Shown here: piece by piece, positions 1 through 64,000 of the stretch
Layout: every line of letters begins with the position of its first letter
Position numbering within the stretch: the first letter of the stretch is position 1
The notes under the pieces: generated by a model
What the model saw: only the letters and a program-made list of their open reading frames with translations
The model's database searches: none
What the model was told of the DNA's origin: nothing
Virus record (IMG/VR): IMGVR_UViG_3300005747_000012
Coordinates: 1-64,000 of that record
DNA length: 64,000 bases
Reading direction: 5' to 3' (one strand)
Origin: a virus
Program-made: the position numbers and the translations under genes

Positions 1-26
1 TTTAATTCTTTATCGTATTTATTCAT
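1..26 (-). CDS. Start of a leftward gene cut by the window edge
   Basis: Only the first eight codons (MNKYDKEL) are inside the window. The ATG overlaps the stop of the gene to its right (ATGA) and a GAGG lies upstream, so it looks like the next gene of the leftward early operon. No function can be given. Confidence 0.45.
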
Positions 27-235
27 TTTTGTATTCCTCTTTCATCCAAAGCCGATTTCACAAATAGGTCAATCTTTTTAAGGCCATCTAATCCTCTTGT
101 TTTCATCAATAATTGTGGTGATATACCTCCAAAATTATAATTGGGACATCGAAACCACAACTTAGTTTTATCATGCTCATTAAAAAAAGTAAAGACTTTT
201 TTGTAAACTTTTTTTAATTCATAAAACTCCTTCAT
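23..235 (-). CDS. Small early protein, antitoxin-domain-like C-terminus
   Basis: 70 aa. The second half carries W..CPN, FGG.SP and GLDGLKKID, a pattern that recalls the toxin-binding domain of MbcA/ParS/Xre-type antitoxins, also found alone in some phage proteins. The N-terminal half is lysine-rich and helical. No toxin partner is visible beside it. The resemblance is by eye only; the protein may simply be an uncharacterised early phage protein. Last complete gene of the leftward early operon. Confidence 0.6.
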   Translation of the reverse strand: MKEFYELKKVYKKVFTFFNEHDKTKLWFRCPNYNFGGISPQLLMKTRGLDGLKKIDLFVKSALDERGIQK

Positions 236-247
236 ACTATCACTTCC

Positions 248-466
248 TTAATTTATGCAAATTGCATTTGGTTTTCGGTTTTCAAGCTCGGAAGTAAATT
301 CCCTATCCTGATAATATCCTACTATTGGAGTAAAATATACAGGCTGATATTCGTTTCCCTCATCATCTTTAGAATAGACTACTTCAAAATCATTACCTTC
401 TTTAATCAGCTCATTAAGCCCGTCTATAACTTCATTCATTTTTTCAATATATTCTGATAATTTCAT
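248..466 (-). CDS. Small hypothetical early protein
   Basis: 72 aa from the ATG at 466, which has GGAG about 9 bases upstream. A GTG at 472 is in frame but too close to the same ribosome site. Helical N-terminus (SEYIEKMNEVIDGLNELI) then short strands. No family recognised. A terminator separates it from the DUF932 gene upstream. Confidence 0.6.
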   Translation of the reverse strand: MKLSEYIEKMNEVIDGLNELIKEGNDFEVVYSKDDEGNEYQPVYFTPIVGYYQDREFTSELENRKPNAICIN

Positions 467-486
467 TTCCACATCTCCTTAAAAAT

Positions 487-506
487 GCCCCTCCATTCAG
501 AGGGGC
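487..506 (-). terminator. Intrinsic terminator after the DUF932 gene
   Basis: Perfect 7-bp stem GCCCCTC/GAGGGGC with a 6-base loop, followed in the leftward direction by ATTTTTAA. Confidence 0.7.
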
Positions 507-515
507 GATCTCCTT

Positions 516-1490
516 TTATGACACCAACTTAGTGATAATCCCCAATGCTCTTTGATTGAGATTAGCCCCATCACCAAACCATAGTTTATCTAGCCTAGAA
601 TCCTCATCGTTTCCACGTTCATACTGTAGGTATTCATTTACGGCATTGTAAGCTGCCCAAGCGGTTCCTTTAATAGAAGCCATGTCGTTTCCTCGTCCTT
701 TTTCAAAAAGAGGAATAATGTTTTCTAGGATACGTTGAGCTGGTTTCAATCCAAGTTTTTCCATTTCCACATATTTCTCACCAACAAACACAAGTTTAAC
801 ATAACGATCAAGGTCAGCTTGGCTTACAGTCCTATTTGCTAGGAATTTGTATTGCTCGGCTGTTGCCTCAAATTGTGCGTTAGCAAGGTTCATAATTTCA
901 GCTACTTTATCAAGGTTTTCTTGAAGGTTTTTAGTATGCTTCAATCTGATTAGTTGAGAAGCGTCATTGTTAGTCGCCATACTAAGTGTATTTTGACATA
1001 CAACTCTAATTGGAGTAAATCCAGCTCTCACAGAAACAAGCCCATCATGACCATTAGAAAGTAGGATATATTTTTCTACCGTGTCACCTTTAGCAATTTC
1101 AAGAGGGTCTTTGTTAATTTTGGCTAGTACCCAAATTCTCTTACCTTCTCTAAGTGAACCTGCTGTTTCAAACATTGCCTCACCCGATTCAATGAATGGG
1201 TCAAAAAATTTGAAAGCTTCTTTATTTTGAAGCGGTTGATATTTTTGGGAAACTACCCCAAGAATAGCTTCGGTGTCATCTCTGACAACAGCATTACTAG
1301 GTGCCTGAATACCGTTTTCAAGAAATAGCGGTCGTGTACTTACGTTCCAATCCAATCCGGCGGCGACAATAGCATCTTCAGTAGTTAGAGCTTCGTTAGG
1401 TTCAATAAAACGCCCGAGATTGTGCCAAGGTGCTTTTCCACGGTAAAACATTTGAGCTTCACCATTAATTAATTCTAATCCGTGTGCCAT
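516..1490 (-). CDS. DUF932 phage/plasmid-like protein
   Basis: 324 aa. Opens with MAHGLELINGEAQMFYRGKAPWHNLG, the typical start of the DUF932 (TIGR03299, phage/plasmid-like) family: a Met-Tyr-x-Gly then PWH.LG block. Family members are about 300-350 aa, so it is full length. Its biochemical role is unknown; homologues sit on phages and conjugative plasmids and are usually expressed early. AGGATTTCTTT precedes the ATG, and a TTGACA-17-TAATAT promoter lies at 1538-1566 with a terminator after the gene, so it is a single-gene unit. Confidence 0.85.
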   Translation of the reverse strand: MAHGLELINGEAQMFYRGKAPWHNLGRFIEPNEALTTEDAIVAAGLDWNVSTRPLFLENGIQAPSNAVVRDDTEAILGVVSQKYQPLQNKEAFKFFDPFIESGEAMFETAGSLREGKRIWVLAKINKDPLEIAKGDTVEKYILLSNGHDGLVSVRAGFTPIRVVCQNTLSMATNNDASQLIRLKHTKNLQENLDKVAEIMNLANAQFEATAEQYKFLANRTVSQADLDRYVKLVFVGEKYVEMEKLGLKPAQRILENIIPLFEKGRGNDMASIKGTAWAAYNAVNEYLQYERGNDEDSRLDKLWFGDGANLNQRALGIITKLVS

Positions 1491-1537
1491 AAAGAAATCC
1501 TTTTTTGTTTTAGGCTTTATTGCCTTTTGTTGTATTT

Positions 1538-1566
1538 ATATTACTAAAATCTAATTAAGATGTCAA
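1538..1566 (-). promoter_or_regulatory. Early sigma70-type promoter for the DUF932 gene
   Basis: On the minus strand TTGACA, 17-base spacer, TAATAT. Same box pair as the other early promoters in the window. Confidence 0.75.
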
Positions 1567-1673
1567 CATATTTTTTAAAAAAATAATTAAAAAAATGTCA
1601 ATCCCCAAACCTATTGAAATTGCTAGGGGTGGATTGGACTTACCCCAATTTGTCATCATTAACAATGTTGCCA

Positions 1674-2084
1674 TTATGCTACCTCACTAATCACTTTGTA
1701 AACCGGATTAACCGCAAACATAGTAGGAATGCGCTTAACCACACCATCTTTCTCAATCGCTACGGTTCTCATTAGTACCATTTCAGCACCTTTAAGCGGT
1801 CTAAAACTATCTACTGTGACAAAAGAATCATATTTTTTAGGGTTATATGTTACTTGTACCATATTAGCAGTGTCAACGTCAGAAAAAACTCCTAGTTCGC
1901 CCTTAACTCCAGCGTGTACGTTCTTAACACCTTCTATCAACACTCGCTGTCTGCCAGCCTCAGACACCTTAAAAACTGCATTTTTAACTATTACCATTTC
2001 TCTGTGGTCTCCGGCAACTAGACCTGTCTTAACATCTTTAACTGAAAATACATTTTTGTGTAAGTTAAAGTAAATAAATTTCAT
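1674..2084 (-). CDS. Conserved hypothetical phage protein (KFIYFNLHKNVFSVKD type)
   Basis: 136 aa. The start KFIYFNLHKNVFSVKD and the block KVSEAGRQRVL..GVKNVHAGV recall a short family seen repeatedly in phage genomes with no known role. Mostly beta-strand pattern, no cysteines or membrane segment. Its start overlaps the stop of the upstream gene by 4 bases, indicating translational coupling. Confidence 0.7.
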   Translation of the reverse strand: MKFIYFNLHKNVFSVKDVKTGLVAGDHREMVIVKNAVFKVSEAGRQRVLIEGVKNVHAGVKGELGVFSDVDTANMVQVTYNPKKYDSFVTVDSFRPLKGAEMVLMRTVAIEKDGVVKRIPTMFAVNPVYKVISEVA

Positions 2085-2533
2085 AATTCAATCCTCGTAA
2101 TATTAAATTGATGTTGAGTTTTTTCACCTTTTTCTATGGGGTTTGAAAACCTTCTTTTAACATAATTTACACTGCAATTTAATTTTTCAGCTAATTCTTC
2201 AAAATTATAAGCTTTTTCAATAATTTTTCCATTCAAATCTTTAGCAAAATATTTAAATCTAATAAAACCGTCAATGCAATAGTTTTCAATATTTAAAAAA
2301 TTATTTTCACCAAAATCATGCGTAGATTCATAAATTAAATTCCAATCCACATCATAAAATTTTAAATTTCTTACAAATAAGCTTGCATTAAACATATTTT
2401 TACGCTCTACAATATCACCTATTTCCACATACTTGCCACAAGACCTACCTAAAGTAGTTTGAGGAAATATTTTGTTAAATGAATCAATGGTTCCATCACT
2501 ATTATCAAATTCATTTATTTTTTGTCCAAACAT
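2081..2533 (-). CDS. Hypothetical protein with C-terminal helix-turn-helix-like segment
   Basis: 150 aa. Residues about 108-135 (YNFEELAEKLNCSVNYVKRR) look like a helix-turn-helix of the kind used by homing-endonuclease-associated or small DNA-binding proteins. The N-terminal 100 residues are strand-rich with many Phe/Tyr/Asn and match nothing I know. Part of the leftward operon; possibly DNA-binding, by inference only. Confidence 0.6.
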   Translation of the reverse strand: MFGQKINEFDNSDGTIDSFNKIFPQTTLGRSCGKYVEIGDIVERKNMFNASLFVRNLKFYDVDWNLIYESTHDFGENNFLNIENYCIDGFIRFKYFAKDLNGKIIEKAYNFEELAEKLNCSVNYVKRRFSNPIEKGEKTQHQFNITRIEL

Positions 2534-2563
2534 ATTGCCATCCTTTATTTCAGTGTTATTTTA

Positions 2564-2884
2564 TTATTTATTTTTTTTATTGTCAAGTATTTTTTTGTGA
2601 TAAAACTCATCCATTTCTTTATAAACTTTTTCTAAATCCACATTTTTAGAAACTAACAAATCTGTTGTTTTAAAATTTTCTTTATTTTCTAAATATTTCC
2701 TACATCTTTCACTAATTTTTGCTATATCAATATTGGTTGTCATAGCTACATCAGCCGGAATTTGACTTCCATATTCAGCTTGCATTTTTTCTATTTCATC
2801 AAGGTGATGATGAATAAGATAGATGTCTTCTGGCTCTAATACTAATTTATTTAAAATTTTATTTAGTTGTTCATCACTTAACAT
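2564..2884 (-). CDS. Small hypothetical helical protein
   Basis: 106 aa, almost wholly helical and charged, with a lysine-rich C-terminus. AGGATTT precedes the ATG. No family recognised. Confidence 0.6.
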   Translation of the reverse strand: MLSDEQLNKILNKLVLEPEDIYLIHHHLDEIEKMQAEYGSQIPADVAMTTNIDIAKISERCRKYLENKENFKTTDLLVSKNVDLEKVYKEMDEFYHKKILDNKKNK

Positions 2885-2885
2885 T

Positions 2886-2951
2886 TTAAATCCTCGTAGT
2901 TATAATTATTAAAACTATTAATAAAATAATATTTTTGAGCATTGGTGACAT
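2886..2951 (-). CDS. 21-aa single-span membrane peptide
   Basis: MSPMLKNIILLIVLIIITTRI: an almost continuous hydrophobic stretch of about 15 residues. AGGAGGATT stands upstream of the ATG and the stop is one base from the next start, so it fits the operon. Phages often carry such peptides; role unknown. Confidence 0.45.
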   Translation of the reverse strand: MSPMLKNIILLIVLIIITTRI

Positions 2952-2953
2952 TT

Positions 2954-3109
2954 TTAATCCTCCTTCATAAGCGTGGAATTTTCTTTAGATATTTCACCAA
3001 AATAAACTCTTGCTTCAATTAAAGCGGTTCTCATGTCAAAATTTTTCATCAAATGTTTCAGAATCTTTTCGGTATGCTCTAGTCTGTTTTCTAACTCTTG
3101 TTTTGTCAT
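2954..3109 (-). CDS. Small hypothetical coiled-coil protein
   Basis: 51 aa, MTKQELENRLEHTEKILKHL..., helical with heptad-like Leu/Ile spacing. Excellent AGGAGGATTTG before the ATG and an AGGAGG in its own last codons serving the next gene. Confidence 0.55.
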   Translation of the reverse strand: MTKQELENRLEHTEKILKHLMKNFDMRTALIEARVYFGEISKENSTLMKED

Positions 3110-3162
3110 CAAATCCTCCTACACCAAAAACATTGGGTTTGTGTCGTTTTTATTTTCCAATT

Positions 3163-3333
3163 CTAAAACTCATTTTTTCGCCTCCTAAAGCGTTTTCCTG
3201 TTAGTTGTTCATATTCTTGTTTAAGTAATTTAATATCAGCAGGGTTTCCACATATAATCCTACGCAATTCTTTTTCTTCTTCCTCATAGCTTTTACACCA
3301 TGAGATAAATTGTGGTTTATAATCCTCTTTCAT
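3163..3333 (-). CDS. Small basic hypothetical protein
   Basis: 56 aa, MKEDYKPQFISWCKSYEEEE then a basic tail ending RFRRRKNEF. The start overlaps the upstream stop (ATGA). No family recognised. Confidence 0.55.
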   Translation of the reverse strand: MKEDYKPQFISWCKSYEEEEKELRRIICGNPADIKLLKQEYEQLTGKRFRRRKNEF

Positions 3334-3599
3334 TCTTCTACCTCTTCAATCCCCGTAATAGATACATAATTATGGTCATATTCAGGGTCAAATCCATATT
3401 CAGCAATCATTGGAATATCAAAAACTTTTAATCCAAAGCTTTCTATTTCAAACAATACATCACTTCTTTGTTCGTGGTCAATATCATTGTCCACATCCAA
3501 TTCTAAATCATCAATTACTTGTTTGTCAAGCACTTTTGTAAAATGGCATTTATAATTTGCCCCATCACGATAAAATAAATTTACTTTAACTTTTTTCAT
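3330..3599 (-). CDS. Small acidic hypothetical protein
   Basis: 89 aa from the ATG at 3599, chosen because AGAGGTG lies just upstream; the reading frame is open to 3620. Strand-rich start (KKVKVNLFYRDG) and an acidic centre (DVDNDIDHEQRSD). No family recognised. Confidence 0.6.
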   Translation of the reverse strand: MKKVKVNLFYRDGANYKCHFTKVLDKQVIDDLELDVDNDIDHEQRSDVLFEIESFGLKVFDIPMIAEYGFDPEYDHNYVSITGIEEVEE

Positions 3600-3871
3600 A
3601 ACACCTCTAGTCTGTTCCATCCTAATTTCATATCTGCATGGAAACGATAGGTTTCCACATCACCATTTTTTTCTATCCATCTATCAATGCCACGTTTAGC
3701 ATTTTCAATAGTTTCACAGTAAAATTCCACATCGGGCGCATAGACAATAAATTCTGGTTCATTATCCACACCTAAAAGGTCTTGATATTCACCTTCCCCA
3801 TACTTCCAAGGATTGCGGTCAATATAAATCCCCTTATATTCTACCACGCTTCGCCCCTTGTGTCTACCCAT
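3596..3871 (-). CDS. Small hypothetical protein
   Basis: Up to 91 aa. The ATG at 3871 has no ribosome site; a GTG at 3847 with AAGGGG upstream may be the true start, giving VEYKGIYIDRNPWKY... . Contains a helix ETIENAKRGIDRWIEKN. Overlaps its neighbours at both ends. Confidence 0.55.
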   Translation of the reverse strand: MGRHKGRSVVEYKGIYIDRNPWKYGEGEYQDLLGVDNEPEFIVYAPDVEFYCETIENAKRGIDRWIEKNGDVETYRFHADMKLGWNRLEVL

Positions 3872-4350
3872 ATTTTTGCTTGAAGTTGATGTGCTAACAC
3901 ACCGATTTTTTGTGCCATTTCTTTAATTTTTTGAGCAACTTCTCGGTAGCGTTTTGGTGTTAGACTACCCTCAATTTTTGCCCATCGAATCATCCAAAGG
4001 TCAATGGTAACTTCTTCACTTGTATGCGGTCTATAAATATTATCGAAGAAAGCTTTAGTTTTTAAACTGCTATCTTTCTTTGCGCCAAGAATTGTCTTGA
4101 CTTCTTTTACAGTAATATTATCATTTGCATTTAATATTGCCAAAGCTTTTTTCTTTTGACTGTCAAAAGTTGTTACCTTACAATTTCCTTTGTGTTTTAG
4201 GAATTTCTCTAAACTAATACAATTCATTCTAACTGTATTGTTTGGGGATAATGCCGACATAATACCAGCTACCTTTATAAGAGGCACATTGTAAACCTCT
4301 GATAATGTTTTGCAATAATCGTGAATGTCAAAATACCAATTGTGTGCCAT
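3841..4350 (-). CDS. HhH/glycosylase-fold-like phage protein
   Basis: 169 aa. The sequence SALSPNNTVRMNCISLEKFL, then SLKTKAFFDNIYRP and VTIDLWMIRWA, follows the order of an uncharacterised phage family whose pattern (aaiSPn..w..N, K..aF..ni, vTiD.h..R) resembles helix-hairpin-helix DNA glycosylase folds. No catalytic residue can be assigned from sequence alone. First gene of the leftward early operon: strong AGGAGGTG ribosome site and promoter at 4374-4402. Confidence 0.6.
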   Translation of the reverse strand: MAHNWYFDIHDYCKTLSEVYNVPLIKVAGIMSALSPNNTVRMNCISLEKFLKHKGNCKVTTFDSQKKKALAILNANDNITVKEVKTILGAKKDSSLKTKAFFDNIYRPHTSEEVTIDLWMIRWAKIEGSLTPKRYREVAQKIKEMAQKIGVLAHQLQAKIWVDTRGEAW

Positions 4351-4373
4351 GTCTGCACCTCCTTTCTAAAGTC

Positions 4374-4402
4374 ATATTAATTGATCTTAGCTAAAAAGTC
4401 AA
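4374..4402 (-). promoter_or_regulatory. Early promoter of the leftward 4.35-1.7 kb operon
   Basis: Minus strand TTGACT, 17 bases, TAATAT; lies back to back with the rightward early promoter at 4448. Confidence 0.75.
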
Positions 4403-4447
4403 CATCAAAAACAAACTAAAAAAATATTTTTTTAATTAAAATAATTG

Positions 4448-4476
4448 TTGACAGGGTAGGTAGGGTGTAGTAATAT
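4448..4476 (+). promoter_or_regulatory. Early promoter, rightward
   Basis: TTGACA, 17-base spacer, TAATAT. Drives the 4546 gene and the genes behind it. Confidence 0.8.
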
Positions 4477-4545
4477 TTCATTGAGCATAACTAACAAAGG
4501 AAAAATTATGCTAACAATATTACATATTTCACAGGAGGTAAATTA

Positions 4546-4755
4546 ATGACTAGGAATGAATTGGAAAATGAAGTAGTAGAACAGTGCAACAGTATTATTA
4601 ATGAAATTGAATGTCGTGATGGACAACCGTTTGATGGCGAGCTATTTGATGCGTTATGTTATCTTGACAGTGTAAAAGATGCTCTTGAAATGTTAAATAA
4701 TGATGATTATGAGGATTACACAAAGATTTTTAAAAACGAGAATGAATATGAATAA
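4546..4755 (+). CDS. Small acidic early protein
   Basis: 69 aa, helical and acidic with an NDDYEDYTK stretch near the end. AGGAGGTAAATTA precedes the ATG. No family recognised. Confidence 0.6.
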   Translation: MTRNELENEVVEQCNSIINEIECRDGQPFDGELFDALCYLDSVKDALEMLNNDDYEDYTKIFKNENEYE

Positions 4756-4930
4756 TTTAAAAACTATTGATTTTGGTGACGGTAATGACGGTACTACAGG
4801 ACTTGAAAACATATCAATAAAACCTGTTGTCAATGGCTATGTCGTGACCTATTCAAGCGATGAAGGTGACGAGGAATTTGTTTATACAAATAAAAAAGAA
4901 ATGATGCTTGACATTAGTAAAAGCTTGTAG
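4748..4930 (+). CDS. Small hypothetical early protein
   Basis: 60 aa from ATG 4748 (MNNLKTIDFGDGNDG...), picked because an ACGAG lies 7 bases upstream; ATG 4742 is also possible. The pattern IKPVVNGYVVTYSSDEG.E.FVYTNKKEMM is a short beta fold common in phage early genes. Overlaps the upstream gene. Confidence 0.55.
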   Translation: MNNLKTIDFGDGNDGTTGLENISIKPVVNGYVVTYSSDEGDEEFVYTNKKEMMLDISKSL

Positions 4931-4953
4931 TAATGTGTTTTTAGGAGGTATTT

Positions 4954-5391
4954 ATGATATTTGAATTATTTTTTGGCGGTATAACACATCATTATATTGC
5001 ATCACAATTAAATTATTGTAATGTCATAAACAAATCAGTAGGCACAATAAAACATGGCTATGGTGCAATATTGATAGGAAACGAAAAAAATAGAGGTGGT
5101 ATAATTGTTGGAAAAGACTCAGCTTGCGGTAATATTTACGGTGGTTTAGGTTCATTTTCTTCTTTTAAAAAAAATTTAAACTTGATAGTGGGCGCATATA
5201 ATGTCAATAGAAAAGAGTTTTATGACAGAAAAATTACACCGTTTTCAGTTTTTGGGGTTACACCAATAGTAGGGTTAAATTATAAATTACCATTGTATAA
5301 AAAAACATACAAAAAGAGAAATTTAAAAATATCATTTGACACCATAGTATCTTTAGGTATAATAACCCATGGGCTATCAGTCACTTTTTAA
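4954..5391 (+). CDS. Beta-rich protein, outer-membrane-barrel-like
   Basis: 145 aa. Alternating polar/hydrophobic strands with many Gly/Tyr and a C-terminal Phe, as in small outer-membrane barrels. The start MIFELFFGGITHHYI is hydrophobic but not a clear signal peptide. Strong TAGGAGGT ribosome site. A barrel could alter the host surface, but this is inference and a soluble beta protein is equally possible. Confidence 0.55.
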   Translation: MIFELFFGGITHHYIASQLNYCNVINKSVGTIKHGYGAILIGNEKNRGGIIVGKDSACGNIYGGLGSFSSFKKNLNLIVGAYNVNRKEFYDRKITPFSVFGVTPIVGLNYKLPLYKKTYKKRNLKISFDTIVSLGIITHGLSVTF

Positions 5392-5401
5392 AAGGGAAAA
5401 A

Positions 5402-5794
5402 ATGGGCAGAAATAGGTTTGACATAAGTAAAGAAGAATTAAATAAAAAATTAAATAAAAATAATTTTAACAAAACTAGAACGGCAAAAGATGTTGGCTGT
5501 AGTTTAACCACCTTAAAATCATTGTTAAAACACCATGATATTATTTTTATTGGTAAATCGGGAAATCCTGATATAAAATCAACTATATATTTTAATGAAA
5601 AAAAAATAAAAGAAATGTTTCAAAATGGTGAGAAAATTAAAAATATTGCAAAACATTTTGGGTGTAAAGAATATTTAGTTAGAAAAAGGTTAATTAAAGA
5701 ATTTGGAAGAAAAAAATATGGTTTTTTGAAAAACATTTATAAATGGCACAAAAAAAACAAAAAAAAATTGCCATTTGAATATAAAATAATATAG
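5402..5794 (+). CDS. Putative DNA-binding protein with two HTH-like motifs
   Basis: 130 aa from ATG 5402 (MGRNRFDISKEEL), after the upstream stop; the frame is open from 5369. Two similar helix-turn-helix segments, TRTAKDVGCSLTTLKSLL and IKNIAKHFGCKEYLVRKRL, each with a central GC, suggest a duplicated homeodomain-like/HTH fold. Very basic overall. Probably binds DNA; target unknown. Confidence 0.6.
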   Translation: MGRNRFDISKEELNKKLNKNNFNKTRTAKDVGCSLTTLKSLLKHHDIIFIGKSGNPDIKSTIYFNEKKIKEMFQNGEKIKNIAKHFGCKEYLVRKRLIKEFGRKKYGFLKNIYKWHKKNKKKLPFEYKII

Positions 5795-5801
5795 GTGAAA
5801 C

Positions 5802-5966
5802 ATGGAAAAAATTAAAAACAAAGAAGAATTTAAAGAAAAAGTTGAAATATACAATATTTTAATTAAAATAGAACGTGCTATCGAAAATAAAGATGATTTA
5901 AGTCTTTCAGTGCTTTTAACTATATTAAAAAATAAAAATATTGAAATAATTCAAGAAAATAATTGA
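5802..5966 (+). CDS. 54-aa hypothetical protein
   Basis: MEKIKNKEEFKEKVEIYNIL..., helical, lysine/glutamate-rich. AGGTGAAAC precedes the ATG; the stop overlaps the next promoter's -35 box. No family recognised. Confidence 0.5.
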   Translation: MEKIKNKEEFKEKVEIYNILIKIERAIENKDDLSLSVLLTILKNKNIEIIQENN

Positions 5967-5991
5967 CATAACATACTATTTGGTTTAATAT
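5963..5991 (+). promoter_or_regulatory. Early promoter
   Basis: TTGACA, 17 bases, TAATAT, upstream of the 6014 gene. Confidence 0.75.
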
Positions 5992-6013
5992 GTTTTTAAC
6001 TTAGGAGGTTATC

Positions 6014-6205
6014 ATGTTAAAAATGATAAAAGTATTTATAACTAGTGGCGACATTAAATTGCTAGAAGAAACATTAAATTTATTACTTGATTACGAGGTA
6101 GAACAATTTGACGATGACGCTAGGAATACGGTCATAAGCTTGTCACGACTTATTAATGATTTTAAAGAAGAAATAAAACAAAACACAATAACATTTGACA
6201 GATAG
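6014..6205 (+). CDS. 63-aa hypothetical protein
   Basis: Helical and acidic (DIKLLEETLNLLLDYEVEQFDDDARN). AGGAGGTTATC before the ATG. Precedes the clamp-like gene. No family recognised. Confidence 0.55.
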   Translation: MLKMIKVFITSGDIKLLEETLNLLLDYEVEQFDDDARNTVISLSRLINDFKEEIKQNTITFDR

Positions 6206-6252
6206 TTAAGCTTATGTTAACATGGTTTCAGAGATAACGCATGGAGGTAACG

Positions 6253-6831
6253 ATGCAAAAAATTAGTAAAAAAACACTGGAATTAGTATTAAAAAGTTTT
6301 GAGGCGGTTTCTAAGGATGAAGTAAGGACTAACCTTAACGCAGTAAGATTAGGTAGTGATGATAATGGTTTAATTGTCGAGTCATGTGACGGACATATAT
6401 TATCACGACATTTTGTTGACGAACCAGAATTGACCATTGACGAGGATATTTTGATTCATAGAGATTCTAAGCCTAAATTAAAAAGCTTTATGACTACTAA
6501 CAAACATGACCATTCATTTTTGATTGATACCAATGTAGAGGAAAATAGGAATTTGAGAATATTTACATCTGATAATAGAGATGGAGTAATTTTGTCGGTA
6601 GTTTTTAGAGAATATGCCAAAACTGACTCTATTATTCCAAAAGTCAATCACGATGATTATTTAGAGATTAATTTTAACCCTGACTTATTAGCAAAATTAT
6701 ATAAAAGCCTCAATGGGGAAAAAAGAAACCCTAAAGTAAAATTATTGGTTAAAAAAGACAGTCCAATGTCTCCAATAGTTGTAGAAAGCGGTCGGGATAA
6801 TATTGGTTTACTAATGCCATTAAAAGTTTAA
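6253..6831 (+). CDS. DNA sliding clamp-like protein (short beta-clamp relative)
   Basis: 192 aa from ATG 6253, preceded by GGAGGTAACG; the ATG at 6241 is upstream of that site and unlikely. Residues about 22-50 (VRTNLNAVRLGSDDNGLI then CDGHILSR) resemble the beta clamp motif with a DGH.L signature, and the C-terminus (SPIVVES....GLLMPLKV) resembles the clamp tail MPMRL. Bacterial DnaN is about 366 aa with three domains; this has room for fewer than two, so a ring would need more subunits, or it may be a clamp mimic. Role by inference: processivity factor for phage replication. Confidence 0.6.
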   Translation: MQKISKKTLELVLKSFEAVSKDEVRTNLNAVRLGSDDNGLIVESCDGHILSRHFVDEPELTIDEDILIHRDSKPKLKSFMTTNKHDHSFLIDTNVEENRNLRIFTSDNRDGVILSVVFREYAKTDSIIPKVNHDDYLEINFNPDLLAKLYKSLNGEKRNPKVKLLVKKDSPMSPIVVESGRDNIGLLMPLKV

Positions 6832-6838
6832 AAAAGCG

Positions 6839-6867
6839 TTGACAGGTTGTGCTTAGTGTAGTAATAT
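6839..6867 (+). promoter_or_regulatory. Early promoter
   Basis: TTGACA, 17 bases, TAATAT; preceded by AAAAAGCG as at 7359. Confidence 0.75.
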
Positions 6868-6884
6868 TCTTGTAGGAGGTAGCG

Positions 6885-7076
6885 ATGAACTACATAAAAC
6901 GATTAGAACATGAATTGCAGGAAGCACAGCTTGACAAGCAAAAAGCCGATGAGATTGTAAATGAACTTTTTAAATATCTCAATAGCTCCAAATTTCAATG
7001 CGGTGACGAATTAGACAATTATGTCAATATTAAAGATATAATGACATATCTTGACAGAATTAGGAGTGTACTATGA
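6885..7076 (+). CDS. 63-aa coiled-coil-like protein
   Basis: MNYIKRLEHELQEAQLDKQKADEIVNELF: continuous amphipathic helix. GGAGGTAGCG before ATG; stop overlaps next start (ATGA). Confidence 0.55.
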   Translation: MNYIKRLEHELQEAQLDKQKADEIVNELFKYLNSSKFQCGDELDNYVNIKDIMTYLDRIRSVL

Positions 7077-7375
7077 ATATTGACCCGTTTACATTAATCC
7101 AAAAAGGTGACATTGTTCAACTAAACGACATGGGTTTAAGTTATTTTGAACCAGAACGATATGCAAATGTTGACCTTGAAGTTATTAATACTCGAATTGA
7201 CCACTATGAAAAAGGAGAGTGTACTAAAGATAATGATGGCATTGAAAGACCAAATTGCACTTGTTATAGGTTTTTTGACCTACGACAAATTGGCACCGAT
7301 ATTGTTCTTAAAGATGCTATGTTTAATGAGTTAACTTTAAAAGAAATTAAAAAAAGCGTTGACAGTGACAGGTAA
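7073..7375 (+). CDS. Hypothetical early protein
   Basis: 100 aa; ..IQKGDIVQLNDMGLSYF, a short beta pattern, then a Cys pair (PNCTCYRFFDLRQ). Translationally coupled to the previous gene. No family recognised. Confidence 0.55.
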   Translation: MNIDPFTLIQKGDIVQLNDMGLSYFEPERYANVDLEVINTRIDHYEKGECTKDNDGIERPNCTCYRFFDLRQIGTDIVLKDAMFNELTLKEIKKSVDSDR

Positions 7376-7387
7376 TTGTAGTAATAT
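7359..7387 (+). promoter_or_regulatory. Early promoter
   Basis: TTGACA, 17 bases, TAATAT; overlaps the end of the previous gene. Confidence 0.75.
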
Positions 7388-7416
7388 AATTATAGAAACA
7401 AAGCACAAAGGTAACG

Positions 7417-7509
7417 ATGGATGCTAACGAAATGGTTGTAAATATAATATTAACTATTCTTTGCCTAACGGCTTTTGGATTATTGTGGGCTTTTTGGAGT
7501 GACATATGA
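7417..7509 (+). CDS. 30-aa single-span membrane peptide
   Basis: MDANEMVVNIILTILCLTAF... with about 20 hydrophobic residues. AAAGGTAACG before the ATG; the stop overlaps the next ATG (ATGA). Role unknown. Confidence 0.5.
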   Translation: MDANEMVVNIILTILCLTAFGLLWAFWSDI

Positions 7510-7742
7510 AATCCACATACCTAACACGAAATTCACATACATATAATAGAAATCCATATAGGGGGGCTAGAAATCCACATACACCTATCCTCATAGACGC
7601 TTTTAACGCTCCTATAACGGTAGGCATTGAATATCACCCAGAATGGAATGAAATACAAGAGAAGGCAAATATGCAAGTCTCAGCGTGTATAAATGAGGTA
7701 ATCTTTAACATAAGACAGGATGATAATGTACCTGTGGAATAA
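7506..7742 (+). CDS. Small protein with tandem RN(S/P)H repeats
   Basis: 78 aa. Residues 7-27 repeat a seven-residue unit (TRNSHTY, NRNPYRG, ARNPHTP), the protein echo of a 20-21-bp DNA repeat at 7508-7582. The rest (PITVGIEYHPEWNEIQEKA...) is ordinary. TTTGGAGTG lies upstream and the start is coupled to the preceding peptide. The repeat may matter as DNA rather than as protein. Confidence 0.5.
   Translation: MKSTYLTRNSHTYNRNPYRGARNPHTPILIDAFNAPITVGIEYHPEWNEIQEKANMQVSACINEVIFNIRQDDNVPVE
7508..7582 (+). repeat. Four iteron-like repeats, GAAATCCACATAC type
   Basis: Copies start at 7508, 7528, 7549 and 7570, a 20-21-base period (two helix turns). Consensus GAAATYCAYATAC. Lies inside the start of a small gene. 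The core TCCACATA recurs at promoters further right. Confidence 0.65.
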
Positions 7743-8012
7743 GGCAAATAACTTTTGCCAATCCACACACCTGCTAAGTCATTAAAAATGTGTGTCAAAA
7801 AGGTATAACCTACCGAAATCACATATGTCATAACAATTAACAAAGGATATTGTGTTCTAGTATTGCCGTAAAATTGTGTCAAAATCTCGTTTTTTGACCC
7901 ACGCACACCACGACACCGACTCAAGACAGAGCCTCCCAACCACGGTTCTAAATTTTTTTTATCTGACGAACCCTGCCGACATTATAATATCACACACTTA
8001 TCGACACACCCC

Positions 8013-8028
8013 TGCAAAAGCCGTGCCA
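8013..8028 (-). promoter_or_regulatory. sigma54-type promoter, leftward
   Basis: Minus strand TGGCACGGCTTTTGCA; GG and GC doublets 12 bases apart. No leftward gene follows. Confidence 0.7.
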
Positions 8029-8064
8029 GAACAGCCCTGCCGAAAATGGCATCGGAATTGTATA

Positions 8065-8080
8065 TGCAAAGACCGTGCCA
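8065..8080 (-). promoter_or_regulatory. sigma54-type promoter, leftward
   Basis: Minus strand TGGCACGGTCTTTGCA; 7 bases from the rightward site at 8088, forming a back-to-back pair. Confidence 0.7.
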
Positions 8081-8087
8081 AAACACT

Positions 8088-8103
8088 TGGCATGAATCTT
8101 GCA
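8088..8103 (+). promoter_or_regulatory. sigma54-type promoter, rightward
   Basis: TGGCATGAATCTTGCA. The same sequence recurs at 13474 and, reversed, at 8962. Confidence 0.72.
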
Positions 8104-8231
8104 TAAAAATGTAAGTTATTGATTTTGCGTAAAAATATATAACCTCCTGTTTTTATTGATGCGCCCAGAATCTTTGGCACTTTCTAATAGTTACCATGAT
8201 TTTAAATTTCAGTCAAGCCATTTTTTTCATA

Positions 8232-8247
8232 TGCAAAAGTCGTGCCA
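8232..8247 (-). promoter_or_regulatory. sigma54-type promoter, leftward
   Basis: Minus strand TGGCACGACTTTTGCA, just left of a rightward TTGACA promoter. Confidence 0.7.
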
Positions 8248-8258
8248 AAAAATAGTTG

Positions 8259-8287
8259 TTGACAAAATTATTTTTTATCTATATACT
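8259..8287 (+). promoter_or_regulatory. TATACT-class promoter, rightward
   Basis: TTGACA, 17 bases, TATACT. Confidence 0.7.
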
Positions 8288-8311
8288 TCCGAAAATAAAT
8301 TATTTTTTTTG

Positions 8312-8340
8312 TTGACAATGTTGGTTTTGTCATGTATACT
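8312..8340 (+). promoter_or_regulatory. TATACT-class promoter, rightward
   Basis: TTGACA, 17 bases ending GGTTTTGTCATG, TATACT; the spacer end is shared with 10399. Confidence 0.72.
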
Positions 8341-8355
8341 TCGCCCGTGCGCCCA

Positions 8356-8371
8356 TGCAAGAAGTGTGCCA
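8356..8371 (-). promoter_or_regulatory. sigma54-type promoter, leftward
   Basis: Minus strand TGGCACACTTCTTGCA, overlapping the start region of the rightward promoter at 8312. Confidence 0.7.
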
Positions 8372-8403
8372 AAAATCGGCCATTTTTTTTTGCCTCAACT
8401 TAC

Positions 8404-8432
8404 AGTATACAGAAAGAAAGTGCTCCCGTCAA
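8404..8432 (-). promoter_or_regulatory. TATACT-class promoter, leftward
   Basis: Minus strand TTGACG, 17 bases, TATACT. Confidence 0.65.
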
Positions 8433-8489
8433 CCCCTTTTTTTAATTAAAAATAAAATTAATTCTTTAAAATTTTTATTGAATTAATAG

Positions 8490-8518
8490 TTGACACAACT
8501 TCCCACTTGCGTTAATAT
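8490..8518 (+). promoter_or_regulatory. Early promoter of the 8551 gene
   Basis: TTGACA, 17 bases, TAATAT, 33 bases before the ATG. Confidence 0.75.
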
Positions 8519-8550
8519 GTAGATGGGACTAAAAAACAGGAGGATAACCC

Positions 8551-8961
8551 ATGAATATTTCACAACAAGTAGTAATTTTGAGTGCTGAAAATACTAAACT
8601 CACACCGGAACAAAACTGTCAGCGCACAAAAATTTTAAAGCATTGTCTGGAGGATTGTAACCTGCTTTTCGGAGAATCTTTAGGGATGTATAAGGGAGAA
8701 CCCGAAACATCATTTGTAGTCATTATCAATAATTCTCATGACTTGCAAGCACTGAAGGACTTTGCTTTTAAAAATTTTAATCAGGAATCAATTCTGTACC
8801 AAGATGCTAATCAGGAAGCACATCTTATTTTTAACAATGGTGCAGAGGAACGACTCGGACGACTAGAAGAAGTAACCGAAGAAGAAGCTCGTAAACAAGA
8901 TGCGTTTACATTGTTTAGTGGGCGTTATTACGTTACAAAACAAAGGCAACTAGGACATTAA
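8551..8961 (+). CDS. DUF3293-like early phage protein
   Basis: 136 aa. The middle (ETSFVVIINNSHDLQALKDFAFKNFNQESILYQDANQEAHLIF) follows the DUF3293 layout: a strand, a helix, then FnQeSil....n..a.Li and a G..E.LG block. Function unknown in phage and bacteria. AGGAGGATAACCC before the ATG and its own promoter. Two leftward promoters (8962-8977, 9051-9079) sit directly behind its stop and would transcribe it antisense. Confidence 0.7.
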   Translation: MNISQQVVILSAENTKLTPEQNCQRTKILKHCLEDCNLLFGESLGMYKGEPETSFVVIINNSHDLQALKDFAFKNFNQESILYQDANQEAHLIFNNGAEERLGRLEEVTEEEARKQDAFTLFSGRYYVTKQRQLGH

Positions 8962-8977
8962 TGCAAGATTCATGCCA
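8962..8977 (-). promoter_or_regulatory. sigma54-type promoter, antisense to the 8551 gene
   Basis: Minus strand TGGCATGAATCTTGCA, starting one base after the gene's stop codon; predicted start falls inside the gene end. Confidence 0.72.
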
Positions 8978-9018
8978 AGTTTTCTCATTTCCTTGGCTTG
9001 AATTATTCCTCCATGAAA

Positions 9019-9043
9019 GCAGGGTGAAAACCCTGCTTTTTTT
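9019..9043 (+). terminator. Intrinsic terminator with GAAA loop
   Basis: GCAGGGT/ACCCTGC stem, GAAA tetraloop, then seven T. Confidence 0.85.
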
Positions 9044-9050
9044 ATATTAT

Positions 9051-9079
9051 AGTATACACGACAAAAATAAACTAGTCAA
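9051..9079 (-). promoter_or_regulatory. TATACT-class promoter, leftward
   Basis: Minus strand TTGACT, 17 bases, TATACT; reads back through the terminator into the 8551 gene. Confidence 0.7.
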
Positions 9080-9083
9080 GGGG

Positions 9084-9112
9084 TTGACAAGAAAGTTTTT
9101 ATCATGTATACT
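9084..9112 (+). promoter_or_regulatory. TATACT-class promoter, rightward
   Basis: TTGACA, 17 bases, TATACT; its -35 box is 4 bases from that of the leftward promoter. Confidence 0.72.
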
Positions 9113-9123
9113 TCTCCAAAAAC

Positions 9124-9139
9124 TGGCACGATTCTTGCA
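9124..9139 (+). promoter_or_regulatory. sigma54-type promoter of the 9225 gene
   Basis: TGGCACGATTCTTGCA, immediately after the TATACT promoter and about 75 bases before the ribosome site. Confidence 0.75.
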
Positions 9140-9224
9140 AGAAAAAAAGTGCGAAATAATCAAAATAGTGCTTGTAATTGCAAGCACATTGCTTTACAAT
9201 GAATACACTAGCAAGGAGGAAACA

Positions 9225-9776
9225 ATGCTAATACAAGAAATTAAATTAAACAACGGTGAAAAACTAGAAATTTACCACGACGAAGGTTGTTTTGACCCTA
9301 GAAAGGAATTTGATAATGTGACTGAAATGATTTTCTTTCACAATAGAATGAACGTGGGCGACAACCATGACATTGACCCTGACAATTATTCTAGCTTTGC
9401 AGGCATGATGAATGAAAATGTAAAAGACGGTGACTTGGCAATGCCAGTATTCTGTTACTCTAAACGATGTTTTGAGTTGTCTTTAACTCCTTTTTCATGC
9501 CCGTGGGATAGTGGGACTCTTGGCTTTATTGTAGTCAGGAAAGCTACGATTGACTATGAATTCGATGGAGATAGAGAAAAAGCATTGAGAAATCTAAAGG
9601 CAGAGCTAAACACTTACAACGACTATCTAAACGGACGCACTTATGGCGGCATTATGTACGATGCTGAAGGACATGAGATTGACGCTTGTTGGGGCTTCTA
9701 TGGCAATGACTTTGAAGAGAATGGTATCTATGACAATTTTGGTATAAACAAAAATAATATAGTGGAGGTAGCATGA
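9225..9776 (+). CDS. Conserved phage protein (FSCPWDSGTLGF/CWGFYG family)
   Basis: 183 aa from ATG 9225, which follows AAGGAGGAAACA; the longer frame back to 8961 lies in promoter sequence. Shows the marks of a family found on many phages and plasmids: HDEGCFDPR near the start, FHNRMNVGD, LSLTPFSCPWDSGTLGFI at about 85-105, helix with TYNDYLNGRTYG, and EIDACWGFYG near the end. Function unknown. Served by stacked sigma70 and sigma54 promoters; antisense promoters follow it. Confidence 0.75.
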   Translation: MLIQEIKLNNGEKLEIYHDEGCFDPRKEFDNVTEMIFFHNRMNVGDNHDIDPDNYSSFAGMMNENVKDGDLAMPVFCYSKRCFELSLTPFSCPWDSGTLGFIVVRKATIDYEFDGDREKALRNLKAELNTYNDYLNGRTYGGIMYDAEGHEIDACWGFYGNDFEENGIYDNFGINKNNIVEVA

Positions 9777-9787
9777 AATAGGCACGG

Positions 9788-9803
9788 TGCAAAAACCGTG
9801 CCA
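9788..9803 (-). promoter_or_regulatory. sigma54-type promoter, antisense to the 9225 gene
   Basis: Minus strand TGGCACGGTTTTTGCA, 12 bases behind the stop codon. Its -24 half also pairs with GGCACGG at 9781 (7-bp hairpin, no T run). Confidence 0.7.
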
Positions 9804-9826
9804 AATCCACATACCTTATTCCACAT

Positions 9827-9855
9827 AGTATACACGAATAATTCCACATACACAA
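9827..9855 (-). promoter_or_regulatory. TATACT-class promoter, leftward
   Basis: Minus strand TTGTGT, 17 bases, TATACT. TCCACATA copies at 9820-9827 and 9843-9850 touch both boxes. Confidence 0.62.
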
Positions 9856-9881
9856 GAGGAAAAATAAATTAAAAAAACTTG

Positions 9882-9910
9882 TTGACATATTGGGTTAATT
9901 GATTTAATAT
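9882..9910 (+). promoter_or_regulatory. Early promoter of the 9940 gene
   Basis: TTGACA, 17 bases, TAATAT. Confidence 0.75.
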
Positions 9911-9939
9911 AATATTAACAAAGCATTAAGGAGGAAACA

Positions 9940-10257
9940 ATGCGAAACACACAAAACCTAGCAGACTTCGGCTATAGAGAAAGAGAAGAAGCGGCAAAGC
10001 TATTGTCATCACTTGGAACGTCAAAGGATAAAACTAAATATTTTGGCGACAGAGGTGTAGCGGTGGAATTTAACCCATATAGCACTTACGTTTTTTTAGT
10101 TGATGAGGATTACAATGTTGCTATGCTAAATGTTGACGATGAACTAGAGGACTTTCACACTTGCCCTAATTGTGGCGGTGAGGGACTAGCCTCAGACTTT
10201 AGGGAAGACAACACGGACGAATGTTGTCATGAATATGCAGACGAATTAAATATTTAG
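9940..10257 (+). CDS. Small zinc-ribbon-like early protein
   Basis: 105 aa. C-terminal CPNCGGEG with a later CC pair could bind zinc. The centre (YSTYVFLVDEDYNVAMLN) is a strand pair common in small phage proteins. AAGGAGGAAACA before the ATG. Function unknown. Confidence 0.6.
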   Translation: MRNTQNLADFGYREREEAAKLLSSLGTSKDKTKYFGDRGVAVEFNPYSTYVFLVDEDYNVAMLNVDDELEDFHTCPNCGGEGLASDFREDNTDECCHEYADELNI

Positions 10258-10299
10258 GGGAGTTGTTAACCCCTAAACTCCTTGGTTAGTATTGGTTGG

Positions 10300-10333
10300 G
10301 TTGGCACGGATATTGCATCTGTGCCAACTTTTT
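10300..10333 (+). terminator. Terminator with an embedded sigma54 site
   Basis: Stem GTTGGCAC/GTGCCAAC around a 13-base loop, then TTTTT. The left arm and loop contain the sigma54 site at 10302-10317. Confidence 0.65.
10302..10317 (+). promoter_or_regulatory. sigma54-type promoter, rightward
   Basis: TGGCACGGATATTGCA; lies within the terminator hairpin of the 9940 gene. Confidence 0.68.
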
Positions 10334-10398
10334 CTGGCATCTAAGAGTTACCATAAATCACACACTTTGTCAACATAAAAAATAAATTATTTTTTTAT

Positions 10399-10427
10399 TT
10401 GACAGTGTAAGTTTTGTCATGTATACT
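10399..10427 (+). promoter_or_regulatory. TATACT-class promoter, rightward
   Basis: TTGACA, 17 bases (…GTTTTGTCATG), TATACT. Confidence 0.72.
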
Positions 10428-10440
10428 CGGGCCTTTCCCC

Positions 10441-10456
10441 TGCAAAAACTGTGCCA
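10441..10456 (-). promoter_or_regulatory. sigma54-type promoter, leftward
   Basis: Minus strand TGGCACAGTTTTTGCA; points back at the 9940 gene. Confidence 0.7.
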
Positions 10457-10479
10457 ACATTTTCTCAGCATCACCTTAT

Positions 10480-10508
10480 AGTATATAGTACAAAACAAAC
10501 ATACACAA
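10480..10508 (-). promoter_or_regulatory. TATACT-class promoter, leftward
   Basis: Minus strand TTGTGT, 17 bases, TATACT. Confidence 0.6.
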
Positions 10509-10565
10509 GAAAAATCGTAAAAAAATCTTTTTTTATTTTTACTCTCTTTTCAAGCACTTAGGGAT

Positions 10566-10594
10566 TTGACAATATTCTCAAAAAATGCAATAAT
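10566..10594 (+). promoter_or_regulatory. Early promoter, extended -10 type
   Basis: TTGACA, 17 bases, AATAAT preceded by TGC; followed by GACTTAACACTTAAC, a leader shared with other modules. Confidence 0.72.
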
Positions 10595-10622
10595 GACTTA
10601 ACACTTAACAAGGAGAAAACAA

Positions 10623-10838
10623 ATGAACACAAACGAAAAATTGGAAATCTTCAGAAAACTTTACTGCCTTGGTCTTTCAGACATTGAAAAGGTGTTTGAG
10701 GGTTCAGGGTTGGAGGAACACCTCTCTAGCACTTACATGAGAAGTCGTGACGAACATGGCTTTTATGGCAACTTTCACTTTCTCTTTCAGCTTGACTTAG
10801 AAAACGCTGAAAAACTCCTGAAGAGGATAGGGCTGTAA
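10623..10838 (+). CDS. 71-aa hypothetical protein
   Basis: MNTNEKLEIFRKLYCLGLSDIEKVF..., helical; includes HGFYGNFHFLFQLDLENAEKLL. AAGGAGAAAACAA before the ATG. No family recognised. Confidence 0.6.
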   Translation: MNTNEKLEIFRKLYCLGLSDIEKVFEGSGLEEHLSSTYMRSRDEHGFYGNFHFLFQLDLENAEKLLKRIGL

Positions 10839-10850
10839 AGCCCTACCTCA

Positions 10851-10890
10851 AAAACCATGCCAAGAAATGTCTCCCTCTTGGCATGGTTTT
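10851..10890 (+). terminator. Intrinsic terminator, 14-bp stem
   Basis: AAAACCATGCCAAG pairs with CTTGGCATGGTTTT. The arms resemble -24 sigma54 half-sites but no TTGC follows. Confidence 0.8.
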
Positions 10891-10901
10891 AACAGCATAT
10901 A

Positions 10902-10930
10902 AGTATACATTAAAAAACATAAAAGCACAA
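10902..10930 (-). promoter_or_regulatory. TATACT-class promoter, leftward
   Basis: Minus strand TTGTGC, 17 bases, TATACT; antisense to the 10623 gene. Confidence 0.65.
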
Positions 10931-10955
10931 TCCCAAAAATAAATTAATTATTTTC

Positions 10956-10984
10956 TTGCGTTATTAGTTGAGATATGCAATAAT
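10956..10984 (+). promoter_or_regulatory. Early promoter
   Basis: TTGCGT, 17 bases, AATAAT preceded by TGC. Confidence 0.6.
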
Positions 10985-11015
10985 TTTATATAATCCAATC
11001 AAACGGAGGAAAAAA

Positions 11016-11201
11016 ATGCAAAGATTAAGAATAAAAATTGAAAAAGAAAACGGTGAATTTTTAGATGAAATTATGGTTTATGATGAAACTACTTTGACAG
11101 AAGATGAAGCCGAAAATTTAGACTTTGACCCTGATGCTGTTGAAATTTCAGAAGTCGATTACTGGATTAAAAAAGCGTTTAAAATAATGGAGGAACTTTA
11201 A
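11016..11201 (+). CDS. Small acidic hypothetical protein
   Basis: 61 aa from ATG 11016, after CGGAGGAAAAAA; the frame open from 10968 lies in the promoter. RLRIKIEKENGEFLDEIMVYDE start, then an acidic stretch. No family recognised. Confidence 0.6.
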   Translation: MQRLRIKIEKENGEFLDEIMVYDETTLTEDEAENLDFDPDAVEISEVDYWIKKAFKIMEEL

Positions 11202-11202
11202 A

Positions 11203-11427
11203 ATGCACTTAAAACTACACTATGACGGTACTAAACTGTATTCTTATGAATGGTCTAGGGTGATACCTCTTTATAGATTGCATTATTATGTCAGAGAAGA
11301 GGGATATACTTTTGAAGTGGTAAACAAAAAAGGTAAAGACTTAACTAAAAAATATTTATGCAAACTTGCCTCAATGCAATTAGAAAATTATTCTTCAGAT
11401 GATCTTTATTTTATGATAAAAAAATAA
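11203..11427 (+). CDS. 74-aa hypothetical protein
   Basis: Starts one base after the previous stop, with GGAGGAAC inside the previous gene's end. Strand-rich (KLHYDGTKLYSYEW), many Tyr. Followed by AGGGGAATTTTTCCCT, a weak hairpin. Confidence 0.6.
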   Translation: MHLKLHYDGTKLYSYEWSRVIPLYRLHYYVREEGYTFEVVNKKGKDLTKKYLCKLASMQLENYSSDDLYFMIKK

Positions 11428-11449
11428 GGGGAATTTTTCCCTACATTTT

Positions 11450-11478
11450 AGTATACAGCATAAAACACTAAAGCACAA
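11450..11478 (-). promoter_or_regulatory. TATACT-class promoter, leftward
   Basis: Minus strand TTGTGC, 17 bases, TATACT. Confidence 0.65.
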
Positions 11479-11513
11479 GAAGAAAAAAAAGTTTTTTTAT
11501 ATGTCGATTTTTC

Positions 11514-11542
11514 TTGTGTTTTATTGCGTTATGCTTTAAAAT
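11514..11542 (+). promoter_or_regulatory. Early promoter
   Basis: TTGTGT, 17 bases, TAAAAT; before the 11574 gene. Confidence 0.55.
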
Positions 11543-11573
11543 AGTATTAACAGATTAACCAACGGAGGATAAA

Positions 11574-11819
11574 ATGAGACAAATGAAAAACAAATCTTAC
11601 GGAACTGTTGTAAACGTGAAAGAGCTGGCCATCACTAGAAATTTTTGGGAATACTTCATTACAGATGAGGCTTTCACCGATGATATCGTGTGTGCGGTAG
11701 TTTCAGGCTTTGAATGTGAGATGGGCGATATCAGCCTCTCAGAAATTAAGCCTCACGTTATCACAAGGACAAGCGACCTAATGGAAGCTATGCCTGCACC
11801 CGGATGGGAATGGGTGTAA
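11574..11819 (+). CDS. 81-aa hypothetical protein
   Basis: MRQMKNKSYGTVVNVKELAITRNFWEYFITDEAF..., ends in GWEWV. CGGAGGATAAA before the ATG. GGGCC-GAAA-GGCCC hairpin follows. No family recognised. Confidence 0.6.
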   Translation: MRQMKNKSYGTVVNVKELAITRNFWEYFITDEAFTDDIVCAVVSGFECEMGDISLSEIKPHVITRTSDLMEAMPAPGWEWV

Positions 11820-11846
11820 CCCAAGGGCCGAAAGGCCCTATCTTAT

Positions 11847-11875
11847 AGTATACACAAAGAAAAACACGCCGTCAA
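11847..11875 (-). promoter_or_regulatory. TATACT-class promoter, leftward
   Basis: Minus strand TTGACG, 17 bases, TATACT; antisense to the 11574 gene. Confidence 0.68.
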
Positions 11876-11901
11876 CCATTTTATTAATTTATTTTTTGTT
11901 G

Positions 11902-11931
11902 TTGACAGAATTTTATCTTTCGTATTATAAT
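11902..11931 (+). promoter_or_regulatory. Early promoter of the 11960 gene
   Basis: TTGACA, 18 bases, TATAAT, then ATTAACACTAAC leader. Confidence 0.75.
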
Positions 11932-11959
11932 ATCATTAACACTAACCATAGGAGGAAAT

Positions 11960-12619
11960 ATGGAAAAGATATTAGGTCAAGAACAATACGGTGCTATCAT
12001 TATGGCAGAGATGAAAGGCAATAAAATAGAATCTATCTCATCTGGCTATATTGAACACTCAGACAACACTTATGACGGTAACACTTACTTATCGAAAAGC
12101 TCATGGGGCGGTACTTACACCGACTTTCAAGGGAACAAGTTTGAAAGAGGCATGGAACTCCCTGAAGACTTCACGCCTGCCTTCCAAGACGAGGGAGCAG
12201 AACAGATTATGCTCGAAGAAGACTATTATCACGCTGAAGGTCATCACTGTGAAAAGTGCGGTACTTTTCACGACACAGAACAATATTATGACGTATCATT
12301 CGTAATTACAGAACACGGTGGTTTCTACTGTAAAACTTGTGTGCCTGCTGAAGAGCTTCTAGTTGAGGTCACTGAAAGTGAGGATATTTTTAGAAGTAAA
12401 GACATGGTGGGAACTGAAGTCCCAGAGAACTTTGAAGAGGTCGAAACACTTTTCTGTGATTCATCGGGGTTTGGCAGCACAACAGAAAGAGCATTGACCA
12501 AAGAGCAAGCAATAAGACGCACGGAAGAGCTTATAGACGAGCATGGAACGCTTTATTCAGGACTGACAGGGATAGGTCAGTTTCAAGTGTATGTGACACT
12601 TTACAGGGAAGTAGAGTAA
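11960..12619 (+). CDS. Hypothetical early protein with zinc-binding cysteines
   Basis: 219 aa. Centre has HHCEKCGTFHDT and, about 35 residues later, CKTCVPAE, a likely treble-clef or ribbon zinc site. N-terminal third is Gly/Ser/Tyr-rich; C-terminal third (TKEQAIRRTEELIDEHGTLYSG) looks like a small alpha-beta domain. One of the larger early proteins; could be a host-takeover factor, by inference only. Confidence 0.6.
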   Translation: MEKILGQEQYGAIIMAEMKGNKIESISSGYIEHSDNTYDGNTYLSKSSWGGTYTDFQGNKFERGMELPEDFTPAFQDEGAEQIMLEEDYYHAEGHHCEKCGTFHDTEQYYDVSFVITEHGGFYCKTCVPAEELLVEVTESEDIFRSKDMVGTEVPENFEEVETLFCDSSGFGSTTERALTKEQAIRRTEELIDEHGTLYSGLTGIGQFQVYVTLYREVE

Positions 12620-12625
12620 AACAAT

Positions 12626-12649
12626 AGGGGCGAAAGCCCCTTTTTTTTT
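12626..12649 (+). terminator. Intrinsic terminator
   Basis: AGGGGC-GAAA-GCCCCT, then nine T. Confidence 0.88.
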
Positions 12650-12650
12650 A

Positions 12651-12679
12651 TTGACAATAAAAAATCCACATGATATACT
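12651..12679 (+). promoter_or_regulatory. TATACT-class promoter, rightward
   Basis: TTGACA, 17 bases containing TCCACATG, TATACT. Confidence 0.7.
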
Positions 12680-12697
12680 CACCAAGTCCACATACAT

Positions 12698-12713
12698 TGG
12701 CACGAACTTTGCA
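12698..12713 (+). promoter_or_regulatory. sigma54-type promoter of the 12777 gene
   Basis: TGGCACGAACTTTGCA; sits between two sigma70-type promoters, with a TCCACATA at 12687-12694 just upstream. Confidence 0.75.
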
Positions 12714-12726
12714 TACAAAATAGTTG

Positions 12727-12755
12727 TTGACAATATAATCCACATATTATATTAT
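12727..12755 (+). promoter_or_regulatory. Early promoter of the 12777 gene
   Basis: TTGACA, 17 bases with a TCCACATA in the spacer, TATTAT. Confidence 0.7.
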
Positions 12756-12776
12756 AATATTAACAACGGAGGATAT

Positions 12777-13055
12777 ATGATTTATTTAATGCAAATCATG
12801 AATATGTTAAACAAAAAAGAAAGGACGGACTTAATCCACATACTAGAAGACTTATCTTTTGAACTAGAAGAAATGGGTTGGAACAGCGATCCAGAAGGAT
12901 TAATTAGCGATATTTTATTTAACCATTTTGGGTTTGAAATGGAAGACCCTAAACAATTGACTTGGTTGACTGATTGGGTGTTAGAAAAACAGAACTCTCC
13001 TCAATCTTTTAAAGCATTACTCACAACAGTCAACCTACAAAAAGGAGAGGCGTAA
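12777..13055 (+). CDS. 92-aa hypothetical helical protein
   Basis: From ATG 12777, after CGGAGGATAT. Helical, acidic, with tryptophans (MGWNSDPEGLISDILFNHFGF, LTWLTDWVLEK). Three stacked promoters precede it: TATACT type, sigma54 type and early type. Its stop codon lies in the loop of its terminator. Confidence 0.6.
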   Translation: MIYLMQIMNMLNKKERTDLIHILEDLSFELEEMGWNSDPEGLISDILFNHFGFEMEDPKQLTWLTDWVLEKQNSPQSFKALLTTVNLQKGEA

Positions 13056-13069
13056 GCCTCTTTTTTTAT
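13047..13069 (+). terminator. Intrinsic terminator overlapping a stop codon
   Basis: AGAGGC-GTAA-GCCTCT then seven T; the TAA in the loop is the stop of the 12777 gene. Confidence 0.85.
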
Positions 13070-13100
13070 TTTTTTTAAAAAAACTGTGCTATACTCATGG

Positions 13101-13126
13101 GCAAAAAGAAAGGGGCGATTGCCCCC
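13101..13126 (-). terminator. Terminator of the leftward regulator gene
   Basis: GGGGC-AATC-GCCCC on the minus strand followed by TTTCTTTTT. Confidence 0.75.
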
Positions 13127-13131
13127 TTGGT

Positions 13132-13344
13132 TTAGCGGTATTCGGCGTTGAGTACAACTCTATCGCCTACTAGGGTGAACACAGCAGGTCGCTGATTGGT
13201 TGGTTGGGAAAACTCAGCAAGAATTTTATAGGTTTGTGACCTAGACTTGCCAATGGCTTGCACCACTTCTTTTTTGTGAAGTATCTGATGCGGTGTATTT
13301 CTAAGTAATACAATAATGTTCAAAATAGTATCAGTTTTTGTCAT
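13132..13344 (-). CDS. Small winged-helix DNA-binding regulator (putative)
   Basis: 70 aa. Secondary structure by eye: helix TILNIIVLL, helix KKEVVQAIG, recognition helix SRSQTYKILAEF, then a beta wing AVFTLVGDRVVL: a minimal winged helix-turn-helix. It is the only leftward gene among the rightward modules, with its own promoter, terminator and ATTAGGAGGTAAC ribosome site, which fits a regulator of the surrounding promoters. Target unknown; the TCCACATA or TTAACACTAAC motifs are candidates. Confidence 0.6.
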   Translation of the reverse strand: MTKTDTILNIIVLLRNTPHQILHKKEVVQAIGKSRSQTYKILAEFSQPTNQRPAVFTLVGDRVVLNAEYR

Positions 13345-13360
13345 GTTACCTCCTAATAAA

Positions 13361-13389
13361 ATTATCTCATATCTTGAGAATTAAGTCAA
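13361..13389 (-). promoter_or_regulatory. Promoter of the winged-helix gene
   Basis: Minus strand TTGACT, 17 bases, GATAAT. Confidence 0.65.
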
Positions 13390-13424
13390 CAACAATCGAC
13401 ACACAAAAAAACTTTTTTTTAATA

Positions 13425-13453
13425 TTGTGCTTTCTATTTTTGTATGATATACT
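13425..13453 (+). promoter_or_regulatory. TATACT-class promoter, rightward
   Basis: TTGTGC, 17 bases, TATACT. Confidence 0.65.
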
Positions 13454-13473
13454 CGCAGAGTGTGGTAAAAACT

Positions 13474-13489
13474 TGGCATGAATCTTGCA
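13474..13489 (+). promoter_or_regulatory. sigma54-type promoter of the 13567 gene
   Basis: TGGCATGAATCTTGCA followed by AAAAAA. Confidence 0.75.
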
Positions 13490-13510
13490 TAAAAAAGTTT
13501 AAATAAGGAA

Positions 13511-13539
13511 TTGACAGTTATCGTCAAAAATGCAATAAT
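13511..13539 (+). promoter_or_regulatory. Early promoter, extended -10 type
   Basis: TTGACA, 17 bases, AATAAT preceded by TGC; nearly the same as 14288. Confidence 0.72.
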
Positions 13540-13566
13540 GGGGTAACACTAACAAACGAGGATAAT

Positions 13567-13758
13567 GTGTCAATTTTTACAAATAAACAAAATTTTGCCG
13601 ATAGACCCGAAATTATGAGAATTTTAGAGGCATTAGAAGTAGCTCATGCTAAACAAGATGAATTGAGCGCATCTATCCTATTAACTAGACTTTCTCAATA
13701 TAATATCAAATTAGAGGCAGAAAGTTCTTGTAATAAAGTTGAAAATGCACTACAATAA
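13567..13758 (+). CDS. 63-aa hypothetical protein, GTG start
   Basis: Starts at a GTG preceded by ACGAGGATAAT; the ATG two bases earlier gives only 17 codons. Helical (DRPEIMRILEALEVAHAKQDELSASILLTRL), two-helix hairpin likely. No family recognised. Confidence 0.55.
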   Translation: MSIFTNKQNFADRPEIMRILEALEVAHAKQDELSASILLTRLSQYNIKLEAESSCNKVENALQ

Positions 13759-13774
13759 TAAAAACGGAGGAAAA

Positions 13775-13984
13775 ATGGAAAAGAGAGAAAAGCTAGAAAT
13801 TAACAACCAAACTGAAGTATTTTTTGAGGCAGTATTTGAACGTGATGGTTATGCTGATAAAATTGTCATTGAGGACAGCATTGGTAAGCTACAAATTGCG
13901 GTCAATGTGTGGACAAAATGCGGTCAATGGAAACTAAAATCAGCCGATAAGGTTGAGAGAACAATAGCTAGATTAATAGCTTAA
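13775..13984 (+). CDS. 69-aa hypothetical protein
   Basis: From ATG 13775, after CGGAGGAAAA; an upstream in-frame ATG at 13739 lacks a ribosome site. Mixed strands and a C-terminal helix (VERTIARLIA). No family recognised. Confidence 0.58.
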   Translation: MEKREKLEINNQTEVFFEAVFERDGYADKIVIEDSIGKLQIAVNVWTKCGQWKLKSADKVERTIARLIA

Positions 13985-13995
13985 ATGGAGGAAAT

Positions 13996-14172
13996 ATGGA
14001 CGTATACGAAAAAAATGGATATGATAACAGAAAACATTATCTCAATTGTTTAGCCGAGGATTTTGGAATAGAAAAATCAGTGGTTTACGAAATGGCATCT
14101 ATTCTAGGTCAAAATGAGGATTTTGACGGGCTAGTAACGACAGTTGAGGATTATGTAGACGGTTATCTATAA
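13996..14172 (+). CDS. 58-aa acidic hypothetical protein
   Basis: MDVYEKNGYDNRKHYLNCLAED..., helical and acidic. TGGAGGAAAT before the ATG. Third gene of a three-gene module ending in a terminator that contains a leftward sigma54 site. Confidence 0.55.
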   Translation: MDVYEKNGYDNRKHYLNCLAEDFGIEKSVVYEMASILGQNEDFDGLVTTVEDYVDGYL

Positions 14173-14188
14173 TCCTTGGTTAGTGTGT

Positions 14189-14204
14189 TGCAAGAACCGT
14201 GCCA
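14189..14204 (-). promoter_or_regulatory. sigma54-type promoter, antisense to the 13996 gene
   Basis: Minus strand TGGCACGGTTCTTGCA, 17 bases behind the stop codon and inside the terminator hairpin. Confidence 0.7.
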
Positions 14205-14226
14205 ACTTGGTGCGGTTCTTCTTTTT
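14192..14226 (+). terminator. Terminator with an embedded sigma54 site
   Basis: AAGAACCG pairs with CGGTTCTT, then CTTTTT. Confidence 0.75.
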
Positions 14227-14232
14227 GAGAGA

Positions 14233-14261
14233 AGTATACGCCACAAATCCATATAGCACAA
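14233..14261 (-). promoter_or_regulatory. TATACT-class promoter, leftward
   Basis: Minus strand TTGTGC, 17 bases, TATACT. Confidence 0.65.
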
Positions 14262-14287
14262 CCATTATTTTAATTTATTTTTTGTTG

Positions 14288-14316
14288 TTGACAGCTATCG
14301 CCAAAAATGCAATAAT
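14288..14316 (+). promoter_or_regulatory. Early promoter, extended -10 type
   Basis: TTGACA, 17 bases, AATAAT preceded by TGC, then GACTTAACACTAACA. Confidence 0.75.
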
Positions 14317-14344
14317 GACTTAACACTAACATATTGGAGGAAAT

Positions 14345-14689
14345 ATGAATTTAGTAAACAGACCATCAGTAGGTGAAACAAACGGACTCTTAGACGGTCA
14401 CAAATACCACAGTGAGTTCACAGCAAATATACAGCGTCAAGTACCTTGGACAGCCGAGGGACTAAAAATAACACGCCTGAGACTACTCTCAGACCACGGC
14501 TTTCCATTTTGGGAGGTTAGTTATTGTCATGGCGTATTAAATGGCGAACCTGTAGAGGTTATTTTGCCTTTTAGTGAGTTACCAAAGAAAAATAGAAATA
14601 GAGCTATCGTAAAATATGCCATTAAAGATGGCATATTTGCGAAGGGGCTAGGGATTCTCTCCCCCCTAGTCCAAAGTACCCTCTGTTAG
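14345..14689 (+). CDS. Hypothetical early protein
   Basis: 114 aa, starts MNLVNRPSVGETNGLLDGHKYHSE; centre is strand-rich (ITRLRLLSDHGFPFWEVSYCHG) and suggests a beta sandwich. TTGGAGGAAAT before the ATG. No family recognised. Confidence 0.6.
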   Translation: MNLVNRPSVGETNGLLDGHKYHSEFTANIQRQVPWTAEGLKITRLRLLSDHGFPFWEVSYCHGVLNGEPVEVILPFSELPKKNRNRAIVKYAIKDGIFAKGLGILSPLVQSTLC

Positions 14690-14696
14690 TGTGTTC

Positions 14697-14733
14697 GAGG
14701 GGCAGTAAAAAAAATGCTGCCCCTCATTTTTTT
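14697..14733 (+). terminator. Intrinsic terminator, 9-bp stem
   Basis: GAGGGGCAG/CTGCCCCTC then ATTTTTTT. Confidence 0.88.
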
Positions 14734-14735
14734 AT

Positions 14736-14764
14736 TTGACACGACAGCCGACCCGTGCAATAAT
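14736..14764 (+). promoter_or_regulatory. Early promoter of the 14788 gene
   Basis: TTGACA, 17 bases, AATAAT preceded by TGC; starts 3 bases after the terminator T run. Confidence 0.74.
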
Positions 14765-14787
14765 GGTATTAACGAAACGGAGGAAAT

Positions 14788-14940
14788 ATGGAAACACTAA
14801 TCGAAAAAATCAACGAACTAGAAATTAAAGCAAAGGTCTACTCTGACAACTATGGCCCTAATTCTGACGAGGTAAAGGCAATTGACCAACAAATTGCTAA
14901 AATTAACCTAGAAATACTTGACATCATGTGTCCCGAATAA
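14788..14940 (+). CDS. 50-aa coiled-coil-like protein
   Basis: METLIEKINELEIKAKVYSDN..., amphipathic helices. CGGAGGAAAT before the ATG; stop codon in the terminator loop. Role unknown. Confidence 0.55.
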   Translation: METLIEKINELEIKAKVYSDNYGPNSDEVKAIDQQIAKINLEILDIMCPE

Positions 14941-14954
14941 GGGACACTTTTTTT
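14928..14954 (+). terminator. Intrinsic terminator over a stop codon
   Basis: GTGTCCC-GAATAA-GGGACAC then seven T. Confidence 0.88.
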
Positions 14955-14955
14955 C

Positions 14956-14984
14956 TTGTGTTTTTTGCTTTTGTCGTGTATACT
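14956..14984 (+). promoter_or_regulatory. TATACT-class promoter, rightward
   Basis: TTGTGT, 17 bases (…GCTTTTGTCGTG), TATACT; the spacer end is identical to 15851. Confidence 0.65.
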
Positions 14985-15032
14985 CTCCCAATGTGGAGAG
15001 TTGACAGGGGAGCGTAAGCTCTTGTTTTAAGT

Positions 15033-15061
15033 AGTATATCACACAAAACGTGCAAGCACCA
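15033..15061 (-). promoter_or_regulatory. TATACT-class promoter, leftward (weak -35)
   Basis: Minus strand TGGTGC, 17 bases, TATACT; antisense to the 14788 gene. Confidence 0.5.
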
Positions 15062-15138
15062 GAGGAAAAATAAAATAAAAAAACCTATTGACAGCGTTGC
15101 CACTATATGAGACAGTGGTAACAGCTAATGGAGGAAAT

Positions 15139-15291
15139 ATGAATAAAATGGAAAAGCGATTTTTAATTAATTTGATCAACCACGAAATAGGAAAATTAAG
15201 ACTAAAAATACCATATTGCGACAAGCTTAAACCAATACAAGAGCGTTTGTATTGGCTTGAAAAAGTTAAGAGAAAAATTAAAAAGGTGTAA
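15139..15291 (+). CDS. 50-aa basic hypothetical protein
   Basis: From ATG 15139, after TGGAGGAAAT; the frame open from 15088 is promoter sequence. Helical, basic (LIPYCDKLKPIQERLYWLEK region then KRKIKKV). Followed at 2 bases by the next gene. Confidence 0.55.
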   Translation: MNKMEKRFLINLINHEIGKLRLKIPYCDKLKPIQERLYWLEKVKRKIKKV

Positions 15292-15293
15292 CA

Positions 15294-15515
15294 ATGAGTA
15301 ATATAGCAATTGTGCAAACAGAAAGATTTTACTATGAATTAAAAACAAGAGATCAGGCTTGGGATTATGGTATAGATTTCAAAGATGAATATGATCAAAA
15401 ATATAATATGATTGATATTCCTGCGGATATAATTAACCAATATTTTAAGAACAAAAGAGAGTTCGACAAGTTACAAGAATATCTTAGTCAAATGTTTGAT
15501 AAACTTCCTAGATAA
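15294..15515 (+). CDS. 73-aa hypothetical protein
   Basis: MSNIAIVQTERFYYELKTRDQAW..., acidic/aromatic; weak ribosome site AAAAGGTGTAAC overlapping the previous gene. No family recognised. Confidence 0.55.
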   Translation: MSNIAIVQTERFYYELKTRDQAWDYGIDFKDEYDQKYNMIDIPADIINQYFKNKREFDKLQEYLSQMFDKLPR

Positions 15516-15543
15516 TGTTACTATATAAACTAATGGAGGAAAT

Positions 15544-15843
15544 ATGAAGACATTTTTAGTTGTAGCACAATATGAAGAAAATTACGGGGCACATTCTTGG
15601 GGTGGTCAAGGCGAATGCCCTCAGTATTGGAAGATGAAGGGCAGTGATGATTTTATCGTGACCGCCAAGGACAAATATGTTGCGGTTGAAATGGTCAAGC
15701 CGCACCTGTATGACAGCGATTATGCCAAGTCTTATATCGTTCACATGGAAGAGGTAGGGTCAGGCTACCAGACAGAATTTGAACGCTCACAGCTTAAATA
15801 TGAGGGCGAGATAACCTATCCAGCAAAACGACTTGGGGTGTAA
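15544..15843 (+). CDS. Conserved small phage protein (YEENYGAH..GECPQYWK)
   Basis: 99 aa. The N-terminal block AQYEENYGAHSWGGQGECPQYWK marks a small family that I recognise from phage genomes without known function. A helix then VHMEEVGSGYQTEFERSQLKYEG. TGGAGGAAAT before the ATG. Confidence 0.65.
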   Translation: MKTFLVVAQYEENYGAHSWGGQGECPQYWKMKGSDDFIVTAKDKYVAVEMVKPHLYDSDYAKSYIVHMEEVGSGYQTEFERSQLKYEGEITYPAKRLGV

Positions 15844-15850
15844 AAACCCC

Positions 15851-15879
15851 TTGTGCTTTTTGCTTTTGTCGTGTATACT
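15851..15879 (+). promoter_or_regulatory. TATACT-class promoter, rightward
   Basis: TTGTGC, 17 bases, TATACT, right behind a GGGGT/ACCCC hairpin. Confidence 0.68.
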
Positions 15880-15926
15880 ACTCAACCCTGACACAATATC
15901 AGATAGTTGGCACAACTATCTTCCCT

Positions 15927-15955
15927 AGTATACACCAAAAACCTTACGCCTTAAA
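15927..15955 (-). promoter_or_regulatory. TATACT-class promoter, leftward (weak -35)
   Basis: Minus strand TTTAAG, 17 bases, TATACT. Confidence 0.42.
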
Positions 15956-15998
15956 GAAAATAATGAAAAAACTTTTTTAACTAAAGTGCATTATTTTG

Positions 15999-16027
15999 TT
16001 GACTCAAAATTCGAGATGCTTTATAAT
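15999..16027 (+). promoter_or_regulatory. Early promoter of the 16057 gene
   Basis: TTGACT, 17 bases, TATAAT, then ATTAACACTAAC. Confidence 0.75.
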
Positions 16028-16056
16028 TTCATTAACACTAACACGGAGATAAAAAA

Positions 16057-16347
16057 ATGCTAACAGTAAACGGACACACTTTGAACATTGAGAGACATTT
16101 TTACATGGACGAACTTGAAGAGACTTACTTCGAGGTTAAAAAACCTTGTGGCAACTATTGTCACATGGATTGGTCAGGTTGGGGCGCACAGCCGACTTCT
16201 GAGGACTTTGCACTATGGATTGAACTTGGATATCCAGACAGGCATCACGCTGCCTTAGAAGCTAAAAGAGAGGCTACAGGCATCAAGGTTTACTCGCCGC
16301 TTGATAGCAAAGATTTACAAACAATTAAAGAGTACGAGGGGCGATAA
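16057..16347 (+). CDS. Hypothetical early protein
   Basis: 96 aa. Strands with an aromatic block (GNYCHMDWSGWGAQPTSED) then a helix. ACGGAGATAAAAAA before the ATG. Followed by GGGGC-GATAA-GCCCC and the perfect 14-bp palindrome CCCTGATATCAGGG (16350-16363). Confidence 0.6.
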   Translation: MLTVNGHTLNIERHFYMDELEETYFEVKKPCGNYCHMDWSGWGAQPTSEDFALWIELGYPDRHHAALEAKREATGIKVYSPLDSKDLQTIKEYEGR

Positions 16348-16454
16348 GCCCCTGATATCAGGGCAAAAACGAAGATAGTTTAAAATAACTATTGTAATCC
16401 ACTGGCAGTGTGTTATTATAATATTACAGAAACACACAAACAAAGGGAAACAAA

Positions 16455-16631
16455 ATGAATGAGAGAACAGAAAAATTAATCGCTGAAAACGTACAAATGG
16501 AAGTCGCTTTAAAAATTATCAACAACTATCTTAATACCGATGCAAGCGATAAAATTAAACTCAAGCTCGTAACAAAGGAACTTGAGGAGATTCAAGAAAA
16601 GATAGGAAGAAAGTTTTTAGAGAGGGCTTAA
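16455..16631 (+). CDS. 58-aa helical protein
   Basis: MNERTEKLIAENVQMEVALK..., basic/acidic helices, coiled-coil-like. AAAGGGAAACAAA before the ATG; hairpin AGAGGGCT/AGCCCCCTCT over the stop. Confidence 0.55.
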   Translation: MNERTEKLIAENVQMEVALKIINNYLNTDASDKIKLKLVTKELEEIQEKIGRKFLERA

Positions 16632-16657
16632 CAGCCCCCTCTAAGGAGGTTAATAAC

Positions 16658-16729
16658 ATGGTACAACTATTTTTTAAACTTTTAATTATTCTTTACATGG
16701 TATCAATGATTCAGGAGGGTTTTCTATGA
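16658..16729 (+). CDS. 23-aa membrane peptide
   Basis: MVQLFFKLLIILYMVSMIQEGFL, hydrophobic; AAGGAGGTTAATAAC before the ATG; its stop overlaps the next ATG and its codons contain that gene's CAGGAGGG site. Possibly only a coupling peptide. Confidence 0.42.
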   Translation: MVQLFFKLLIILYMVSMIQEGFL

Positions 16730-16851
16730 GCAAGTCAACTGCTATCTTTTTATTTACGATCGGCTATTTAATTTATATTGGTTACGTTGCCACGCAAGTA
16801 TCTGAAAGGATTAATAAAATAAAAACAATAACCATAACTAATAAACAATAA
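16726..16851 (+). CDS. 41-aa single-span membrane protein
   Basis: MSKSTAIFLFTIGYLIYIGYVATQVSERINKIKT...: one transmembrane helix (about 6-24) and a short basic tail. Excellent AGGAGGG ribosome site. Role unknown. Confidence 0.55.
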   Translation: MSKSTAIFLFTIGYLIYIGYVATQVSERINKIKTITITNKQ

Positions 16852-16852
16852 C

Positions 16853-16881
16853 AATTATATATAATACTAATATATATAATT
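16853..16881. repeat. AT-rich perfect inverted repeat
   Basis: AATTATATATA, 7-base loop, TATATATAATT. Pure A/T arms would melt or cruciform easily. Confidence 0.6.
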
Positions 16882-16888
16882 ATATATA

Positions 16889-16980
16889 GGCGTAGGAACT
16901 GGCTCACCGCCCCACCGTTCAGCACCACTGGACATCGTAGCAAAAAAATACCGCCAACAATTCTTGTCAGTTCCTATGCC
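16889..16980 (+). ncRNA. Structured RNA candidate, 92 nt
   Basis: Closed by GGCGTAGGAACTG pairing with CAGTTCCTATGCC (13 pairs, one G-T). Inside is GTTCAG-CACCA-CTGGAC. It is much richer in G/C than its surroundings. A hairpin with TTTTT at 17009-17026 could end it. Strand inferred from that terminator. No known RNA family recognised. Confidence 0.45.
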
Positions 16981-17008
16981 TCATATTGTTGGCACTCACT
17001 CCTGCCAC

Positions 17009-17026
17009 AAAAAGTTGGCACTTTTT
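17009..17026 (+). terminator. Terminator-like hairpin
   Basis: AAAAAGT-TGGC-ACTTTTT. Confidence 0.55.
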
Positions 17027-17087
17027 CTACTGACCATTCTTTAGACAGGTGTATAATTTTTTGACAGTATTTTTTTTAATTATGTTG

Positions 17088-17116
17088 TTGACAGTGCAGA
17101 GTTCTATCTATATACT
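17088..17116 (+). promoter_or_regulatory. TATACT-class promoter, rightward
   Basis: TTGACA, 17 bases, TATACT; predicted start just before the 13-bp repeats. Confidence 0.72.
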
Positions 17117-17126
17117 GTAGGATAAA

Positions 17127-17168
17127 GCCAAAACCAAAAGCCAAAACCAAAAGCCAAAACCAAAAGCC
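17127..17168 (+). repeat. Three tandem 13-bp repeats
   Basis: GCCAAAACCAAAA three times without variation, then GCC. Confidence 0.8.
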
Positions 17169-17171
17169 ATA

Positions 17172-17187
17172 TGGCATATATATTGCA
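17172..17187 (+). promoter_or_regulatory. sigma54-type promoter, rightward
   Basis: TGGCATATATATTGCA, 3 bases after the tandem repeats. Confidence 0.7.
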
Positions 17188-17198
17188 TATACAATACT

Positions 17199-17341
17199 GA
17201 TACCACACAGGGGGGAGGGGTATGCAAGAAACATGCCAAAACCGGGGTTTAGGAGTCCCTGATTTGAGATTGGATACCTATGCCCGAAATACAGCGAGGA
17301 TCATTTTTAACTTTTTCAAATACCCCCCACCCCTTTTTTTA
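17199..17341 (+). ncRNA. Candidate small RNA behind a sigma54 promoter
   Basis: Predicted start about 12 bases after the -12 box. G runs with GGGGTAT (about 17211-17223) can pair with ATACCCC (about 17323-17329), and the 3' side runs into CCCC plus seven T. No open frame of note. About 140 nt, no similarity to a known RNA seen by eye. Confidence 0.4.
17223..17238 (-). promoter_or_regulatory. sigma54-type promoter, leftward
   Basis: Minus strand TGGCATGTTTCTTGCA; reads left across the repeats and the structured RNA candidate. Confidence 0.7.
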
Positions 17342-17349
17342 AGTAGTTA

Positions 17350-17420
17350 GGGTCCCATATATAGGGGGTGGGTCCCTTTTTTATTTTTTAGGGTCCCATA
17401 TTGGGTCCCATACGGGTCCC
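17350..17420. repeat. Five copies of GGGTCCC in 71 bp
   Basis: At 17350, 17370, 17391, 17403 and 17414, three followed by ATA. GGGTCCC is nearly self-complementary. The cluster lies just behind the stop of the leftward 17433 gene. Confidence 0.7.
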
Positions 17421-17432
17421 TTTTAGAATATT

Positions 17433-17774
17433 TTAGAAATCTATATTAGGAATTCCGGGATACAACCTACATCCCCAATATGTCATTTTATTGTGGTCAA
17501 AGTGCTTGTCATTCTTGAACTTCCAGATACACGCATCCTCAAAGCTAATACCAGAGCTAACCCCTAACTTCACCGGTTTAGTCTTTTTACCTTCGGTCTC
17601 ATTGGCACAATAGCCCTCAGCCCAAATCTCATACTCCCTGATCACATCAGCTTTTCTCAGGTGATTCTCTATAACAATTTGAGCACAGTGCAACAAATAC
17701 TCTTTCTGTTTCTTTTCCAATTTAGCCGGTGTCATAGCCCGGACAAGCTCAGATGCGATTAGCTTAATGTTCAT
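17433..17774 (-). CDS. Hypothetical early protein
   Basis: 113 aa from ATG 17774 with GGGGGCG upstream (a TTG at 17777 is in frame). Helical N-terminus, then Cys/Trp-bearing C-terminus (EDACIWKFKN, YWGCRLYPG). No family recognised. Last gene of the leftward early block. Confidence 0.6.
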   Translation of the reverse strand: MNIKLIASELVRAMTPAKLEKKQKEYLLHCAQIVIENHLRKADVIREYEIWAEGYCANETEGKKTKPVKLGVSSGISFEDACIWKFKNDKHFDHNKMTYWGCRLYPGIPNIDF

Positions 17775-17934
17775 CAAACGCCCCCAATTCTATGAGACTC
17801 TTCACTGTCATACGTTTTGCCTGTACAAGCTCCAAAATCTCTTTAGATTGTTTTTTGTCTGACATAGTGTCTAATTTCCAATTTATTGTACCCAAATCTT
17901 TTTCAAGTGTTTGAATTAACTCATCTTTATCCAT
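17764..17934 (-). CDS. 56-aa helical protein
   Basis: From ATG 17934, after TGGAGGTTATA. MDKDELIQTLEKDLGTINWKL..., coiled-coil-like. Overlaps both neighbours. Confidence 0.55.
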   Translation of the reverse strand: MDKDELIQTLEKDLGTINWKLDTMSDKKQSKEILELVQAKRMTVKSLIELGAFDEH

Positions 17935-18013
17935 TATAACCTCCAAAAATCAACAGCCATGAGAGTATCACACACAGCCCAATTAGTAAATCCATTGTCT
18001 CATCACTTTTCAT
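17927..18013 (-). CDS. 28-aa single-span membrane peptide
   Basis: MKSDETMDLLIGLCVILSWL...; about 18 hydrophobic residues. AGGGGTGAAAT before the ATG, which overlaps the upstream stop (ATGA). Contains the GGAGG of the next gene. Confidence 0.48.
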   Translation of the reverse strand: MKSDETMDLLIGLCVILSWLLIFGGYNG

Positions 18014-18306
18014 ATTTCACCCCTATCTTTCTTAATCCTTTCTACATAGCTTCTAGCTGACTCTGGATAAACCCATTCCTCACCGTCAGGTGTAACCATG
18101 CGAATTGTGATTGGCTTCTTTGGATTCAGTGCTTCGTGCATGAGCCTGTCATATTCGTCTTTGAAAGGTGTGCCGGGGCCAGAGTGTGGCTTACAAGTCC
18201 AACCCTTCATATGGTGTGTCGGAAGGTCGTGGCTTGTCATCACACGACTGTTTTTCACCCTGTCCCATAACTTGTCGTATTCTGTGTCGGAAATTATTTT
18301 GTACAT
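18010..18306 (-). CDS. Hypothetical early protein
   Basis: 98 aa; MYKIISDTEYDKLWDRVKNS, HDLPTHHMKGWTCKPHSGPG, then TIRMVTPDGEEWVYPESARSY. Histidine cluster is unusual but no metal site can be assigned. No ribosome site stands out. No family recognised. Confidence 0.55.
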   Translation of the reverse strand: MYKIISDTEYDKLWDRVKNSRVMTSHDLPTHHMKGWTCKPHSGPGTPFKDEYDRLMHEALNPKKPITIRMVTPDGEEWVYPESARSYVERIKKDRGEI

Positions 18307-18312
18307 CGCTGC

Positions 18313-18468
18313 CTACTTTATGCCGATAACCCAATGGTATAAGCTGTCATGATCACATTCAAAGTCACATTCATGAACTGTGCCGCAGTTTTTACACGTT
18401 TCATCATCACCAAAGCCTTCAGTGTACTCATTTTCTACTCCACAATGAAAGCAATCGTATGTATCCAT
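18313..18468 (-). CDS. 51-aa zinc-ribbon mini-protein
   Basis: CFHC near the start and CKNC about 19 residues later, plus two more Cys (ECDFEC): a rubredoxin-like zinc ribbon. Start overlaps the upstream stop (TAATG). Often such proteins bind RNA polymerase or nucleic acid; not shown here. Confidence 0.52.
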   Translation of the reverse strand: MDTYDCFHCGVENEYTEGFGDDETCKNCGTVHECDFECDHDSLYHWVIGIK

Positions 18469-18779
18469 TATCCATCCAGTTCTTCGTCATAGTCAAACAT
18501 ATTATTTTCAACAGCCTTCATCATATCTTTTTCACTGTTGTAACTACCCATCCATTTAGCCAATGCATGATATAACCTCTCAGCATCCTCTGGACCCATG
18601 TTAATTTTTGTCAGAAAATCACCTTTTTTTATGCTTAAGTAGCTGTTATCATGTGTTGCTTGCTCATAATAGCTAAAAATATCAGCAGTTGTCTGGTATT
18701 CCCACCAACATTCAACATCTACCATATCAAGATAGTAATCTTGCTTTGCTTTTCTTCTATAGCTTTTCCAAGTAGCCAC
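18468..18779 (-). CDS. Hypothetical early protein, GTG start
   Basis: 103 aa from a GTG with AAAGGAG upstream. Trp/Tyr-rich (VECWWEYQTTADIFSYYEQ), acidic C-terminus (FDYDEELDG). No family recognised. Confidence 0.58.
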   Translation of the reverse strand: MATWKSYRRKAKQDYYLDMVDVECWWEYQTTADIFSYYEQATHDNSYLSIKKGDFLTKINMGPEDAERLYHALAKWMGSYNSEKDMMKAVENNMFDYDEELDG

Positions 18780-18815
18780 CCTGTCTCCTTTTTTTAGACA
18801 TTTAGCGTATTTTTG

Positions 18816-19170
18816 TCAAAAAATTCACCCCAAAAAGTCTTGTTTCTTTTATATATCCAATTCTTCATTGTATTTTTTCTTATACAGATATTTGTACAGT
18901 TTTTTGCTTTCAAATACAATCTCAAGATGTCCCATTCTTAAGAAAATTAGTGGAATTTCGCCATCTGGACGATATGGATTGGTTTCGCAAAAATCTAGAT
19001 ACATTTCTCTTATCTTATACAAGGAAAAATGTACGTTAAAGATAGAGATATCAAAAAAAGGTATTGCAAAATCCATATTTTCCATTTTTTTTATAGATTC
19101 TTTTATTTTTTCGTCTAAATTCATGTATTTACCTTGTTTTTAACGAAAAATTCGCCTCAAAAAGTCTTTT
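18816..19170. repeat. Pair of imperfect repeats behind neighbouring genes
   Basis: AAAAATTCACCCCAAAAAGTCTT near 18818-18841 and a version with CGCCTC near 19146-19169, each just upstream of a leftward gene or behind the next one. Confidence 0.4.
18849..19124 (-). CDS. Hypothetical early protein
   Basis: 91 aa; helix, then IPFFDISIFNVHFSLYKIREMYLDF, a hydrophobic centre that is not a clear membrane span. AAGGTAAATAC before the ATG. No family recognised. Confidence 0.55.
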   Translation of the reverse strand: MNLDEKIKESIKKMENMDFAIPFFDISIFNVHFSLYKIREMYLDFCETNPYRPDGEIPLIFLRMGHLEIVFESKKLYKYLYKKKYNEELDI

Positions 19171-19178
19171 AGATAATA

Positions 19179-19427
19179 TTATTCTTTTATTTTACCATTT
19201 TTAACAGCTTTAACGTAGTCATTTAGAGTCAAACCATGATTTCCTGCTCTAATTTCAAGAATTCCTTGATGAGTTTTTGGGGAATATGTTGCTTTTAAAC
19301 TTTTGTGCTCTTTAAAATTCAAGAATCCAGCCTTTTCCAACTCTTCACAAATAGCATTAGCTGGCCAATTTTGGTGTTTTTCTAGAACATTTGTAATAAT
19401 TTCAATTGCTTTTTGTTTAATTTTCAT
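19179..19427 (-). CDS. Hypothetical early protein
   Basis: 82 aa; helix QKAIEIITNVLEKHQNWPANAICEELEKAGF then strands, a possible small winged-helix fold. First gene of the leftward block, after the promoter at 19450-19478. Confidence 0.55.
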   Translation of the reverse strand: MKIKQKAIEIITNVLEKHQNWPANAICEELEKAGFLNFKEHKSLKATYSPKTHQGILEIRAGNHGLTLNDYVKAVKNGKIKE

Positions 19428-19449
19428 AAAAAAATCTCTTTTTCAATAA

Positions 19450-19478
19450 ATATTATCAATTTTTTTGTGTTATGTCAA
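19450..19478 (-). promoter_or_regulatory. Early promoter of the leftward 19.4-17.4 kb block
   Basis: Minus strand TTGACA, 17 bases, TAATAT. Confidence 0.76.
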
Positions 19479-19506
19479 CGAAAAGTCTAATATTGTCTTT
19501 ACCCGT

Positions 19507-19542
19507 AATCTTTAATATGTGTCCGTTTTTTATGATATTATG
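19507..19542 (+). promoter_or_regulatory. Late promoter candidate
   Basis: AATCTTTAA, 15 bases, TATGATATTATG; 27 bases before the tape-measure gene. Confidence 0.6.
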
Positions 19543-19569
19543 GATGTGAGATAATAAAAAAGGAAAAAA

Positions 19570-22029
19570 ATGCCAATAAATGATGGTTCAATTATAGTAA
19601 GTATTAAAGCAGGCGATACTTCAGATATTGAACGAAAAATCTCTGAATTACAAAGAAAACTTCGGTCTCTGCGTGAGACAGGGCCGGGTGGTACTTATTC
19701 TCAACTAGCAGATGTATATAGAAGTCGTGGTGACGAACAAAGAGCACAGCAAATTGAAAACTACAGAAGGACTCAGGAAAGAGCTGGTAAAAGAGAACTT
19801 CAAGCTGACCTTAGAAATCAAAACAAAGAACTTAAAGAAATTGAACAAAGACAAAAAAATATTCAATCTATTATTGACCGTGGAAACGCAAGCCAAGAAA
19901 GAGCCGTTAAAGCTGCTGAGAATTTGAAAAGAATTAAACAAGAGCATCTTGATATTTCAAAACAAATTGTTGACACTGAAACTCAACTGGCTCAAATACA
20001 ACAAGCCCAATATAAGCAAGATTTTAGAAATGCTTTAGGTAAGGGTGATTTTCGTGGTATGTTTGATGCTATGAAAAAAATGGGACCAGCCGCAGTTTTA
20101 AATCTTGCTGGTACTGCTGCTGCTGCTGCTGGTGGTGCGGTTGGTGGTGCCATGCAAACGTATGGTAATTTCAGATATATGCAAGCTCAACTTCCAGCAA
20201 GACAGGCTGGTCGAGAAGCTAATATTGCTCAAAGCACAACTCAATTAAGAGGAAGAGCAATTAATGAGCAAAGTGCTGAAGATATTTTATTTGCACCAGA
20301 AAGAGCAAAGGCTATTGGTGAAACAGCAGATTTTTTTCAACAAGCAAATGAAGCCAGAAAAACAAGAGCAACAGGTAAGGCTGTAGTAGCTGGAGCTGGT
20401 ATGCTTGGGGCTGGCGTAATTGGTGCTATGACAGGTTCCGCTTTAGGTCCAATTGGTACGGTTCTTGGTGGCGTTGGTGGTGCTGCTTTAGCTGGGTTAG
20501 GTTTTGGTCAGGATGAAGAAACTTATTATGGTTTAACTGGAAATACACAAGCTCTTCAACAAATGACCGCCGAAGATGCAACGAAAAAATATGAAACATT
20601 TAAAATTAAAAGTAGACTTCAAGACCCAACTAAATATTATCAAAAGAAATTCTTATCAGATAATAGAGAAAGACTTCTTGCAATACAAAGGTCTGCTGGT
20701 ATGTCTGATGAAGGTATGTTTGGCCAAGGTGGTTTCTTACAAAGAGGTGGAGACCAATTTTTAGCTTCTGAAAGAATGGGTATGCAACAACAAATTGTTG
20801 GTGCCGGTGGTGGTGGTGCTAGTTCAGCATTACTTAATGTTACTGCACTACAGGCTCAAAGGTCTTTTGGACTAACAAATTCAGGTCAGGCTATGGGTAG
20901 GCTTGCAAATTATATGAACGCTCAAGAGTCTGAGCAGGCTTTCGTAAGAGTTCTTGCTAAAGGTGTTAGTGAGGGTATGTCTGATACTGAGGTTTTAAAA
21001 GATTACCTAGACCAAGTTACAACTATTGCTCAAAGTATTGGTGGAAACGAAGATTTTGTTAGAAATATGCTAGGTGCTGGTATGGGCGATAACATGACCA
21101 GAAGAGGGCTTCAATTCTCAGCAGAAGGTTTTAAAAATTTAGCTGACAAACTTTCGGCTGGTCAAGGCCCAACAGCAGCAGCTAGAAATCGCTTAATTGG
21201 CGAAAACAAGGAAATGTTTGGAAATATTAAGGGGTTAGATAGAGTTAGGTTTCAAAATTTAGATATTAGAGATATCGACCCAGAATCAAGGGAGTTTAAA
21301 GGTTTTTATAGGCTTGCTGGAGGTAATGAAAAATTTGGTGAGGGTGGTATTGAAAAGTTTGCAGAGGAAACTAGAAAAACTTTTGCTAAAGCCATGTTTC
21401 TTCCTTATAGACATACAAAAGAGGGAAAAAGAGCAATAAAATTGCTAGAAATGGACCCTGATAAAATGAGTGAAGAAGACAAGCAGGACCTTACAAGATA
21501 TTACAACATGTTCCAACCAGAGAAAATAAGGTCTAGGGTAGGTGAGGCTGAAGCTGGTGGGTTGCAAAGTATAATCGGGGGGATTTCTGAGAAAGAAAAA
21601 CAAAGACAAGCAGAAATGGAAGGGCTTGTAAAAAGAAGAAATGCTGGAATTCCATTAACTGAAGAACAAGAAAAAATGATTGGTGGAATGGGGCGTGGTG
21701 CCGAAAGAATGGGTGAGCAAACAAAAGCAGGCATGGCAAAAACTCAAAATGAAGCTTTTCAAGATATTGGAAATACTGTAAATGAACTTGTTGAAAATAT
21801 GTCAAAGAATATACAGCAAACTATTGCAGATAAAGTTACTATGGAAGAGTTTAATAGAGTTTTAAAAGAAGGTGGTAAAGAAGCTGTCGCAATATTCATA
21901 GAAGAACTTAAAAAAGTAAATCAGACTAATCAAGAGAAAGATAATACAGATAATACTAATAAAAATGAACAGCCTAAATACCAAGATGGTAACAAAAAGA
22001 AAATTAATATAAAACCCAAAAAGAGATAA
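19570..22029 (+). CDS. Tape-measure-like tail protein (putative)
   Basis: 819 aa. Residues 1-150 are strongly coiled-coil (many Q/E/K/R). Two Gly/Ala-rich hydrophobic stretches follow, near 175-200 (VLNLAGTAAAAAGGAVGGA) and 275-315 (VVAGAGMLGAGVIGAMTG, GTVLGGVGGAALAGLGFG), then a long helical region and a low-complexity basic/Asn tail. Position directly before hub and spike genes, length and hydrophobic segments fit a tail tape measure, which sets tail length and is ejected into the cell. A tail-internal structural protein is the alternative. Confidence 0.6.
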   Translation: MPINDGSIIVSIKAGDTSDIERKISELQRKLRSLRETGPGGTYSQLADVYRSRGDEQRAQQIENYRRTQERAGKRELQADLRNQNKELKEIEQRQKNIQSIIDRGNASQERAVKAAENLKRIKQEHLDISKQIVDTETQLAQIQQAQYKQDFRNALGKGDFRGMFDAMKKMGPAAVLNLAGTAAAAAGGAVGGAMQTYGNFRYMQAQLPARQAGREANIAQSTTQLRGRAINEQSAEDILFAPERAKAIGETADFFQQANEARKTRATGKAVVAGAGMLGAGVIGAMTGSALGPIGTVLGGVGGAALAGLGFGQDEETYYGLTGNTQALQQMTAEDATKKYETFKIKSRLQDPTKYYQKKFLSDNRERLLAIQRSAGMSDEGMFGQGGFLQRGGDQFLASERMGMQQQIVGAGGGGASSALLNVTALQAQRSFGLTNSGQAMGRLANYMNAQESEQAFVRVLAKGVSEGMSDTEVLKDYLDQVTTIAQSIGGNEDFVRNMLGAGMGDNMTRRGLQFSAEGFKNLADKLSAGQGPTAAARNRLIGENKEMFGNIKGLDRVRFQNLDIRDIDPESREFKGFYRLAGGNEKFGEGGIEKFAEETRKTFAKAMFLPYRHTKEGKRAIKLLEMDPDKMSEEDKQDLTRYYNMFQPEKIRSRVGEAEAGGLQSIIGGISEKEKQRQAEMEGLVKRRNAGIPLTEEQEKMIGGMGRGAERMGEQTKAGMAKTQNEAFQDIGNTVNELVENMSKNIQQTIADKVTMEEFNRVLKEGGKEAVAIFIEELKKVNQTNQEKDNTDNTNKNEQPKYQDGNKKKINIKPKKR

Positions 22030-22037
22030 GGTAATAA

Positions 22038-23867
22038 ATGTCTGCTAAAGCATATACAAAATATATAGGCAAAAACACTGATGATTCTCATCAAATAAGC
22101 CCCCATTGGCTTGTTACATTTATTAGGTTTAACAATAGAGATACAAGTAGTTATAAAGTTGGAGTAAGGGGGCCAGAACCTACTAGGAGACCTTTGATAG
22201 TTGAAAATGACTGTATTTCTGTATCTGTATCTACTTCAAAATCAAACCCAACACCAAATGCTTTAATGCTATTAGCTTCTGGTGATATTAACTATGGAAC
22301 TACCATAGCTCCGGGTGATTTTGTTATGATAAACATGGTAAATAGTTCCAAAAAAGCCCGTGAGCTTAGAATCAGGGCTGGAAATAACCAGCCAATAAAT
22401 AGAGTCGGAGATGGGTTTAAAGGTGTTTTTAAAGTAAACAGTGTAAATAAAATTATTAATACTGACCCTGCATCTGGTATTAAAACTCTTAGATATCAAG
22501 TAACTGCATATGGTTTTACAGAATTTAACAATATTATTTATTTCAACCCTACTTTACAAAAAACAATTAATGAAGATGTTTTAACCTATGCTATTAATCA
22601 AGATTTATTGGGTATTTTAAACAGTAAGCTTTTCATTCAAGAAGTTTTAAAACGCTTACCATACGCTTTGCTAGGCGGTAATGATATTAGTGTTACAGAC
22701 CCAGATGTAGTTCTTTCTACGGTAAAGGTTCCATATGAAATACCACTATCTGTATTTACCTTAATGGGACTGACAGGTTTAAAAGGTAAAAATTTTGCTA
22801 TCAATTTGTATAGAATTATGATTGGTAAGTGGGGGAAAACAGTAACATCTAAGAACGCTAGTGAATCAATTGGTTTTAACCCTAAATATACTCAAACTGG
22901 AAGTACACAAGAAACTTTGGAAACTCTTGATGGGAGAGTTCCTGTTCAAAGCTCTCCTTTAACAAATTTGAGACTTTTTGATTTAATGAAAAGATATTCT
23001 AATGAATTAATTAATGAGATGTATTCTTGTTATAGAATAGATTTAGAAACGGGCTTGGTTTTACCAAAATTGATTATTAGACAAAAACCCTTTAATACTG
23101 AGCATGGTAGTACAAAAGATGGTCCTAAAGGCAAGGCTCATGATGGGACTAGATTTCTTACATTACCTAGATGGAAAATTTCGGCAGATTTAATTTATAG
23201 CCTAAATATATCCAAAAATGAATCGCTTAGATTTAACTTTGTACATATTATTGGGACAACAGGACACTCCCAACAGGATAACGCTATATTAGCTGATGGA
23301 AATGCAAACCAAAAAGTTATACATTATGACAAAGAAGATGTTAAAAGACATGGGCTAAGGCCTTATACTAAAATATCTAATTTTGATTGGGGTGAAGAAG
23401 GTATTAAATCTTACTCACCTCATTGGGCAGAGTTGTGTTACGATTGGGTACACGGCGGTCATTTAAAAGCTAACGGAACAATGGTTTCTGTTGGTGTAGA
23501 AGAAGATATATGTATTGGAGATAATTTAGAATTTCAAGATACAGTATATCATATTGAAAGTATTACACATTCTGGGACAATTGGACCAAATGGTATTAAA
23601 ATGTTTAGAACTAATTTGGAATTAACTCATGGTATTGACCGTAGAAGTGACATAAAAGGCCCTGTATATCCTGAAATGGATTACACAGATACTTTAACTG
23701 ATAGATTGCATGATTATGATAGTGGTTACGGTGTTTTACCCGGCTTTTCAGATACTCAGGATATTCTTGGTAGAGATTATGGGGAAGAAACTAAGGAAAC
23801 TAAAGAAGTATCTTATACACCACTTGGTTTGAAAAAACCAAATAAAATAAAAGATGAAGAGAATTAG
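22038..23867 (+). CDS. Baseplate hub protein (gp27-like, putative)
   Basis: 609 aa. Lies immediately before the spike gene, where the hub (T4 gp27 / gpD-type) belongs. Early strands (HWLVTFIRFNN, VSVSTSKSNPTPNALMLL, GDFVMINM, FKVNSVNKI) fit the hub's beta-barrel domains; a later part (DICIGDNLEFQDTVYHIESITHSG) fits a C-terminal barrel. The hub trimer joins tube and spike. Identification rests mainly on order and fold pattern. Confidence 0.6.
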   Translation: MSAKAYTKYIGKNTDDSHQISPHWLVTFIRFNNRDTSSYKVGVRGPEPTRRPLIVENDCISVSVSTSKSNPTPNALMLLASGDINYGTTIAPGDFVMINMVNSSKKARELRIRAGNNQPINRVGDGFKGVFKVNSVNKIINTDPASGIKTLRYQVTAYGFTEFNNIIYFNPTLQKTINEDVLTYAINQDLLGILNSKLFIQEVLKRLPYALLGGNDISVTDPDVVLSTVKVPYEIPLSVFTLMGLTGLKGKNFAINLYRIMIGKWGKTVTSKNASESIGFNPKYTQTGSTQETLETLDGRVPVQSSPLTNLRLFDLMKRYSNELINEMYSCYRIDLETGLVLPKLIIRQKPFNTEHGSTKDGPKGKAHDGTRFLTLPRWKISADLIYSLNISKNESLRFNFVHIIGTTGHSQQDNAILADGNANQKVIHYDKEDVKRHGLRPYTKISNFDWGEEGIKSYSPHWAELCYDWVHGGHLKANGTMVSVGVEEDICIGDNLEFQDTVYHIESITHSGTIGPNGIKMFRTNLELTHGIDRRSDIKGPVYPEMDYTDTLTDRLHDYDSGYGVLPGFSDTQDILGRDYGEETKETKEVSYTPLGLKKPNKIKDEEN

Positions 23868-23869
23868 AT

Positions 23870-24949
23870 ATGACAGATTTTTATGATGACAATGAAGATG
23901 TTGTAAACTCAAGCCTATACAGTATTGAAGATAATACTGATGAAGAGTATTACAAAAATATATTCAATGATTCCTCTTTGAAAGTAGGTATTGTTATAAA
24001 GGCTTATGAAATTGATGATAAATTAAATAAAAATAAAAAAATTCCAGAATATGATATTCTTGTTGTGGAACAAAAAGAGACATCAACTATGGAACCTTTG
24101 GTTTACAAAAACTGTATTTCAATAGACGGATTTGGTGGGGTTGCAGATTTTTTTGAATATAAACTTAGACCAGTTAAAACAGATGAAAAAGATACCAAAG
24201 CATTTATCAATACAAATTTTGAAAAACAATTTGGCAACATGGTGTTATTACTATGCCTTGATGGGGTGAGGGATAAGGGAATTATTATTAAATCAGTATC
24301 CCACAAAGGAAGAAAGACCAATTTAACAAAAGATAATGGTTTACATCTTGAAGGTCAATATAATGGTCTAAATTGGCAAATTAATAAAGATGGTGAATTA
24401 AAAATTACCTATAAATCAAAAACTGATGAAAAAGGCAAGCCTGCTGATGAAAAAGCTGGCGGTACACATTTTCAAATAGATAAAAAAGGTTCTGTTGATA
24501 TAAATACCAATCTTGAAGGTGATGATGAAACCTATATGAGAATGGATAAGGAAAATAAAGATGTTGGACTAAAAGCTGGTGCCAATATTGGACTCACAGC
24601 AAAAAAAAATATTGGGTTTAATGCTGAAGCTGATATTAAAGGTGCCGCAAAAGCCAATGTTGAATTTGCGGCTGAAGGGTCTGCAAAATTTACATCAAAA
24701 TCTTCATTTAAAATTGAATCTGACTCTGCTTTAAACATGAAAGGTGCAAGTATTAAGGCTGAATCGGATGATAATTTTTTTATAAAAGGAACTCAAGTTT
24801 TTATAGATGCACCTATGACACAAGTGGGTACAGCAGCTCTACCAGCAGTTGTTCCTACAACATTTTTTCTAGGTATTGGTAACTTAGGTGTTCCGATTTT
24901 ATCAGTAGCAGTTGGTCCATTTAGTGGTAGTGTAATGATAGGAATTTAA
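23870..24949 (+). CDS. Baseplate spike protein (gp5/VgrG-like)
   Basis: 359 aa. An OB-fold-like part (about 95-170) is followed from about 170 to 310 by short repeating strands (KDVGLKAGANIGLTAKK, GFNAEADIKGAAKANVEF, AEGSAKFTSKSSFKIES) typical of the triple-stranded beta helix of gp5/VgrG spikes; the end (MTQVGTAALPAVVPTT...) is hydrophobic and turn-rich. No lysozyme domain, unlike T4 gp5. Role: membrane-piercing needle of the contractile tail. Confidence 0.75.
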   Translation: MTDFYDDNEDVVNSSLYSIEDNTDEEYYKNIFNDSSLKVGIVIKAYEIDDKLNKNKKIPEYDILVVEQKETSTMEPLVYKNCISIDGFGGVADFFEYKLRPVKTDEKDTKAFINTNFEKQFGNMVLLLCLDGVRDKGIIIKSVSHKGRKTNLTKDNGLHLEGQYNGLNWQINKDGELKITYKSKTDEKGKPADEKAGGTHFQIDKKGSVDINTNLEGDDETYMRMDKENKDVGLKAGANIGLTAKKNIGFNAEADIKGAAKANVEFAAEGSAKFTSKSSFKIESDSALNMKGASIKAESDDNFFIKGTQVFIDAPMTQVGTAALPAVVPTTFFLGIGNLGVPILSVAVGPFSGSVMIGI

Positions 24950-24955
24950 TGAATA

Positions 24956-25186
24956 ATGTTAAAAAAAAGACAACTTTTATTTGCAATAAAATGCAAAATA
25001 TGTAATAATGAATTTGTATATTGTTTAAAATCTGGAAAAGATTTTAGATGTTATGATTGCAAAAAAAATTCAATGACAGTTGAAGAGGTTGAAAAAGAAC
25101 TTGAGGAAATGTCAGATGAAGAATATCAATCATTTATGGACGACATAAAAGAGCACGAAGAAGAAGTTAATAAAAAAAAGTTGTGA
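24956..25186 (+). CDS. Small zinc-ribbon protein
   Basis: 76 aa: CKICNNEF and CYDC about 17 residues apart, then an acidic helix (VEEVEKELEEMSDEEYQSF). Possible phage accessory factor. Weak ribosome site. Ends in TGA, overlapped by a late-promoter-like motif. Confidence 0.55.
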   Translation: MLKKRQLLFAIKCKICNNEFVYCLKSGKDFRCYDCKKNSMTVEEVEKELEEMSDEEYQSFMDDIKEHEEEVNKKKL

Positions 25187-25193
25187 TATTATA
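25182..25193 (+). promoter_or_regulatory. Late-promoter-like motif
   Basis: TGTGATATTATA. Followed about 60 bases later by a terminator, before the next gene. Confidence 0.5.
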
Positions 25194-25199
25194 TATATG

Positions 25200-25273
25200 A
25201 GGTTAGTTTTTCCACTTTATAATTGGGCGCAACCTCTCATGCGCCCGAAAAACCCTCTTCGGAGGGTTTTTTT
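25200..25273 (+). ncRNA. Candidate small RNA, about 70 nt
   Basis: Between a late-promoter motif and a terminator. Two hairpins: GGGCGC/GCGCCC (25225-25246) and AAACCCTC-TTCG-GAGGGTTT. A short leader terminated by attenuation is the alternative. Confidence 0.42.
25249..25273 (+). terminator. Intrinsic terminator, TTCG region loop
   Basis: AAACCCTC/GAGGGTTT around TTCG, T run. Ends 12 bases before the 25285 gene. Confidence 0.85.
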
Positions 25274-25284
25274 AGAGAAATTTT

Positions 25285-25560
25285 ATGTACGAAAAATTTT
25301 TAAAATTAAAAAAAGAAAAAGCTTGGTTATTTTACCTTCTTATTATTCCATTTTTAATTGTAGCAATATTAGAATTTTACAATAAATATTTAGTAAATAG
25401 TGGGAAAGAAATTGTAAAAAAAGCCGAAGAGCAAAATGGTAATTTGGAAAAAAACCAAATGAAAGCCGAGGCCGGGGCAGATTATCACGAAGAAAAATCT
25501 AATAAGATAGAAGAAGATATTAACAAAAAAAAGGTTGATAAAAATTGGCATCTGAAATAA
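25285..25560 (+). CDS. Single-span membrane protein with coiled-coil tail
   Basis: 91 aa: short cytoplasmic start, transmembrane helix about 14-32 (WLFYLLIIPFLIVAILEF), then a charged coiled coil. Layout resembles an inner-membrane spanin or lysis accessory but it is not near a lysis gene I recognise. Weak ribosome site. Confidence 0.52.
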   Translation: MYEKFLKLKKEKAWLFYLLIIPFLIVAILEFYNKYLVNSGKEIVKKAEEQNGNLEKNQMKAEAGADYHEEKSNKIEEDINKKKVDKNWHLK

Positions 25561-26102
25561 TGGAATATTTAGAATATGCATATAGATTAATAGTTGGAAA
25601 CTTTCAGCTTATTGCTGGGATTACACTTGTTTTTATGCTTTTTAAAGATAGGGAACAGTTAAAAATTAAATGGGATAAAATGTCCGTTTTTGTTGGTTTA
25701 ATGGTTTTTGTTTCTTTAGTCAGGCTTTGTTTAATAGATTTTCAAGTGTATGAGGATGGAATTAGCAAAATCCCTCAAGGATTCAACAGGTTAAGATTGC
25801 ACAAATTTCTTTGGGTGGGACTTGAAGATGTATTTTTTGTAATGATCCCAATATATATTACAAAATTTTGCAAAACTAAAATATTAAGATTTGCAATATG
25901 GTCTTTGTTTACTGCCATGTTCGCTCTTGGACATAGTTACCAAGGAGTCAGTGCAATTTTTATTACTGGATTATACCCTTATTTTATTTCAAGATATTTT
26001 ACTTTAAAAACAAGTTTGGCAACTGTAATGGCTTGCCATTTTATATATGATTGCTTTACCTTTCTTACGGTAAAAATTAGTCGAATACTTCCGTACCTGT
26101 AA
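25560..26102 (+). CDS. CPBP-type intramembrane protease-like protein
   Basis: 180 aa from ATG 25560, overlapping the previous stop (TAATG). Four to five hydrophobic helices. Carries FALGH at 121-125 (FxxxH) and HFIYD at 160-164 (HxxxD/N), the second and third CPBP (Abi, CAAX-protease-like) motifs, and ED at 89-90 where the family has EE. The family cleaves membrane proteins or peptides; bacterial members give immunity or act in CAAX processing. In a phage it might protect the infected cell or process a membrane protein; inference. Confidence 0.55.
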   Translation: MEYLEYAYRLIVGNFQLIAGITLVFMLFKDREQLKIKWDKMSVFVGLMVFVSLVRLCLIDFQVYEDGISKIPQGFNRLRLHKFLWVGLEDVFFVMIPIYITKFCKTKILRFAIWSLFTAMFALGHSYQGVSAIFITGLYPYFISRYFTLKTSLATVMACHFIYDCFTFLTVKISRILPYL

Positions 26103-26130
26103 AACGGTATTAATTTTACGCTAACAGATT

Positions 26131-26142
26131 TGTGATATTATG
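26131..26142 (+). promoter_or_regulatory. Late-promoter-like motif
   Basis: TGTGATATTATG, 28 bases before the 26170 gene. Confidence 0.5.
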
Positions 26143-26169
26143 TTGGCGTACTGCGTTAAAGGGATTTTT

Positions 26170-26400
26170 ATGGCCGAATCTGTAAATCAAAGATGGTATA
26201 GATGGGATAAGTTGGCAAACGATAATAAACATGATGAAATAGTTAAAGAATTTGACGACATGCTTAGAAAAAATATTAAGGTAACAGTTGGAGATTTGAC
26301 AAGAAGAGACATGGCTTTAGAAGAAATGGGGGTCATGTCTTTAAGTAAAAACGCTTTAAAAAAGAGGGGATATGGAAAAGGAAGAAAAAACAATTTATAA
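26170..26400 (+). CDS. Hypothetical protein
   Basis: 76 aa from ATG 26170 (AAAGGGATTTTT upstream). MAESVNQRWYRWDKLANDN..., basic C-terminus KKRGYGKGRKNNL. No family recognised. Confidence 0.55.
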   Translation: MAESVNQRWYRWDKLANDNKHDEIVKEFDDMLRKNIKVTVGDLTRRDMALEEMGVMSLSKNALKKRGYGKGRKNNL

Positions 26401-26554
26401 TCTAAAAATGGAATTGGCAACAATTATAATGGGTTATGAAAAAGAATTGTTAAAATGTGATCGTGAGGAAATATCTGATTTTTCTCAGGGTTGTATGGAA
26501 AGATATTTTCAAATTATGAAAGAGCTTAAGTGTGAAGGTGATTTAAATGGGTAA
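26372..26554 (+). CDS. 60-aa hypothetical protein
   Basis: Helical (YNLKMELATIIMGYEKELLK). GAGGGGAT precedes the ATG inside the previous gene. No family recognised. Confidence 0.52.
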   Translation: MEKEEKTIYNLKMELATIIMGYEKELLKCDREEISDFSQGCMERYFQIMKELKCEGDLNG

Positions 26555-26747
26555 AATATTTGAGTTAGAAAAAATTAAGTATGATAAAAAAACTAAAGAA
26601 GAAAGTTTGGCCCCATTTTCAATTTACAAAAATGATATTATATGTTTTTATAAAGACAAAAAAGGCGTTTTTATTATTACAAAACAAGGTTTTATGCATA
26701 AAATGCCCTACAGTATTGGTGAAATAAAAAAATACTTGGAGATGTGA
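26547..26747 (+). CDS. 66-aa hypothetical protein
   Basis: MGKIFELEKIKYDKKT..., strand-rich (DIICFYKDKKGVFIITKQG). Overlaps both neighbours; ends in TGA. Confidence 0.52.
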   Translation: MGKIFELEKIKYDKKTKEESLAPFSIYKNDIICFYKDKKGVFIITKQGFMHKMPYSIGEIKKYLEM

Positions 26748-27205
26748 TGGGGTCAAAATTTAAATATGGCGACGAAGTAATTGTATCAGGTCATCATGGT
26801 AAAGTAAAATCAATAAGAAAAGATGGGCAAAAATACTATTGCACTGTAAAATTTGAAAACAATTATTTGATACCGCCAGAAATGGAATATGATCAAGACT
26901 ATATAAAGCTTAAAGATTCAAATAAAAATCTTTGCCCTTTTTGTAAAACAAGATGGAATGTAACTAAATTTAACATGAATGTGTGGAAAGATTGTTTAAA
27001 ATGTAACAAAACCCAAGAAGAGTTGTTGAAAATTAAACAAAATGAAAAAGAAAAAGATTATTTTTCTTTAAATTCTTCAAAAGAAGAAGAAAAAGAAAAA
27101 ATGCTTAGAGATTTTGAGAAAATGTTGGATAATAAAATTGATGATAATAACGACGATGATGACGATGATGATTTGGATTTTTTTGACTATATAGTTCCTT
27201 TTTAA
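26747..27205 (+). CDS. KOW/SH3-like protein with zinc ribbon and acidic tail
   Basis: 152 aa from ATG 26747 (GGAG 5 bases upstream; GTG 26744 also open). Residues 1-55 (KFKYGDEVIVSGHHGKVKSI) form a KOW/SH3-like barrel, followed by CPFC and CLKC as a zinc ribbon, a coiled coil and a run of about ten Asp/Asn. KOW domains occur in transcription and ribosome factors; phage role unknown. Confidence 0.55.
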   Translation: MGSKFKYGDEVIVSGHHGKVKSIRKDGQKYYCTVKFENNYLIPPEMEYDQDYIKLKDSNKNLCPFCKTRWNVTKFNMNVWKDCLKCNKTQEELLKIKQNEKEKDYFSLNSSKEEEKEKMLRDFEKMLDNKIDDNNDDDDDDDLDFFDYIVPF

Positions 27206-27207
27206 AA

Positions 27208-27528
27208 GTGGGTTTAGTAGTGACTGTTGCTGATTACAATAAAGATTGGGAAAAATTTAGGGCTTATATTGAAAAAAAAATAAAAGGAAAATGTGAATTA
27301 AACAATAAAAATTGGTTAAAGTTAAGAGATTTTCATTTTGAAGAATTTATAAAGAAAATATCTCATCCATACGGGTTTTTATTTAAAATGATTTATATGA
27401 GCACTGTACACAAGGAAATACCCTGTATTCATAAGATATATACAAAATACAGAAAGGAAAAACAAGAGCAGTTAATATCAACATTTAGGTTAAAAAGCAA
27501 GGCATCAGCCTACAGGAAATATAGATGA
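27208..27528 (+). CDS. Hypothetical protein, uncertain start
   Basis: Up to 106 aa from a GTG without a good ribosome site; GTG 27220 is an alternative. Basic, aromatic, helical. Ends in TGA overlapping the next start. Confidence 0.5.
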   Translation: MGLVVTVADYNKDWEKFRAYIEKKIKGKCELNNKNWLKLRDFHFEEFIKKISHPYGFLFKMIYMSTVHKEIPCIHKIYTKYRKEKQEQLISTFRLKSKASAYRKYR

Positions 27529-27767
27529 AAAAAAAATACAGATCATTTTTAGGATATATTAGTTTTATTTGGATGGTTTCTATAATTATTTTTATGTTAA
27601 CATCCCTTTCCTCTTGCTCTAATTTGGAGTGTTGTAATATTCAGGGGGTTAACGTGCAACCTTGCTCCGTTATTCAAGATAAAGATGAAAAACAAAAATG
27701 CAACAAAAAAGAGATGGAATATTATCACCATACTGGTTGGAGATATGAAAAACGTAAACAAAGATAG
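27525..27767 (+). CDS. Small lipoprotein
   Basis: 80 aa. Basic start, hydrophobic helix, then LSSC at about 28-31: a lipobox for lipid attachment. The mature part has several Cys (ECCNIQG, QPCSV, KCNKK). Could be an outer-membrane spanin or a surface-exclusion lipoprotein. Confidence 0.55.
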   Translation: MKKKYRSFLGYISFIWMVSIIIFMLTSLSSCSNLECCNIQGVNVQPCSVIQDKDEKQKCNKKEMEYYHHTGWRYEKRKQR

Positions 27768-27772
27768 GAATT

Positions 27773-28417
27773 ATGAAAACTATGCAAAAACACACAGAAT
27801 TTGAGACAAAATATCGTATTGAAGGCGATAAAGTATTTGAATTTAAACAACTTGTTGAATCTATTGGAGAACCGTATGAATTTGTATATGTGCAAGGACC
27901 CGATTGGTATTACACAAAACCAGATGGTTCATTCTTAAGATATAGAAAAGCTGAAAATGACAAAAGCAACAGGGCTGAACTTACAATGAAGTCAAAGCCT
28001 AAAGGTGCTGAACATAATGTAATTAGAAAAGAAGTCAATCTTAGAGTTGATAAAAATAAATTTCATACAGTAGAAGCATTTGCAACAATGCTTGGCTATC
28101 AATTTAATTTTAAAATATGGAAAATGTGCCATATATATAATTTTAATGATGCAACCCTTGTTTTTTATACTGTCAGAGATGAAAAAGGTACAATGACGCA
28201 TTTTGTTGAAATTGAACTTGATGAAGATAACATACACAAGCTTACAGAAGAAGAGGCATGGAATATTGTAAGAAAATACGAAAGAGTACTTGCTCCAATT
28301 GGAATTACTCATAGACATAGGCTTAACAAAAGTTTATTTGAAATGTACGCAAACGATATTACCAAAGAAAACGCAATATCTTTTGATAAAAAAGATATGG
28401 AGTTAGTTAATGGATAA
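27773..28417 (+). CDS. CYTH-domain enzyme (triphosphatase / class IV cyclase family)
   Basis: 214 aa. The ExExK signature EFETK is at residues 9-13. Further blocks fit the CYTH tunnel fold: YYTKPDGSFLRYRK (strand with Arg), AELTMKSKP, RKEVNL, and THFVEIELDE with acidic metal ligands. Known members are thiamine triphosphatase, inorganic tripolyphosphatase, RNA triphosphatase and adenylate cyclase. Which substrate this one uses cannot be told. Overlaps the dNMP kinase gene by 8 bases, which hints at nucleotide metabolism. Confidence 0.75.
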   Translation: MKTMQKHTEFETKYRIEGDKVFEFKQLVESIGEPYEFVYVQGPDWYYTKPDGSFLRYRKAENDKSNRAELTMKSKPKGAEHNVIRKEVNLRVDKNKFHTVEAFATMLGYQFNFKIWKMCHIYNFNDATLVFYTVRDEKGTMTHFVEIELDEDNIHKLTEEEAWNIVRKYERVLAPIGITHRHRLNKSLFEMYANDITKENAISFDKKDMELVNG

Positions 28418-29126
28418 TTTGTTTTGGGAAGAAGATAAAAAAATAAAAACAGTAATTGGAATTGCTGGTGTAAAAACTGCTGGAAAATCAACAGTAGCTA
28501 ATATTGTCAAAGAATTATTGGGTAATGACGCTGAAGAGTGTGCATTAGCAGATAAGTTAAAAAATACTTGTGCTAAAGTATTCAATCTTAACAGAAAATA
28601 TTTTGACCTTCAAGAGTTAAAGGAAGTTCCATTTGAAAATCCCAAGCTTTTAGATCACGAAAGAATTGAGGAAATTCTAAGGGCTTTCAATATTGAATCC
28701 TCAGAAATGTTGATGAATTATTATTATGAGTATAATGTTGAGGGAATGCTTCTTGAAAGCCCACGCCATATTGCTCAAATTGTGGGTACAGAGGTTTTAA
28801 GAGCTGCTGGCGATGAAGATATTCATTGTAAAAATATGGAAATAAAAGAAGGTAAAATTACGATTGTTTCTGATTTAAGATTTCCAAATGAATTTGAGTA
28901 TTTTGTCAATGCTAAAGACATTGTGTTTTTGCCAATTTATGTTCAACGTAATAATGCCGAAAAATTAGTGACGAAAGATTCTCATCTTTCTGAGGCCTCT
29001 GTTTTTCTGTTTTCAGAAAGGTGTTTTGAAGTCAATAATAATGGTAGTTTAGAAGATTTGAAAAAACAAATTGCCGCACTTCTAGTACAAACAAGTTTTT
29101 TAGAAGATATGCCTAAGCAAGCGTAA
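28410..29126 (+). CDS. Deoxynucleoside monophosphate kinase
   Basis: 238 aa. P-loop GVKTAGKST at 20-28, then ALADKLK, RHIAQIVGTEVLRAAGDED and IVSDLRFPNE, the order seen in phage dNMP kinases (T4 gene 1 / T5 dnk family). Phosphorylates dNMPs, including modified ones in some phages, to diphosphates in the cytoplasm. Full length. Sits between a CYTH enzyme and a structural gene. Confidence 0.8.
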   Translation: MDNLFWEEDKKIKTVIGIAGVKTAGKSTVANIVKELLGNDAEECALADKLKNTCAKVFNLNRKYFDLQELKEVPFENPKLLDHERIEEILRAFNIESSEMLMNYYYEYNVEGMLLESPRHIAQIVGTEVLRAAGDEDIHCKNMEIKEGKITIVSDLRFPNEFEYFVNAKDIVFLPIYVQRNNAEKLVTKDSHLSEASVFLFSERCFEVNNNGSLEDLKKQIAALLVQTSFLEDMPKQA

Positions 29127-29147
29127 TCTTTATAAAAAAGGAAAAAA

Positions 29148-30488
29148 ATGGCTATTTTTACAAAAGAAGACAGAATTGAAATATCTAAAAAATTAACAGG
29201 TGTTGATAAAGAAATTCAAGCTGCTGACGATCAAGCTGCTAGAATTGTTGATAGTATAGAAAAAGCCGAGAAAGAAGATGCTCCAAACAAAAAATTAATG
29301 GACGATAGAACTTTGTTTATTAATCCATATCAAAATGAATTGAAATTTCTTGACGGTAATGTTAGAACAGAACTTACCGAGCAGGTTGTGATAGATTCTG
29401 CAAAAAGAACTCTTAACAATTCTTTTTTTCCCAACAACCCAGCTACACCATTACCTTCTGTTTCAGATGGTGTCTGGAAAAACTTAGTTCCTTTTGCTGG
29501 AAATCACGGTGTTGGCAAAACAAGTTTTGAAACATATGACGGCCCTGTTCAGCGTACAGAGCAGGATATTATTGATGAAATAAATGCCGCAATAGTACTG
29601 GTTGAAGCTGAATCAATTCCAGAAAGGGCCACAGGTCAACAGTGTGAAGCTGGAACACCTCCAGCTTTAGATACTTATTCACTATATGATGTAATTCAAG
29701 ATTTGTTGACAGAAATTAAAACATTAGTTCAAGAATGGGAGGACATGCTAAATGATGAGCTGATTACAATCCCATTTGGACCAAATTCTGACCCAAATAC
29801 CACTAGACAATCAGGTAATGACACTTCTGTATCTGATATCAACAATGCTGTATCTGTAATTGACACATGGCAAACCGTTCAAGATTTTGACATAACAACC
29901 TCTCTACCTTCTGATTGTGATGATTATTACATGATGGTTGAAGGTGATTTTGAACAAGCCAAATTGCAACCAACAACCCTTCAACTTTTAAAAGATGAAT
30001 TGCTTGCCAGAGCTTCATATATAGCCATTAGAGAGTCTGAGCTTGCTGGTAACGACTATCTTGGTGGTGTCAATCAAGATGTAAATAGCGGCGAAATTTC
30101 AGCGTTTAATGGCCTGTATGGTGAAAGAATGAGGTTTATTGACTTAAGGCTAAATGCATCAGGTGGAACCCTGTCTAAAAAAATTGGTTTGGAAACAGCA
30201 TCTAATTTTACTGGCGGTCAAAAAGCAAACGCAGAGAATGCTAGAGCAGCACTGTCACTGGTAATGGCAGCAACACTGGCAATAGCACCGGGTATAGATA
30301 CAAAATATTTGAATGTTAAAGATGCATCTCAGTTTAGTGCCGGAGATAGGGTTTATGTTGTGGCAAATGATCAGGAAGAGTTGTCTGGATCAATTGTTTC
30401 TGTAAATAACAATAGAATAGAGCTTACTTTTAATGTTCCTAAAAAATATACTACAGTTAACCAAACAAGACTTTATAAAATTCTTTAG
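29148..30488 (+). CDS. Structural (tail/baseplate) protein, unassigned
   Basis: 446 aa. Coiled N-terminus (DKEIQAADDQAARIVDSIEKAE), a Ser/Thr/Asn-rich centre, an Ala-rich helix (ARAALSLVMAATLAIAPG) and a C-terminal beta domain (YLNVKDASQFSAGDRVYVV, SIVSVNNNRIELTF) of the kind found in the neighbouring baseplate proteins. AAAGGAAAAAA before the ATG. Probably a virion protein; exact part unknown. Confidence 0.55.
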   Translation: MAIFTKEDRIEISKKLTGVDKEIQAADDQAARIVDSIEKAEKEDAPNKKLMDDRTLFINPYQNELKFLDGNVRTELTEQVVIDSAKRTLNNSFFPNNPATPLPSVSDGVWKNLVPFAGNHGVGKTSFETYDGPVQRTEQDIIDEINAAIVLVEAESIPERATGQQCEAGTPPALDTYSLYDVIQDLLTEIKTLVQEWEDMLNDELITIPFGPNSDPNTTRQSGNDTSVSDINNAVSVIDTWQTVQDFDITTSLPSDCDDYYMMVEGDFEQAKLQPTTLQLLKDELLARASYIAIRESELAGNDYLGGVNQDVNSGEISAFNGLYGERMRFIDLRLNASGGTLSKKIGLETASNFTGGQKANAENARAALSLVMAATLAIAPGIDTKYLNVKDASQFSAGDRVYVVANDQEELSGSIVSVNNNRIELTFNVPKKYTTVNQTRLYKIL

Positions 30489-31030
30489 CGTTTCCAGTTT
30501 CTCATTTCATTAAAATAATAATGCCTATGTTTTATTCGACAATTATCGCTAAAAGCGTGTGAGTGCATAATGCTTGCTGGACATCCATCTTTTAAATAAC
30601 CAAGCCTTTTGATAATGCCTAGCTGAAAACCTATTTCTTCAAAAAAATCTTCAATACTTTCTATTTTAAATTGTTTGTTGGTGTGCATTCTGCTTCTTAT
30701 GCAATGCTCAAGTTCGTGATAAATTAAAAATTCTTTAGCTAAAAAATTATGCTCGTTCCATTTCCAATAATTTATATCTATCTCAACTTCATATTCGCCA
30801 TTTAACAACCACCAACATCTACCTATTATAGAACCTTCTAAATCAGCAAAATTCATATGTAAATATTTGAATTTATTAGAGTGTTTATTTTCTCCTACAA
30901 TATATTTGTAGTTTTGTATGTAAGGCTTAAACTCCTCATTGATACCAGTTTGTTTAGCCGATATTCTGGGGGTGGCAGCGCAAGAATTTGCAGAAAAAGC
31001 TAGTAAAATCAACAATATAATTTTTTTCAT
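30485..31030 (-). CDS. HExxH lipoprotein, putative zinc metalloprotease
   Basis: 181 aa. Signal peptide with lipobox SANSC (Cys 17). HELEHC at 105-110 gives an HExxH zinc motif followed by RSRMH, close to the pattern HELGHCxLxRxH of small secreted zincin-like proteins, and SIMHSH later may supply the Met-turn. Expected location: periplasmic face of a membrane. Four Cys could be disulfide-bonded. Last gene of a four-gene leftward late island. Role (peptidoglycan, exclusion) open. Confidence 0.62.
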   Translation of the reverse strand: MKKIILLILLAFSANSCAATPRISAKQTGINEEFKPYIQNYKYIVGENKHSNKFKYLHMNFADLEGSIIGRCWWLLNGEYEVEIDINYWKWNEHNFLAKEFLIYHELEHCIRSRMHTNKQFKIESIEDFFEEIGFQLGIIKRLGYLKDGCPASIMHSHAFSDNCRIKHRHYYFNEMRNWKR

Positions 31031-31146
31031 CTTTTCACCGGGATATATTGTCTAAGTAATCCACATCTTTGACATGATGAATTTTTGTTGAAAATGTGCC
31101 CTCTGTAAAAATATTCGCAAATATAAAATTTAATTTTTTGAACCAT
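31027..31146 (-). CDS. 39-aa hypothetical protein
   Basis: MVQKIKFYICEYFYRGHIFNKN..., with SSCQRCGLL. Starts after AAAGGGAACAAAT; stop overlaps the next ATG. A small zinc knuckle is possible. Confidence 0.45.
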   Translation of the reverse strand: MVQKIKFYICEYFYRGHIFNKNSSCQRCGLLRQYIPVKR

Positions 31147-31309
31147 ATTTGTTCCCTTTAACTAATTTTAATTTTTTTTTCATTGCTTTTTTATGTTGAA
31201 TATTGTTAAATTTATTTTTAATTCTTTTACATCCAATATAAAAACATAAAAACGCAAAAAATATGTAAAAAATAACAAAAAATATTAAAAGTGTGTCGCT
31301 AATTGTCAT
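31130..31309 (-). CDS. 59-aa single-span membrane protein
   Basis: MTISDTLLIFFVIFYIFFAFLCF..., one long hydrophobic helix, then a very basic tail. Holin- or spanin-like size, but no proof. Confidence 0.5.
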   Translation of the reverse strand: MTISDTLLIFFVIFYIFFAFLCFYIGCKRIKNKFNNIQHKKAMKKKLKLVKGNKYGSKN

Positions 31310-31466
31310 CTGCTATCTTCTTTGTTTCTTGTTTGCTTTTTTGACGGTTATAATCTTTTTTAGATTTCATTGGAAAACCAGAAGGAGCCACTGGAATACG
31401 AGGCTTAATAACTTGTTTAAGCTTTTTCCTTCTTAACCTATTGATTTTACGTTTAGCTTTTCCCAT
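31299..31466 (-). CDS. 55-aa very basic protein
   Basis: MGKAKRKINRLRRKKLKQVIK..., over one third Lys/Arg, with proline-rich centre. May bind nucleic acid. First gene behind the leftward late motif. Confidence 0.5.
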   Translation of the reverse strand: MGKAKRKINRLRRKKLKQVIKPRIPVAPSGFPMKSKKDYNRQKSKQETKKIADDN

Positions 31467-31480
31467 ATTAATCTCATATA

Positions 31481-31492
31481 TATAATATCATA
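31481..31492 (-). promoter_or_regulatory. Late promoter candidate, leftward
   Basis: Minus strand TATGATATTATA, 14 bases before the 31466 start; back to back with the rightward motif at 31514. Confidence 0.6.
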
Positions 31493-31500
31493 CAAAACAC

Positions 31501-31525
31501 AATCTTTAATATGTATGATACTATA
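31501..31525 (+). promoter_or_regulatory. Late promoter candidate, rightward
   Basis: AATCTTTAA, 4 bases, TATGATACTATA. Confidence 0.65.
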
Positions 31526-31551
31526 CATTATAGATTATTGCAAGGAAAAAT

Positions 31552-34173
31552 ATGGCGTTAAAAAATTTTTTACAAGAAGTTGCAGGCACGGCATTTACCT
31601 CGCCAAAAAAAAAGCTTGGAGAAGGCGAGGTAAATAATTCAGAATTACCTTGGGGTACTCAAGAAGATGCTTTTTTTGAGCCTATTACTTTAAAACCTGA
31701 TAGAGTTGATGGCGTATATCCTTATAGACTTGTGGTATTTGATGTAAAAGATAAAAAAATAGTTAATACAGGAAATAGCTCAAATACTCTTTTGGGAGGA
31801 GGTGATGTAAATCAAGTAGTAAAAAATGCCTCTAATACAGGCGGTGTTACTTATAGTATTGGTGGTGTTATCAATGATTGGACATTTATTTTACCTATAA
31901 CTCCACAACAACTTCAAGTTACAGACCAGTTTGCCATTAATACTTCAGCTACTATGAGAGGTATTGTAGAAGAACATAATGGTGTAAAATTTAAAATGAT
32001 TGCTGCTTCAGGTACTACGGGTATTTGGCCTACCAGAACTAATTTTGAAGATAGTTCTTCTGGTAGAGGTAGAAGTTTATTTGGAGGAGTTTCAGAAGCT
32101 TTAGGAGCTGCTGCTAGAGATTTATCTGAGCTTATAAATGGTGGACTATTTCCTCCCAAGGCACTTAACCCATTAAATGATAACAATGGTAGAGTTACAG
32201 GCTATTTTCAAGCCATGCTATTGCAACAATTTCTTGAGCAATATGCAATGGCTAAAAAAAATCCTCAAAATAAACATTGGAGACTTGTTTTTGATTGCCC
32301 TAAAACAAACGAATCTTTTGTTGTTACACCTATTCAATATACTGTAACTAGAAGTCAAAGAAGTCCGGGTGAATTTCTTTATAATATGCAATTTAAGGCA
32401 TGGAAAAGAATTGATTTAAAAAGAGGTAGGCCGGGTGATGCTAAGTCAAATTTAAAACAACTTAAACCTAGCCTTTTTCAAAGCATTAATGAGTCATTGG
32501 ATAGAGCTAGAAGTTTAATGAGTTCTTCGTTAAATGTAATCAAAGCTATACGTGCTGACTTTAGAAAACCTTTTGATACTGCAAGAAAAGTAAGTTTATT
32601 AATTAAAGATTTTTCAGGGCTAACTTTAGCGGTATCTGATTTGCCTAACCAATTAAAAAAAGATGCTGAATCTGCTGTTAAAAGAATTGCAAAAGATTTG
32701 GCTCAATCACAAGCAAATTTTAAAGCAGCATTTGACAATCCTTTTTCTACAAATAGAGATAAAAGAGCTGGTGCTAAAGCTAAAGCAATTGTCAGTGCAA
32801 TTGTAGCTGAAGACAGCAAGAATGAAGGCGTATCTGCTGACCAAATAGAGGCTGGTGTTTTGGGTGTAGAAGCTAGAGATGCTGCCAGAGTTAGTCCAGT
32901 AAATAATATTTTTAATGAACCAGAAGCAAATTTTGATTTTTTTAATTCAATTAATGTTGATGATTTAGAGCTTACTCCTCAACAGCAAGCGGCAATTGAA
33001 GATGAAATTGAATTAAACTCTCTTATATCTATAGAAGAACTCAGAGGGTTTACTCAAGAACTTCAAGAACTTATACTTGATTTAACAAATAATTTTGGAG
33101 CTGGTGATGAATTTTTCTCTGTAGTATATGGAAGGCCAGCACCTAGAGAACGTGCTACTCCAATGTCAATTGAAGAATTTGAACTTGTTGAGGCACTTGA
33201 AGAAGTTGTTTTAAATCTAAACATTCTTACTGCTACTAGACAATTAGATGATGTTAGAACACAAAGTTCTCTTGAATATGTTGGTGGACTTGCAAATGAT
33301 TCTGGAATTACTTTTAACTCATCTTCTACTGCTAAATATCTAGCACCAGTGCCGTACAATTTAACAATTGAACAGATTTCTGCTAGATATTTGGGAGACC
33401 CTGATAGATATAATGAAATTATTACCTTAAATAATCTTAAATCTCCCTATATTGATGAAGATGGATTTTTTTATAATTTTTTATCAAATGGAGATGGTAG
33501 ACAATTCAATATTGAAAGTAATGAAAATTTATATGAAGGACAGGTAGTACAATTGTCTAGTAATACAATTCCAACTTTTACAAGAAAGATTACTGCAATT
33601 GAAAAAATTACTGATACTAATTATCTAATTACAGTTGATGGTATTGCTGATTTATACCTGTTAACTAAAAATCATCAAGCAAAAGTAAAAACATTTTTGC
33701 CGGGAACTGTTAATAGTCAAAATCAAATTTACATACCTTCTGATGAAGCTGTAACTGATGAGCCTAGAACCTACGACATCCCATATCTTGATGGGGATTC
33801 TCTTACTGGTTTTTCCAAAATTGATTGGCTTTTAGATGACAATGGTGATATTGTATTAAATTCATTTGGCGAAGTAGGTCTTGCAAATGGAACTACAAAT
33901 CTTATTCAAGCTCTTAAAATGAAAGTACAAACTCAAAAAGGTCAATTGCTTTCAGATACTACGTTTGGATTAGGGTTAAATCCCGGTGTTATGGTAAATG
34001 ATATTGCAATAGAAAATGTACTCAAAGATTTAAAAGACATGATTTTACAAGATTCCAGATTTGAAGGAATTGAAAAGATTGAAATGAATGTATTACCTCC
34101 AGATTTGTCAATTACTATTGTAGCTCGTCTTAAAAATGGAAGGGGTATTTTGCCTATTAGCTTTAGTGCTTAA
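31552..34173 (+). CDS. Baseplate protein with LysM-like and gp25-like domains
   Basis: 873 aa. N-terminal 290 residues form a beta-rich virion domain (VYPYRLVVFDVKDKK, DWTFILPITPQQLQV). Then helical Ala/Lys-rich linkers. Around 600-640 is a LysM/gp53-like motif (LTIEQISARYLGDPDRYNEI then LNNL), and from about 760 to the end a gp25/W-type domain (TNLIQALKMKVQTQKGQLL, LKDLKDMILQDSRFEGI, LSITIVARLKNG). In T4, gp53 and gp25 are separate wedge proteins; here they appear fused to a larger chain. AAGGAAAAAT before the ATG. Confidence 0.72.
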   Translation: MALKNFLQEVAGTAFTSPKKKLGEGEVNNSELPWGTQEDAFFEPITLKPDRVDGVYPYRLVVFDVKDKKIVNTGNSSNTLLGGGDVNQVVKNASNTGGVTYSIGGVINDWTFILPITPQQLQVTDQFAINTSATMRGIVEEHNGVKFKMIAASGTTGIWPTRTNFEDSSSGRGRSLFGGVSEALGAAARDLSELINGGLFPPKALNPLNDNNGRVTGYFQAMLLQQFLEQYAMAKKNPQNKHWRLVFDCPKTNESFVVTPIQYTVTRSQRSPGEFLYNMQFKAWKRIDLKRGRPGDAKSNLKQLKPSLFQSINESLDRARSLMSSSLNVIKAIRADFRKPFDTARKVSLLIKDFSGLTLAVSDLPNQLKKDAESAVKRIAKDLAQSQANFKAAFDNPFSTNRDKRAGAKAKAIVSAIVAEDSKNEGVSADQIEAGVLGVEARDAARVSPVNNIFNEPEANFDFFNSINVDDLELTPQQQAAIEDEIELNSLISIEELRGFTQELQELILDLTNNFGAGDEFFSVVYGRPAPRERATPMSIEEFELVEALEEVVLNLNILTATRQLDDVRTQSSLEYVGGLANDSGITFNSSSTAKYLAPVPYNLTIEQISARYLGDPDRYNEIITLNNLKSPYIDEDGFFYNFLSNGDGRQFNIESNENLYEGQVVQLSSNTIPTFTRKITAIEKITDTNYLITVDGIADLYLLTKNHQAKVKTFLPGTVNSQNQIYIPSDEAVTDEPRTYDIPYLDGDSLTGFSKIDWLLDDNGDIVLNSFGEVGLANGTTNLIQALKMKVQTQKGQLLSDTTFGLGLNPGVMVNDIAIENVLKDLKDMILQDSRFEGIEKIEMNVLPPDLSITIVARLKNGRGILPISFSA

Positions 34174-34258
34174 TGTAATTTCAATAGCTTATACCATCTT
34201 TATTTTTTAGGGAATAAAGTGCAGGGCCTTTTTTGAAGCTTTTTGCTTTTTTACCTTC

Positions 34259-34294
34259 GCACTGAATCTTTAAATTATATGATATTATATAGTT
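34259..34294 (+). promoter_or_regulatory. Late promoter, 36-bp copy A
   Basis: Contains AATCTTTAA, 4 bases, TATGATATTATA. All 36 bases are identical to 44177-44212. Confidence 0.7.
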
Positions 34295-34307
34295 AAAAAG
34301 GAATTGT

Positions 34308-37300
34308 ATGGCTGTCGGTTTACCCACTCCAAAATCAAGAGAGCAAATTTTATCCGAAATGCTTACGGAATATGTAGGTCTTACCGGTATCAACGACCTC
34401 AACACTGGTTCGGCTGTAACTCAATTTTTTGACGTAGTAGCTAGGTCTGTGGCACGTACTTCTGGTGATATATTTCAAATACTTAGAGATTTTTCTGTGG
34501 AAAGAGCAACTGGAGAAGCTCTAAATAGAATTGGTAGAGAAGAAAGGGTTTATAGAAATACAGCTCAAGTAGCTAGTGGTAAAATTAAAGTAACCGATAC
34601 TTCTTTTGAAAAAATATCAACTAAAATATATTCTGGTGCTCCCTCTCCTAATATTGGGTCCATTGAAATCAATGTATCAGATGCTTCTAAATTTCCAAGT
34701 TCAGGTAGGCTATATATAGGTCGTGGAACTCCAAATGTTGAAGGTCCAATTAATTATAGCTCCGTAGTTCCAGACGGGTCTTTTTGGAAAATTACTCTTG
34801 ATTCTCCAACACAAAAATTTCATAACATTTCTGAATCTATAATTTTAGGTCAAGGTGGAACTAGAAATGTACCGGTTGGTACAACTGTAATTTCACCGGG
34901 AACTGGTGCTACTGCTGACATAAATTATTCAGTTTCTTCAGCCGCCCTTCTTCTTGATGGTGAAAATGAAAATAAAAATGTTCAAGTTGTAGCACAAGAA
35001 CCCGGCACTAACGGCAACGCTCCGGCTGGTGCTATTCGTGAATTTGTAACTGCGCCATTTTCTGGTGCGGCTGTAATTAATGAAGTGCCTTTTTCAAATG
35101 GTGCTGACAATGAGTCTGACGATAATTATCGTGACAGAATTAAAAAAGAAAGACTTTCAAGAGGTCTAGGGACAGCTCTTGCTGTAAAAAATGCAGTGTT
35201 AGGCGCACAGGCCCCTGATGAAAATGCTAGAGTAACATCTAACGAAATTGACACTTCAAATCCTGAGCAAACAATTCTTTATATTGACAATGGTGAAGGG
35301 TACGAAGAAACTTCAGAAGGTGTTGGGCTTGAATCTGTCATTGAATCTGCCATTGGTGGTGAGCAAACATTTCAACTTGCTACTGGAGGGCAGCAAACTT
35401 CTGTAAGAAAAGCCTTTATTCAATCTTCAAACAGCACACCTTTTGCGATTAGTTCATTTGATAAGCTTGCAATTCTTGTAGGCGGCGTAGTTTTTGAACA
35501 TACTTTTTTAGAAGGCGATTTTCAAGCCGAAGGTGCTGCTACAGCGTATGAAATTGTTGCAAGTATTAATAATAATCCTGACTCAACATTTGAGGCAACT
35601 ACAGCCGAGGCTGGAACTAAAGTTGTAATACAGGCTAAATCTGAAGATAATGAATTTTTGCAATTAACGACTCCCAGCTCTGGAGTTGATGCTGGGCCAA
35701 TACTTGCATTCCCCACAAACGAAGTGGCAACAGTTCTTCTCTATAAAAACAAAGAGCTTTTAAACAAAAATGGTCGTTCTGCTTTTGTTATTACTAAAAA
35801 CCAATTCGATTGGTCAAACACCATAACAGATGGTGATACGTTAATTATTTCAGTTGATGGAACGGATTTTATTACATACAACTTTATTAACGAAGATTTT
35901 ATTGCAGATGGACAGCACTCAACTGTAAACAATCAAAACTCTCTTTCCTCTTGGGTAAATGTTATTAATGCCAAAATTACTGGTGTTACTGCTGAAATAA
36001 ATGGTGAAAGAATTAAACTTACATCTAACCTTGGACCATCAAATAGAGCATCAATTCAAATTGATAACTCTTCAGACCTTGTTTTAAAAGGGATGTTTTC
36101 AGAAGAACTTGGCCTTACTGCACAAGGTAATGAGGCAGATTTTGAACTGTCAAGAAATACTGGACAGATCAAGTTAAAAAAATTGCTTAAAGAGGGTGAT
36201 TCAGTCAATGTTGGCTCTGAATTTACCAGAGCTGAAATTCAAAGCTCACCAATTCTTGGGGGGCAAACTACCATATCTAGTACAGCTTATGTCTGGCTTG
36301 TTGTTGATGATACAGTGGTAAAGCCAGTAGAAATTGGTGTAACAGCCGATACATTTTTAACTGTATCGAAACCCGGCAGTGGAGTCGTAAGGTATGAAAG
36401 CACATCTTTAAGCGCATTTGGAAATGTAGAGGTTGGTGATTACGTTATAATTTGGTCTGAAGAGCTTTCTGTTAAAAATAGATTAGAAGGTCGTGTTTAC
36501 GCCAAAACAGATACGACCCTTGATATTAGGGTTACTGCTTCTGAAGAATCTTCGGCTATAGCTGAGGGGCCAATTTTATACCAAGAAGGTTTCTCTGTAA
36601 TTAGAACAGAATATGCGCCACAAAAAATTAAAGTTAGTGCTGGTATTTATACTGTAAATGATATTGCGGCTATTTTTAATAACCAACTAGAAAATGCAGT
36701 GGTTTCAGTTGAGGATGATGAGATTTTTATTTTCAGAACAAATACTGAAGATATTCATGGGGCAATGTTTTTGGCTGATTTCAACGATGGTGCTAAAGCT
36801 TTAAATTTAATTAAAAATAGTTTTTCAAAAAGTATTAACTCGCAGTTGGCTTTTTATGAAAGTGGTTTTAAAGACAGGCAATGGCCATCTTTTGTTCATG
36901 GCAAAATAACTACAGATCAATTTTCAGACCCACCCAACGGATATATAAACACAGTGGATTCAAGTGAGGATTTAAATGCGCTAGGATTTAACCCTTCAGG
37001 ATTTTTATGTTTTGCACAGCCTTTTAATGATTCTAATGATATTTCTTCAAAAGAATGTGTGGAAATTAAAAATTATACAGGGACAACTGTTAATGTAGAG
37101 GACAGTGTTTTTTATAAAAGAAGCAGGGTTAATGATAGGTTTTATCTTGTAAACGGTTATGATTTTGGACATAATGATTCTATTGTAACCGTACTTGATA
37201 ACGACCCAACTGGAAAAACATTTAATATGCCATTGTTTAGAACGGCTGTTACAAAAATTACACATCCTGCAAACGCTAATCATTTTAGGGCTTGGGATAA

Positions 37301-40300
37301 AGAAGGTGGAGGAGGTTGTAACATAGACCCTTCTAATAATACAACACAATCATCTTGTTTGTTAGCAGGAGGTACATGGACTACCCCTACTGAATTCACC
37401 AAATTTTTTGGTAATAATTTTGCTTTTGACAATTATAAAGCTTTAATGCAAGCTAAAAATGTTGTTGACCCACTTTCACTTACAAATCAAGATGCAGTTC
37501 TTTACAGGTCTGTCGAGTGGGGTAATTCAGGTGAAAAAGTCGGTATTGGTTACTTTTATCCAACAACTCCAAATGAAGACATTTCCCATATTGTATCTGT
37601 TAATAATGAAATAGAAGTTAAATTATTTTTAAAATCTGGCCCAGCTAAAACTACAACAATTAACGGAACTACAGAGTGGGATGTTACAATTATCCCAAAT
37701 CCAAACTATGATTTAGTAACATACACACATTCTGGAACGGGAACTGCTCCGGGTTTAACACCAATTCTTTCTGGAGATTATGTCTCAATTATTTCAACTG
37801 GAGAATTTTTAACTGAAAACCAAGGTAGTTACAGGGTAGATTCTGCAACAGCCACTAGTTTTACAATAAAAAGACCTCTTGGGGTTGCAATTGAGCAATT
37901 AGATGTTGCAACACTTGAAACTGGAACAATTAACTTTTTTGAAAAATCTGATACAACAGCTCAAGAAATTGTTGATTATGTAACAGATAATTTGTCTGAT
38001 TATATTACGGCAGAAATAGTAGACGACAACGGCTCAACCGGATCAGGTATTATAAACCTTTCAACTGCTGAAGATTCTGATTTTAATTATGACTTTGTAA
38101 AACTTCTTGATGGAAAAAACTATATCTTATCAAGTGATATTGATGCCATAGTGGGATTGCCTCAATTTGTTTTTAAAACTCCACTAGATTTACCCACCTT
38201 TTCCACCAATACTACTGATGCTTATAGCTTTAATAATGGTGAAAAAATTAAGCTTGTACCAATAACATCTTTACAATTAACTAAATTTTTAAATATACTT
38301 GCTGTAACTGGATATACTACGCTTGGAGACATTAAGTCTGTCGATAGGAACACAAATGTACAGTTATCAACTAACGTAGTTGGAAACAATGGTGCCGTTC
38401 AAATTGCTGGCGGTGTGGGCAATTTTGTTGCGGCAGCAGTTGAAGGTTCTGCAATTATTATTGGTGATCAAGCTAATGCTAAATCTTTAGTTAGTATAAA
38501 CACAGCTACTTCTAATGGATTTCACTCTGATCAATGGGTAAAAGTTTTTGCGTCAGAAATACAGAAAAAAGTTACGGGAATTAACGCACTTAATTCAATC
38601 AAAATTAGCTCTGCTAATCCAAGTGTTGGGTTTACAAAAATTGAGCTTTTTGATAAGGGGGTTTCTCAAAGATTATTTGGCAGAAATAGGTATCACACAC
38701 GAACCCGTGGAAGAACTTTTAAAGTAGAAAAACAGGGTGATCTTACTGCAATTATCTGGGATGAAAATGGAACTCAGCCAAATTTTTTAACTTCAAATAT
38801 AGACATTAAAGATTCTTCGCCAAGTACATTGACTGTTTTTAAAGATGGAATTAGCAGTATTGTAGACCTTAGAGTTGACACTGGAGATATGAGGTTTGAC
38901 GAGGTTGCTGTTGGAGATATTCTTACTGTAACAAACAGGTTAAACGAAAAAAACAATGGAAATTTTCTTGTTGTTGGGCGTTCTGATGATGCAAGAACTG
39001 TTAGAATTATTAACTCTAGCGGTGTATCAGAATTAGTTACTGGAAGTTTTACAATTACTGATAACGTAGCTGTTTTAGGCACTCAATTTACTGTTGGAAC
39101 AACAACCCTTACAGAAGGTGTTGATTTTGTAGCTGGAGCAAGTGTAAATGATACAGCTTCAAACCTTTCTGCTGCCATAGCTCTTATACCAAGTATTAAC
39201 TCAAATTCAGATGGGGCTATAGTGAATATTGAGTCTGAAGTTGCTGCTGTAACAATACCAATTTCTGTAACCGGTGGTGGTGCCACTGCTTCTGGAAGTG
39301 AACTTGAAGCTCCTGTAGCTAACACTGGAGATTTAGTTTTCAAAACAGAAGTTCAAGAAGGTGACTCCGTAATTATAAATAGTGATTTTAGCATTCTTAA
39401 TCAAGGAACATTTAGACTTGTTAGAAGATTTAAAGATTCTATTTATATTGACAACCCAAATTCTGTTGAGGAAGAAGTTACAATAGGAAATAATAATGTA
39501 GAACTATATAGTAACAATCCTATTCCTTTAAATTTGATTTTTACAAATGCAAGTACCACCGTTGTCTCTGTTGGTAACGTAGATTGGACAAGTATTGTAG
39601 AAGCTGGTGATTTTATCAAAGACGCTTCTAAAGGCGATAATTATTATTATAAAATTGATTCTGTTGATTCTACATTTCAAATAACCTTAGCAACTCCGTT
39701 TCAAGAATCTTCTTCAAGTGTAGATGGAATTGAAGCTGTATATACAGATTTAGATATTGACTTAACGGATTTTAATGTTGAAAAACTTGATGGAAAAGTT
39801 AGGCTTAAATGGGCCGGTGCTGGTGCAGAACCTAGCCTTGAAAACTTAAGGCCGGGCAACATAGCTACTCTTGGAGCAGATTTTGATGCTGCAAATGAAG
39901 GTGATTTTCATGTCATTGACTCCGGCGAAAAACTTCAAGAAGTTACTCAATTTAAAATGTCTAGAGAAGTTGACATTAATAATAGTGAATATGGAATCAT
40001 GTATTCTTCTGAAAATGTTAACCAGTATCACTTTTATTTTAAAGGACCAGACCCCGGAGCAACTGCCAACCCAATTTCGGTAGGGCTTGTCGGAGGTGAA
40101 AGTGCCGAACAAGTTGCTGTTGATTTTGCAGATGCTATTAACACACAAGCTAGTGCCGATTTTACTGCTGTAGCTGAGGGCGATACCGTCACTGTTACTA
40201 CAACAGGAGTTGGTGAAACTACTGATGCTTTTAATTTTAATATTAGCGGTGAGTTTGCTGTAGAAGTTAAACAACAGGGTAGAAGAAATTTTGTTGATTT

Positions 40301-41171
40301 TATTAATGTAAATGGTGTTTCTGAAGCTGGCATTTTGGTTACAGATGTTTTGGAATTCCATAAAGAAGCAATGGAATTTAAACAATATGAAGGAACAGTT
40401 CCCGGCGATAAATTTGTAATTTCTGATAGTTTTATTGGAGAAAATAATGTTGGAACTTATACAGTGGTTGATGTTTTAAGTGAAAGCGAAATTATTGTAT
40501 CTGGCAATACTGTAGATGTAGAAAAAACCTTACTTGACTCTAACTTTAACAAAGTTTATGTAGAAGAATCTACCCCTTATGTTGGGTACAAACAGGTTGA
40601 ATTTATTACTACAAACCCTGCAAATTTAAACTCTAAAAATGTTATGTTTACAACAGATAATCAATTTGAAAAAATTAGTGAGCTTGGCGGTGTTTCAATA
40701 AGTGCAATCGGAAAGTTTCAATACCCAACCAATATAATAAAAGGTGTTGATGCTTACAAATTTAATACAGGGCTAATTGGAGAAGCCAATAGAATTGTAT
40801 ATGGTGAGCCTAGAGATAGTACAACCTATCCGGGTGTAGCTGCGGCTGGTGCTGAAATTTTTATTAAAGCACCGCTTACAAGAAGAATTCAAGTTTCCAT
40901 TGATGTTAGAGTTAAGACAGGTGTACCTTTTAGTACAATTGTTGAAGAGGTTAGAAATTCTGTTGCTTCATTAATTAGAGGGAATGATGTTGGAAAACCA
41001 ATTCCAATATCAAATATTGTAAGTAATGTTGATGGAATTGTGGGGGTACAAGCTGTTGCAATTAGCTCACCTCAATATGACAGCCAAAATGATGTTATAA
41101 AAATAAATGCTGGAGAAAAAGCTTTGATTCTTGATATTATCTCTGATATTATTGTTTCAAAAATTGATTAA
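34308..41171 (+). CDS. Giant baseplate J/gp6-like wedge protein
   Basis: 2287 aa. Residues 1-300 match the baseplate J pattern: helical start (REQILSEMLTEYVG), GEALNRIGREERVYR, GT.V.SPGTGA, PAGAIREF, FSNGADNESDDNYRDRIKKE. The C-terminus (VSIDVRVKTGVPFSTIVEEV, ISNIVSNVDGIVGVQAVAIS) is the gpJ end. Between them lie about seven beta modules of the form GD.V.I....N.GTF.V (near residues 709, 1156, 1535, 1684, 1766, 1849, 2031), interleaved with A..IA.AIN repeats. T4 gp6 is about 660 aa, so the middle is a large expansion. GGCNID..SSC.LAGGTW near 1005 recurs in the next gene. Confidence 0.75.
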   Translation: MAVGLPTPKSREQILSEMLTEYVGLTGINDLNTGSAVTQFFDVVARSVARTSGDIFQILRDFSVERATGEALNRIGREERVYRNTAQVASGKIKVTDTSFEKISTKIYSGAPSPNIGSIEINVSDASKFPSSGRLYIGRGTPNVEGPINYSSVVPDGSFWKITLDSPTQKFHNISESIILGQGGTRNVPVGTTVISPGTGATADINYSVSSAALLLDGENENKNVQVVAQEPGTNGNAPAGAIREFVTAPFSGAAVINEVPFSNGADNESDDNYRDRIKKERLSRGLGTALAVKNAVLGAQAPDENARVTSNEIDTSNPEQTILYIDNGEGYEETSEGVGLESVIESAIGGEQTFQLATGGQQTSVRKAFIQSSNSTPFAISSFDKLAILVGGVVFEHTFLEGDFQAEGAATAYEIVASINNNPDSTFEATTAEAGTKVVIQAKSEDNEFLQLTTPSSGVDAGPILAFPTNEVATVLLYKNKELLNKNGRSAFVITKNQFDWSNTITDGDTLIISVDGTDFITYNFINEDFIADGQHSTVNNQNSLSSWVNVINAKITGVTAEINGERIKLTSNLGPSNRASIQIDNSSDLVLKGMFSEELGLTAQGNEADFELSRNTGQIKLKKLLKEGDSVNVGSEFTRAEIQSSPILGGQTTISSTAYVWLVVDDTVVKPVEIGVTADTFLTVSKPGSGVVRYESTSLSAFGNVEVGDYVIIWSEELSVKNRLEGRVYAKTDTTLDIRVTASEESSAIAEGPILYQEGFSVIRTEYAPQKIKVSAGIYTVNDIAAIFNNQLENAVVSVEDDEIFIFRTNTEDIHGAMFLADFNDGAKALNLIKNSFSKSINSQLAFYESGFKDRQWPSFVHGKITTDQFSDPPNGYINTVDSSEDLNALGFNPSGFLCFAQPFNDSNDISSKECVEIKNYTGTTVNVEDSVFYKRSRVNDRFYLVNGYDFGHNDSIVTVLDNDPTGKTFNMPLFRTAVTKITHPANANHFRAWDKEGGGGCNIDPSNNTTQSSCLLAGGTWTTPTEFTKFFGNNFAFDNYKALMQAKNVVDPLSLTNQDAVLYRSVEWGNSGEKVGIGYFYPTTPNEDISHIVSVNNEIEVKLFLKSGPAKTTTINGTTEWDVTIIPNPNYDLVTYTHSGTGTAPGLTPILSGDYVSIISTGEFLTENQGSYRVDSATATSFTIKRPLGVAIEQLDVATLETGTINFFEKSDTTAQEIVDYVTDNLSDYITAEIVDDNGSTGSGIINLSTAEDSDFNYDFVKLLDGKNYILSSDIDAIVGLPQFVFKTPLDLPTFSTNTTDAYSFNNGEKIKLVPITSLQLTKFLNILAVTGYTTLGDIKSVDRNTNVQLSTNVVGNNGAVQIAGGVGNFVAAAVEGSAIIIGDQANAKSLVSINTATSNGFHSDQWVKVFASEIQKKVTGINALNSIKISSANPSVGFTKIELFDKGVSQRLFGRNRYHTRTRGRTFKVEKQGDLTAIIWDENGTQPNFLTSNIDIKDSSPSTLTVFKDGISSIVDLRVDTGDMRFDEVAVGDILTVTNRLNEKNNGNFLVVGRSDDARTVRIINSSGVSELVTGSFTITDNVAVLGTQFTVGTTTLTEGVDFVAGASVNDTASNLSAAIALIPSINSNSDGAIVNIESEVAAVTIPISVTGGGATASGSELEAPVANTGDLVFKTEVQEGDSVIINSDFSILNQGTFRLVRRFKDSIYIDNPNSVEEEVTIGNNNVELYSNNPIPLNLIFTNASTTVVSVGNVDWTSIVEAGDFIKDASKGDNYYYKIDSVDSTFQITLATPFQESSSSVDGIEAVYTDLDIDLTDFNVEKLDGKVRLKWAGAGAEPSLENLRPGNIATLGADFDAANEGDFHVIDSGEKLQEVTQFKMSREVDINNSEYGIMYSSENVNQYHFYFKGPDPGATANPISVGLVGGESAEQVAVDFADAINTQASADFTAVAEGDTVTVTTTGVGETTDAFNFNISGEFAVEVKQQGRRNFVDFINVNGVSEAGILVTDVLEFHKEAMEFKQYEGTVPGDKFVISDSFIGENNVGTYTVVDVLSESEIIVSGNTVDVEKTLLDSNFNKVYVEESTPYVGYKQVEFITTNPANLNSKNVMFTTDNQFEKISELGGVSISAIGKFQYPTNIIKGVDAYKFNTGLIGEANRIVYGEPRDSTTYPGVAAAGAEIFIKAPLTRRIQVSIDVRVKTGVPFSTIVEEVRNSVASLIRGNDVGKPIPISNIVSNVDGIVGVQAVAISSPQYDSQNDVIKINAGEKALILDIISDIIVSKID

Positions 41172-41173
41172 TT

Positions 41174-43231
41174 ATGGCAGATAGAGAAAGCGAATACAAA
41201 AGATTAAGAAAATACTTAAACAAAGTTATCCGTGGCGAAAACACAGATGCAATTTTGCGATCTGTTGCCAGTGGACCTGCGCATCTTGTAAATAATGTCG
41301 AGGCTGTAAACGATTCGCTTTACATTGTCACAGCCAGCCAAAAATATTTAGATTCAAGGCTTGGCGATAAAGGTGTTGTAAGACCGCCTGAAGTTGGTCT
41401 TTCTGACGAGGTTTTTCGTGAAATTGGTATTGAAATTACTAACAGAAAACAAGTTAGAGATTTGGTTCATCAACTTCTTAGAATTTTATATGGAGAAGTG
41501 TTTACACGGGCTACTTCGGCATCTGAGGAAGTTGAAAATTTTTCTCTTGAAGATGGTGATAATTTAATAATGTCTTTCGACGATGCAGAACCCGTTGAAA
41601 TTGCTTTTAGCTCTAGCCAATTTCAAAATATTAACGATGCAACAGCGCAAGAGGTTGCTGATGCAATTACTAAAAGTATTAAAAAAGTTGGTGGGAATGG
41701 TGCTGCTTTTGCAAGGCAGGATGATGGGGTTACAAGAGTTGTATTAATTTCTTTTACCGATGGCCCTTCATCTAGTGTAAAAGTTTTAGGTGGCAAAGCT
41801 CAAAACGCTCTTAAATTTGATAAAATTAGACCTACTGCGGCTGATGCAACAACACAATGGACGCTTACACAAGAAGCTGGTGGGGCTATTAGGGCCACTT
41901 GGAGTGGTGGTGCTAACCCTTCAATTGGAAAAGTAAAAGCTGGTGATTATGTTAATATATATGGAAATAATTTTTCATCTGAAAACCGAGGTACTTTTAA
42001 TGTTACAGAAGTCAAAAGTGGTCCGGTTAACGAAGCTTACGTGGAATATGAAAACCCAGAAGGTATTGCTGAAGGAGGGTGTAGTATAAATCCTAGTGTA
42101 AATGTAACGCCAGCTCTTTGTTCGGCAGATGGAGGGGTGTGGTCTCCTCCTGTAGTTCAAGGCAGTGATGATGCCATTTTGTTTTATAACCCAATAACTA
42201 GAACTGTAATTTCTAACTTAACTTACGCTGCTGCTTTTCAAACATCACCAAGAACCCTTGAAGTGTTTATTCCAGCAACAACTAAAGTTGTTAGAAGGAA
42301 CAGGGCTGGAGCTGCTCATATATATACTCACGTTCCAGAAAAAACACAAATAACCTTTCCTTCGCTTGCAGAGTTACAGTCTGGAGATAGTTTTTTGTTA
42401 AATTCTTTTTTGAATTCAACAAAATATAGAGTTATATATAATATAGATGATTCAATTATTGATAAAAATTTTTCAGAAAAAGTATTAGAAATAAATATAA
42501 ATAGTTCGGAAGATATTACGGCTTCAGATATTGCTGCAAAAACATATAATAGGATAAATGATATTTATAATTTTTCTTGTAATAATAATCAGGACGGTTC
42601 TATTGAAATTACAAATACAACTGGTGGAAATTCTTTTGATGTAGAATCTATAAATATGCCCCCTTCATTTTTGGTAGATGTTATTGTACAAGGAACTAAT
42701 GTGGTTTCAAATGAAGGACAAGTCGGCCCTTATTCATATGACACAACTGTTGGATATACAATTGGAGAGCAAGCAGCTCTCACAACAGAAGAGCTTGATG
42801 CTAGTAGTGATAAAATTCTTTTTGTTGACAATTCAACGCAATTTCCTGATGAACAAGGTGATTTAATAATTGGATTTGGAACATCACATCAAGAAGGTCC
42901 TGTTCCCTATATTTCAAGACCTTCTAACCAAACATTAAGAATTAATCCTTCATATGAATTTAAACAAAAACACCCGATTGGAACTGATGTTACTTTAATT
43001 GCAGAAAAAAAACCAGCTAACCCAAACAAAGATGGTTCAGATTATCCTTTTTATTTAACCGATTCTGTTGCTGGTAGAATATATGCTCAAGATTTAATTC
43101 GAGAAATTACCGCAACTGGTATTGTCGTTGTTTTTTACGTTTTATATCCAAACGATATTGGCTTAGGAAATTGGGGTGACGAAGAAAACTCAGAAAAATA
43201 TTATATTTGGGGTACTGAAGAGGATTTGTAA
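41174..43231 (+). CDS. Baseplate-associated structural protein
   Basis: 685 aa. Helical start (ESEYKRLRKYLNKVIRGEN), then modules shared with the giant gpJ-like protein: ATAQEVADAITKSIKK, GDYVNIYGNNFSSENRGTF, and a Cys motif (GGCSINPSVNVTPALCSADG). Spaced 2 bases from gpJ. Likely another wedge or tail-fibre-attachment subunit. Stop overlaps the next start (TAATG). Confidence 0.6.
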   Translation: MADRESEYKRLRKYLNKVIRGENTDAILRSVASGPAHLVNNVEAVNDSLYIVTASQKYLDSRLGDKGVVRPPEVGLSDEVFREIGIEITNRKQVRDLVHQLLRILYGEVFTRATSASEEVENFSLEDGDNLIMSFDDAEPVEIAFSSSQFQNINDATAQEVADAITKSIKKVGGNGAAFARQDDGVTRVVLISFTDGPSSSVKVLGGKAQNALKFDKIRPTAADATTQWTLTQEAGGAIRATWSGGANPSIGKVKAGDYVNIYGNNFSSENRGTFNVTEVKSGPVNEAYVEYENPEGIAEGGCSINPSVNVTPALCSADGGVWSPPVVQGSDDAILFYNPITRTVISNLTYAAAFQTSPRTLEVFIPATTKVVRRNRAGAAHIYTHVPEKTQITFPSLAELQSGDSFLLNSFLNSTKYRVIYNIDDSIIDKNFSEKVLEININSSEDITASDIAAKTYNRINDIYNFSCNNNQDGSIEITNTTGGNSFDVESINMPPSFLVDVIVQGTNVVSNEGQVGPYSYDTTVGYTIGEQAALTTEELDASSDKILFVDNSTQFPDEQGDLIIGFGTSHQEGPVPYISRPSNQTLRINPSYEFKQKHPIGTDVTLIAEKKPANPNKDGSDYPFYLTDSVAGRIYAQDLIREITATGIVVVFYVLYPNDIGLGNWGDEENSEKYYIWGTEEDL

Positions 43232-43653
43232 TGGCACAAAGAACAATCGCTGGCGCACATGTTAAATTGTATATAAACGGAAAAGTTTATAACGAGGTTC
43301 AGCAATTACAATACACAATAGATTATGGGGAAGAACCAATTTACGGTATTGACTCGGTATTTCCACAAGAAATTAAAATTACCAGAGTTTCTATCCAAGG
43401 AAGTGTTTCTGGAGTCAGAACTGCTCAGTCAAATGGCCTTCAAGGGTATGATATAAGGCCTAAAATATTTGACTCAATATTTGCACCATATATTTCTATT
43501 AGAATTAGCGATAGAAGAACTGGTGAAGATATTCTTTTCGTCCCTTATGCAAGAGTAACAAATGAGCGTACAAATATAAACGCCAAAGGTGTTGTTCAAA
43601 CATCTTTTAGCTTTTCAGGTCTGCAAGGGCAGCAACCTCTTGACAGAGTTTAA
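43231..43653 (+). CDS. Small tail structural protein,  tube-like fold
   Basis: 140 aa, all-beta. AGAHVKLYINGKVYNEVQQLQYTI, ITRVSIQGSVSG, SIRISDRRTGEDILFVPYARV, TSFSFSGLQGQ: the layout of tail-tube or baseplate-tube proteins. Could be a tube initiator. Assigned by pattern and location only. Confidence 0.55.
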   Translation: MAQRTIAGAHVKLYINGKVYNEVQQLQYTIDYGEEPIYGIDSVFPQEIKITRVSIQGSVSGVRTAQSNGLQGYDIRPKIFDSIFAPYISIRISDRRTGEDILFVPYARVTNERTNINAKGVVQTSFSFSGLQGQQPLDRV

Positions 43654-43664
43654 AAATTAAACAT

Positions 43665-44114
43665 TTAACAGTCGCCCAAATCAGCCCCACAGTTTTTGCA
43701 TGAGTAAAACTGCAAGTTTTTACTAATTACATTTTTGTATTTTTGAGGGTTTGAGCAGCATCCTGATTTATCAAAATCTTTTAAAATTGCAGCTTTACTT
43801 TTGCCAAAATGTTTTCCTTCAGGATTTAAAAGTCTTCTTCTCATCATTTCAAAATATGTCTCTTCATCTTTTTCCAAATGTAACGTGTAAAGAGCATGAG
43901 CTACTTCCATTGTCTTTTTAGCTAAAGAAGACTCGTCTATATCACCAATAGGATCAGCAGTGGATAATTCGTCACGCTCTGGCCAGCCACCATTATTGTA
44001 AGTAGCTGAATATACTGGTTCATTAAATCTTGATTTTGTTTTTTCCGACATGTTTTTCTCCAATTCTTGCGCTGTCATTTTTGTTTTTTTACCATTAATT
44101 TTTATATTCCACAT
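43665..44114 (-). CDS. Hypothetical protein with C-terminal Cys cluster
   Basis: 149 aa from ATG 44114 (AAAGGAGTTTTAAAATT upstream); the longer frame to 44180 runs through its own promoter. Starts MWNIKINGKKTKMTAQ; ends with GCCSNPQKYK and CKNCGADLGDC, a likely zinc ribbon. Single-gene leftward unit inside the tail cluster with a late-type motif at 44137-44148. Role unknown. Confidence 0.58.
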   Translation of the reverse strand: MWNIKINGKKTKMTAQELEKNMSEKTKSRFNEPVYSATYNNGGWPERDELSTADPIGDIDESSLAKKTMEVAHALYTLHLEKDEETYFEMMRRRLLNPEGKHFGKSKAAILKDFDKSGCCSNPQKYKNVISKNLQFYSCKNCGADLGDC

Positions 44115-44136
44115 AATTTTAAAACTCCTTTTTAAC

Positions 44137-44148
44137 AATAGTATCATA
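44137..44148 (-). promoter_or_regulatory. Late promoter candidate, leftward
   Basis: Minus strand TATGATACTATT, 23 bases before the 44114 start. Confidence 0.52.
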
Positions 44149-44176
44149 TACACAAAAAAAGTCAATAAAAAGCTCG

Positions 44177-44212
44177 GCACTGAATCTTTAAATTATATGA
44201 TATTATATAGTT
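44177..44212 (+). promoter_or_regulatory. Late promoter, 36-bp copy B
   Basis: Identical to 34259-34294; precedes the 1476-aa fibre gene. Confidence 0.7.
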
Positions 44213-44265
44213 GTAAATGATTTTTTTAATAACAACATGATTTCAATTAGTTATAAGGGTATTAA

Positions 44266-47200
44266 ATGAGTGTAAGAAGGCGGCAAAATTTTCTAGGTGG
44301 ACAAAGGATTGATGTACCATATTTGAAATCGGTTGAATCAGCAGTTTCTAATGATTTCGATGAGTTAATTAGCGGTTTAGTTATTGGTGAAAATAAAAGC
44401 TATGTAGTTCGTGGGTTTGAAATTAATATGCCCGGTGCTATTGGGTCTTCTGCCAATGGGTTACAGCTTATCGTGTCTGACACCTCTATTCTTCACGGGG
44501 CCTCTGACGAATCTGGTACGTTTTACAATATTCCTAGCGGAACTCCTGCCGAAACTTTGTCGAGTACAACAAATGATCGTGTAGACGGTGCTTTTACGCC
44601 GTCTACAGATAATTATGTTGGCGTTGAGCTTGTAAGAGAAGTTGATGACTCTACAATTGATCAATCTTACTTTTGGAACCCTACCACAAACATAGAAGTT
44701 ACAAAAACAGTACCATTGGCAATCATTTTGGATTACAAAATTGTAATTTCTACTTCATCTTTTGCGTCAAACGTATTGCCTATTGCAATTGTCCAAACTG
44801 ACGCTTCAAATAACGTAATTTCAATTACAGACCGTAGGCCAATGCTTTTAAGACTTGGTACGGCTGGTGATTTTGACCCCAACCCATTTTACATCTATCC
44901 TTGGGCTGATGGTCGTTCTGAAAATTTTTACACCTCAACCTCATCTGCTACCTCACCATTTCAGGGTGGCGATAAACAAATCAAAAATTTAAAAGAATTT
45001 TTTGATGCGTTAATGACAGAAGTAAAACTTTTAAAGGGTACACCATATTGGTATTCTGAAAATCCCGGCTCAATCAGTAATTTAAGAGCTGACCTTGCTA
45101 ATACAGCATTTACCGGAAAAGGTAATGTAGTTCACGGTAGAATTGATTTCCAAGGTCAAGTAGCTGGAATGACAGCGGATGTCCTTATTAGAACAGTTAA
45201 TACTGGTGAGATTAATAACATTACACTTATTGCAAATGGTTCTGATATAAACACTCTTGTTGCTGATTACAACGCTGCAAATCCTGAAAATGAAATTGAG
45301 TTTGTAAGCGGAGATGATTCTCAAATTCCTACAGCAGATATTGTTCTTACGTCTAAGCCGGGCCAAGTAAACTGGTCTCAAGATATTTATTTAAGATTTA
45401 TTGGTGGCAGACTAAATTATAAGATTCTTTCAAATGATACAAGTACCGAAGTATCTTTGGCTGACAACCAAGTTGCTTATATAAATTTGGTTAGAGACAA
45501 AAATATTATACCACCACTTAAATTTATTGAAAAATTAGGTGGTGGAACTGTCGCTACTTCTATAGGTGGAGCAAATTGGACAAACGATGTTAAGCCGGGT
45601 GACTTTATTAAAGATGCCTCTAAAGGCAGTGAATTCTATTATGAAATTGATACTGTTGATTCACTATCTGAGGTAACATTGAAAGTTGATTATGTTGATG
45701 TTCCAGATACCCCTGCTGGTTTTGACGCTCAATATGCTTGGGGAATTTACGAAACAAATCCTTCCCCATTAACTTCAAGACATGTTTTTATTGCAGATAG
45801 AGAAGATGTGCCTTTTGATGAAGATGTTTTTTGGCTGTTTTTTAGGTCAGATGATGGCGGTATCCCAAGAGTTTACGCTAGAATTTTAGGTGGTACTGAG
45901 CTTGAGCAGGGTGAGGCTAGAACAATTGCTGACAATACAGCCCAAACTGTTCTTGATTACATTGGCTCAACTTCCGAGTCTGACACTACACCTACTTATG
46001 ATGAAAGTGCAACCGATTCTAAAAATAATCAAACACATTATAATTCTGTAGCTGAAGAAAATCTTACCGATAGAATTTCCAGACTCACTACAATGATGGC
46101 TGACAAGGCACAAGATAAAACTGTTAAACTTGTTTCAGATCATACAGTTGTTACAAATACAACAAACACAACTTTTCAAGACATAACTTTTTCAGGTGGA
46201 AGTGGAGTAGCTAATGTCATTGTTCCAAGCTCTGCTAATAATGGGACGATAGGACTATCCGGTACACTTTCTCTTGAGGAAAACCAAGTCGCTTTCTATC
46301 AAATTGATAGGAATGCGGCTTTTACAATAGCCGATCTTTCTTTACTTACTGTTGCAGATATTGATTTAGTTCCTTTAAATGAAAAAACATTTATATTTGC
46401 ATACAGATTAACTGGCGATACAGTTTATCTATGGGATAACTCTTCTTTAGGAGAAGGTGATCTTTTAGACATATCTGTATTAAGAGAATATGTACAACAA
46501 AACAATACGTTAAAAATGGTCAAGGGAGGTACTTGGTCATGGGATTTGGCTACAAATACATTGTCAAACTCACTGTCGGCATATGTTCAGATTGCTGGCC
46601 TTTCTGATAGTGCAAATGAAATTATAGCTCAAAACATTGTATTAGATGCCGATCAAAAAGTAGCCTATGTAGAAATTAACAGAGGAATAACCCCTTCTGT
46701 TTTAACTGTTAATGTTGCGGATATTTCGACGGTTGATCTGTCTAGCGATGATGTTTTTGTCATTGCCAGAAGAACTGGCGGTGACGTATTAGTTGGAACT
46801 AATTCTTTTGCTCTTAAAGACAGAGAATTTTTAGAGCTTGATGGAGCGTTGGCAGAAATCAATAGACATCACGGGCAATTGCTTGTTAGGCCTGAAGCTA
46901 CTTTGAGTAAAAGAGTTGAAATATCCGGTGCTGATATTGCCAAATTAAGCGGCTCTCAAATTAGTCTTGAACAAAAATCATTGTTGCTTGATTTTAATGG
47001 TGCTGTAATTGATTTTTCTACAGGCGAAGTTTTTGAATCGGATGGAGGAACGCCTTTAAACGATAAAGCAAATGATTTTACTCCTGCAACAATCGGTGCT
47101 AATGAATATTTTTTCTACAGTGTAACATTGCTTCCAAATACCGTTAATGCAAATAATACAATAACAGGTCAAATATTAGTTTTGCCAGCCAGTGCCTCTA

Positions 47201-48696
47201 ATGCTGTTTTGGCAGATGCTCCGAGAGCACCATTTCCAAGTTCAGGAATTAAACTAGGAAATGTTTACGTTCAAGAAGACGGTGGCGGTAGTATATTAAA
47301 TATTGACTATGAAAACATCATATCTCTTGGAGTTGGTGGTTCTGGTTCTGGTGGAACCGGCGATGCTAATGAGCTTCTTGAGAGGCTTAAAAATAGACTA
47401 GCAAACTATGGAGCGTATGAATATATGACTCCAGTTATTTTTTCTACAGTAGAAGAAGATTTAACATTTGAAACAAATACAACAGCTAATTTTAGTGTTG
47501 TTAATTCAAACTATGAGTTTGAAACGATAGGAACAGTATTTGAGTCTGTTCAACTTTTAGATGCTGAATTTTTAGCTGAAGAAATTGAACTTGATGAAAT
47601 TGAATTAATCCATTATTGGAATTTAGACAGCCTAGACTCAGCAGCTATTTACGAAGTATCTAGAGATGGCGGCAATGAATGGCAATCTGTTTCAATGTCA
47701 AGAATAGGAAGTTCTGACACTTATAGAGGAACGCATACTTTTGCAGAAGAGGCGGCAAATAGCTTTAGTCAAACCGAAGGTACGTTTAACGGAACTTACA
47801 CTGATTTAACTGATCTAAATGAATTATCTAGAGATTTTATTTTAGCCAATACCACAACAGTCAAAAAAGTAACTGCTGAAGTTAACAAAACAGCAGCAGC
47901 TACAGGATATGTGTTTGCAGTAGCGGTTAAGGATGACGGTGGTGGATTGCCTTCAACAGACCCACTTGATGAAATTGGAAGAAGTAAATTTGTATCAATT
48001 GATGGTTTAGTAGCTGGTGCTCAAAGTGTAGATTTTGAAATTAGATTTACTGCCCCTGCTGAAACTTACCATATAGTTTTTAAAACAGATGTCATATATA
48101 AAACAGAATACACTAATAGTGCTGGTGCTAATAAAATAGCTATTGAAGATGACGGTGCTGATGTTGCATATACTTTAGAAGGACTAGAGCTTGATCTAAG
48201 AGTTAGAATTACAAGTGGAACTGATGAAGTAGCTTCTGAAGGTTTTGGCCTATTTTATAAAGATGATAATAAAGTTAGTCCAGTTGATGGAAATGTGTTT
48301 AGAAACGTGTCAACATTTGTTGGTGACGTAGATAACTTGGATACGTTTACATTAACTTTCCTACCTGACCCACGATTACTTCATGTGTACGAATGGGGAA
48401 CGGGGCAAGTTTATAGATATGGAGCATTTGTAATACAAGGCTATGATGTTATATTTGAACCTAACACTTTTAATAAGCCTGAGACTGTATCGTTAGAATT
48501 TTTACAGATTCAAGGTGGAAGTTTTGATAATAGCGATAAAAACGCCTCATTATTGGCCGCCAATCATTTAGGTAGTACAGATGCAAACATTGATTTAAGT
48601 GTGGCTGGAAGAGGTTTGTTTTTAAGACGACCCGATGGAACATTAAGAGAAATAACAATAGACGATAGTGACAATCTCGTAATTTATAGCGTATAG
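44266..48696 (+). CDS. Large tail fibre/baseplate protein
   Basis: 1476 aa. N-terminal RRRQNFLGGQRIDVPYLKS and DFDELISGLVIGENKSYVVRGFEI look like a baseplate-anchoring domain seen in phage fibre-base proteins. Near residue 444 it has GDFIKDASKGSEFYYEIDTV, almost the same as a module of the giant gpJ-like protein (GDFIKDASKG near 1766), so the two exchanged or share a domain. Rest is beta-rich. No enzymatic motif seen. Confidence 0.6.
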   Translation: MSVRRRQNFLGGQRIDVPYLKSVESAVSNDFDELISGLVIGENKSYVVRGFEINMPGAIGSSANGLQLIVSDTSILHGASDESGTFYNIPSGTPAETLSSTTNDRVDGAFTPSTDNYVGVELVREVDDSTIDQSYFWNPTTNIEVTKTVPLAIILDYKIVISTSSFASNVLPIAIVQTDASNNVISITDRRPMLLRLGTAGDFDPNPFYIYPWADGRSENFYTSTSSATSPFQGGDKQIKNLKEFFDALMTEVKLLKGTPYWYSENPGSISNLRADLANTAFTGKGNVVHGRIDFQGQVAGMTADVLIRTVNTGEINNITLIANGSDINTLVADYNAANPENEIEFVSGDDSQIPTADIVLTSKPGQVNWSQDIYLRFIGGRLNYKILSNDTSTEVSLADNQVAYINLVRDKNIIPPLKFIEKLGGGTVATSIGGANWTNDVKPGDFIKDASKGSEFYYEIDTVDSLSEVTLKVDYVDVPDTPAGFDAQYAWGIYETNPSPLTSRHVFIADREDVPFDEDVFWLFFRSDDGGIPRVYARILGGTELEQGEARTIADNTAQTVLDYIGSTSESDTTPTYDESATDSKNNQTHYNSVAEENLTDRISRLTTMMADKAQDKTVKLVSDHTVVTNTTNTTFQDITFSGGSGVANVIVPSSANNGTIGLSGTLSLEENQVAFYQIDRNAAFTIADLSLLTVADIDLVPLNEKTFIFAYRLTGDTVYLWDNSSLGEGDLLDISVLREYVQQNNTLKMVKGGTWSWDLATNTLSNSLSAYVQIAGLSDSANEIIAQNIVLDADQKVAYVEINRGITPSVLTVNVADISTVDLSSDDVFVIARRTGGDVLVGTNSFALKDREFLELDGALAEINRHHGQLLVRPEATLSKRVEISGADIAKLSGSQISLEQKSLLLDFNGAVIDFSTGEVFESDGGTPLNDKANDFTPATIGANEYFFYSVTLLPNTVNANNTITGQILVLPASASNAVLADAPRAPFPSSGIKLGNVYVQEDGGGSILNIDYENIISLGVGGSGSGGTGDANELLERLKNRLANYGAYEYMTPVIFSTVEEDLTFETNTTANFSVVNSNYEFETIGTVFESVQLLDAEFLAEEIELDEIELIHYWNLDSLDSAAIYEVSRDGGNEWQSVSMSRIGSSDTYRGTHTFAEEAANSFSQTEGTFNGTYTDLTDLNELSRDFILANTTTVKKVTAEVNKTAAATGYVFAVAVKDDGGGLPSTDPLDEIGRSKFVSIDGLVAGAQSVDFEIRFTAPAETYHIVFKTDVIYKTEYTNSAGANKIAIEDDGADVAYTLEGLELDLRVRITSGTDEVASEGFGLFYKDDNKVSPVDGNVFRNVSTFVGDVDNLDTFTLTFLPDPRLLHVYEWGTGQVYRYGAFVIQGYDVIFEPNTFNKPETVSLEFLQIQGGSFDNSDKNASLLAANHLGSTDANIDLSVAGRGLFLRRPDGTLREITIDDSDNLVIYSV

Positions 48697-48704
48697 GATA
48701 AGTA

Positions 48705-50039
48705 ATGACAAGAGAAATTGTAAAAATAGTTGGAACAGGTTCTTCTAAAGCTTTAGACGGTACTGTTATTGACATGTCTAAAGCTAGTCAAAGCGCATCT
48801 ATATCAAGTGATACAACTTTTACATTTGAAAATATATCTGACGGCTCAACAACAGTTTTATCTGTGTATAACTCTGACACTATAGCCCACTCAGTTTCTT
48901 TTACTGACAGTAGTGGTGTTAGTATATCTCCTACTGATGCTGCTGTTGGTGTTAATTCTGAAGTATGGACTGTGTATCAAATTGAAAAAAATACAGTTGG
49001 ATTTTTTGTTCAGGTATTAAGTGTAGACTCCTCCAATCCTTTTCTGTTAGGGCTTGACGGTGATCTGATAATTCTTAACGGACAAAATGTAGATTTAAAT
49101 GCAGGTGATATTAAAGACTATAACAATATTGATATTCAAGCAGGTGGAACTTTAACACTTCTTGACCCATCTAACACAGGTGACTTAGTTGAAATTTATG
49201 CTGCTGGAACTTTTAACATTGATGGAGAAATAATTGGACGCAACACTGAAAACAACGGTGGTTCTTATTCAGGCAACACCTTAATCGGCTCTGCTTATTC
49301 TTATACCGTGACTCAAGCAACAGGCGGTTCAGGTGGAAGTGGTGGCTCAGTCCCATTTGCTTCAGGCGGTAGCGGAGGAGCAGGAACAAATGGATATGGA
49401 GGCGGCGGCGGCGGCGGTGGCTCATATTATAACAGTGATGGAGTTTTTGCAGGGAATGGCGGTGCAGGTGGATCAAACAATGGGAATGGCGGTGCAGGAA
49501 CAGCAAGTGCTTTTAATCCTGCTAGTGGTGGCGCAGGTGGTGCAGGTAATTCAACACAAGGAAATGGAAACAATGGTACACAAGGAACAGTCACGTCTGG
49601 AGCCGTAAACGGAAGGGCCGGGGCAAGTGGCGGTGGATCAGGCGGTGGAGGTGGTGGAGCATCTTATGACGCTAACTATGGCAGCGGTTCTGTTTTGGGT
49701 TCATCTGGAGCAGGTGGTGGAGAAAAGGGTTATCATGGTGCTAATTTATTTTTATATTGCTCTAATTCAATAACAGGAAGCGGATCAATCAACCTTTCTG
49801 GTCTTGATGGATACAATGGAGGCAATGGAGTAACCGGAGCCACTATCAACTCTGCTCAATCATACGGTTCAGGCGGTGGCGGTGGCGGTGGTGCTGGCGG
49901 TTCAGGCGGTAATTTAAGATACACAACACCTTCCCTCAATCCTTCAGTAGATGTCAGCGGTGGTTCTGGTGGAACAGGGGGGACTTTTTCTGGGCAGAAT
50001 GGAACGGCAGGAAACAATGGAACCGTTCAAAATATATAG
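48705..50039 (+). CDS. Glycine-rich tail adhesin
   Basis: 444 aa. First 180 residues are beta-rich; from about 182 to the end the chain is dominated by Gly-rich runs (GGSGGSGGSVPFASGG, YGGGGGGGGSYY, GGSGGAG...). This resembles the glycine-rich motifs of T-even gp38-type adhesins, which stack as polyglycine II helices and expose receptor-binding loops. Likely sits at a fibre tip and sets host specificity. Confidence 0.6.
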   Translation: MTREIVKIVGTGSSKALDGTVIDMSKASQSASISSDTTFTFENISDGSTTVLSVYNSDTIAHSVSFTDSSGVSISPTDAAVGVNSEVWTVYQIEKNTVGFFVQVLSVDSSNPFLLGLDGDLIILNGQNVDLNAGDIKDYNNIDIQAGGTLTLLDPSNTGDLVEIYAAGTFNIDGEIIGRNTENNGGSYSGNTLIGSAYSYTVTQATGGSGGSGGSVPFASGGSGGAGTNGYGGGGGGGGSYYNSDGVFAGNGGAGGSNNGNGGAGTASAFNPASGGAGGAGNSTQGNGNNGTQGTVTSGAVNGRAGASGGGSGGGGGGASYDANYGSGSVLGSSGAGGGEKGYHGANLFLYCSNSITGSGSINLSGLDGYNGGNGVTGATINSAQSYGSGGGGGGGAGGSGGNLRYTTPSLNPSVDVSGGSGGTGGTFSGQNGTAGNNGTVQNI

Positions 50040-50047
50040 GATTTAAA

Positions 50048-50551
50048 ATGAATGTTTTAACTTTAAGAAAAAGCTTAAATAAAATTAAAATTTTTAACAA
50101 TGTAAAAGACGTTGCAAGTTTTTGCGAATCTCTTGCAGTTAACAGAAACATACCATTAGATGACCTTGTAGCTTTTGAGGTAAAAACAAAAATTCTTAAC
50201 TATCATTCAAAAGAAAATTTTGTTGTTGACGGTGAGAGTTTAATTTTTTTTGAAAAACAAAATCACGAAGTTGAAATTGATATAGAAATTACAAAATGGG
50301 CAAAACTTCTTGAGAAGCTTGGGATTGACCCAAGTGAAGATTTTAGTAAAAGATTCTCAAGTGACCCAGAAATTTTAAGAAAACAATATCCAGAGGACGT
50401 TGCAGAAGCAATTGAATATAATATTCAAAACCCTGATAACGTAAAAGAAACTCTTCCGTCACCAGTAATTTTTAAGGAACATGAAGAGCAGCAAAAAAAC
50501 GTAGAAGTCACAACTCTCCACATAGGACAACCAATTTGGGGTGAATTATAA
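50048..50551 (+). CDS. Hypothetical protein in fibre cluster
   Basis: 167 aa, helical and acidic, MNVLTLRKSLNKIKIFNNVKD... with SEDFSKRFSSDPEIL and a Pro-rich end. Could be a fibre assembly chaperone by location; no family recognised. Confidence 0.52.
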   Translation: MNVLTLRKSLNKIKIFNNVKDVASFCESLAVNRNIPLDDLVAFEVKTKILNYHSKENFVVDGESLIFFEKQNHEVEIDIEITKWAKLLEKLGIDPSEDFSKRFSSDPEILRKQYPEDVAEAIEYNIQNPDNVKETLPSPVIFKEHEEQQKNVEVTTLHIGQPIWGEL

Positions 50552-50565
50552 ATTAGGAATATGAT

Positions 50566-51348
50566 ATGCAATTTTTTGGAATAGAAGAAGTTAAAGATTT
50601 GACAAAAGCTTCCCAAACAACTATTGAGTGGGCTTCTGGCTCTAACCTTAGAATTGGAGGTCAGGCTTATAGTGTGACTTCTGTGCTCACATTAGATACT
50701 GCCACAGATATTGACACAGGTGCAATAGCAAGTGATACTATATACTATATATATGCTGTTGTTGTAGCTGGAACAGTTAGTCTTAAATACTCACTATCAA
50801 ATTCTGTTCCAGCAGGATATAGTGCGTATAGATTAATTGGAAATTTTGCAACAGATGAAATATCTGAAATTTATGAAACAAATATTATTGCTCAACCTGT
50901 TGCTTTTTTGGAGGATGTAAAAGCCGAAGGTTCTCAAGGTGGCACATATACTACAGGGTCTTTTCAAACTAGAACGCTCAATACTCTATCAGGGGATATT
51001 GCAGCAGTCGGTGTAACTCTATCTTCTAACCAATTTACTCTTCCTACAGGAAAGTATTTAATTGAAGCTTATGGCAGGGCTTTTAGAGTTGATAACTTTG
51101 TTCACAGAATCCTCAATGTAGATGACTCTGTTGGAGTTTTATTTGGTGATATAGGGTATTCGGCAATTACATCTAATAGTAACGATATATCGCATGTTAG
51201 AGGGGTCATAACTATAACTAAAGAGACAACTTTTGCTCTCCAAATGAACGGAAGAGCTACAAGGTCTACGGATGGATTTGGTGCTGCTGCTTCAGGATTA
51301 GGTGTAGATTATAAATTTGCTCAAGTAAAAATTACTAGGATGAAGTAA
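50566..51348 (+). CDS. Tail fibre protein with C1q-like C-terminus
   Basis: 260 aa. N-terminal half has short strands common in fibre shafts (SGSNLRIGGQAYSVTSV, DTIYYIYAVVVAGTVS). From about 125, GGTYTTGSFQTRTLNTLSGD, FTLPTGKYLIEAYGRAF and FALQMNGRATRSTDGFGAA follow the C1q/TNF jelly-roll order. Probably a receptor-binding or knob domain. Confidence 0.6.
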   Translation: MQFFGIEEVKDLTKASQTTIEWASGSNLRIGGQAYSVTSVLTLDTATDIDTGAIASDTIYYIYAVVVAGTVSLKYSLSNSVPAGYSAYRLIGNFATDEISEIYETNIIAQPVAFLEDVKAEGSQGGTYTTGSFQTRTLNTLSGDIAAVGVTLSSNQFTLPTGKYLIEAYGRAFRVDNFVHRILNVDDSVGVLFGDIGYSAITSNSNDISHVRGVITITKETTFALQMNGRATRSTDGFGAAASGLGVDYKFAQVKITRMK

Positions 51349-51374
51349 TAACCAACTAAATAAGGAAGCTATAA

Positions 51375-51461
51375 ATGGCTAAAGAAATATCATTGGGAAC
51401 TATCCTAACAAATAACGCCATTATTGACGGAAAGGATATAAAATATGAGTGTACAAGGTAA
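51375..51461 (+). CDS. 28-aa possible peptide before a fibre gene
   Basis: MAKEISLGTILTNNAIIDGK...; TAAGGAAGCTATAA before the ATG; overlaps the next gene by 17 bases. May be a degenerate leader. Low confidence. Confidence 0.35.
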   Translation: MAKEISLGTILTNNAIIDGKDIKYECTR

Positions 51462-52683
51462 AGGTAATTTATCCTACAAAAAACAAAATGTGCAAAAACA
51501 AAACGCACCGCATACAGGTGTAAAAAACATTACGTTTGCGCATTTATTCTCTAATGCTGGTGAGACAACAATACCTTTTGATGCACTTGTAACGCCTCCT
51601 GAATGGTCAACATCAGGACTTGTAAATCCTACTTCTCAATCGTTACTTTCTGCTCAATTGCAAGTATTTAAAAATAATGTAACTGTAACATCTTCAGCAA
51701 GAGGTTTGATTCAAAAATCAGAATATATAGTACATGGTAATAGAATTGAATTTAAAAATATTACCTCACTTGTAAATGAATATTTTGAGGTTGAAGTAGC
51801 TGACATACTTATTACTGGAAATCTTATTGTTGATATGCAGACAATCAGAGTTGAAGGCGAACTTCAAGATACTGAAACTGATTTTAACATGGGATATGAG
51901 TTTGATGTATTGAACGAAGAAATCATAGTATTCCGTGATGGTATTCAGATGTTTAGGTCTGATAATAATGATTCGTCAGGAACTACTGGTAACTACTATT
52001 ATGTAGATACTGATGGCGATGGCAGGTCAAGTTTGCTTAGATTTTTTGAGCCTTCTGTCGGTGTTGAGCCTGTTTTAATTGCTAGTACAGGCGGTGTTGT
52101 TGATAATGCTAATGTTAGTACGTTTCAACAAATTGAGCATTTAGCTGGACAGCTTGATGCAATTGTTCCAACAGTAGCAGCACTTGCTGGTGTGCCAGAA
52201 AGTAATTTTAGAAGTGGGCCGAATAATGTTGATTTAACTCAATTCGGTAATTTATTAATAAATCTTGACAATAAATATGACACAACTGAAAAACTAAGTG
52301 AATATACCAAAACAAAATATCAAACTAAAAGTACTAATTTTTCTGCTGATGGACTTATTTCAGCATTAACATTCAATAATTTAGAACCCGGTAAAACGTA
52401 TAGAATCTACGGAAGATTATATGTTGATGGTAATAATGTTTCTGCTAATCAAGGTGCTTTTATCAATATAGTTCATAATGGTGTTAACATACAAGGTGCC
52501 AGTATTGGAGGTGTATTTGGCACATCTCCAGATAGAAGACACAGTTTTGCTTTTAATGAAGTCTTTACAGCAACAGCAGCAACTCTTGAAGCAGTTGCAT
52601 TTAATGTTCAAAATGCAGGTAACACAATCAAGTGGACTTTAGAAGAACTACCAAACCATGAAGAGACAACAGATTTTACATAG
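51445..52683 (+). CDS. Tail fibre protein
   Basis: 412 aa, beta-rich and Asn/Thr-rich. N-terminal region has strands (EVADILITGNLIVDMQ) and FRDGIQMFRSDNNDSSG; C-terminal part (GLISALTFNNLEPGKTYRIYGRLYVDG then HNGVNIQGASIGG) looks like another jelly-roll head. Next to the collar-domain gene. Probably a distal fibre subunit. Confidence 0.58.
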   Translation: MSVQGKGNLSYKKQNVQKQNAPHTGVKNITFAHLFSNAGETTIPFDALVTPPEWSTSGLVNPTSQSLLSAQLQVFKNNVTVTSSARGLIQKSEYIVHGNRIEFKNITSLVNEYFEVEVADILITGNLIVDMQTIRVEGELQDTETDFNMGYEFDVLNEEIIVFRDGIQMFRSDNNDSSGTTGNYYYVDTDGDGRSSLLRFFEPSVGVEPVLIASTGGVVDNANVSTFQQIEHLAGQLDAIVPTVAALAGVPESNFRSGPNNVDLTQFGNLLINLDNKYDTTEKLSEYTKTKYQTKSTNFSADGLISALTFNNLEPGKTYRIYGRLYVDGNNVSANQGAFINIVHNGVNIQGASIGGVFGTSPDRRHSFAFNEVFTATAATLEAVAFNVQNAGNTIKWTLEELPNHEETTDFT

Positions 52684-52693
52684 GAATTAAAAT

Positions 52694-53206
52694 ATGCCAA
52701 AAACAACTTTACTTAGAAAACAAGTAACACCTACAGGGACGATACAGCCTCATGCTGGTGGAACTGCCCCTGACGGTTTTTTAGTGTGTGATGGTACTAT
52801 TGTGGACATTGCCGACTATCCTAAATTATATGCTGTAATTGGAACATCTTGGGGATATGGTAATAATGATGGTTTAACATTCCACTTACCTGATTTGAGG
52901 GGTAGGTTTTTAAGGGGTGTAGATGGTGCAGCAGGGCGTGACCCTGATTCTGGAGCTAGAACTCCTTCAAATACGGGCGGTAATTCTGGCGATGCTGTTG
53001 GAAGTGTGCAAGATGATAATTTTAAAGAACACACACACACAATAACCACTTATGACACAGCTTTTGGCGGTTCTGCAAATATTCAAGGTTACGGTGCCAG
53101 TGTTAGGGATGCTCCATCAACAAACGCAACTGGTGGTGCAGAAACCAGACCTAAAAACGTAGCAGTAAATATGTTTATAAAGATAAACAGAGAGCCTAGT
53201 AGTTAA
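52694..53206 (+). CDS. Phage tail collar-domain protein
   Basis: 170 aa. PDGFLVCDGTIVDIADYPKLY, then GTSWGYGNNDGLTFHLPDLRGRFLRG and a His-bearing EHTHTITT: the tail-collar (PF07484) pattern of short-fibre proteins, where histidines can bind iron ions in the trimer. C-terminus TRPKNVAVNMFIKIN is also typical. Receptor-binding or fibre-tip role. Confidence 0.8.
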   Translation: MPKTTLLRKQVTPTGTIQPHAGGTAPDGFLVCDGTIVDIADYPKLYAVIGTSWGYGNNDGLTFHLPDLRGRFLRGVDGAAGRDPDSGARTPSNTGGNSGDAVGSVQDDNFKEHTHTITTYDTAFGGSANIQGYGASVRDAPSTNATGGAETRPKNVAVNMFIKINREPSS

Positions 53207-53208
53207 AA

Positions 53209-53853
53209 ATGATTAATAAAAATTATAAAAGCGAATATGGATTAATCAATGCTAAAATTGCAGATATTAATGCAGAAAATGCTCCGCTATGGTCTGTTGA
53301 GTATTTGCTTTTAGAAAATAATCCTGCACTTTTTTATTCTCTTGAAAATTACATAAGATTATGTAAAACTGACACAAAAGGCCTTTACAATCAATTTCCC
53401 ATAAGATATCACAATAAAGATGACTACACAAGCCCTGATCAGTTAATTGCATTTGTAGCATTTTTTAAAATGTCTAATTTAAACAGTGAAATCAAAGATA
53501 TCTGGAAATATCTAATCAACCACATTGGAACTTATGATAATTTAACTGCCAAAACTAACTGGTCAAGAATTATGCAACCAGCAGCTTTGGCTTTTGTTGG
53601 GGCGTGTGCCGGAAGTAAATGGGCCAAAATAGCTCTTTCCATATCTTGCGTATATTCTTGTGCTACCAAAAAAAATGAAACATCAGGAAAACTCAAGGCT
53701 TGGGTTATGTTTAAAACCCTTAACATGAAAATTACAGAATTTTTGTGTACTTATTTTATAAAAAAAACACCATTTAAAGATTGGAAGGGAATATTTTTTG
53801 AATATTTTCAAGAAAAAGAGCATCCAATAAGAAAAATATTGGGTAAAAAATAA
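53209..53853 (+). CDS. Hypothetical protein with DUF-like helical repeat
   Basis: 214 aa, helical. YTSPDQLIAFVAFF, then NWSRIMQPAALAFVGACAG and IALSISCVYSC: two hydrophobic stretches, neither clearly a membrane span. Starts 3 bases after the collar gene; stop overlaps the ClpX-like start. No family recognised; could be a late protein such as a lysis or assembly factor. Confidence 0.5.
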   Translation: MINKNYKSEYGLINAKIADINAENAPLWSVEYLLLENNPALFYSLENYIRLCKTDTKGLYNQFPIRYHNKDDYTSPDQLIAFVAFFKMSNLNSEIKDIWKYLINHIGTYDNLTAKTNWSRIMQPAALAFVGACAGSKWAKIALSISCVYSCATKKNETSGKLKAWVMFKTLNMKITEFLCTYFIKKTPFKDWKGIFFEYFQEKEHPIRKILGKK

Positions 53854-54824
53854 TGAGTAAAGAAAAAAAATATATAATAAAAACTCCAGAACAAATAAAA
53901 AATGAGCTGGATGAATATGTTATAGGCCAAGAAAGTGCTAAAAAAAACCTAGCGGTTGCCGCCTATAATCACTTAAAAAGAATAAATGGTTGTGATATAA
54001 GGAAAAATAATCTTTTAATTATAGGTCCTACAGGATGTGGGAAGACATATTTAGTGTCAAATCTTTCCAAGATTCTAAATGTAGATTTTTTAACTGTTGA
54101 CGCTACACAATTCACGGCTTCTGGTTATGAAGGAAGAGATGTTCAGGAAATTGTAATTGAATTAATGAACATATGTGAAGATAGTGAAAAAAGAGCATCA
54201 AAATCTATTGTTTATATAGATGAGGTGGATAAGATAAAAAAGAAGCAATCTGGTGGAAATGCAGATGTAAATGGTGAGGGTGTGCAGCAATCTCTTTTAA
54301 AATTAATAGAGGGTAGCGAAATTCCTTATACATCTCCAAATTCAAGAAATGGAATGCGTGACAAAAAGCTAGATACTAAGAATATTATGTTTATATGCTC
54401 AGGAGCTTTTGTTGATTTAAAAGAGGCAACTACGGAAGGTCTGGTAAAATTTGGTATGATACCAGAGTTTTTAGGAAGATTTTCTTCCGTTGCTGAGATA
54501 CATCAACTAGAATTTGATGATTACAAAAAAATATTAACTGATTCAAAAGATTCTGTTTTAAATTCATTTAAAGAATGGTTTAAAAGTGAGAATGTTAGTT
54601 TGGTTATAAAAGAAAATGCTTTAGATTTAATTGCTAAAAGAGCTGTGGATAGAGGTTTGGGTGCTAGAGGATTGCAAAATATATTGGATGAAATCTTTTT
54701 AGACGCTCAATTTCAACTACCTAGCATGAAAATAAAACCTATTTGTTTTGTTTTAGATGCTGAAGTTATAGAAAAAAACAAACCAAAATGGGTTTATAAA
54801 AATGTTTTAAGTAAAAAACAATAG
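53853..54824 (+). CDS. ClpX-like AAA+ unfoldase lacking zinc domain and IGF loop
   Basis: 323 aa. Walker A GPTGCGKT at 58-65, Walker B IVYIDEVDK near 119-127, Arg-finger IPEFLGRF and sensor-2 GARGLQNIL clearly place it with ClpX. E. coli ClpX is 424 aa: the N-terminal zinc domain is absent and the segment with the ClpP-docking IGF loop is missing (GAF..LKEATTEGLVKFGMIPEF, about 40 residues shorter). The pore loop GYVG reads GYEG. It should unfold or remodel proteins but not dock ClpP in the usual way. Follows fibre genes; a tRNA begins at the next base. Confidence 0.85.
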   Translation: MSKEKKYIIKTPEQIKNELDEYVIGQESAKKNLAVAAYNHLKRINGCDIRKNNLLIIGPTGCGKTYLVSNLSKILNVDFLTVDATQFTASGYEGRDVQEIVIELMNICEDSEKRASKSIVYIDEVDKIKKKQSGGNADVNGEGVQQSLLKLIEGSEIPYTSPNSRNGMRDKKLDTKNIMFICSGAFVDLKEATTEGLVKFGMIPEFLGRFSSVAEIHQLEFDDYKKILTDSKDSVLNSFKEWFKSENVSLVIKENALDLIAKRAVDRGLGARGLQNILDEIFLDAQFQLPSMKIKPICFVLDAEVIEKNKPKWVYKNVLSKKQ

Positions 54825-54906
54825 GCTTGTATGGTGGAATTGGTAGACACAGAGGGCTTCAACCCCTTGGGCTAAGGCCGTGCGGGTTCGAGTCCTGCTG
54901 CAAGCA
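54825..54906 (+). tRNA. Leu-type tRNA with anticodon UCA (reads UGA)
   Basis: 82 nt. Acceptor GCTTGTA/TGCAAGC with A73; D arm GTG...CAC with GGTAGA; anticodon stem GAGGG/CCCTT, loop CTTCAAC, so bases 34-36 are UCA; 13-nt variable arm; T arm GCGGG-TTCGAGT-CCTGC. Class II architecture and A73 fit tRNA-Leu; a Sec tRNA would have a longer acceptor/T stack and G73. CCA is not encoded. It starts one base after the ClpX stop and ends one base before the next gene's stop, leaving no spacer. Expected to decode UGA as a sense codon. Confidence 0.8.
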
Positions 54907-55197
54907 TCATTTATTTTCAAAAATCTGATCCCAAGTCTGGTACTTGTAAGAGGGATTTTTTTTCCATTCTTCTTCTCTAAATAGCACAACTGTTTTATTG
55001 CTAAGTTCAATGCAGTTTCCATCTATAAGCCTGTACATAGTTATACATGGTATCTTTGCCGATACATTTTGCAGCAAATTTTTTGAAGCCTGTCGATCAT
55101 CAGAAAAAACTACAAATTTTTGTTTTTCTTTTAGAATTCCTTTTTCTAATATTGCGTTAATTAAACTATCCATTTTACACACCTTAAAATCATCCAA
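54907..55197 (-). CDS. Hypothetical protein
   Basis: 96 aa (or 88 aa from ATG 55173, which has the better AGGTG site). Alpha-beta pattern (KQKFVVFSDDRQASKNLL, PCITMYRLIDGN, NKTVVLFREEEW). Its stop codon abuts the tRNA 3' end. No family recognised. Confidence 0.55.
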   Translation of the reverse strand: MDDFKVCKMDSLINAILEKGILKEKQKFVVFSDDRQASKNLLQNVSAKIPCITMYRLIDGNCIELSNKTVVLFREEEWKKNPSYKYQTWDQIFENK

Positions 55198-55594
55198 TTA
55201 CATTTTTGACTACTTTAGCTAAAATAGCCCCGTCAACATTTTTTAATTCTTTTTTTATAGCACCAATTGTTTTGCCCATTTCTTTGCTAGGATTTTGTTT
55301 TAGATATTCTTCCACATATTTTTTAGTCTCTTCTTCAGACATCTGTTTCGGCAAAAGCTCTTTAATTAAACCATATTCTTTTTCTAAATCTTCGTATCTG
55401 TCGGTATTCTCAAACATTTTTAAAGTTTTAAATAATTTTTTTGCGTATTTTTCAACAACCTCTAGTTCACCAATTGGTTTTTTAGATTTTTCATTGTTTA
55501 AAAGTTCTGATTTTAATAAAACAAAAACATTAGAAGTAAATTTGTCTCCACTTTTTTTAGCATCAATTATTTTTTTATTTACTAAATCTAACAT
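55190..55594 (-). CDS. YqeY/GatB-C-like protein
   Basis: 134 aa from ATG 55594 (AAAGG upstream; the TTG two codons earlier is less likely). Matches the YqeY family order: helical start with KSGDKFTSNVFVLLKSELLNNE, then DLEKEYGLIKELLPKQMSEEE, MGKTIGAIKKELKNVDGAILAKVVK. YqeY resembles the GatB tail domain that contacts tRNA; its role in bacteria is not settled. Its place next to a tRNA gene may be meaningful. Confidence 0.75.
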   Translation of the reverse strand: MLDLVNKKIIDAKKSGDKFTSNVFVLLKSELLNNEKSKKPIGELEVVEKYAKKLFKTLKMFENTDRYEDLEKEYGLIKELLPKQMSEEETKKYVEEYLKQNPSKEMGKTIGAIKKELKNVDGAILAKVVKNVIG

Positions 55595-55606
55595 ATACAA
55601 ACCTTT

Positions 55607-55912
55607 TCACATAATTAATGGGCAAACTTGTTCGTAATATTCTTCGGTAGTTAAATCAAATTTAATATCTTTTTCTAACGTACCCATAGTTTCCCACCTA
55701 ATTTTTTTTTCAATTTTTCCATTTGGATATTTATAGTAATCAAAAGCAATTTCAAATTTTTCTCTATTATGAATAGGAATATATTTTTGTAAGATTTCAG
55801 AGAAATTGTAGCCCAGAATCTCTTTTAAAGGAATCTCTACAAACAAAGTTTTTACTTTAGTTACGTCAACTTTTTCACCTTCACATGTTGTTAAAAAAGT
55901 TTTGCTATTCAT
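55607..55912 (-). CDS. Hypothetical protein
   Basis: 101 aa; KTLFVEIPLKEILGYNFSEIL, FEIAFDYYKYPNGKIEKK: alpha-beta, hydrophilic. Overlaps the upstream gene by 8 bases. No family recognised. Confidence 0.55.
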   Translation of the reverse strand: MNSKTFLTTCEGEKVDVTKVKTLFVEIPLKEILGYNFSEILQKYIPIHNREKFEIAFDYYKYPNGKIEKKIRWETMGTLEKDIKFDLTTEEYYEQVCPLIM

Positions 55913-56411
55913 TATAACTCCATCTAGGTTCTTTTTTATCTAAGTCCCAACGATCATTAATGTACAGCGAATATGCGACATGTACATCTTTAATATGTTT
56001 ATAATTAACGCCTAAACTATCGTGCGCTGCACAGTTAGGAAATTCTGTCCTAGCTCCAGCAGGGATGTTTTTAGCAAAAGCCATTGCAAGTTTAATGTTA
56101 TTTCGAGCATTTGCATGACCTTTGCCCCCACGCCTATAATGTTCGTTAAGAAATTCCAGTGTACTACGGCACATATGTAAGAAATTTGACCTGTTTTTTC
56201 TTACCCATACAGTACATGGATGATTAAAATGTCCCTTAATTCCAAAAGGATTGCCGTTTATACGCTTAGGAAGCTGCTCAGGCGTTGCACCGTGAAAGCC
56301 CATAGCAACAGCAATCATTTGCTGAAATTCACTAATAAACTTATTTAAACGCACATTGTCCATAAATTTAGCGTTGCCTTTGGGTGTTGGTGTTGGCACT
56401 GGATAATTCAT
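55905..56411 (-). CDS. Possible pyrimidine-dimer glycosylase-like protein
   Basis: 168 aa. NAKFMDNVRLNKFISEFQQMI near the start, a conserved HPCTVWVRKN block, helix with LEFLNEHYRRG, and a Pro-Arg-Trp end. This order resembles phage proteins annotated as pyrimidine-dimer DNA glycosylase/endonuclease V relatives (d..RL.K...E..Qil, HP...mW). Catalytic residues cannot be assigned confidently. If correct it would repair UV damage in phage DNA. Confidence 0.5.
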   Translation of the reverse strand: MNYPVPTPTPKGNAKFMDNVRLNKFISEFQQMIAVAMGFHGATPEQLPKRINGNPFGIKGHFNHPCTVWVRKNRSNFLHMCRSTLEFLNEHYRRGGKGHANARNNIKLAMAFAKNIPAGARTEFPNCAAHDSLGVNYKHIKDVHVAYSLYINDRWDLDKKEPRWSYNE

Positions 56412-56590
56412 TGTATTTTCCTTTCTTTTTCTTCTTCTTTGAAAATATTTTTTACAACAATTTCAACCTTATCATCTCTTTCTGAAATTGCTAAAAGTAT
56501 TATATCATAAAGACCGCCTAATTCCAAGAAAACAATCTCTTGTTCTGGGTCAAAATCTTGCAAGTGCTCAATAAAAGCTTTTACCTTCAT
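56408..56590 (-). CDS. 60-aa hypothetical protein
   Basis: MKVKAFIEHLQDFDPEQEIVFLELGG..., an alpha-beta mini-protein found in many phages (DP.ieVvf). Overlaps both neighbours. Confidence 0.55.
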   Translation of the reverse strand: MKVKAFIEHLQDFDPEQEIVFLELGGLYDIILLAISERDDKVEIVVKNIFKEEEKERKIQ

Positions 56591-56901
56591 ATTTTCCTAC
56601 TTTTTAATATTTTATTAAAGCTTTTTTTTGCTTCACATTTTGGCTTGCACCATCTTAACCACTCTCTAAGGTCATATAAAGAATCTGTACATCTACCATA
56701 TTTATAACCGGTTTCTGCATGGTCGGCGTGACAAAAAGACAGGTCTGACATAGTTTCGGTGTATTTTATTTTCCAATTTACAACCTCATTTTTAAGCTTA
56801 GACTTCTGATATAACAACACACCTACAGACACAGAAAGCCCTAAAATAAGGGCCAAAAGAAAATAAAATGCTTTGTCTAGCATGTCCATTTTATCCCACA
56901 T
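56587..56901 (-). CDS. Inner-membrane spanin-like protein
   Basis: 104 aa. N-terminal transmembrane helix (about 10-30, FYFLLALILGLSVSVGVLLY), a short coiled segment (QKSKLKNEVVNWKIK) and a Cys-bearing periplasmic part. With the lipoprotein gene directly upstream (TAATG overlap), it fits an i-spanin/o-spanin pair that fuses inner and outer membranes at lysis of Gram-negative cells. The coiled coil is shorter than usual. Confidence 0.5.
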   Translation of the reverse strand: MWDKMDMLDKAFYFLLALILGLSVSVGVLLYQKSKLKNEVVNWKIKYTETMSDLSFCHADHAETGYKYGRCTDSLYDLREWLRWCKPKCEAKKSFNKILKSRKI

Positions 56902-57086
56902 TATTTTTGACCTCGCTCTAGGTCTTTACATACTTGATAAGTGTTTTTTATATCAGTGCCAAATCCATCCATAAACCTTTCAGTGCATTCAACTACTTTT
57001 TGTTTATAGGGTTTTTTGTAGTTTCTTATGACTACAGGATCAAGAGCGCATCCAGATAAAAGAAGTAAAATAATAAGCTTTTTCAT
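56901..57086 (-). CDS. Outer-membrane spanin-like lipoprotein
   Basis: 61 aa. MKKLIILLLLSGCALDP: short signal with lipobox LSGC. The small size and adjacent membrane protein fit an o-spanin. Other roles for a phage lipoprotein, such as superinfection exclusion, cannot be excluded. Confidence 0.58.
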   Translation of the reverse strand: MKKLIILLLLSGCALDPVVIRNYKKPYKQKVVECTERFMDGFGTDIKNTYQVCKDLERGQK

Positions 57087-57406
57087 TGCGGTAAATTCTC
57101 CTTAATTTTCCAAATAAAAACATCAAATTCATTTTTTTTATACCTTGACCACTCATAGTTGATTGTATCTATTGACAACAACAAAACACCATTAACAGGT
57201 GCCCCTTTTTCTTTCAAGATAAAAAGAACAAGTTGCTCACCGTTAATTCCGTTATACTTATTAGCCAAATATTCCAGTTCATGAATAGAACAATAGCCTG
57301 ATTTTAATCTTTTTTTATTTGTTATTTTTTTTTTATTTGTTATTTTTTTTCTAAATTTTCTTTTAAAAAAAATACACATATTTTTTAATGTTTTATTTTT
57401 TATCAT
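57083..57406 (-). CDS. Basic protein with low-complexity start
   Basis: 107 aa from ATG 57406 (frame open to 57457). Lysine-rich start with a tandem repeat (KKITNKKKITNKK), then a folded part (YCSIHELEYLANKYNGINGEQLVLF, DVFIWKIKENLP). No family recognised. Confidence 0.52.
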   Translation of the reverse strand: MIKNKTLKNMCIFFKRKFRKKITNKKKITNKKRLKSGYCSIHELEYLANKYNGINGEQLVLFILKEKGAPVNGVLLLSIDTINYEWSRYKKNEFDVFIWKIKENLPQ

Positions 57407-57599
57407 ATTTAAACTCTGTATGATAAACTGTTTTTTTAGAAATATAAAAAAATACAATCATTTGAAAAACAAAAGGTGCTGGAGCAGGAGCGTTTATTTT
57501 ATCAAATAAATAATGCGCCCAAGTTGAGCTGTACATTGCCCCTGATATAAGCGTGATTCCTACTAAAAATTTATGAAATCCTTCTTTAAATTCCTTCAT
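57393..57599 (-). CDS. Small two-span membrane protein, holin-like
   Basis: 68 aa; hydrophobic stretches about 11-28 (FLVGITLISGAMYSSTWA) and 40-55 (APFVFQMIVFFYIS), charged ends. Size and closeness to the spanin-like pair would suit a holin, but no sequence family is recognised. Confidence 0.5.
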   Translation of the reverse strand: MKEFKEGFHKFLVGITLISGAMYSSTWAHYLFDKINAPAPAPFVFQMIVFFYISKKTVYHTEFKYDKK

Positions 57600-57892
57600 T
57601 CTAAATATCCCATGTTAACACCATGAACATCTAGAATATCTGCAACATTACCTCTAATAATCTCGCAAACCCTATGTAATAATTTGGATTCAAAATCATT
57701 TAACCTATGTGGCCCATCTTTAACATTTATAATATCACCTATATCAATACCTTTTGAATATTTGGTATATTCTCTTAACATATTATCAATATCATGAAGG
57801 GCTAAAAAAGCATCGGTCGCTGCAATTGCTCTTAAGTGTGCTTTTTTATCACTAAAATCATCTAGATCAAATTCAAGTATTGCTTTTCCCAT
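57596..57892 (-). CDS. Conserved small phage protein
   Basis: 98 aa. MGKAILEFDLDDFSDKKAHLRAIAATDAFLALHDIDNMLRE...: the pattern (a.Ldl....d...h..a.......al.didn.LR...Ky) is common in large phages; function unknown. Overlaps the previous gene by 4 bases. Confidence 0.6.
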   Translation of the reverse strand: MGKAILEFDLDDFSDKKAHLRAIAATDAFLALHDIDNMLREYTKYSKGIDIGDIINVKDGPHRLNDFESKLLHRVCEIIRGNVADILDVHGVNMGYLE

Positions 57893-57903
57893 TTTAACGC
57901 CCT

Positions 57904-58881
57904 TTATACTCTTGTTTCCTTTATTAAATATCTTATTGCTTGATTTGTGATATCATTAGTTTGAGCCAAATTAAATCTAAGATATTTATCTTTTCCTTTG
58001 CTGTCCATTTCAACATAAGTAAAACCTAGTTTATTCAATAATTTACATGCAATAGGGTCAGCCCAAGCAGGGTAAAACATTCCGTTTTCAGGCACTTCTT
58101 GATTATCAAACAATCCCTTAATTCTATCCCACATTTCTCGGTTGTTATTTACTCGATATTTTGCAGACCTCATGAAGTTATTTAAATCCATATTGTCAAA
58201 AATGTCAAGCAAAAGTTCTTGGGAAGGAACAGAGACCGTACATAATTCGTATAAATTTTCATCTCTAAAAGCTTCATAGTCCTTCTGAAAGTTGGTAGCA
58301 ATCCAGCCTACCCTTACCCCTGTCAAGCCAAAAACCTTGCTGTAGGAGCCGCAATTGACTCTGTGATCGGGAATTACAGGTATAGTATTGACATATACAG
58401 GGTTGTGATAAACACTATCCCAAATAATATTGTTTTTATGGTCAGAGTACAGTAACAAATCGCCTGCCGGATTGGATGGGCTGTCCACAAGACCTACTGC
58501 GCTAGAAGAATTAAGCTGTTTTTCATGGTTACGATATAAGCCAATTTTATGTTTATAATTATTTTTCTCAATAATTGCAGGGTAATAAGGAAAATGATAT
58601 TTATGTGTATAACAATTTTTTTTACCTTCTTTAGCCATTACTCGCAAGGCTACGTTGATAGCTCCAGTTGTGCCGTTAGTAATCACAATATATTTATACT
58701 CAATTCCGGTAGTTTCTTTAATAAACCAACGTGTTAAATTAATCAAGTCTTCATTTCCATCGTCAAGACAATATTGTAATTCATCTATATCTACTGGTTT
58801 TGTCATTGATCTTTTATAGTAATGCTTTAAAGCTTCTCTAACACAAAATGGTTCGCCCCAGCCAAAATCAAAATTACTCAT
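57904..58881 (-). CDS. Class I/II (PLP) aminotransferase
   Basis: 325 aa. PLP-fold landmarks: VITNGTTGAINVALRVM, SPSNPAGDLL, IIWDSVYHNPVY, and SYSKVFGLTGVRVGWIAT with the Schiff-base Lys near 183. The family transfers amino groups between amino and keto acids in the cytoplasm. Slightly short for the family. Uncommon in phages; modified-base synthesis, amino-acid supply or antibiotic-like chemistry are possible. Next gene starts 22 bases after its stop. Confidence 0.75.
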   Translation of the reverse strand: MSNFDFGWGEPFCVREALKHYYKRSMTKPVDIDELQYCLDDGNEDLINLTRWFIKETTGIEYKYIVITNGTTGAINVALRVMAKEGKKNCYTHKYHFPYYPAIIEKNNYKHKIGLYRNHEKQLNSSSAVGLVDSPSNPAGDLLLYSDHKNNIIWDSVYHNPVYVNTIPVIPDHRVNCGSYSKVFGLTGVRVGWIATNFQKDYEAFRDENLYELCTVSVPSQELLLDIFDNMDLNNFMRSAKYRVNNNREMWDRIKGLFDNQEVPENGMFYPAWADPIACKLLNKLGFTYVEMDSKGKDKYLRFNLAQTNDITNQAIRYLIKETRV

Positions 58882-59401
58882 TACTTTCTTCCTCTTTTTC
58901 TTTTTCTTCTTTTTCTTCTTTTTCTTCTTTTAAAACTTCCTCTAGGCTTTTTTCTAACCATTCAACAACAAAATCTTTTTTAATACTGTAAATTTCATTT
59001 TCTAGCTGTTCTAATTCAAAATCAAATAGTCTAAATTTTTCAGCAATTTCTACTTTTCTTTTTTTTGAGTATTCTTCCAAAGCATTTTTAAACTCTTGTT
59101 CTTTTAAATGAGCATTTACAAATTCTTTTTTTACATAAGTTTGAAAACTTGACGACCAACAGCACTCTTTGCATACATGCACTTCCTGCCCCATTATTGG
59201 CATTTTTACCCATGTGTGAGGGCCTATGCATTTTTGCGCTTCCAAATTATCCCTGTTTTGTTTTATTTTTTTTACATATTTTATTTGCTGCCATAAACCT
59301 CTAACAACAAATACAAAGAAAAATGGCACTGCTAAAACAAAAACAATGTCAAACCAAGCCATTTTGGATATATAGTCAATCAGTGCTATTTTCATCTCCA
59401 T
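58874..59401 (-). CDS. Membrane protein with zinc ribbon and coiled coil
   Basis: 175 aa. Helix about 14-34 (AWFDIVFVLAVPFFFVFVV), then CIGPHTWVKM and HVCKECCW as a Cys cluster, and a long charged coil ending in KEEKEEKEEKEKEEESNE. AGGAAAATAAAA before the ATG. No family recognised. Confidence 0.5.
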   Translation of the reverse strand: MEMKIALIDYISKMAWFDIVFVLAVPFFFVFVVRGLWQQIKYVKKIKQNRDNLEAQKCIGPHTWVKMPIMGQEVHVCKECCWSSSFQTYVKKEFVNAHLKEQEFKNALEEYSKKRKVEIAEKFRLFDFELEQLENEIYSIKKDFVVEWLEKSLEEVLKEEKEEKEEKEKEEESNE

Positions 59402-59480
59402 TTTTATTTTCCTTATCTTCTTTTTTAGCCGGGCACCAAGAATTGCCGCAAGCTACATCGCAAAAATCGCATTTACTCAT
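59376..59480 (-). CDS. 34-aa Cys-rich mini-protein
   Basis: MSKCDFCDVACGNSWCPAKK..., four Cys in 16 residues, likely one zinc ion. Upstream AAGATG is weak. Overlaps both neighbours; could be a chance frame, but composition argues for a gene. Confidence 0.45.
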   Translation of the reverse strand: MSKCDFCDVACGNSWCPAKKEDKENKNGDENSTD

Positions 59481-60192
59481 CTTTAGGCCTTTCTATTTCA
59501 TCTATCAAGTTTAATTTTAAAGCCATTTCAGCATCAATAAATGTGTCAAAATTAAGCATTAACTCAAGTTTTTCTCTATTAATATCAATCATTTTTCTTT
59601 TTGAACTTGAATGCAATTTGGATATCTCTTTGTCTTTACCAATTAAGTGCAAATACTCTTCTTGAGTAATTTTATTATCTTCAATTTTTTCTAGAAATAC
59701 ATCTTCCATCAATTTATTTATTTTATCGCCTTCAAGCGCATATTTTTGAAATGTCTTTGAATGAGTATCCCCACCATCATACCCATAATGAATCATAATT
59801 CGTGAATTTGGAGTCATTACACGATAGTCAGCCGCCTGCAAAATCCAAGAACCCATGCTCATAGCGTGACCATAAACTTTTATGGTTATATGATTTTTAC
59901 AGTTTCTAATAGCATCATATATAGCAAGCCCATGGTACACCTCTCCACCCGGATTATTCATAATAATTGTAATTGGCTTGTTTCCTTTTCGTGATTCAGC
60001 ATCTTGATTATCTAAAATATGAAGAGTTTTAATCATTTGTTCAGCCATCATGTGATCTACACCACTTTCACAACCTTCATCATCAGTACTGGCACTTCCC
60101 ATATAAATAGTTCTGGTAGGAAGGTAGATGTCATTTTCCATAAATTGGTCAACATCATCTTTTTTAAACTTGTGATATGTGTCATTACTCAT
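59473..60192 (-). CDS. ClpP-like serine protease (S14)
   Basis: 239 aa from ATG 60192 (AAGGAGTGATA upstream). ClpP order is clear: NNPGGEVYHGLAIYDAI, catalytic Ser in GHAMSMGSWIL, catalytic His in NSRIMIHYGYDGG, and Asp probably in FDTFIDAEMA. It is somewhat longer than ClpP (about 200 aa) with an insert before the oxyanion loop. May be a prohead-like protease, an SppA-type enzyme, or a partner of a host ClpX/ClpA; the phage ClpX here lacks the docking loop. Confidence 0.78.
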   Translation of the reverse strand: MSNDTYHKFKKDDVDQFMENDIYLPTRTIYMGSASTDDEGCESGVDHMMAEQMIKTLHILDNQDAESRKGNKPITIIMNNPGGEVYHGLAIYDAIRNCKNHITIKVYGHAMSMGSWILQAADYRVMTPNSRIMIHYGYDGGDTHSKTFQKYALEGDKINKLMEDVFLEKIEDNKITQEEYLHLIGKDKEISKLHSSSKRKMIDINREKLELMLNFDTFIDAEMALKLNLIDEIERPKDE

Positions 60193-61072
60193 TATCACTC
60201 CTTACACTAACTTTATCGGCAAAATTCCATCCATTTGTTATTGCTTCTAACCACTCTTTTTGATTAAAATCTGGCTGTTCTTCATAATATCTACCAAGAA
60301 ATGAAATTGATTCATCAAGACCCATACCGTTAATTGCAAACTCACATCCAATTGACATCCATTTTTGATTTCTTGAACCTTCTGAATTGTGAACACCTTC
60401 TACCAAAGCTTTTTTAGCCCATTCTCCTACGCCTTTAATATTAAAACTGCCTGTATTTCTAGGTTTCATTTGCATTACTTTTGGTGCTTTATCAGGGTAT
60501 TTATTAAGCCACTTTCCAAGTTTATCAATATTAATTCTGGAACCCATTTCAACTATTCTTTGCTCTTTTCCTGTTTCTGGCCTAATGACACTTGGAAATC
60601 TTACCGAACGTGATGGGTTTTTCGTGTATGGATCGGCTTTGTCAAGAATATTTAAAATCCACTGCGCTGTATGTTTATAAATTGTTTCGCTAGGAATGTC
60701 AGATTCAAGCACTAATGCAAAGTGTAAAGATTTACTTCCAGAAAAACAACAGTATGAATATGGAAAGCCCATATCTTTTATATATTTATATTGTTCTTCC
60801 AATGACATATCATCACACTCTACTAAAAATGTACGATAGGCCGTGGCGTTTTCATCTCTTCTCCACCCATTAATTGGGTTAATTGCCACTAATCTAACAG
60901 CTTCTTCTTTTATAAATCTATTTTTTTTATCTTCTTTTGGTGAAACAAGCTTGATATCACCTTCAAATTCTTCTTGGGATATGCTGTGATAACCACCCTG
61001 ACAGTCTGATACGCAAATTGTCTCACCTTCATTAAAAAATAAATTTAAAAAATTTTTAGTTGTTTCCTTCAT
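60185..61072 (-). CDS. AEP-type DNA primase-like protein
   Basis: 295 aa from ATG 61072, with GGAAG upstream (61081 also possible). YRTFLVECDDMSLEEQ supplies the acidic motif, SGSKSLHFALVLE the sGGkG.H-type motif, and NPSRSVRFPSVIRP the third: the AEP (prim-pol) order. C-terminal helical part may be a primase accessory domain. Directly next to the helicase gene, fitting a primase-helicase pair. Confidence 0.6.
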   Translation of the reverse strand: MKETTKNFLNLFFNEGETICVSDCQGGYHSISQEEFEGDIKLVSPKEDKKNRFIKEEAVRLVAINPINGWRRDENATAYRTFLVECDDMSLEEQYKYIKDMGFPYSYCCFSGSKSLHFALVLESDIPSETIYKHTAQWILNILDKADPYTKNPSRSVRFPSVIRPETGKEQRIVEMGSRINIDKLGKWLNKYPDKAPKVMQMKPRNTGSFNIKGVGEWAKKALVEGVHNSEGSRNQKWMSIGCEFAINGMGLDESISFLGRYYEEQPDFNQKEWLEAITNGWNFADKVSVRSDNE

Positions 61073-62231
61073 TTCTTCCATTAAAAATATTTTTAAGTTC
61101 TTCTTTGCTTTGTTCGTTGCTTTCTCTAGTTACTTTTGAGGCGGTAACTTTGGCATCAAATTCAGGACTCCACTCAACAAATTTTTGCATTTTTTTATCA
61201 AATGGTAAATGATGTTTTCTTTGCAAATCTCCGTGGCTAAACCGAACTTTGTGCGCCCAAAAATAAGAGCAACTATTATCAAAATCTTTTACAAGCTCAA
61301 TAATATCGGTAGCATAAATAATTATACCTTTACCACCTTTCCACCTGTACATTACATGATTGTTTTCAAAATCTAACGCACCTTTATCTTCAACTTTTTT
61401 CTCACTTCTAATACCTTCACATTGAGCCATTGCAATAATAGGAAATGGCGCAGTATCTTTAAAAATATTAAGCTCAGAAGCTAACCTGTTGTTAACATGC
61501 CAAGGGTCAATATTTCCAAACTCACTCATGTTTACATTGGTATAATAATCAAGAATTACTGCGTCAAAATTACCCTTGGCTTTTTCAAGTGTTGCCATAA
61601 CACCATCAACTGTTGTTACTTTATAGGCATCAACTTCATTTTTTGGAGAAATAACAACAAGATTGCCGTTATTTGCCAAAAGTTCTCCGTCCAACAAAAC
61701 CTTTTCAATTTCTTCATGAGTACATTTGCTTGTTTTATAATCACCAAAAGATACATTGGTTCTAAGACATGAAATTCTTGCTCTAACGTCTTCCTCTTTT
61801 TCTTCATTTGACAAAATAAGAACACGCTTATTTTCATTTACCAATGCTTCAGCAAGGTGAGCTGTCATGGTGGATTTACCATTGTTTGTCATTGAAGGGA
61901 TGACCATCAAAGAGCCGGGTGCTGCAACAAAATCTTTAGACACTATTTCGTTAAAAAATGTGACGGCATTTTTACGATCTTCAAGCTCTTTTAACATAGA
62001 TTCACGATTAAATCCACGTTTAGTTAAGTCCTCTTTTTCAAGACTATCTTGAATGTTAGACATTTTTTCGTATTGTTTTTGTTGAACTTTTAGTTTTTTA
62101 TTATATATAAAAGCATTTATACGCTTATTTTCTTGAATAAGCTTTTCTGTTTCGACATTTTGCTCATACTCTTGACGTATAATTTTGTCGTACTCTTCAT
62201 GCTCTTTTTTGTTTGTGTTATTGTCAGACAT
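61056..62231 (-). CDS. DnaB-like replicative helicase
   Basis: 391 aa. Coiled N-terminus (about 1-70), then a RecA-like core: Walker A PSMTNNGKST at 112-121 (Pro replaces the first Gly), FDAVILDYYTNV as Walker B, and IIAMAQCEG at the DnaB motif with a glutamine sensor, then a basic DNA-binding part. DnaB from bacteria is about 470 aa; the N-terminal collar domain is reduced. Likely unwinds phage DNA with the adjacent primase. Preceded by a late-like promoter motif. Confidence 0.7.
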   Translation of the reverse strand: MSDNNTNKKEHEEYDKIIRQEYEQNVETEKLIQENKRINAFIYNKKLKVQQKQYEKMSNIQDSLEKEDLTKRGFNRESMLKELEDRKNAVTFFNEIVSKDFVAAPGSLMVIPSMTNNGKSTMTAHLAEALVNENKRVLILSNEEKEEDVRARISCLRTNVSFGDYKTSKCTHEEIEKVLLDGELLANNGNLVVISPKNEVDAYKVTTVDGVMATLEKAKGNFDAVILDYYTNVNMSEFGNIDPWHVNNRLASELNIFKDTAPFPIIAMAQCEGIRSEKKVEDKGALDFENNHVMYRWKGGKGIIIYATDIIELVKDFDNSCSYFWAHKVRFSHGDLQRKHHLPFDKKMQKFVEWSPEFDAKVTASKVTRESNEQSKEELKNIFNGRNEGNN

Positions 62232-62235
62232 ACTT

Positions 62236-62247
62236 TATAATATCACG
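62236..62247 (-). promoter_or_regulatory. Late-promoter-like motif before the helicase gene
   Basis: Minus strand CGTGATATTATA, 5 bases before the ATG, so it may instead serve the following genes or be a chance match. Confidence 0.45.
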
Positions 62248-63028
62248 CTTTTTTATTGTAATCTTCTATTCCAATAAGAATGTCTTCAGGATTTGCATTG
62301 TAAAGGCATTTTCTTGGGTCAACATCTGTTTCTTCAATATCTTTTTTTGTTAAAAAAGAACCTTTAATGTACACAACCCTAACTATTTGATTTTGTTTAT
62401 TTAAAAAACTTAGTTTACCTTTTGCATTGTTTTCTTTTACTAACTTTTTAAAATTAGATTCTGTAATTTTTTTGTAACCATAAACTTCAGGATAACTATA
62501 TAGCTCTCTATCAGTAGGGTTTCTTCGGGGATCACCAATGTAAAATTTTTTAATTGATTTTGTACCTCTAATGTTTGTATTTTTATTTTTGCAAAATTTA
62601 GCTACTTCTTGAAGCCTTTGGTTTAAAAATTTAGATAGATTGTAACATTCTTTTAAAAACACATCTTTTTCTTTTGGCTCAGAATTTTCACTATATTTTT
62701 TCTTGTGTTGTTTTCTGAACTTTTCCATTTTGTCAGGGTTTTCATAAAGGCCGTCCATGGAAATAAAAGATACGGTGTTTACACGCCCTACATTTCTAAG
62801 GTCTTCCATTTCAAAACCTACTATTTTAAATACCTCAATATTTCTTAAATAAATTTTGTCTGAAATATTACAGATCATTTTTTCAAATTTAGCCAATCTT
62901 TTAGGTTTTGGATTGGTTGACTTTCTAAAATATCTATGTCTCATATAGATAAGTTCAAAATGGTCACTTGTATTTAACTTGATTTCATCTAGTTCTGGAT
63001 TGTCTAGCTGTCTTATTAATTTAGTCAT
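62243..63028 (-). CDS. Putative phage sigma-like factor
   Basis: 261 aa. The N-terminal half (FELIYMRHRYFRKS, KFEKMICNISDKIYLRNIEVF, IVGFEMEDLRNVGRVNTVSFISM) resembles sigma region 2, whose pattern is ...IA......G.DLEDLIQEG..GL. The C-terminal half is basic and has YGYKKITESNFKKLVKE, a weak region-4-like helix pair. Such proteins in large phages have been suspected sigma factors. If so it would read the TRTGATAYTATD promoters. Alternative: unrelated replication accessory. AAAGGAAAAAC upstream. Confidence 0.42.
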   Translation of the reverse strand: MTKLIRQLDNPELDEIKLNTSDHFELIYMRHRYFRKSTNPKPKRLAKFEKMICNISDKIYLRNIEVFKIVGFEMEDLRNVGRVNTVSFISMDGLYENPDKMEKFRKQHKKKYSENSEPKEKDVFLKECYNLSKFLNQRLQEVAKFCKNKNTNIRGTKSIKKFYIGDPRRNPTDRELYSYPEVYGYKKITESNFKKLVKENNAKGKLSFLNKQNQIVRVVYIKGSFLTKKDIEETDVDPRKCLYNANPEDILIGIEDYNKKA

Positions 63029-63047
63029 TAGTTTTTCCTTTTTTTAA

Positions 63048-63282
63048 TGGTCGTTTATCAGGGATTCAAACCCTGTCTATAAGTCACCGGCCTATTCTGA
63101 CTACATGACCATGGTGCGGCTTCGGGTTTCTCACTACCCTCCAAGCTAGGCGAATTTAAAGAGTCTAAACCCACATCCTCTTTTGGTCTCTCCCTCAACA
63201 GCTTAGAGACTTTCCTAGTGTTCAAGTTGGCACACGCTCTAAAAGCCAAGTTGGTGTTTATATAGCGTCCCGTACATAACGC
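63048..63282 (-). ncRNA. Structured RNA with tRNA-like 3' end (tmRNA-like)
   Basis: About 235 nt, GC-rich against the surroundings. 3' end: CAGGG-TTTGAAT-CCCTG T-arm, ATAAACG, A, and encoded CCA. CGTTAT near 63276 can pair with ATAAACG with one bulge. CATGTAG (63101-63107) and the AGACAGGG before the T-arm are spaced as in tmRNA 3' domains; GTCTCT/AGAGAC forms an internal hairpin. I do not find a clear peptide tag ending in Ala-Ala, and the T-loop has T instead of C56. tmRNA relative, other tRNA-like RNA, or an interrupted tRNA are possible. Confidence 0.5.
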
Positions 63283-63290
63283 TTTATTGT

Positions 63291-63539
63291 TTAAGAATAT
63301 TTTATTTTTGAATATTCCAAATCAAATTCTTCAAATTTATCAAGCATACCTACAATATCATTTTTTGTATAACCTTCTTCAATAAGATTAAAAAGTGCTC
63401 TTATATGCAAATTTAAATCCATATGATCGTGAAAATCTACATTTTCTTCTTTAGTCAAAGGCTCATTTTTTTTAAGCTTTCCATCAATTTGTATTTGAGC
63501 TTTGGTTAATCTAACAAAATCATCTACAAGTTTTGACAT
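63291..63539 (-). CDS. 82-aa hypothetical helical protein
   Basis: MSKLVDDFVRLTKAQIQIDGKLK..., helical, acidic. AAGGAGAAAAAT before the ATG. No family recognised. Confidence 0.55.
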   Translation of the reverse strand: MSKLVDDFVRLTKAQIQIDGKLKKNEPLTKEENVDFHDHMDLNLHIRALFNLIEEGYTKNDIVGMLDKFEEFDLEYSKIKYS

Positions 63540-63549
63540 ATTTTTCTCC

Positions 63550-64000
63550 TTATTGATCCATCATTTTAACTTGATCTAAAATGCGCTCACCCAAGTAGGG
63601 GTCTTCTTTAATGGCTTGAGCCATTGCATTTTTACCATTATATGTCTCGCCTTCGTATGTATAAGTTCTATTATTAGGCCTATCAATTACGCCGGTATTT
63701 ACACCCAGCTCAAAAATTTCCTCATGCTGATTTATAAAACCTCTTTTGTAATCTAAAGTAACCTTGGCAGTTCGACCAGCTTGACCAACTGAATTCTGTT
63801 CCATTTTAACATAAATTTTATGTCCTGTCACGGCTTTGTTCCCTCTAGCATCCTTAATATTTCCTTCAAAAGAATTGCCAGCTAGGTCTTTTTTGTCATC
63901 AGCAGAACCAGCACGTTTTACAGATAGAAAAAACTCATGATTGTGTTCACAAGCTTTTGGAACTGCGGCCTTAGTGTCTGGCCCATACATAGCTCCAATA
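63550..64000 (-). CDS. RecA-like recombinase, C-terminal part (cut by window end)
   Basis: At least 149 residues; the frame stays open to the window edge (IGAMYGPDTKAAVPKA), so the ATG at 63990 is internal. GHKIYVKMEQNSVGQAGRTAKVTLDYKRGF, HEEIFELGVNTGVIDRPNN and YNGKNAMAQAIKEDPYLGERI match the RecA end: strand after L2, ILDLGV..G.i, and the C-terminal helix. RecA promotes strand exchange in recombination-dependent replication and repair. Confidence 0.78.
   Translation of the reverse strand, partial: IGAMYGPDTKAAVPKACEHNHEFFLSVKRAGSADDKKDLAGNSFEGNIKDARGNKAVTGHKIYVKMEQNSVGQAGRTAKVTLDYKRGFINQHEEIFELGVNTGVIDRPNNRTYTYEGETYNGKNAMAQAIKEDPYLGERILDQVKMMDQ

What the first reader, a model, noticed from the sequence alone, without database searches (positions are those of the whole stretch)
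54825..54906. Leu-type tRNA with anticodon UCA, reading UGA stop codons
The anticodon loop CTTCAAC puts UCA at 34-36; shifting the stem by one base breaks two pairs. Class II arms and A73 suggest charging with Leu. UGA-decoding suppressor tRNAs are known from phages with altered stop use. It has no spacer on either side, which suggests processing from the ClpX mRNA.
Basis: partly seen in the sequence, partly recalled or inferred. Interest (0 to 1): 0.85.

Follow-up and report, generated by a model that had tools for sequence, protein, structure and literature searches.

The report
Phage leucine tRNA reading UGA stop
A phage carries one transfer-RNA gene, a leucine tRNA whose anticodon matches the stop signal UGA; the gene looks intact and is very rare, but the phage's own genes show no sign of using UGA as anything but a stop.

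Summary
Bases 54825-54906 (+) encode an intact class II tRNA with anticodon UCA; ARAGORN and Rfam agree, and no other register gives a five-pair stem. It is the only tRNA found in the 129-kb phage record. By sequence and Leu determinants it is a tRNA-Leu; its nearest relatives are tRNA-Leu(UAA) genes, so it looks like a Leu(UAA) gene whose anticodon became UCA. It is not tRNA-Sec (ARAGORN's "SeC" label only follows the anticodon) and not Trp.

Decoding UGA as Leu is the likely activity, but altered stop use is not seen. No gene has a credible in-frame UGA, about a fifth of genes end in UGA, and UGA stops are as common as in relatives (60-70% protein identity) that lack the tRNA. It sits in one species-level cluster (four contigs, about 98.7% identical), so conservation says nothing. 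A Leu-type UCA pattern found no other intact tRNA in IMG/VR or in about 85,000 prokaryote species. The gene lies exactly between the clpX stop and the stop of the convergent gene, without encoded CCA. Best reading: a recently acquired orphan Leu opal suppressor causing some UGA readthrough without recoding. Activity is untested.

The parts
54825..54906 (+). Leu-type class II tRNA gene, anticodon UCA (opal)
   Evidence: ARAGORN; Rfam RF00005 51.9 bits; Leu type
54825..54831 (+). acceptor stem, 5' strand
   Evidence: pairs with 54899-54905
54834..54850 (+). D arm (3-bp stem), Leu-type D loop
   Evidence: one difference from E. coli leuZ over this arm
54852..54868 (+). anticodon arm GAGGG-CTTCAAC-CCCTT
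54859..54861 (+). anticodon TCA (UCA)
54870..54879 (+). variable arm (GGC-TAAG-GCC)
54882..54898 (+). T arm
54899..54905 (+). acceptor stem, 3' strand
   Evidence: G to A in two near-identical contigs keeps pair 6
54906..54906 (+). discriminator base A73; followed by TCA, not CCA
53853..54824 (+). clpX-like ATPase gene directly upstream, stop TAG abutting the tRNA
54907..55197 (-). convergent 96-aa ORF; its TGA stop abuts the tRNA 3' end

Best explanation
This is a phage-borne opal suppressor tRNA. It descends from a bacterial tRNA-Leu(UAA) gene whose anticodon changed to UCA (position 35, A to C). Because bacterial LeuRS, as studied in E. coli, does not need the anticodon, the tRNA should still be charged with leucine by the host enzyme. 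It is probably cut out of the clpX transcript by RNase P at its 5' end, trimmed at its 3' end, and given CCA by the host. In the ribosome it would compete with RF2 at UGA and insert leucine at some of those codons. The phage has not recoded: UGA remains its stop codon, so the effect is partial readthrough that the phage tolerates, possibly useful late in infection because the gene closes a block of late-strand genes. Shown: gene structure, anticodon, Leu type, distribution, absence of recoding. Inferred: charging, processing, UGA decoding, any benefit.
For: Intact cloverleaf and anticodon by two programs and a register scan. All ten Leu tRNAs outscore Tyr, Ser and class I tRNAs in alignment, Leu(UAA) first; nearest matches in phages and in 795 sampled bacterial genomes are Leu(UAA). 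E. coli Leu determinants A73, A15-U48, G18G19, A20a, and C2-G71 against SerRS, with no need of the anticodon (PMC9976931), match by comparison with E. coli leuZ. Only tRNA found in the record. One nearby difference in other contigs keeps the pair. Zero spacing to clpX.
Against: No sign that UGA decoding is used: no in-frame UGA, no depletion of UGA stops, no backup stops. The tRNA is limited to contigs about 98.7% identical, where one change in 82 bases is what neutrality predicts. CCA is not encoded. Computed folding of the bare sequence prefers another structure (-32.1 against -27.2 kcal/mol). The anticodon arm departs from the Leu(UAA) tRNAs compared at pair 31-39 (G-C for A-U) and position 38 (C for A) in the alignment, which may weaken decoding (inference).
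Confidence: 0.6

Rival explanations
1. A recently captured tRNA-Leu that lost its sense-codon role by an anticodon mutation and is neutral cargo: it may fold but is poorly charged or cannot compete with RF2, and has no effect on infection.
For: Confined to one species-level cluster and absent from eleven related records; UGA use unchanged; conservation uninformative; no encoded CCA.
Against: All stems, U33, A37, A73 and the T loop are intact, the one change in other contigs keeps its pair, and the gene is wedged between two genes without loss.
Confidence: 0.25
2. The tRNA works mainly as RNA punctuation: RNase P cutting at its 5' end and tRNA 3' processing define the end of the clpX transcript between convergent gene blocks, and the anticodon is irrelevant.
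For: Exact abutment to the clpX stop and to the convergent stop; no terminator-like site at the junction.
Against: Any tRNA or terminator would do; eleven related records lack it. Cleavage at the base after UAG would leave no bases after the stop codon.
Confidence: 0.1
3. Genome recoding: the phage reads UGA as Leu in some of its own genes, as recoded phages do with UGA as Trp.
For: Anticodon and Leu type.
Against: Long genes open under the standard code; no credible in-frame UGA against orthologs; 35 of 166 ORFs end in UGA; the only long UGA extension joins a separate gene with its own ribosome-binding site.
Confidence: 0.03
4. tRNA-Sec or an allo-tRNA, as the ARAGORN label suggests.
For: ARAGORN prints tRNA-SeC for anticodon TCA.
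Against: 7/5 acceptor and T arms, 3-bp D stem, A73 and Leu sequence, not the longer acceptor or shifted arms of those tRNAs (PMC7609411, and established knowledge).
Confidence: 0.02

Closest known systems
Phage Sup-TCA (opal suppressor) tRNAs of recoded phages, e.g. Zeta crAss-like phage Lera (PMC12386605)
   Same: Phage-borne tRNA with anticodon UCA.
   Different: Those are reported mostly as Trp type, among many tRNAs, with in-frame UGA in phage genes; here Leu type, a single tRNA and no in-frame UGA.
Phage suppressor tRNAs without matching recoding (noted in Zeta crAss-like phages, PMC12386605)
   Same: Suppressor anticodon but standard stop use.
   Different: There described as apparently inactive where the stop is absent or backed by a near second stop; here UGA stops are common and not backed up more than other stops.
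Bacterial tRNA-Leu(UAA) (e.g. E. coli leuZ)
   Same: Sequence, class II arms, A73, D-loop and T-loop elements.
   Different: Anticodon UCA instead of UAA; different acceptor stem; anticodon-arm changes; no encoded CCA.
Leu-inserting nonsense suppressors derived from tRNA-Leu in E. coli genetics (own knowledge)
   Same: Anticodon change in a tRNA whose synthetase does not read the anticodon.
   Different: Natural and phage-borne, and opal instead of the commoner amber kind.

Membership tests
tRNA-Leu (bacterial) | class II fold with long variable arm | tested here: met
   arm short but present
tRNA-Leu (bacterial) | discriminator A73 and Leu D-loop/T-loop elements | tested here: met
   A73; D arm differs from E. 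coli leuZ at one base; determinants from PMC9976931
tRNA-Leu (bacterial) | sequence nearer to Leu than to other isotypes | tested here: met
   ten of ten Leu tRNAs rank above ten non-Leu
tRNA-Leu (bacterial) | leucylation | not testable with these tools
   needs charging assay
Opal suppressor tRNA | anticodon UCA in a sound anticodon loop | tested here: met
Opal suppressor tRNA | UGA readthrough | not testable with these tools
   needs reporter
Recoded phage (UGA as sense) | in-frame UGA in conserved genes | tested here: not met
Recoded phage (UGA as sense) | UGA avoided as terminator | tested here: not met
   structural 5/50 v 9/106, early 13/42 v 35/130
Recoded phage (UGA as sense) | release factor in the phage genome (found in some) | tested here: not met
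   no PF00472 match
tRNA-Sec | 8-bp acceptor stem, long D stem | tested here: not met
   7-bp acceptor, 3-bp D stem

The most novel reading that the evidence does not exclude
A standard-code phage uses a single Leu opal suppressor tRNA, without recoding itself, as a late tool against translation termination: low-level leucine insertion at UGA codons of host and phage genes (including the UGA of the RF2 frameshift site) that benefits infection.
Probability: 0.15. Interest if true: 0.8.

Novelty: new variant of a known kind. Interest (0 to 1): 0.45.

Why it matters
Phage opal suppressors are usually discussed as partners of genome recoding and as tryptophan tRNAs. A leucine-type opal suppressor as the only tRNA of a phage that keeps UGA as stop would separate having a suppressor from having a changed code, and would be an example of how recoding could begin: the tRNA arrives before any codon is reassigned. 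It also warns that a tRNA call alone ('SeC' or 'Sup') is not evidence of an altered code.

Tried and rejected
Recoding to Leu, Trp or any residue: rejected by open frames and stop use. Avoidance of UGA stops in structural genes: an impression from the window alone (few UGA among long genes) vanished when orthologs were compared. A readthrough fusion of the 101-aa ORF 55607-55912 with the in-frame YqeY gene 55190-55600: TGA is the only stop between them, but YqeY has its own ribosome-binding site, and in relative G002 it follows another gene in another frame. YqeY as a partner of the tRNA: YqeY is in G002, where no tRNA is found. Anticodon CAA by a one-base shift: only 3 pairs, 1 of them Watson-Crick. 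Attachment-site remnant: no Phage_integrase match in the record. Conservation as evidence of function: too little divergence. Donor of the tRNA: the best match in 795 sampled genomes is 85% over 69 bases, a tRNA-Leu(UAA), so neither donor nor host is identified. Other hits of the Leu-UCA pattern were not intact UCA tRNAs: Leu tRNAs with other anticodons, eight-base loops, or sequence that is not a tRNA or is interrupted.

Full report
What is there. ARAGORN finds one tRNA in the 64-kb window, at 54825-54906 (+), anticodon TCA, printed as 'tRNA-SeC' because of that anticodon. Rfam gives a full-length tRNA match at the same bases, 51.9 bits against a cut-off of 29. The cloverleaf has a 7-bp acceptor stem, a 3-bp D stem, a 5-bp anticodon stem, a 3-bp variable arm and a 5-bp T stem, all paired. 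A scan of hairpin registers leaves TCA as the only one with five pairs and U33; the CAA register keeps three pairs. The bare sequence folds better on paper into another structure (-32.1 against -27.2 kcal/mol), a caveat and not a refutation.

Which tRNA. Among 20 tRNAs from E. coli, phages and other bacteria, all ten Leu tRNAs score above Tyr, Ser and class I tRNAs; the nearest are Leu(UAA). Searches of the phage collection and of 795 sampled bacterial genomes also return Leu(UAA) as nearest, at 77-85%. The Leu determinants known from E. coli (A73, not the anticodon; A15-U48, G18G19, A20a; C2-G71 against SerRS; PMC9976931) are present by comparison with E. coli leuZ. One change at position 35 turns UAA into UCA. 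The anticodon arm also differs at 31-39 and 38, which may make it a modest suppressor (inference). A73 is followed by TCA, so CCA must be added.

Context. The window is part of a 129,267-base IMG/VR phage record. It is a contractile-tail phage by its tail sheath and baseplate genes, with a PolIII-alpha (DnaE) type polymerase. ARAGORN finds no other tRNA in the record. The tRNA starts on the base after the TAG of a clpX-like gene and ends on the base before the TGA of the convergent gene. No integrase or release-factor family matches.

Distribution. Three further contigs carry it with at most one difference, a U-G to U-A change in the acceptor stem. Local divergence is 1.3%, so this says nothing about selection. 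Eleven related records show no tRNA by Rfam: G001-G004 share the polymerase at 63-70% identity (G002 also clpX at 64%), and G007-G013 share clpX at 58-64%. Several are fragments. More distant polymerase relatives, Myxococcus phage Mx1 and G014, have large tRNA arrays. A Leu-type UCA pattern has no other intact tRNA hit in IMG/VR and none in a collection of 84,980 prokaryote species. The pattern is strict, so 'none' refers to the usual Leu D arm only.

Does the phage use UGA differently? No sign of it. Long genes are open under the standard code. Code-4 tblastn with proteins of five related contigs finds no credible in-frame UGA; the few crossings are short antisense matches or terminal overruns. 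Of ORFs of 60 aa or more, 35 of 166 end in UGA. Orthologs in structural blocks end in UGA in 5 of 50 here and 9 of 106 in relatives without the tRNA (p=0.77), early genes in 13 of 42 and 35 of 130 (p=0.69). Backup stops after UGA are not enriched. If the tRNA is active, the phage tolerates it.

Mechanism. Most likely: transcription with clpX, RNase P cleavage, 3' trimming and CCA addition by the host, charging by host LeuRS, and occasional Leu insertion at UGA in competition with RF2. Everything after the gene structure is inferred. The main rival is neutral cargo: a captured Leu tRNA with a mutated anticodon. The present data cannot cleanly separate them, because the cluster is too young for conservation to speak.

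Comparison with what is known. Sup-TCA tRNAs in phages are described, mostly Trp type and with recoding, and suppressor tRNAs without matching recoding are noted in Zeta crAss-like phages (PMC12386605). In another survey 11 of 73 phages predicted to use code 4 carried Sup-TCA (PMC11210395). The new points here are the Leu type, the lone status and the standard code. Hence a new variant of a known kind.

Noticed in passing
window 54907-55197 (-) and 54859-54861: Reading the convergent ORF past its TGA stop runs antisense through the tRNA, and the next in-frame TGA is the reverse complement of the anticodon itself; a one-in-three coincidence of frame.
   Followed up: partly
window 55190-55600 (-): A stand-alone YqeY-like (GatB/YqeY tRNA-binding type) protein is encoded next to the tRNA; it is also in relative G002, where no tRNA is found, and distant matches lie in Lak phages.
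   Followed up: partly
record G000 100466-101941 and 101923-104172 (-) (L003, L004): The large terminase gene seems split into two ORFs, the second starting with an intein-like C-terminal motif (GNHNYFANGILTHN before terminase sequence).
   Followed up: no
L037 10001-14626: In relative G002 the DNA polymerase match spans 4626 bases for 1211 residues, about 1 kb more than in the others; possible intein or intron.
   Followed up: no
L022 2579-2666, L032 1043-1128, L018 near 3080-3110: Bacterial contigs with Leu-type tRNAs whose anticodon loop has eight bases (ARAGORN reads a four-base anticodon TCAG in two).
   Followed up: no
L017 near 2840-2930: In a tRNA-rich phage contig, a Leu-type tRNA 5' half breaks off in the anticodon loop; possibly an intron-containing tRNA-Leu.
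   Followed up: no
L144 8346-8420: A contig with a distant clpX relative carries a tRNA with anticodon CTA (called tRNA-Pyl), perhaps an amber suppressor.
   Followed up: no
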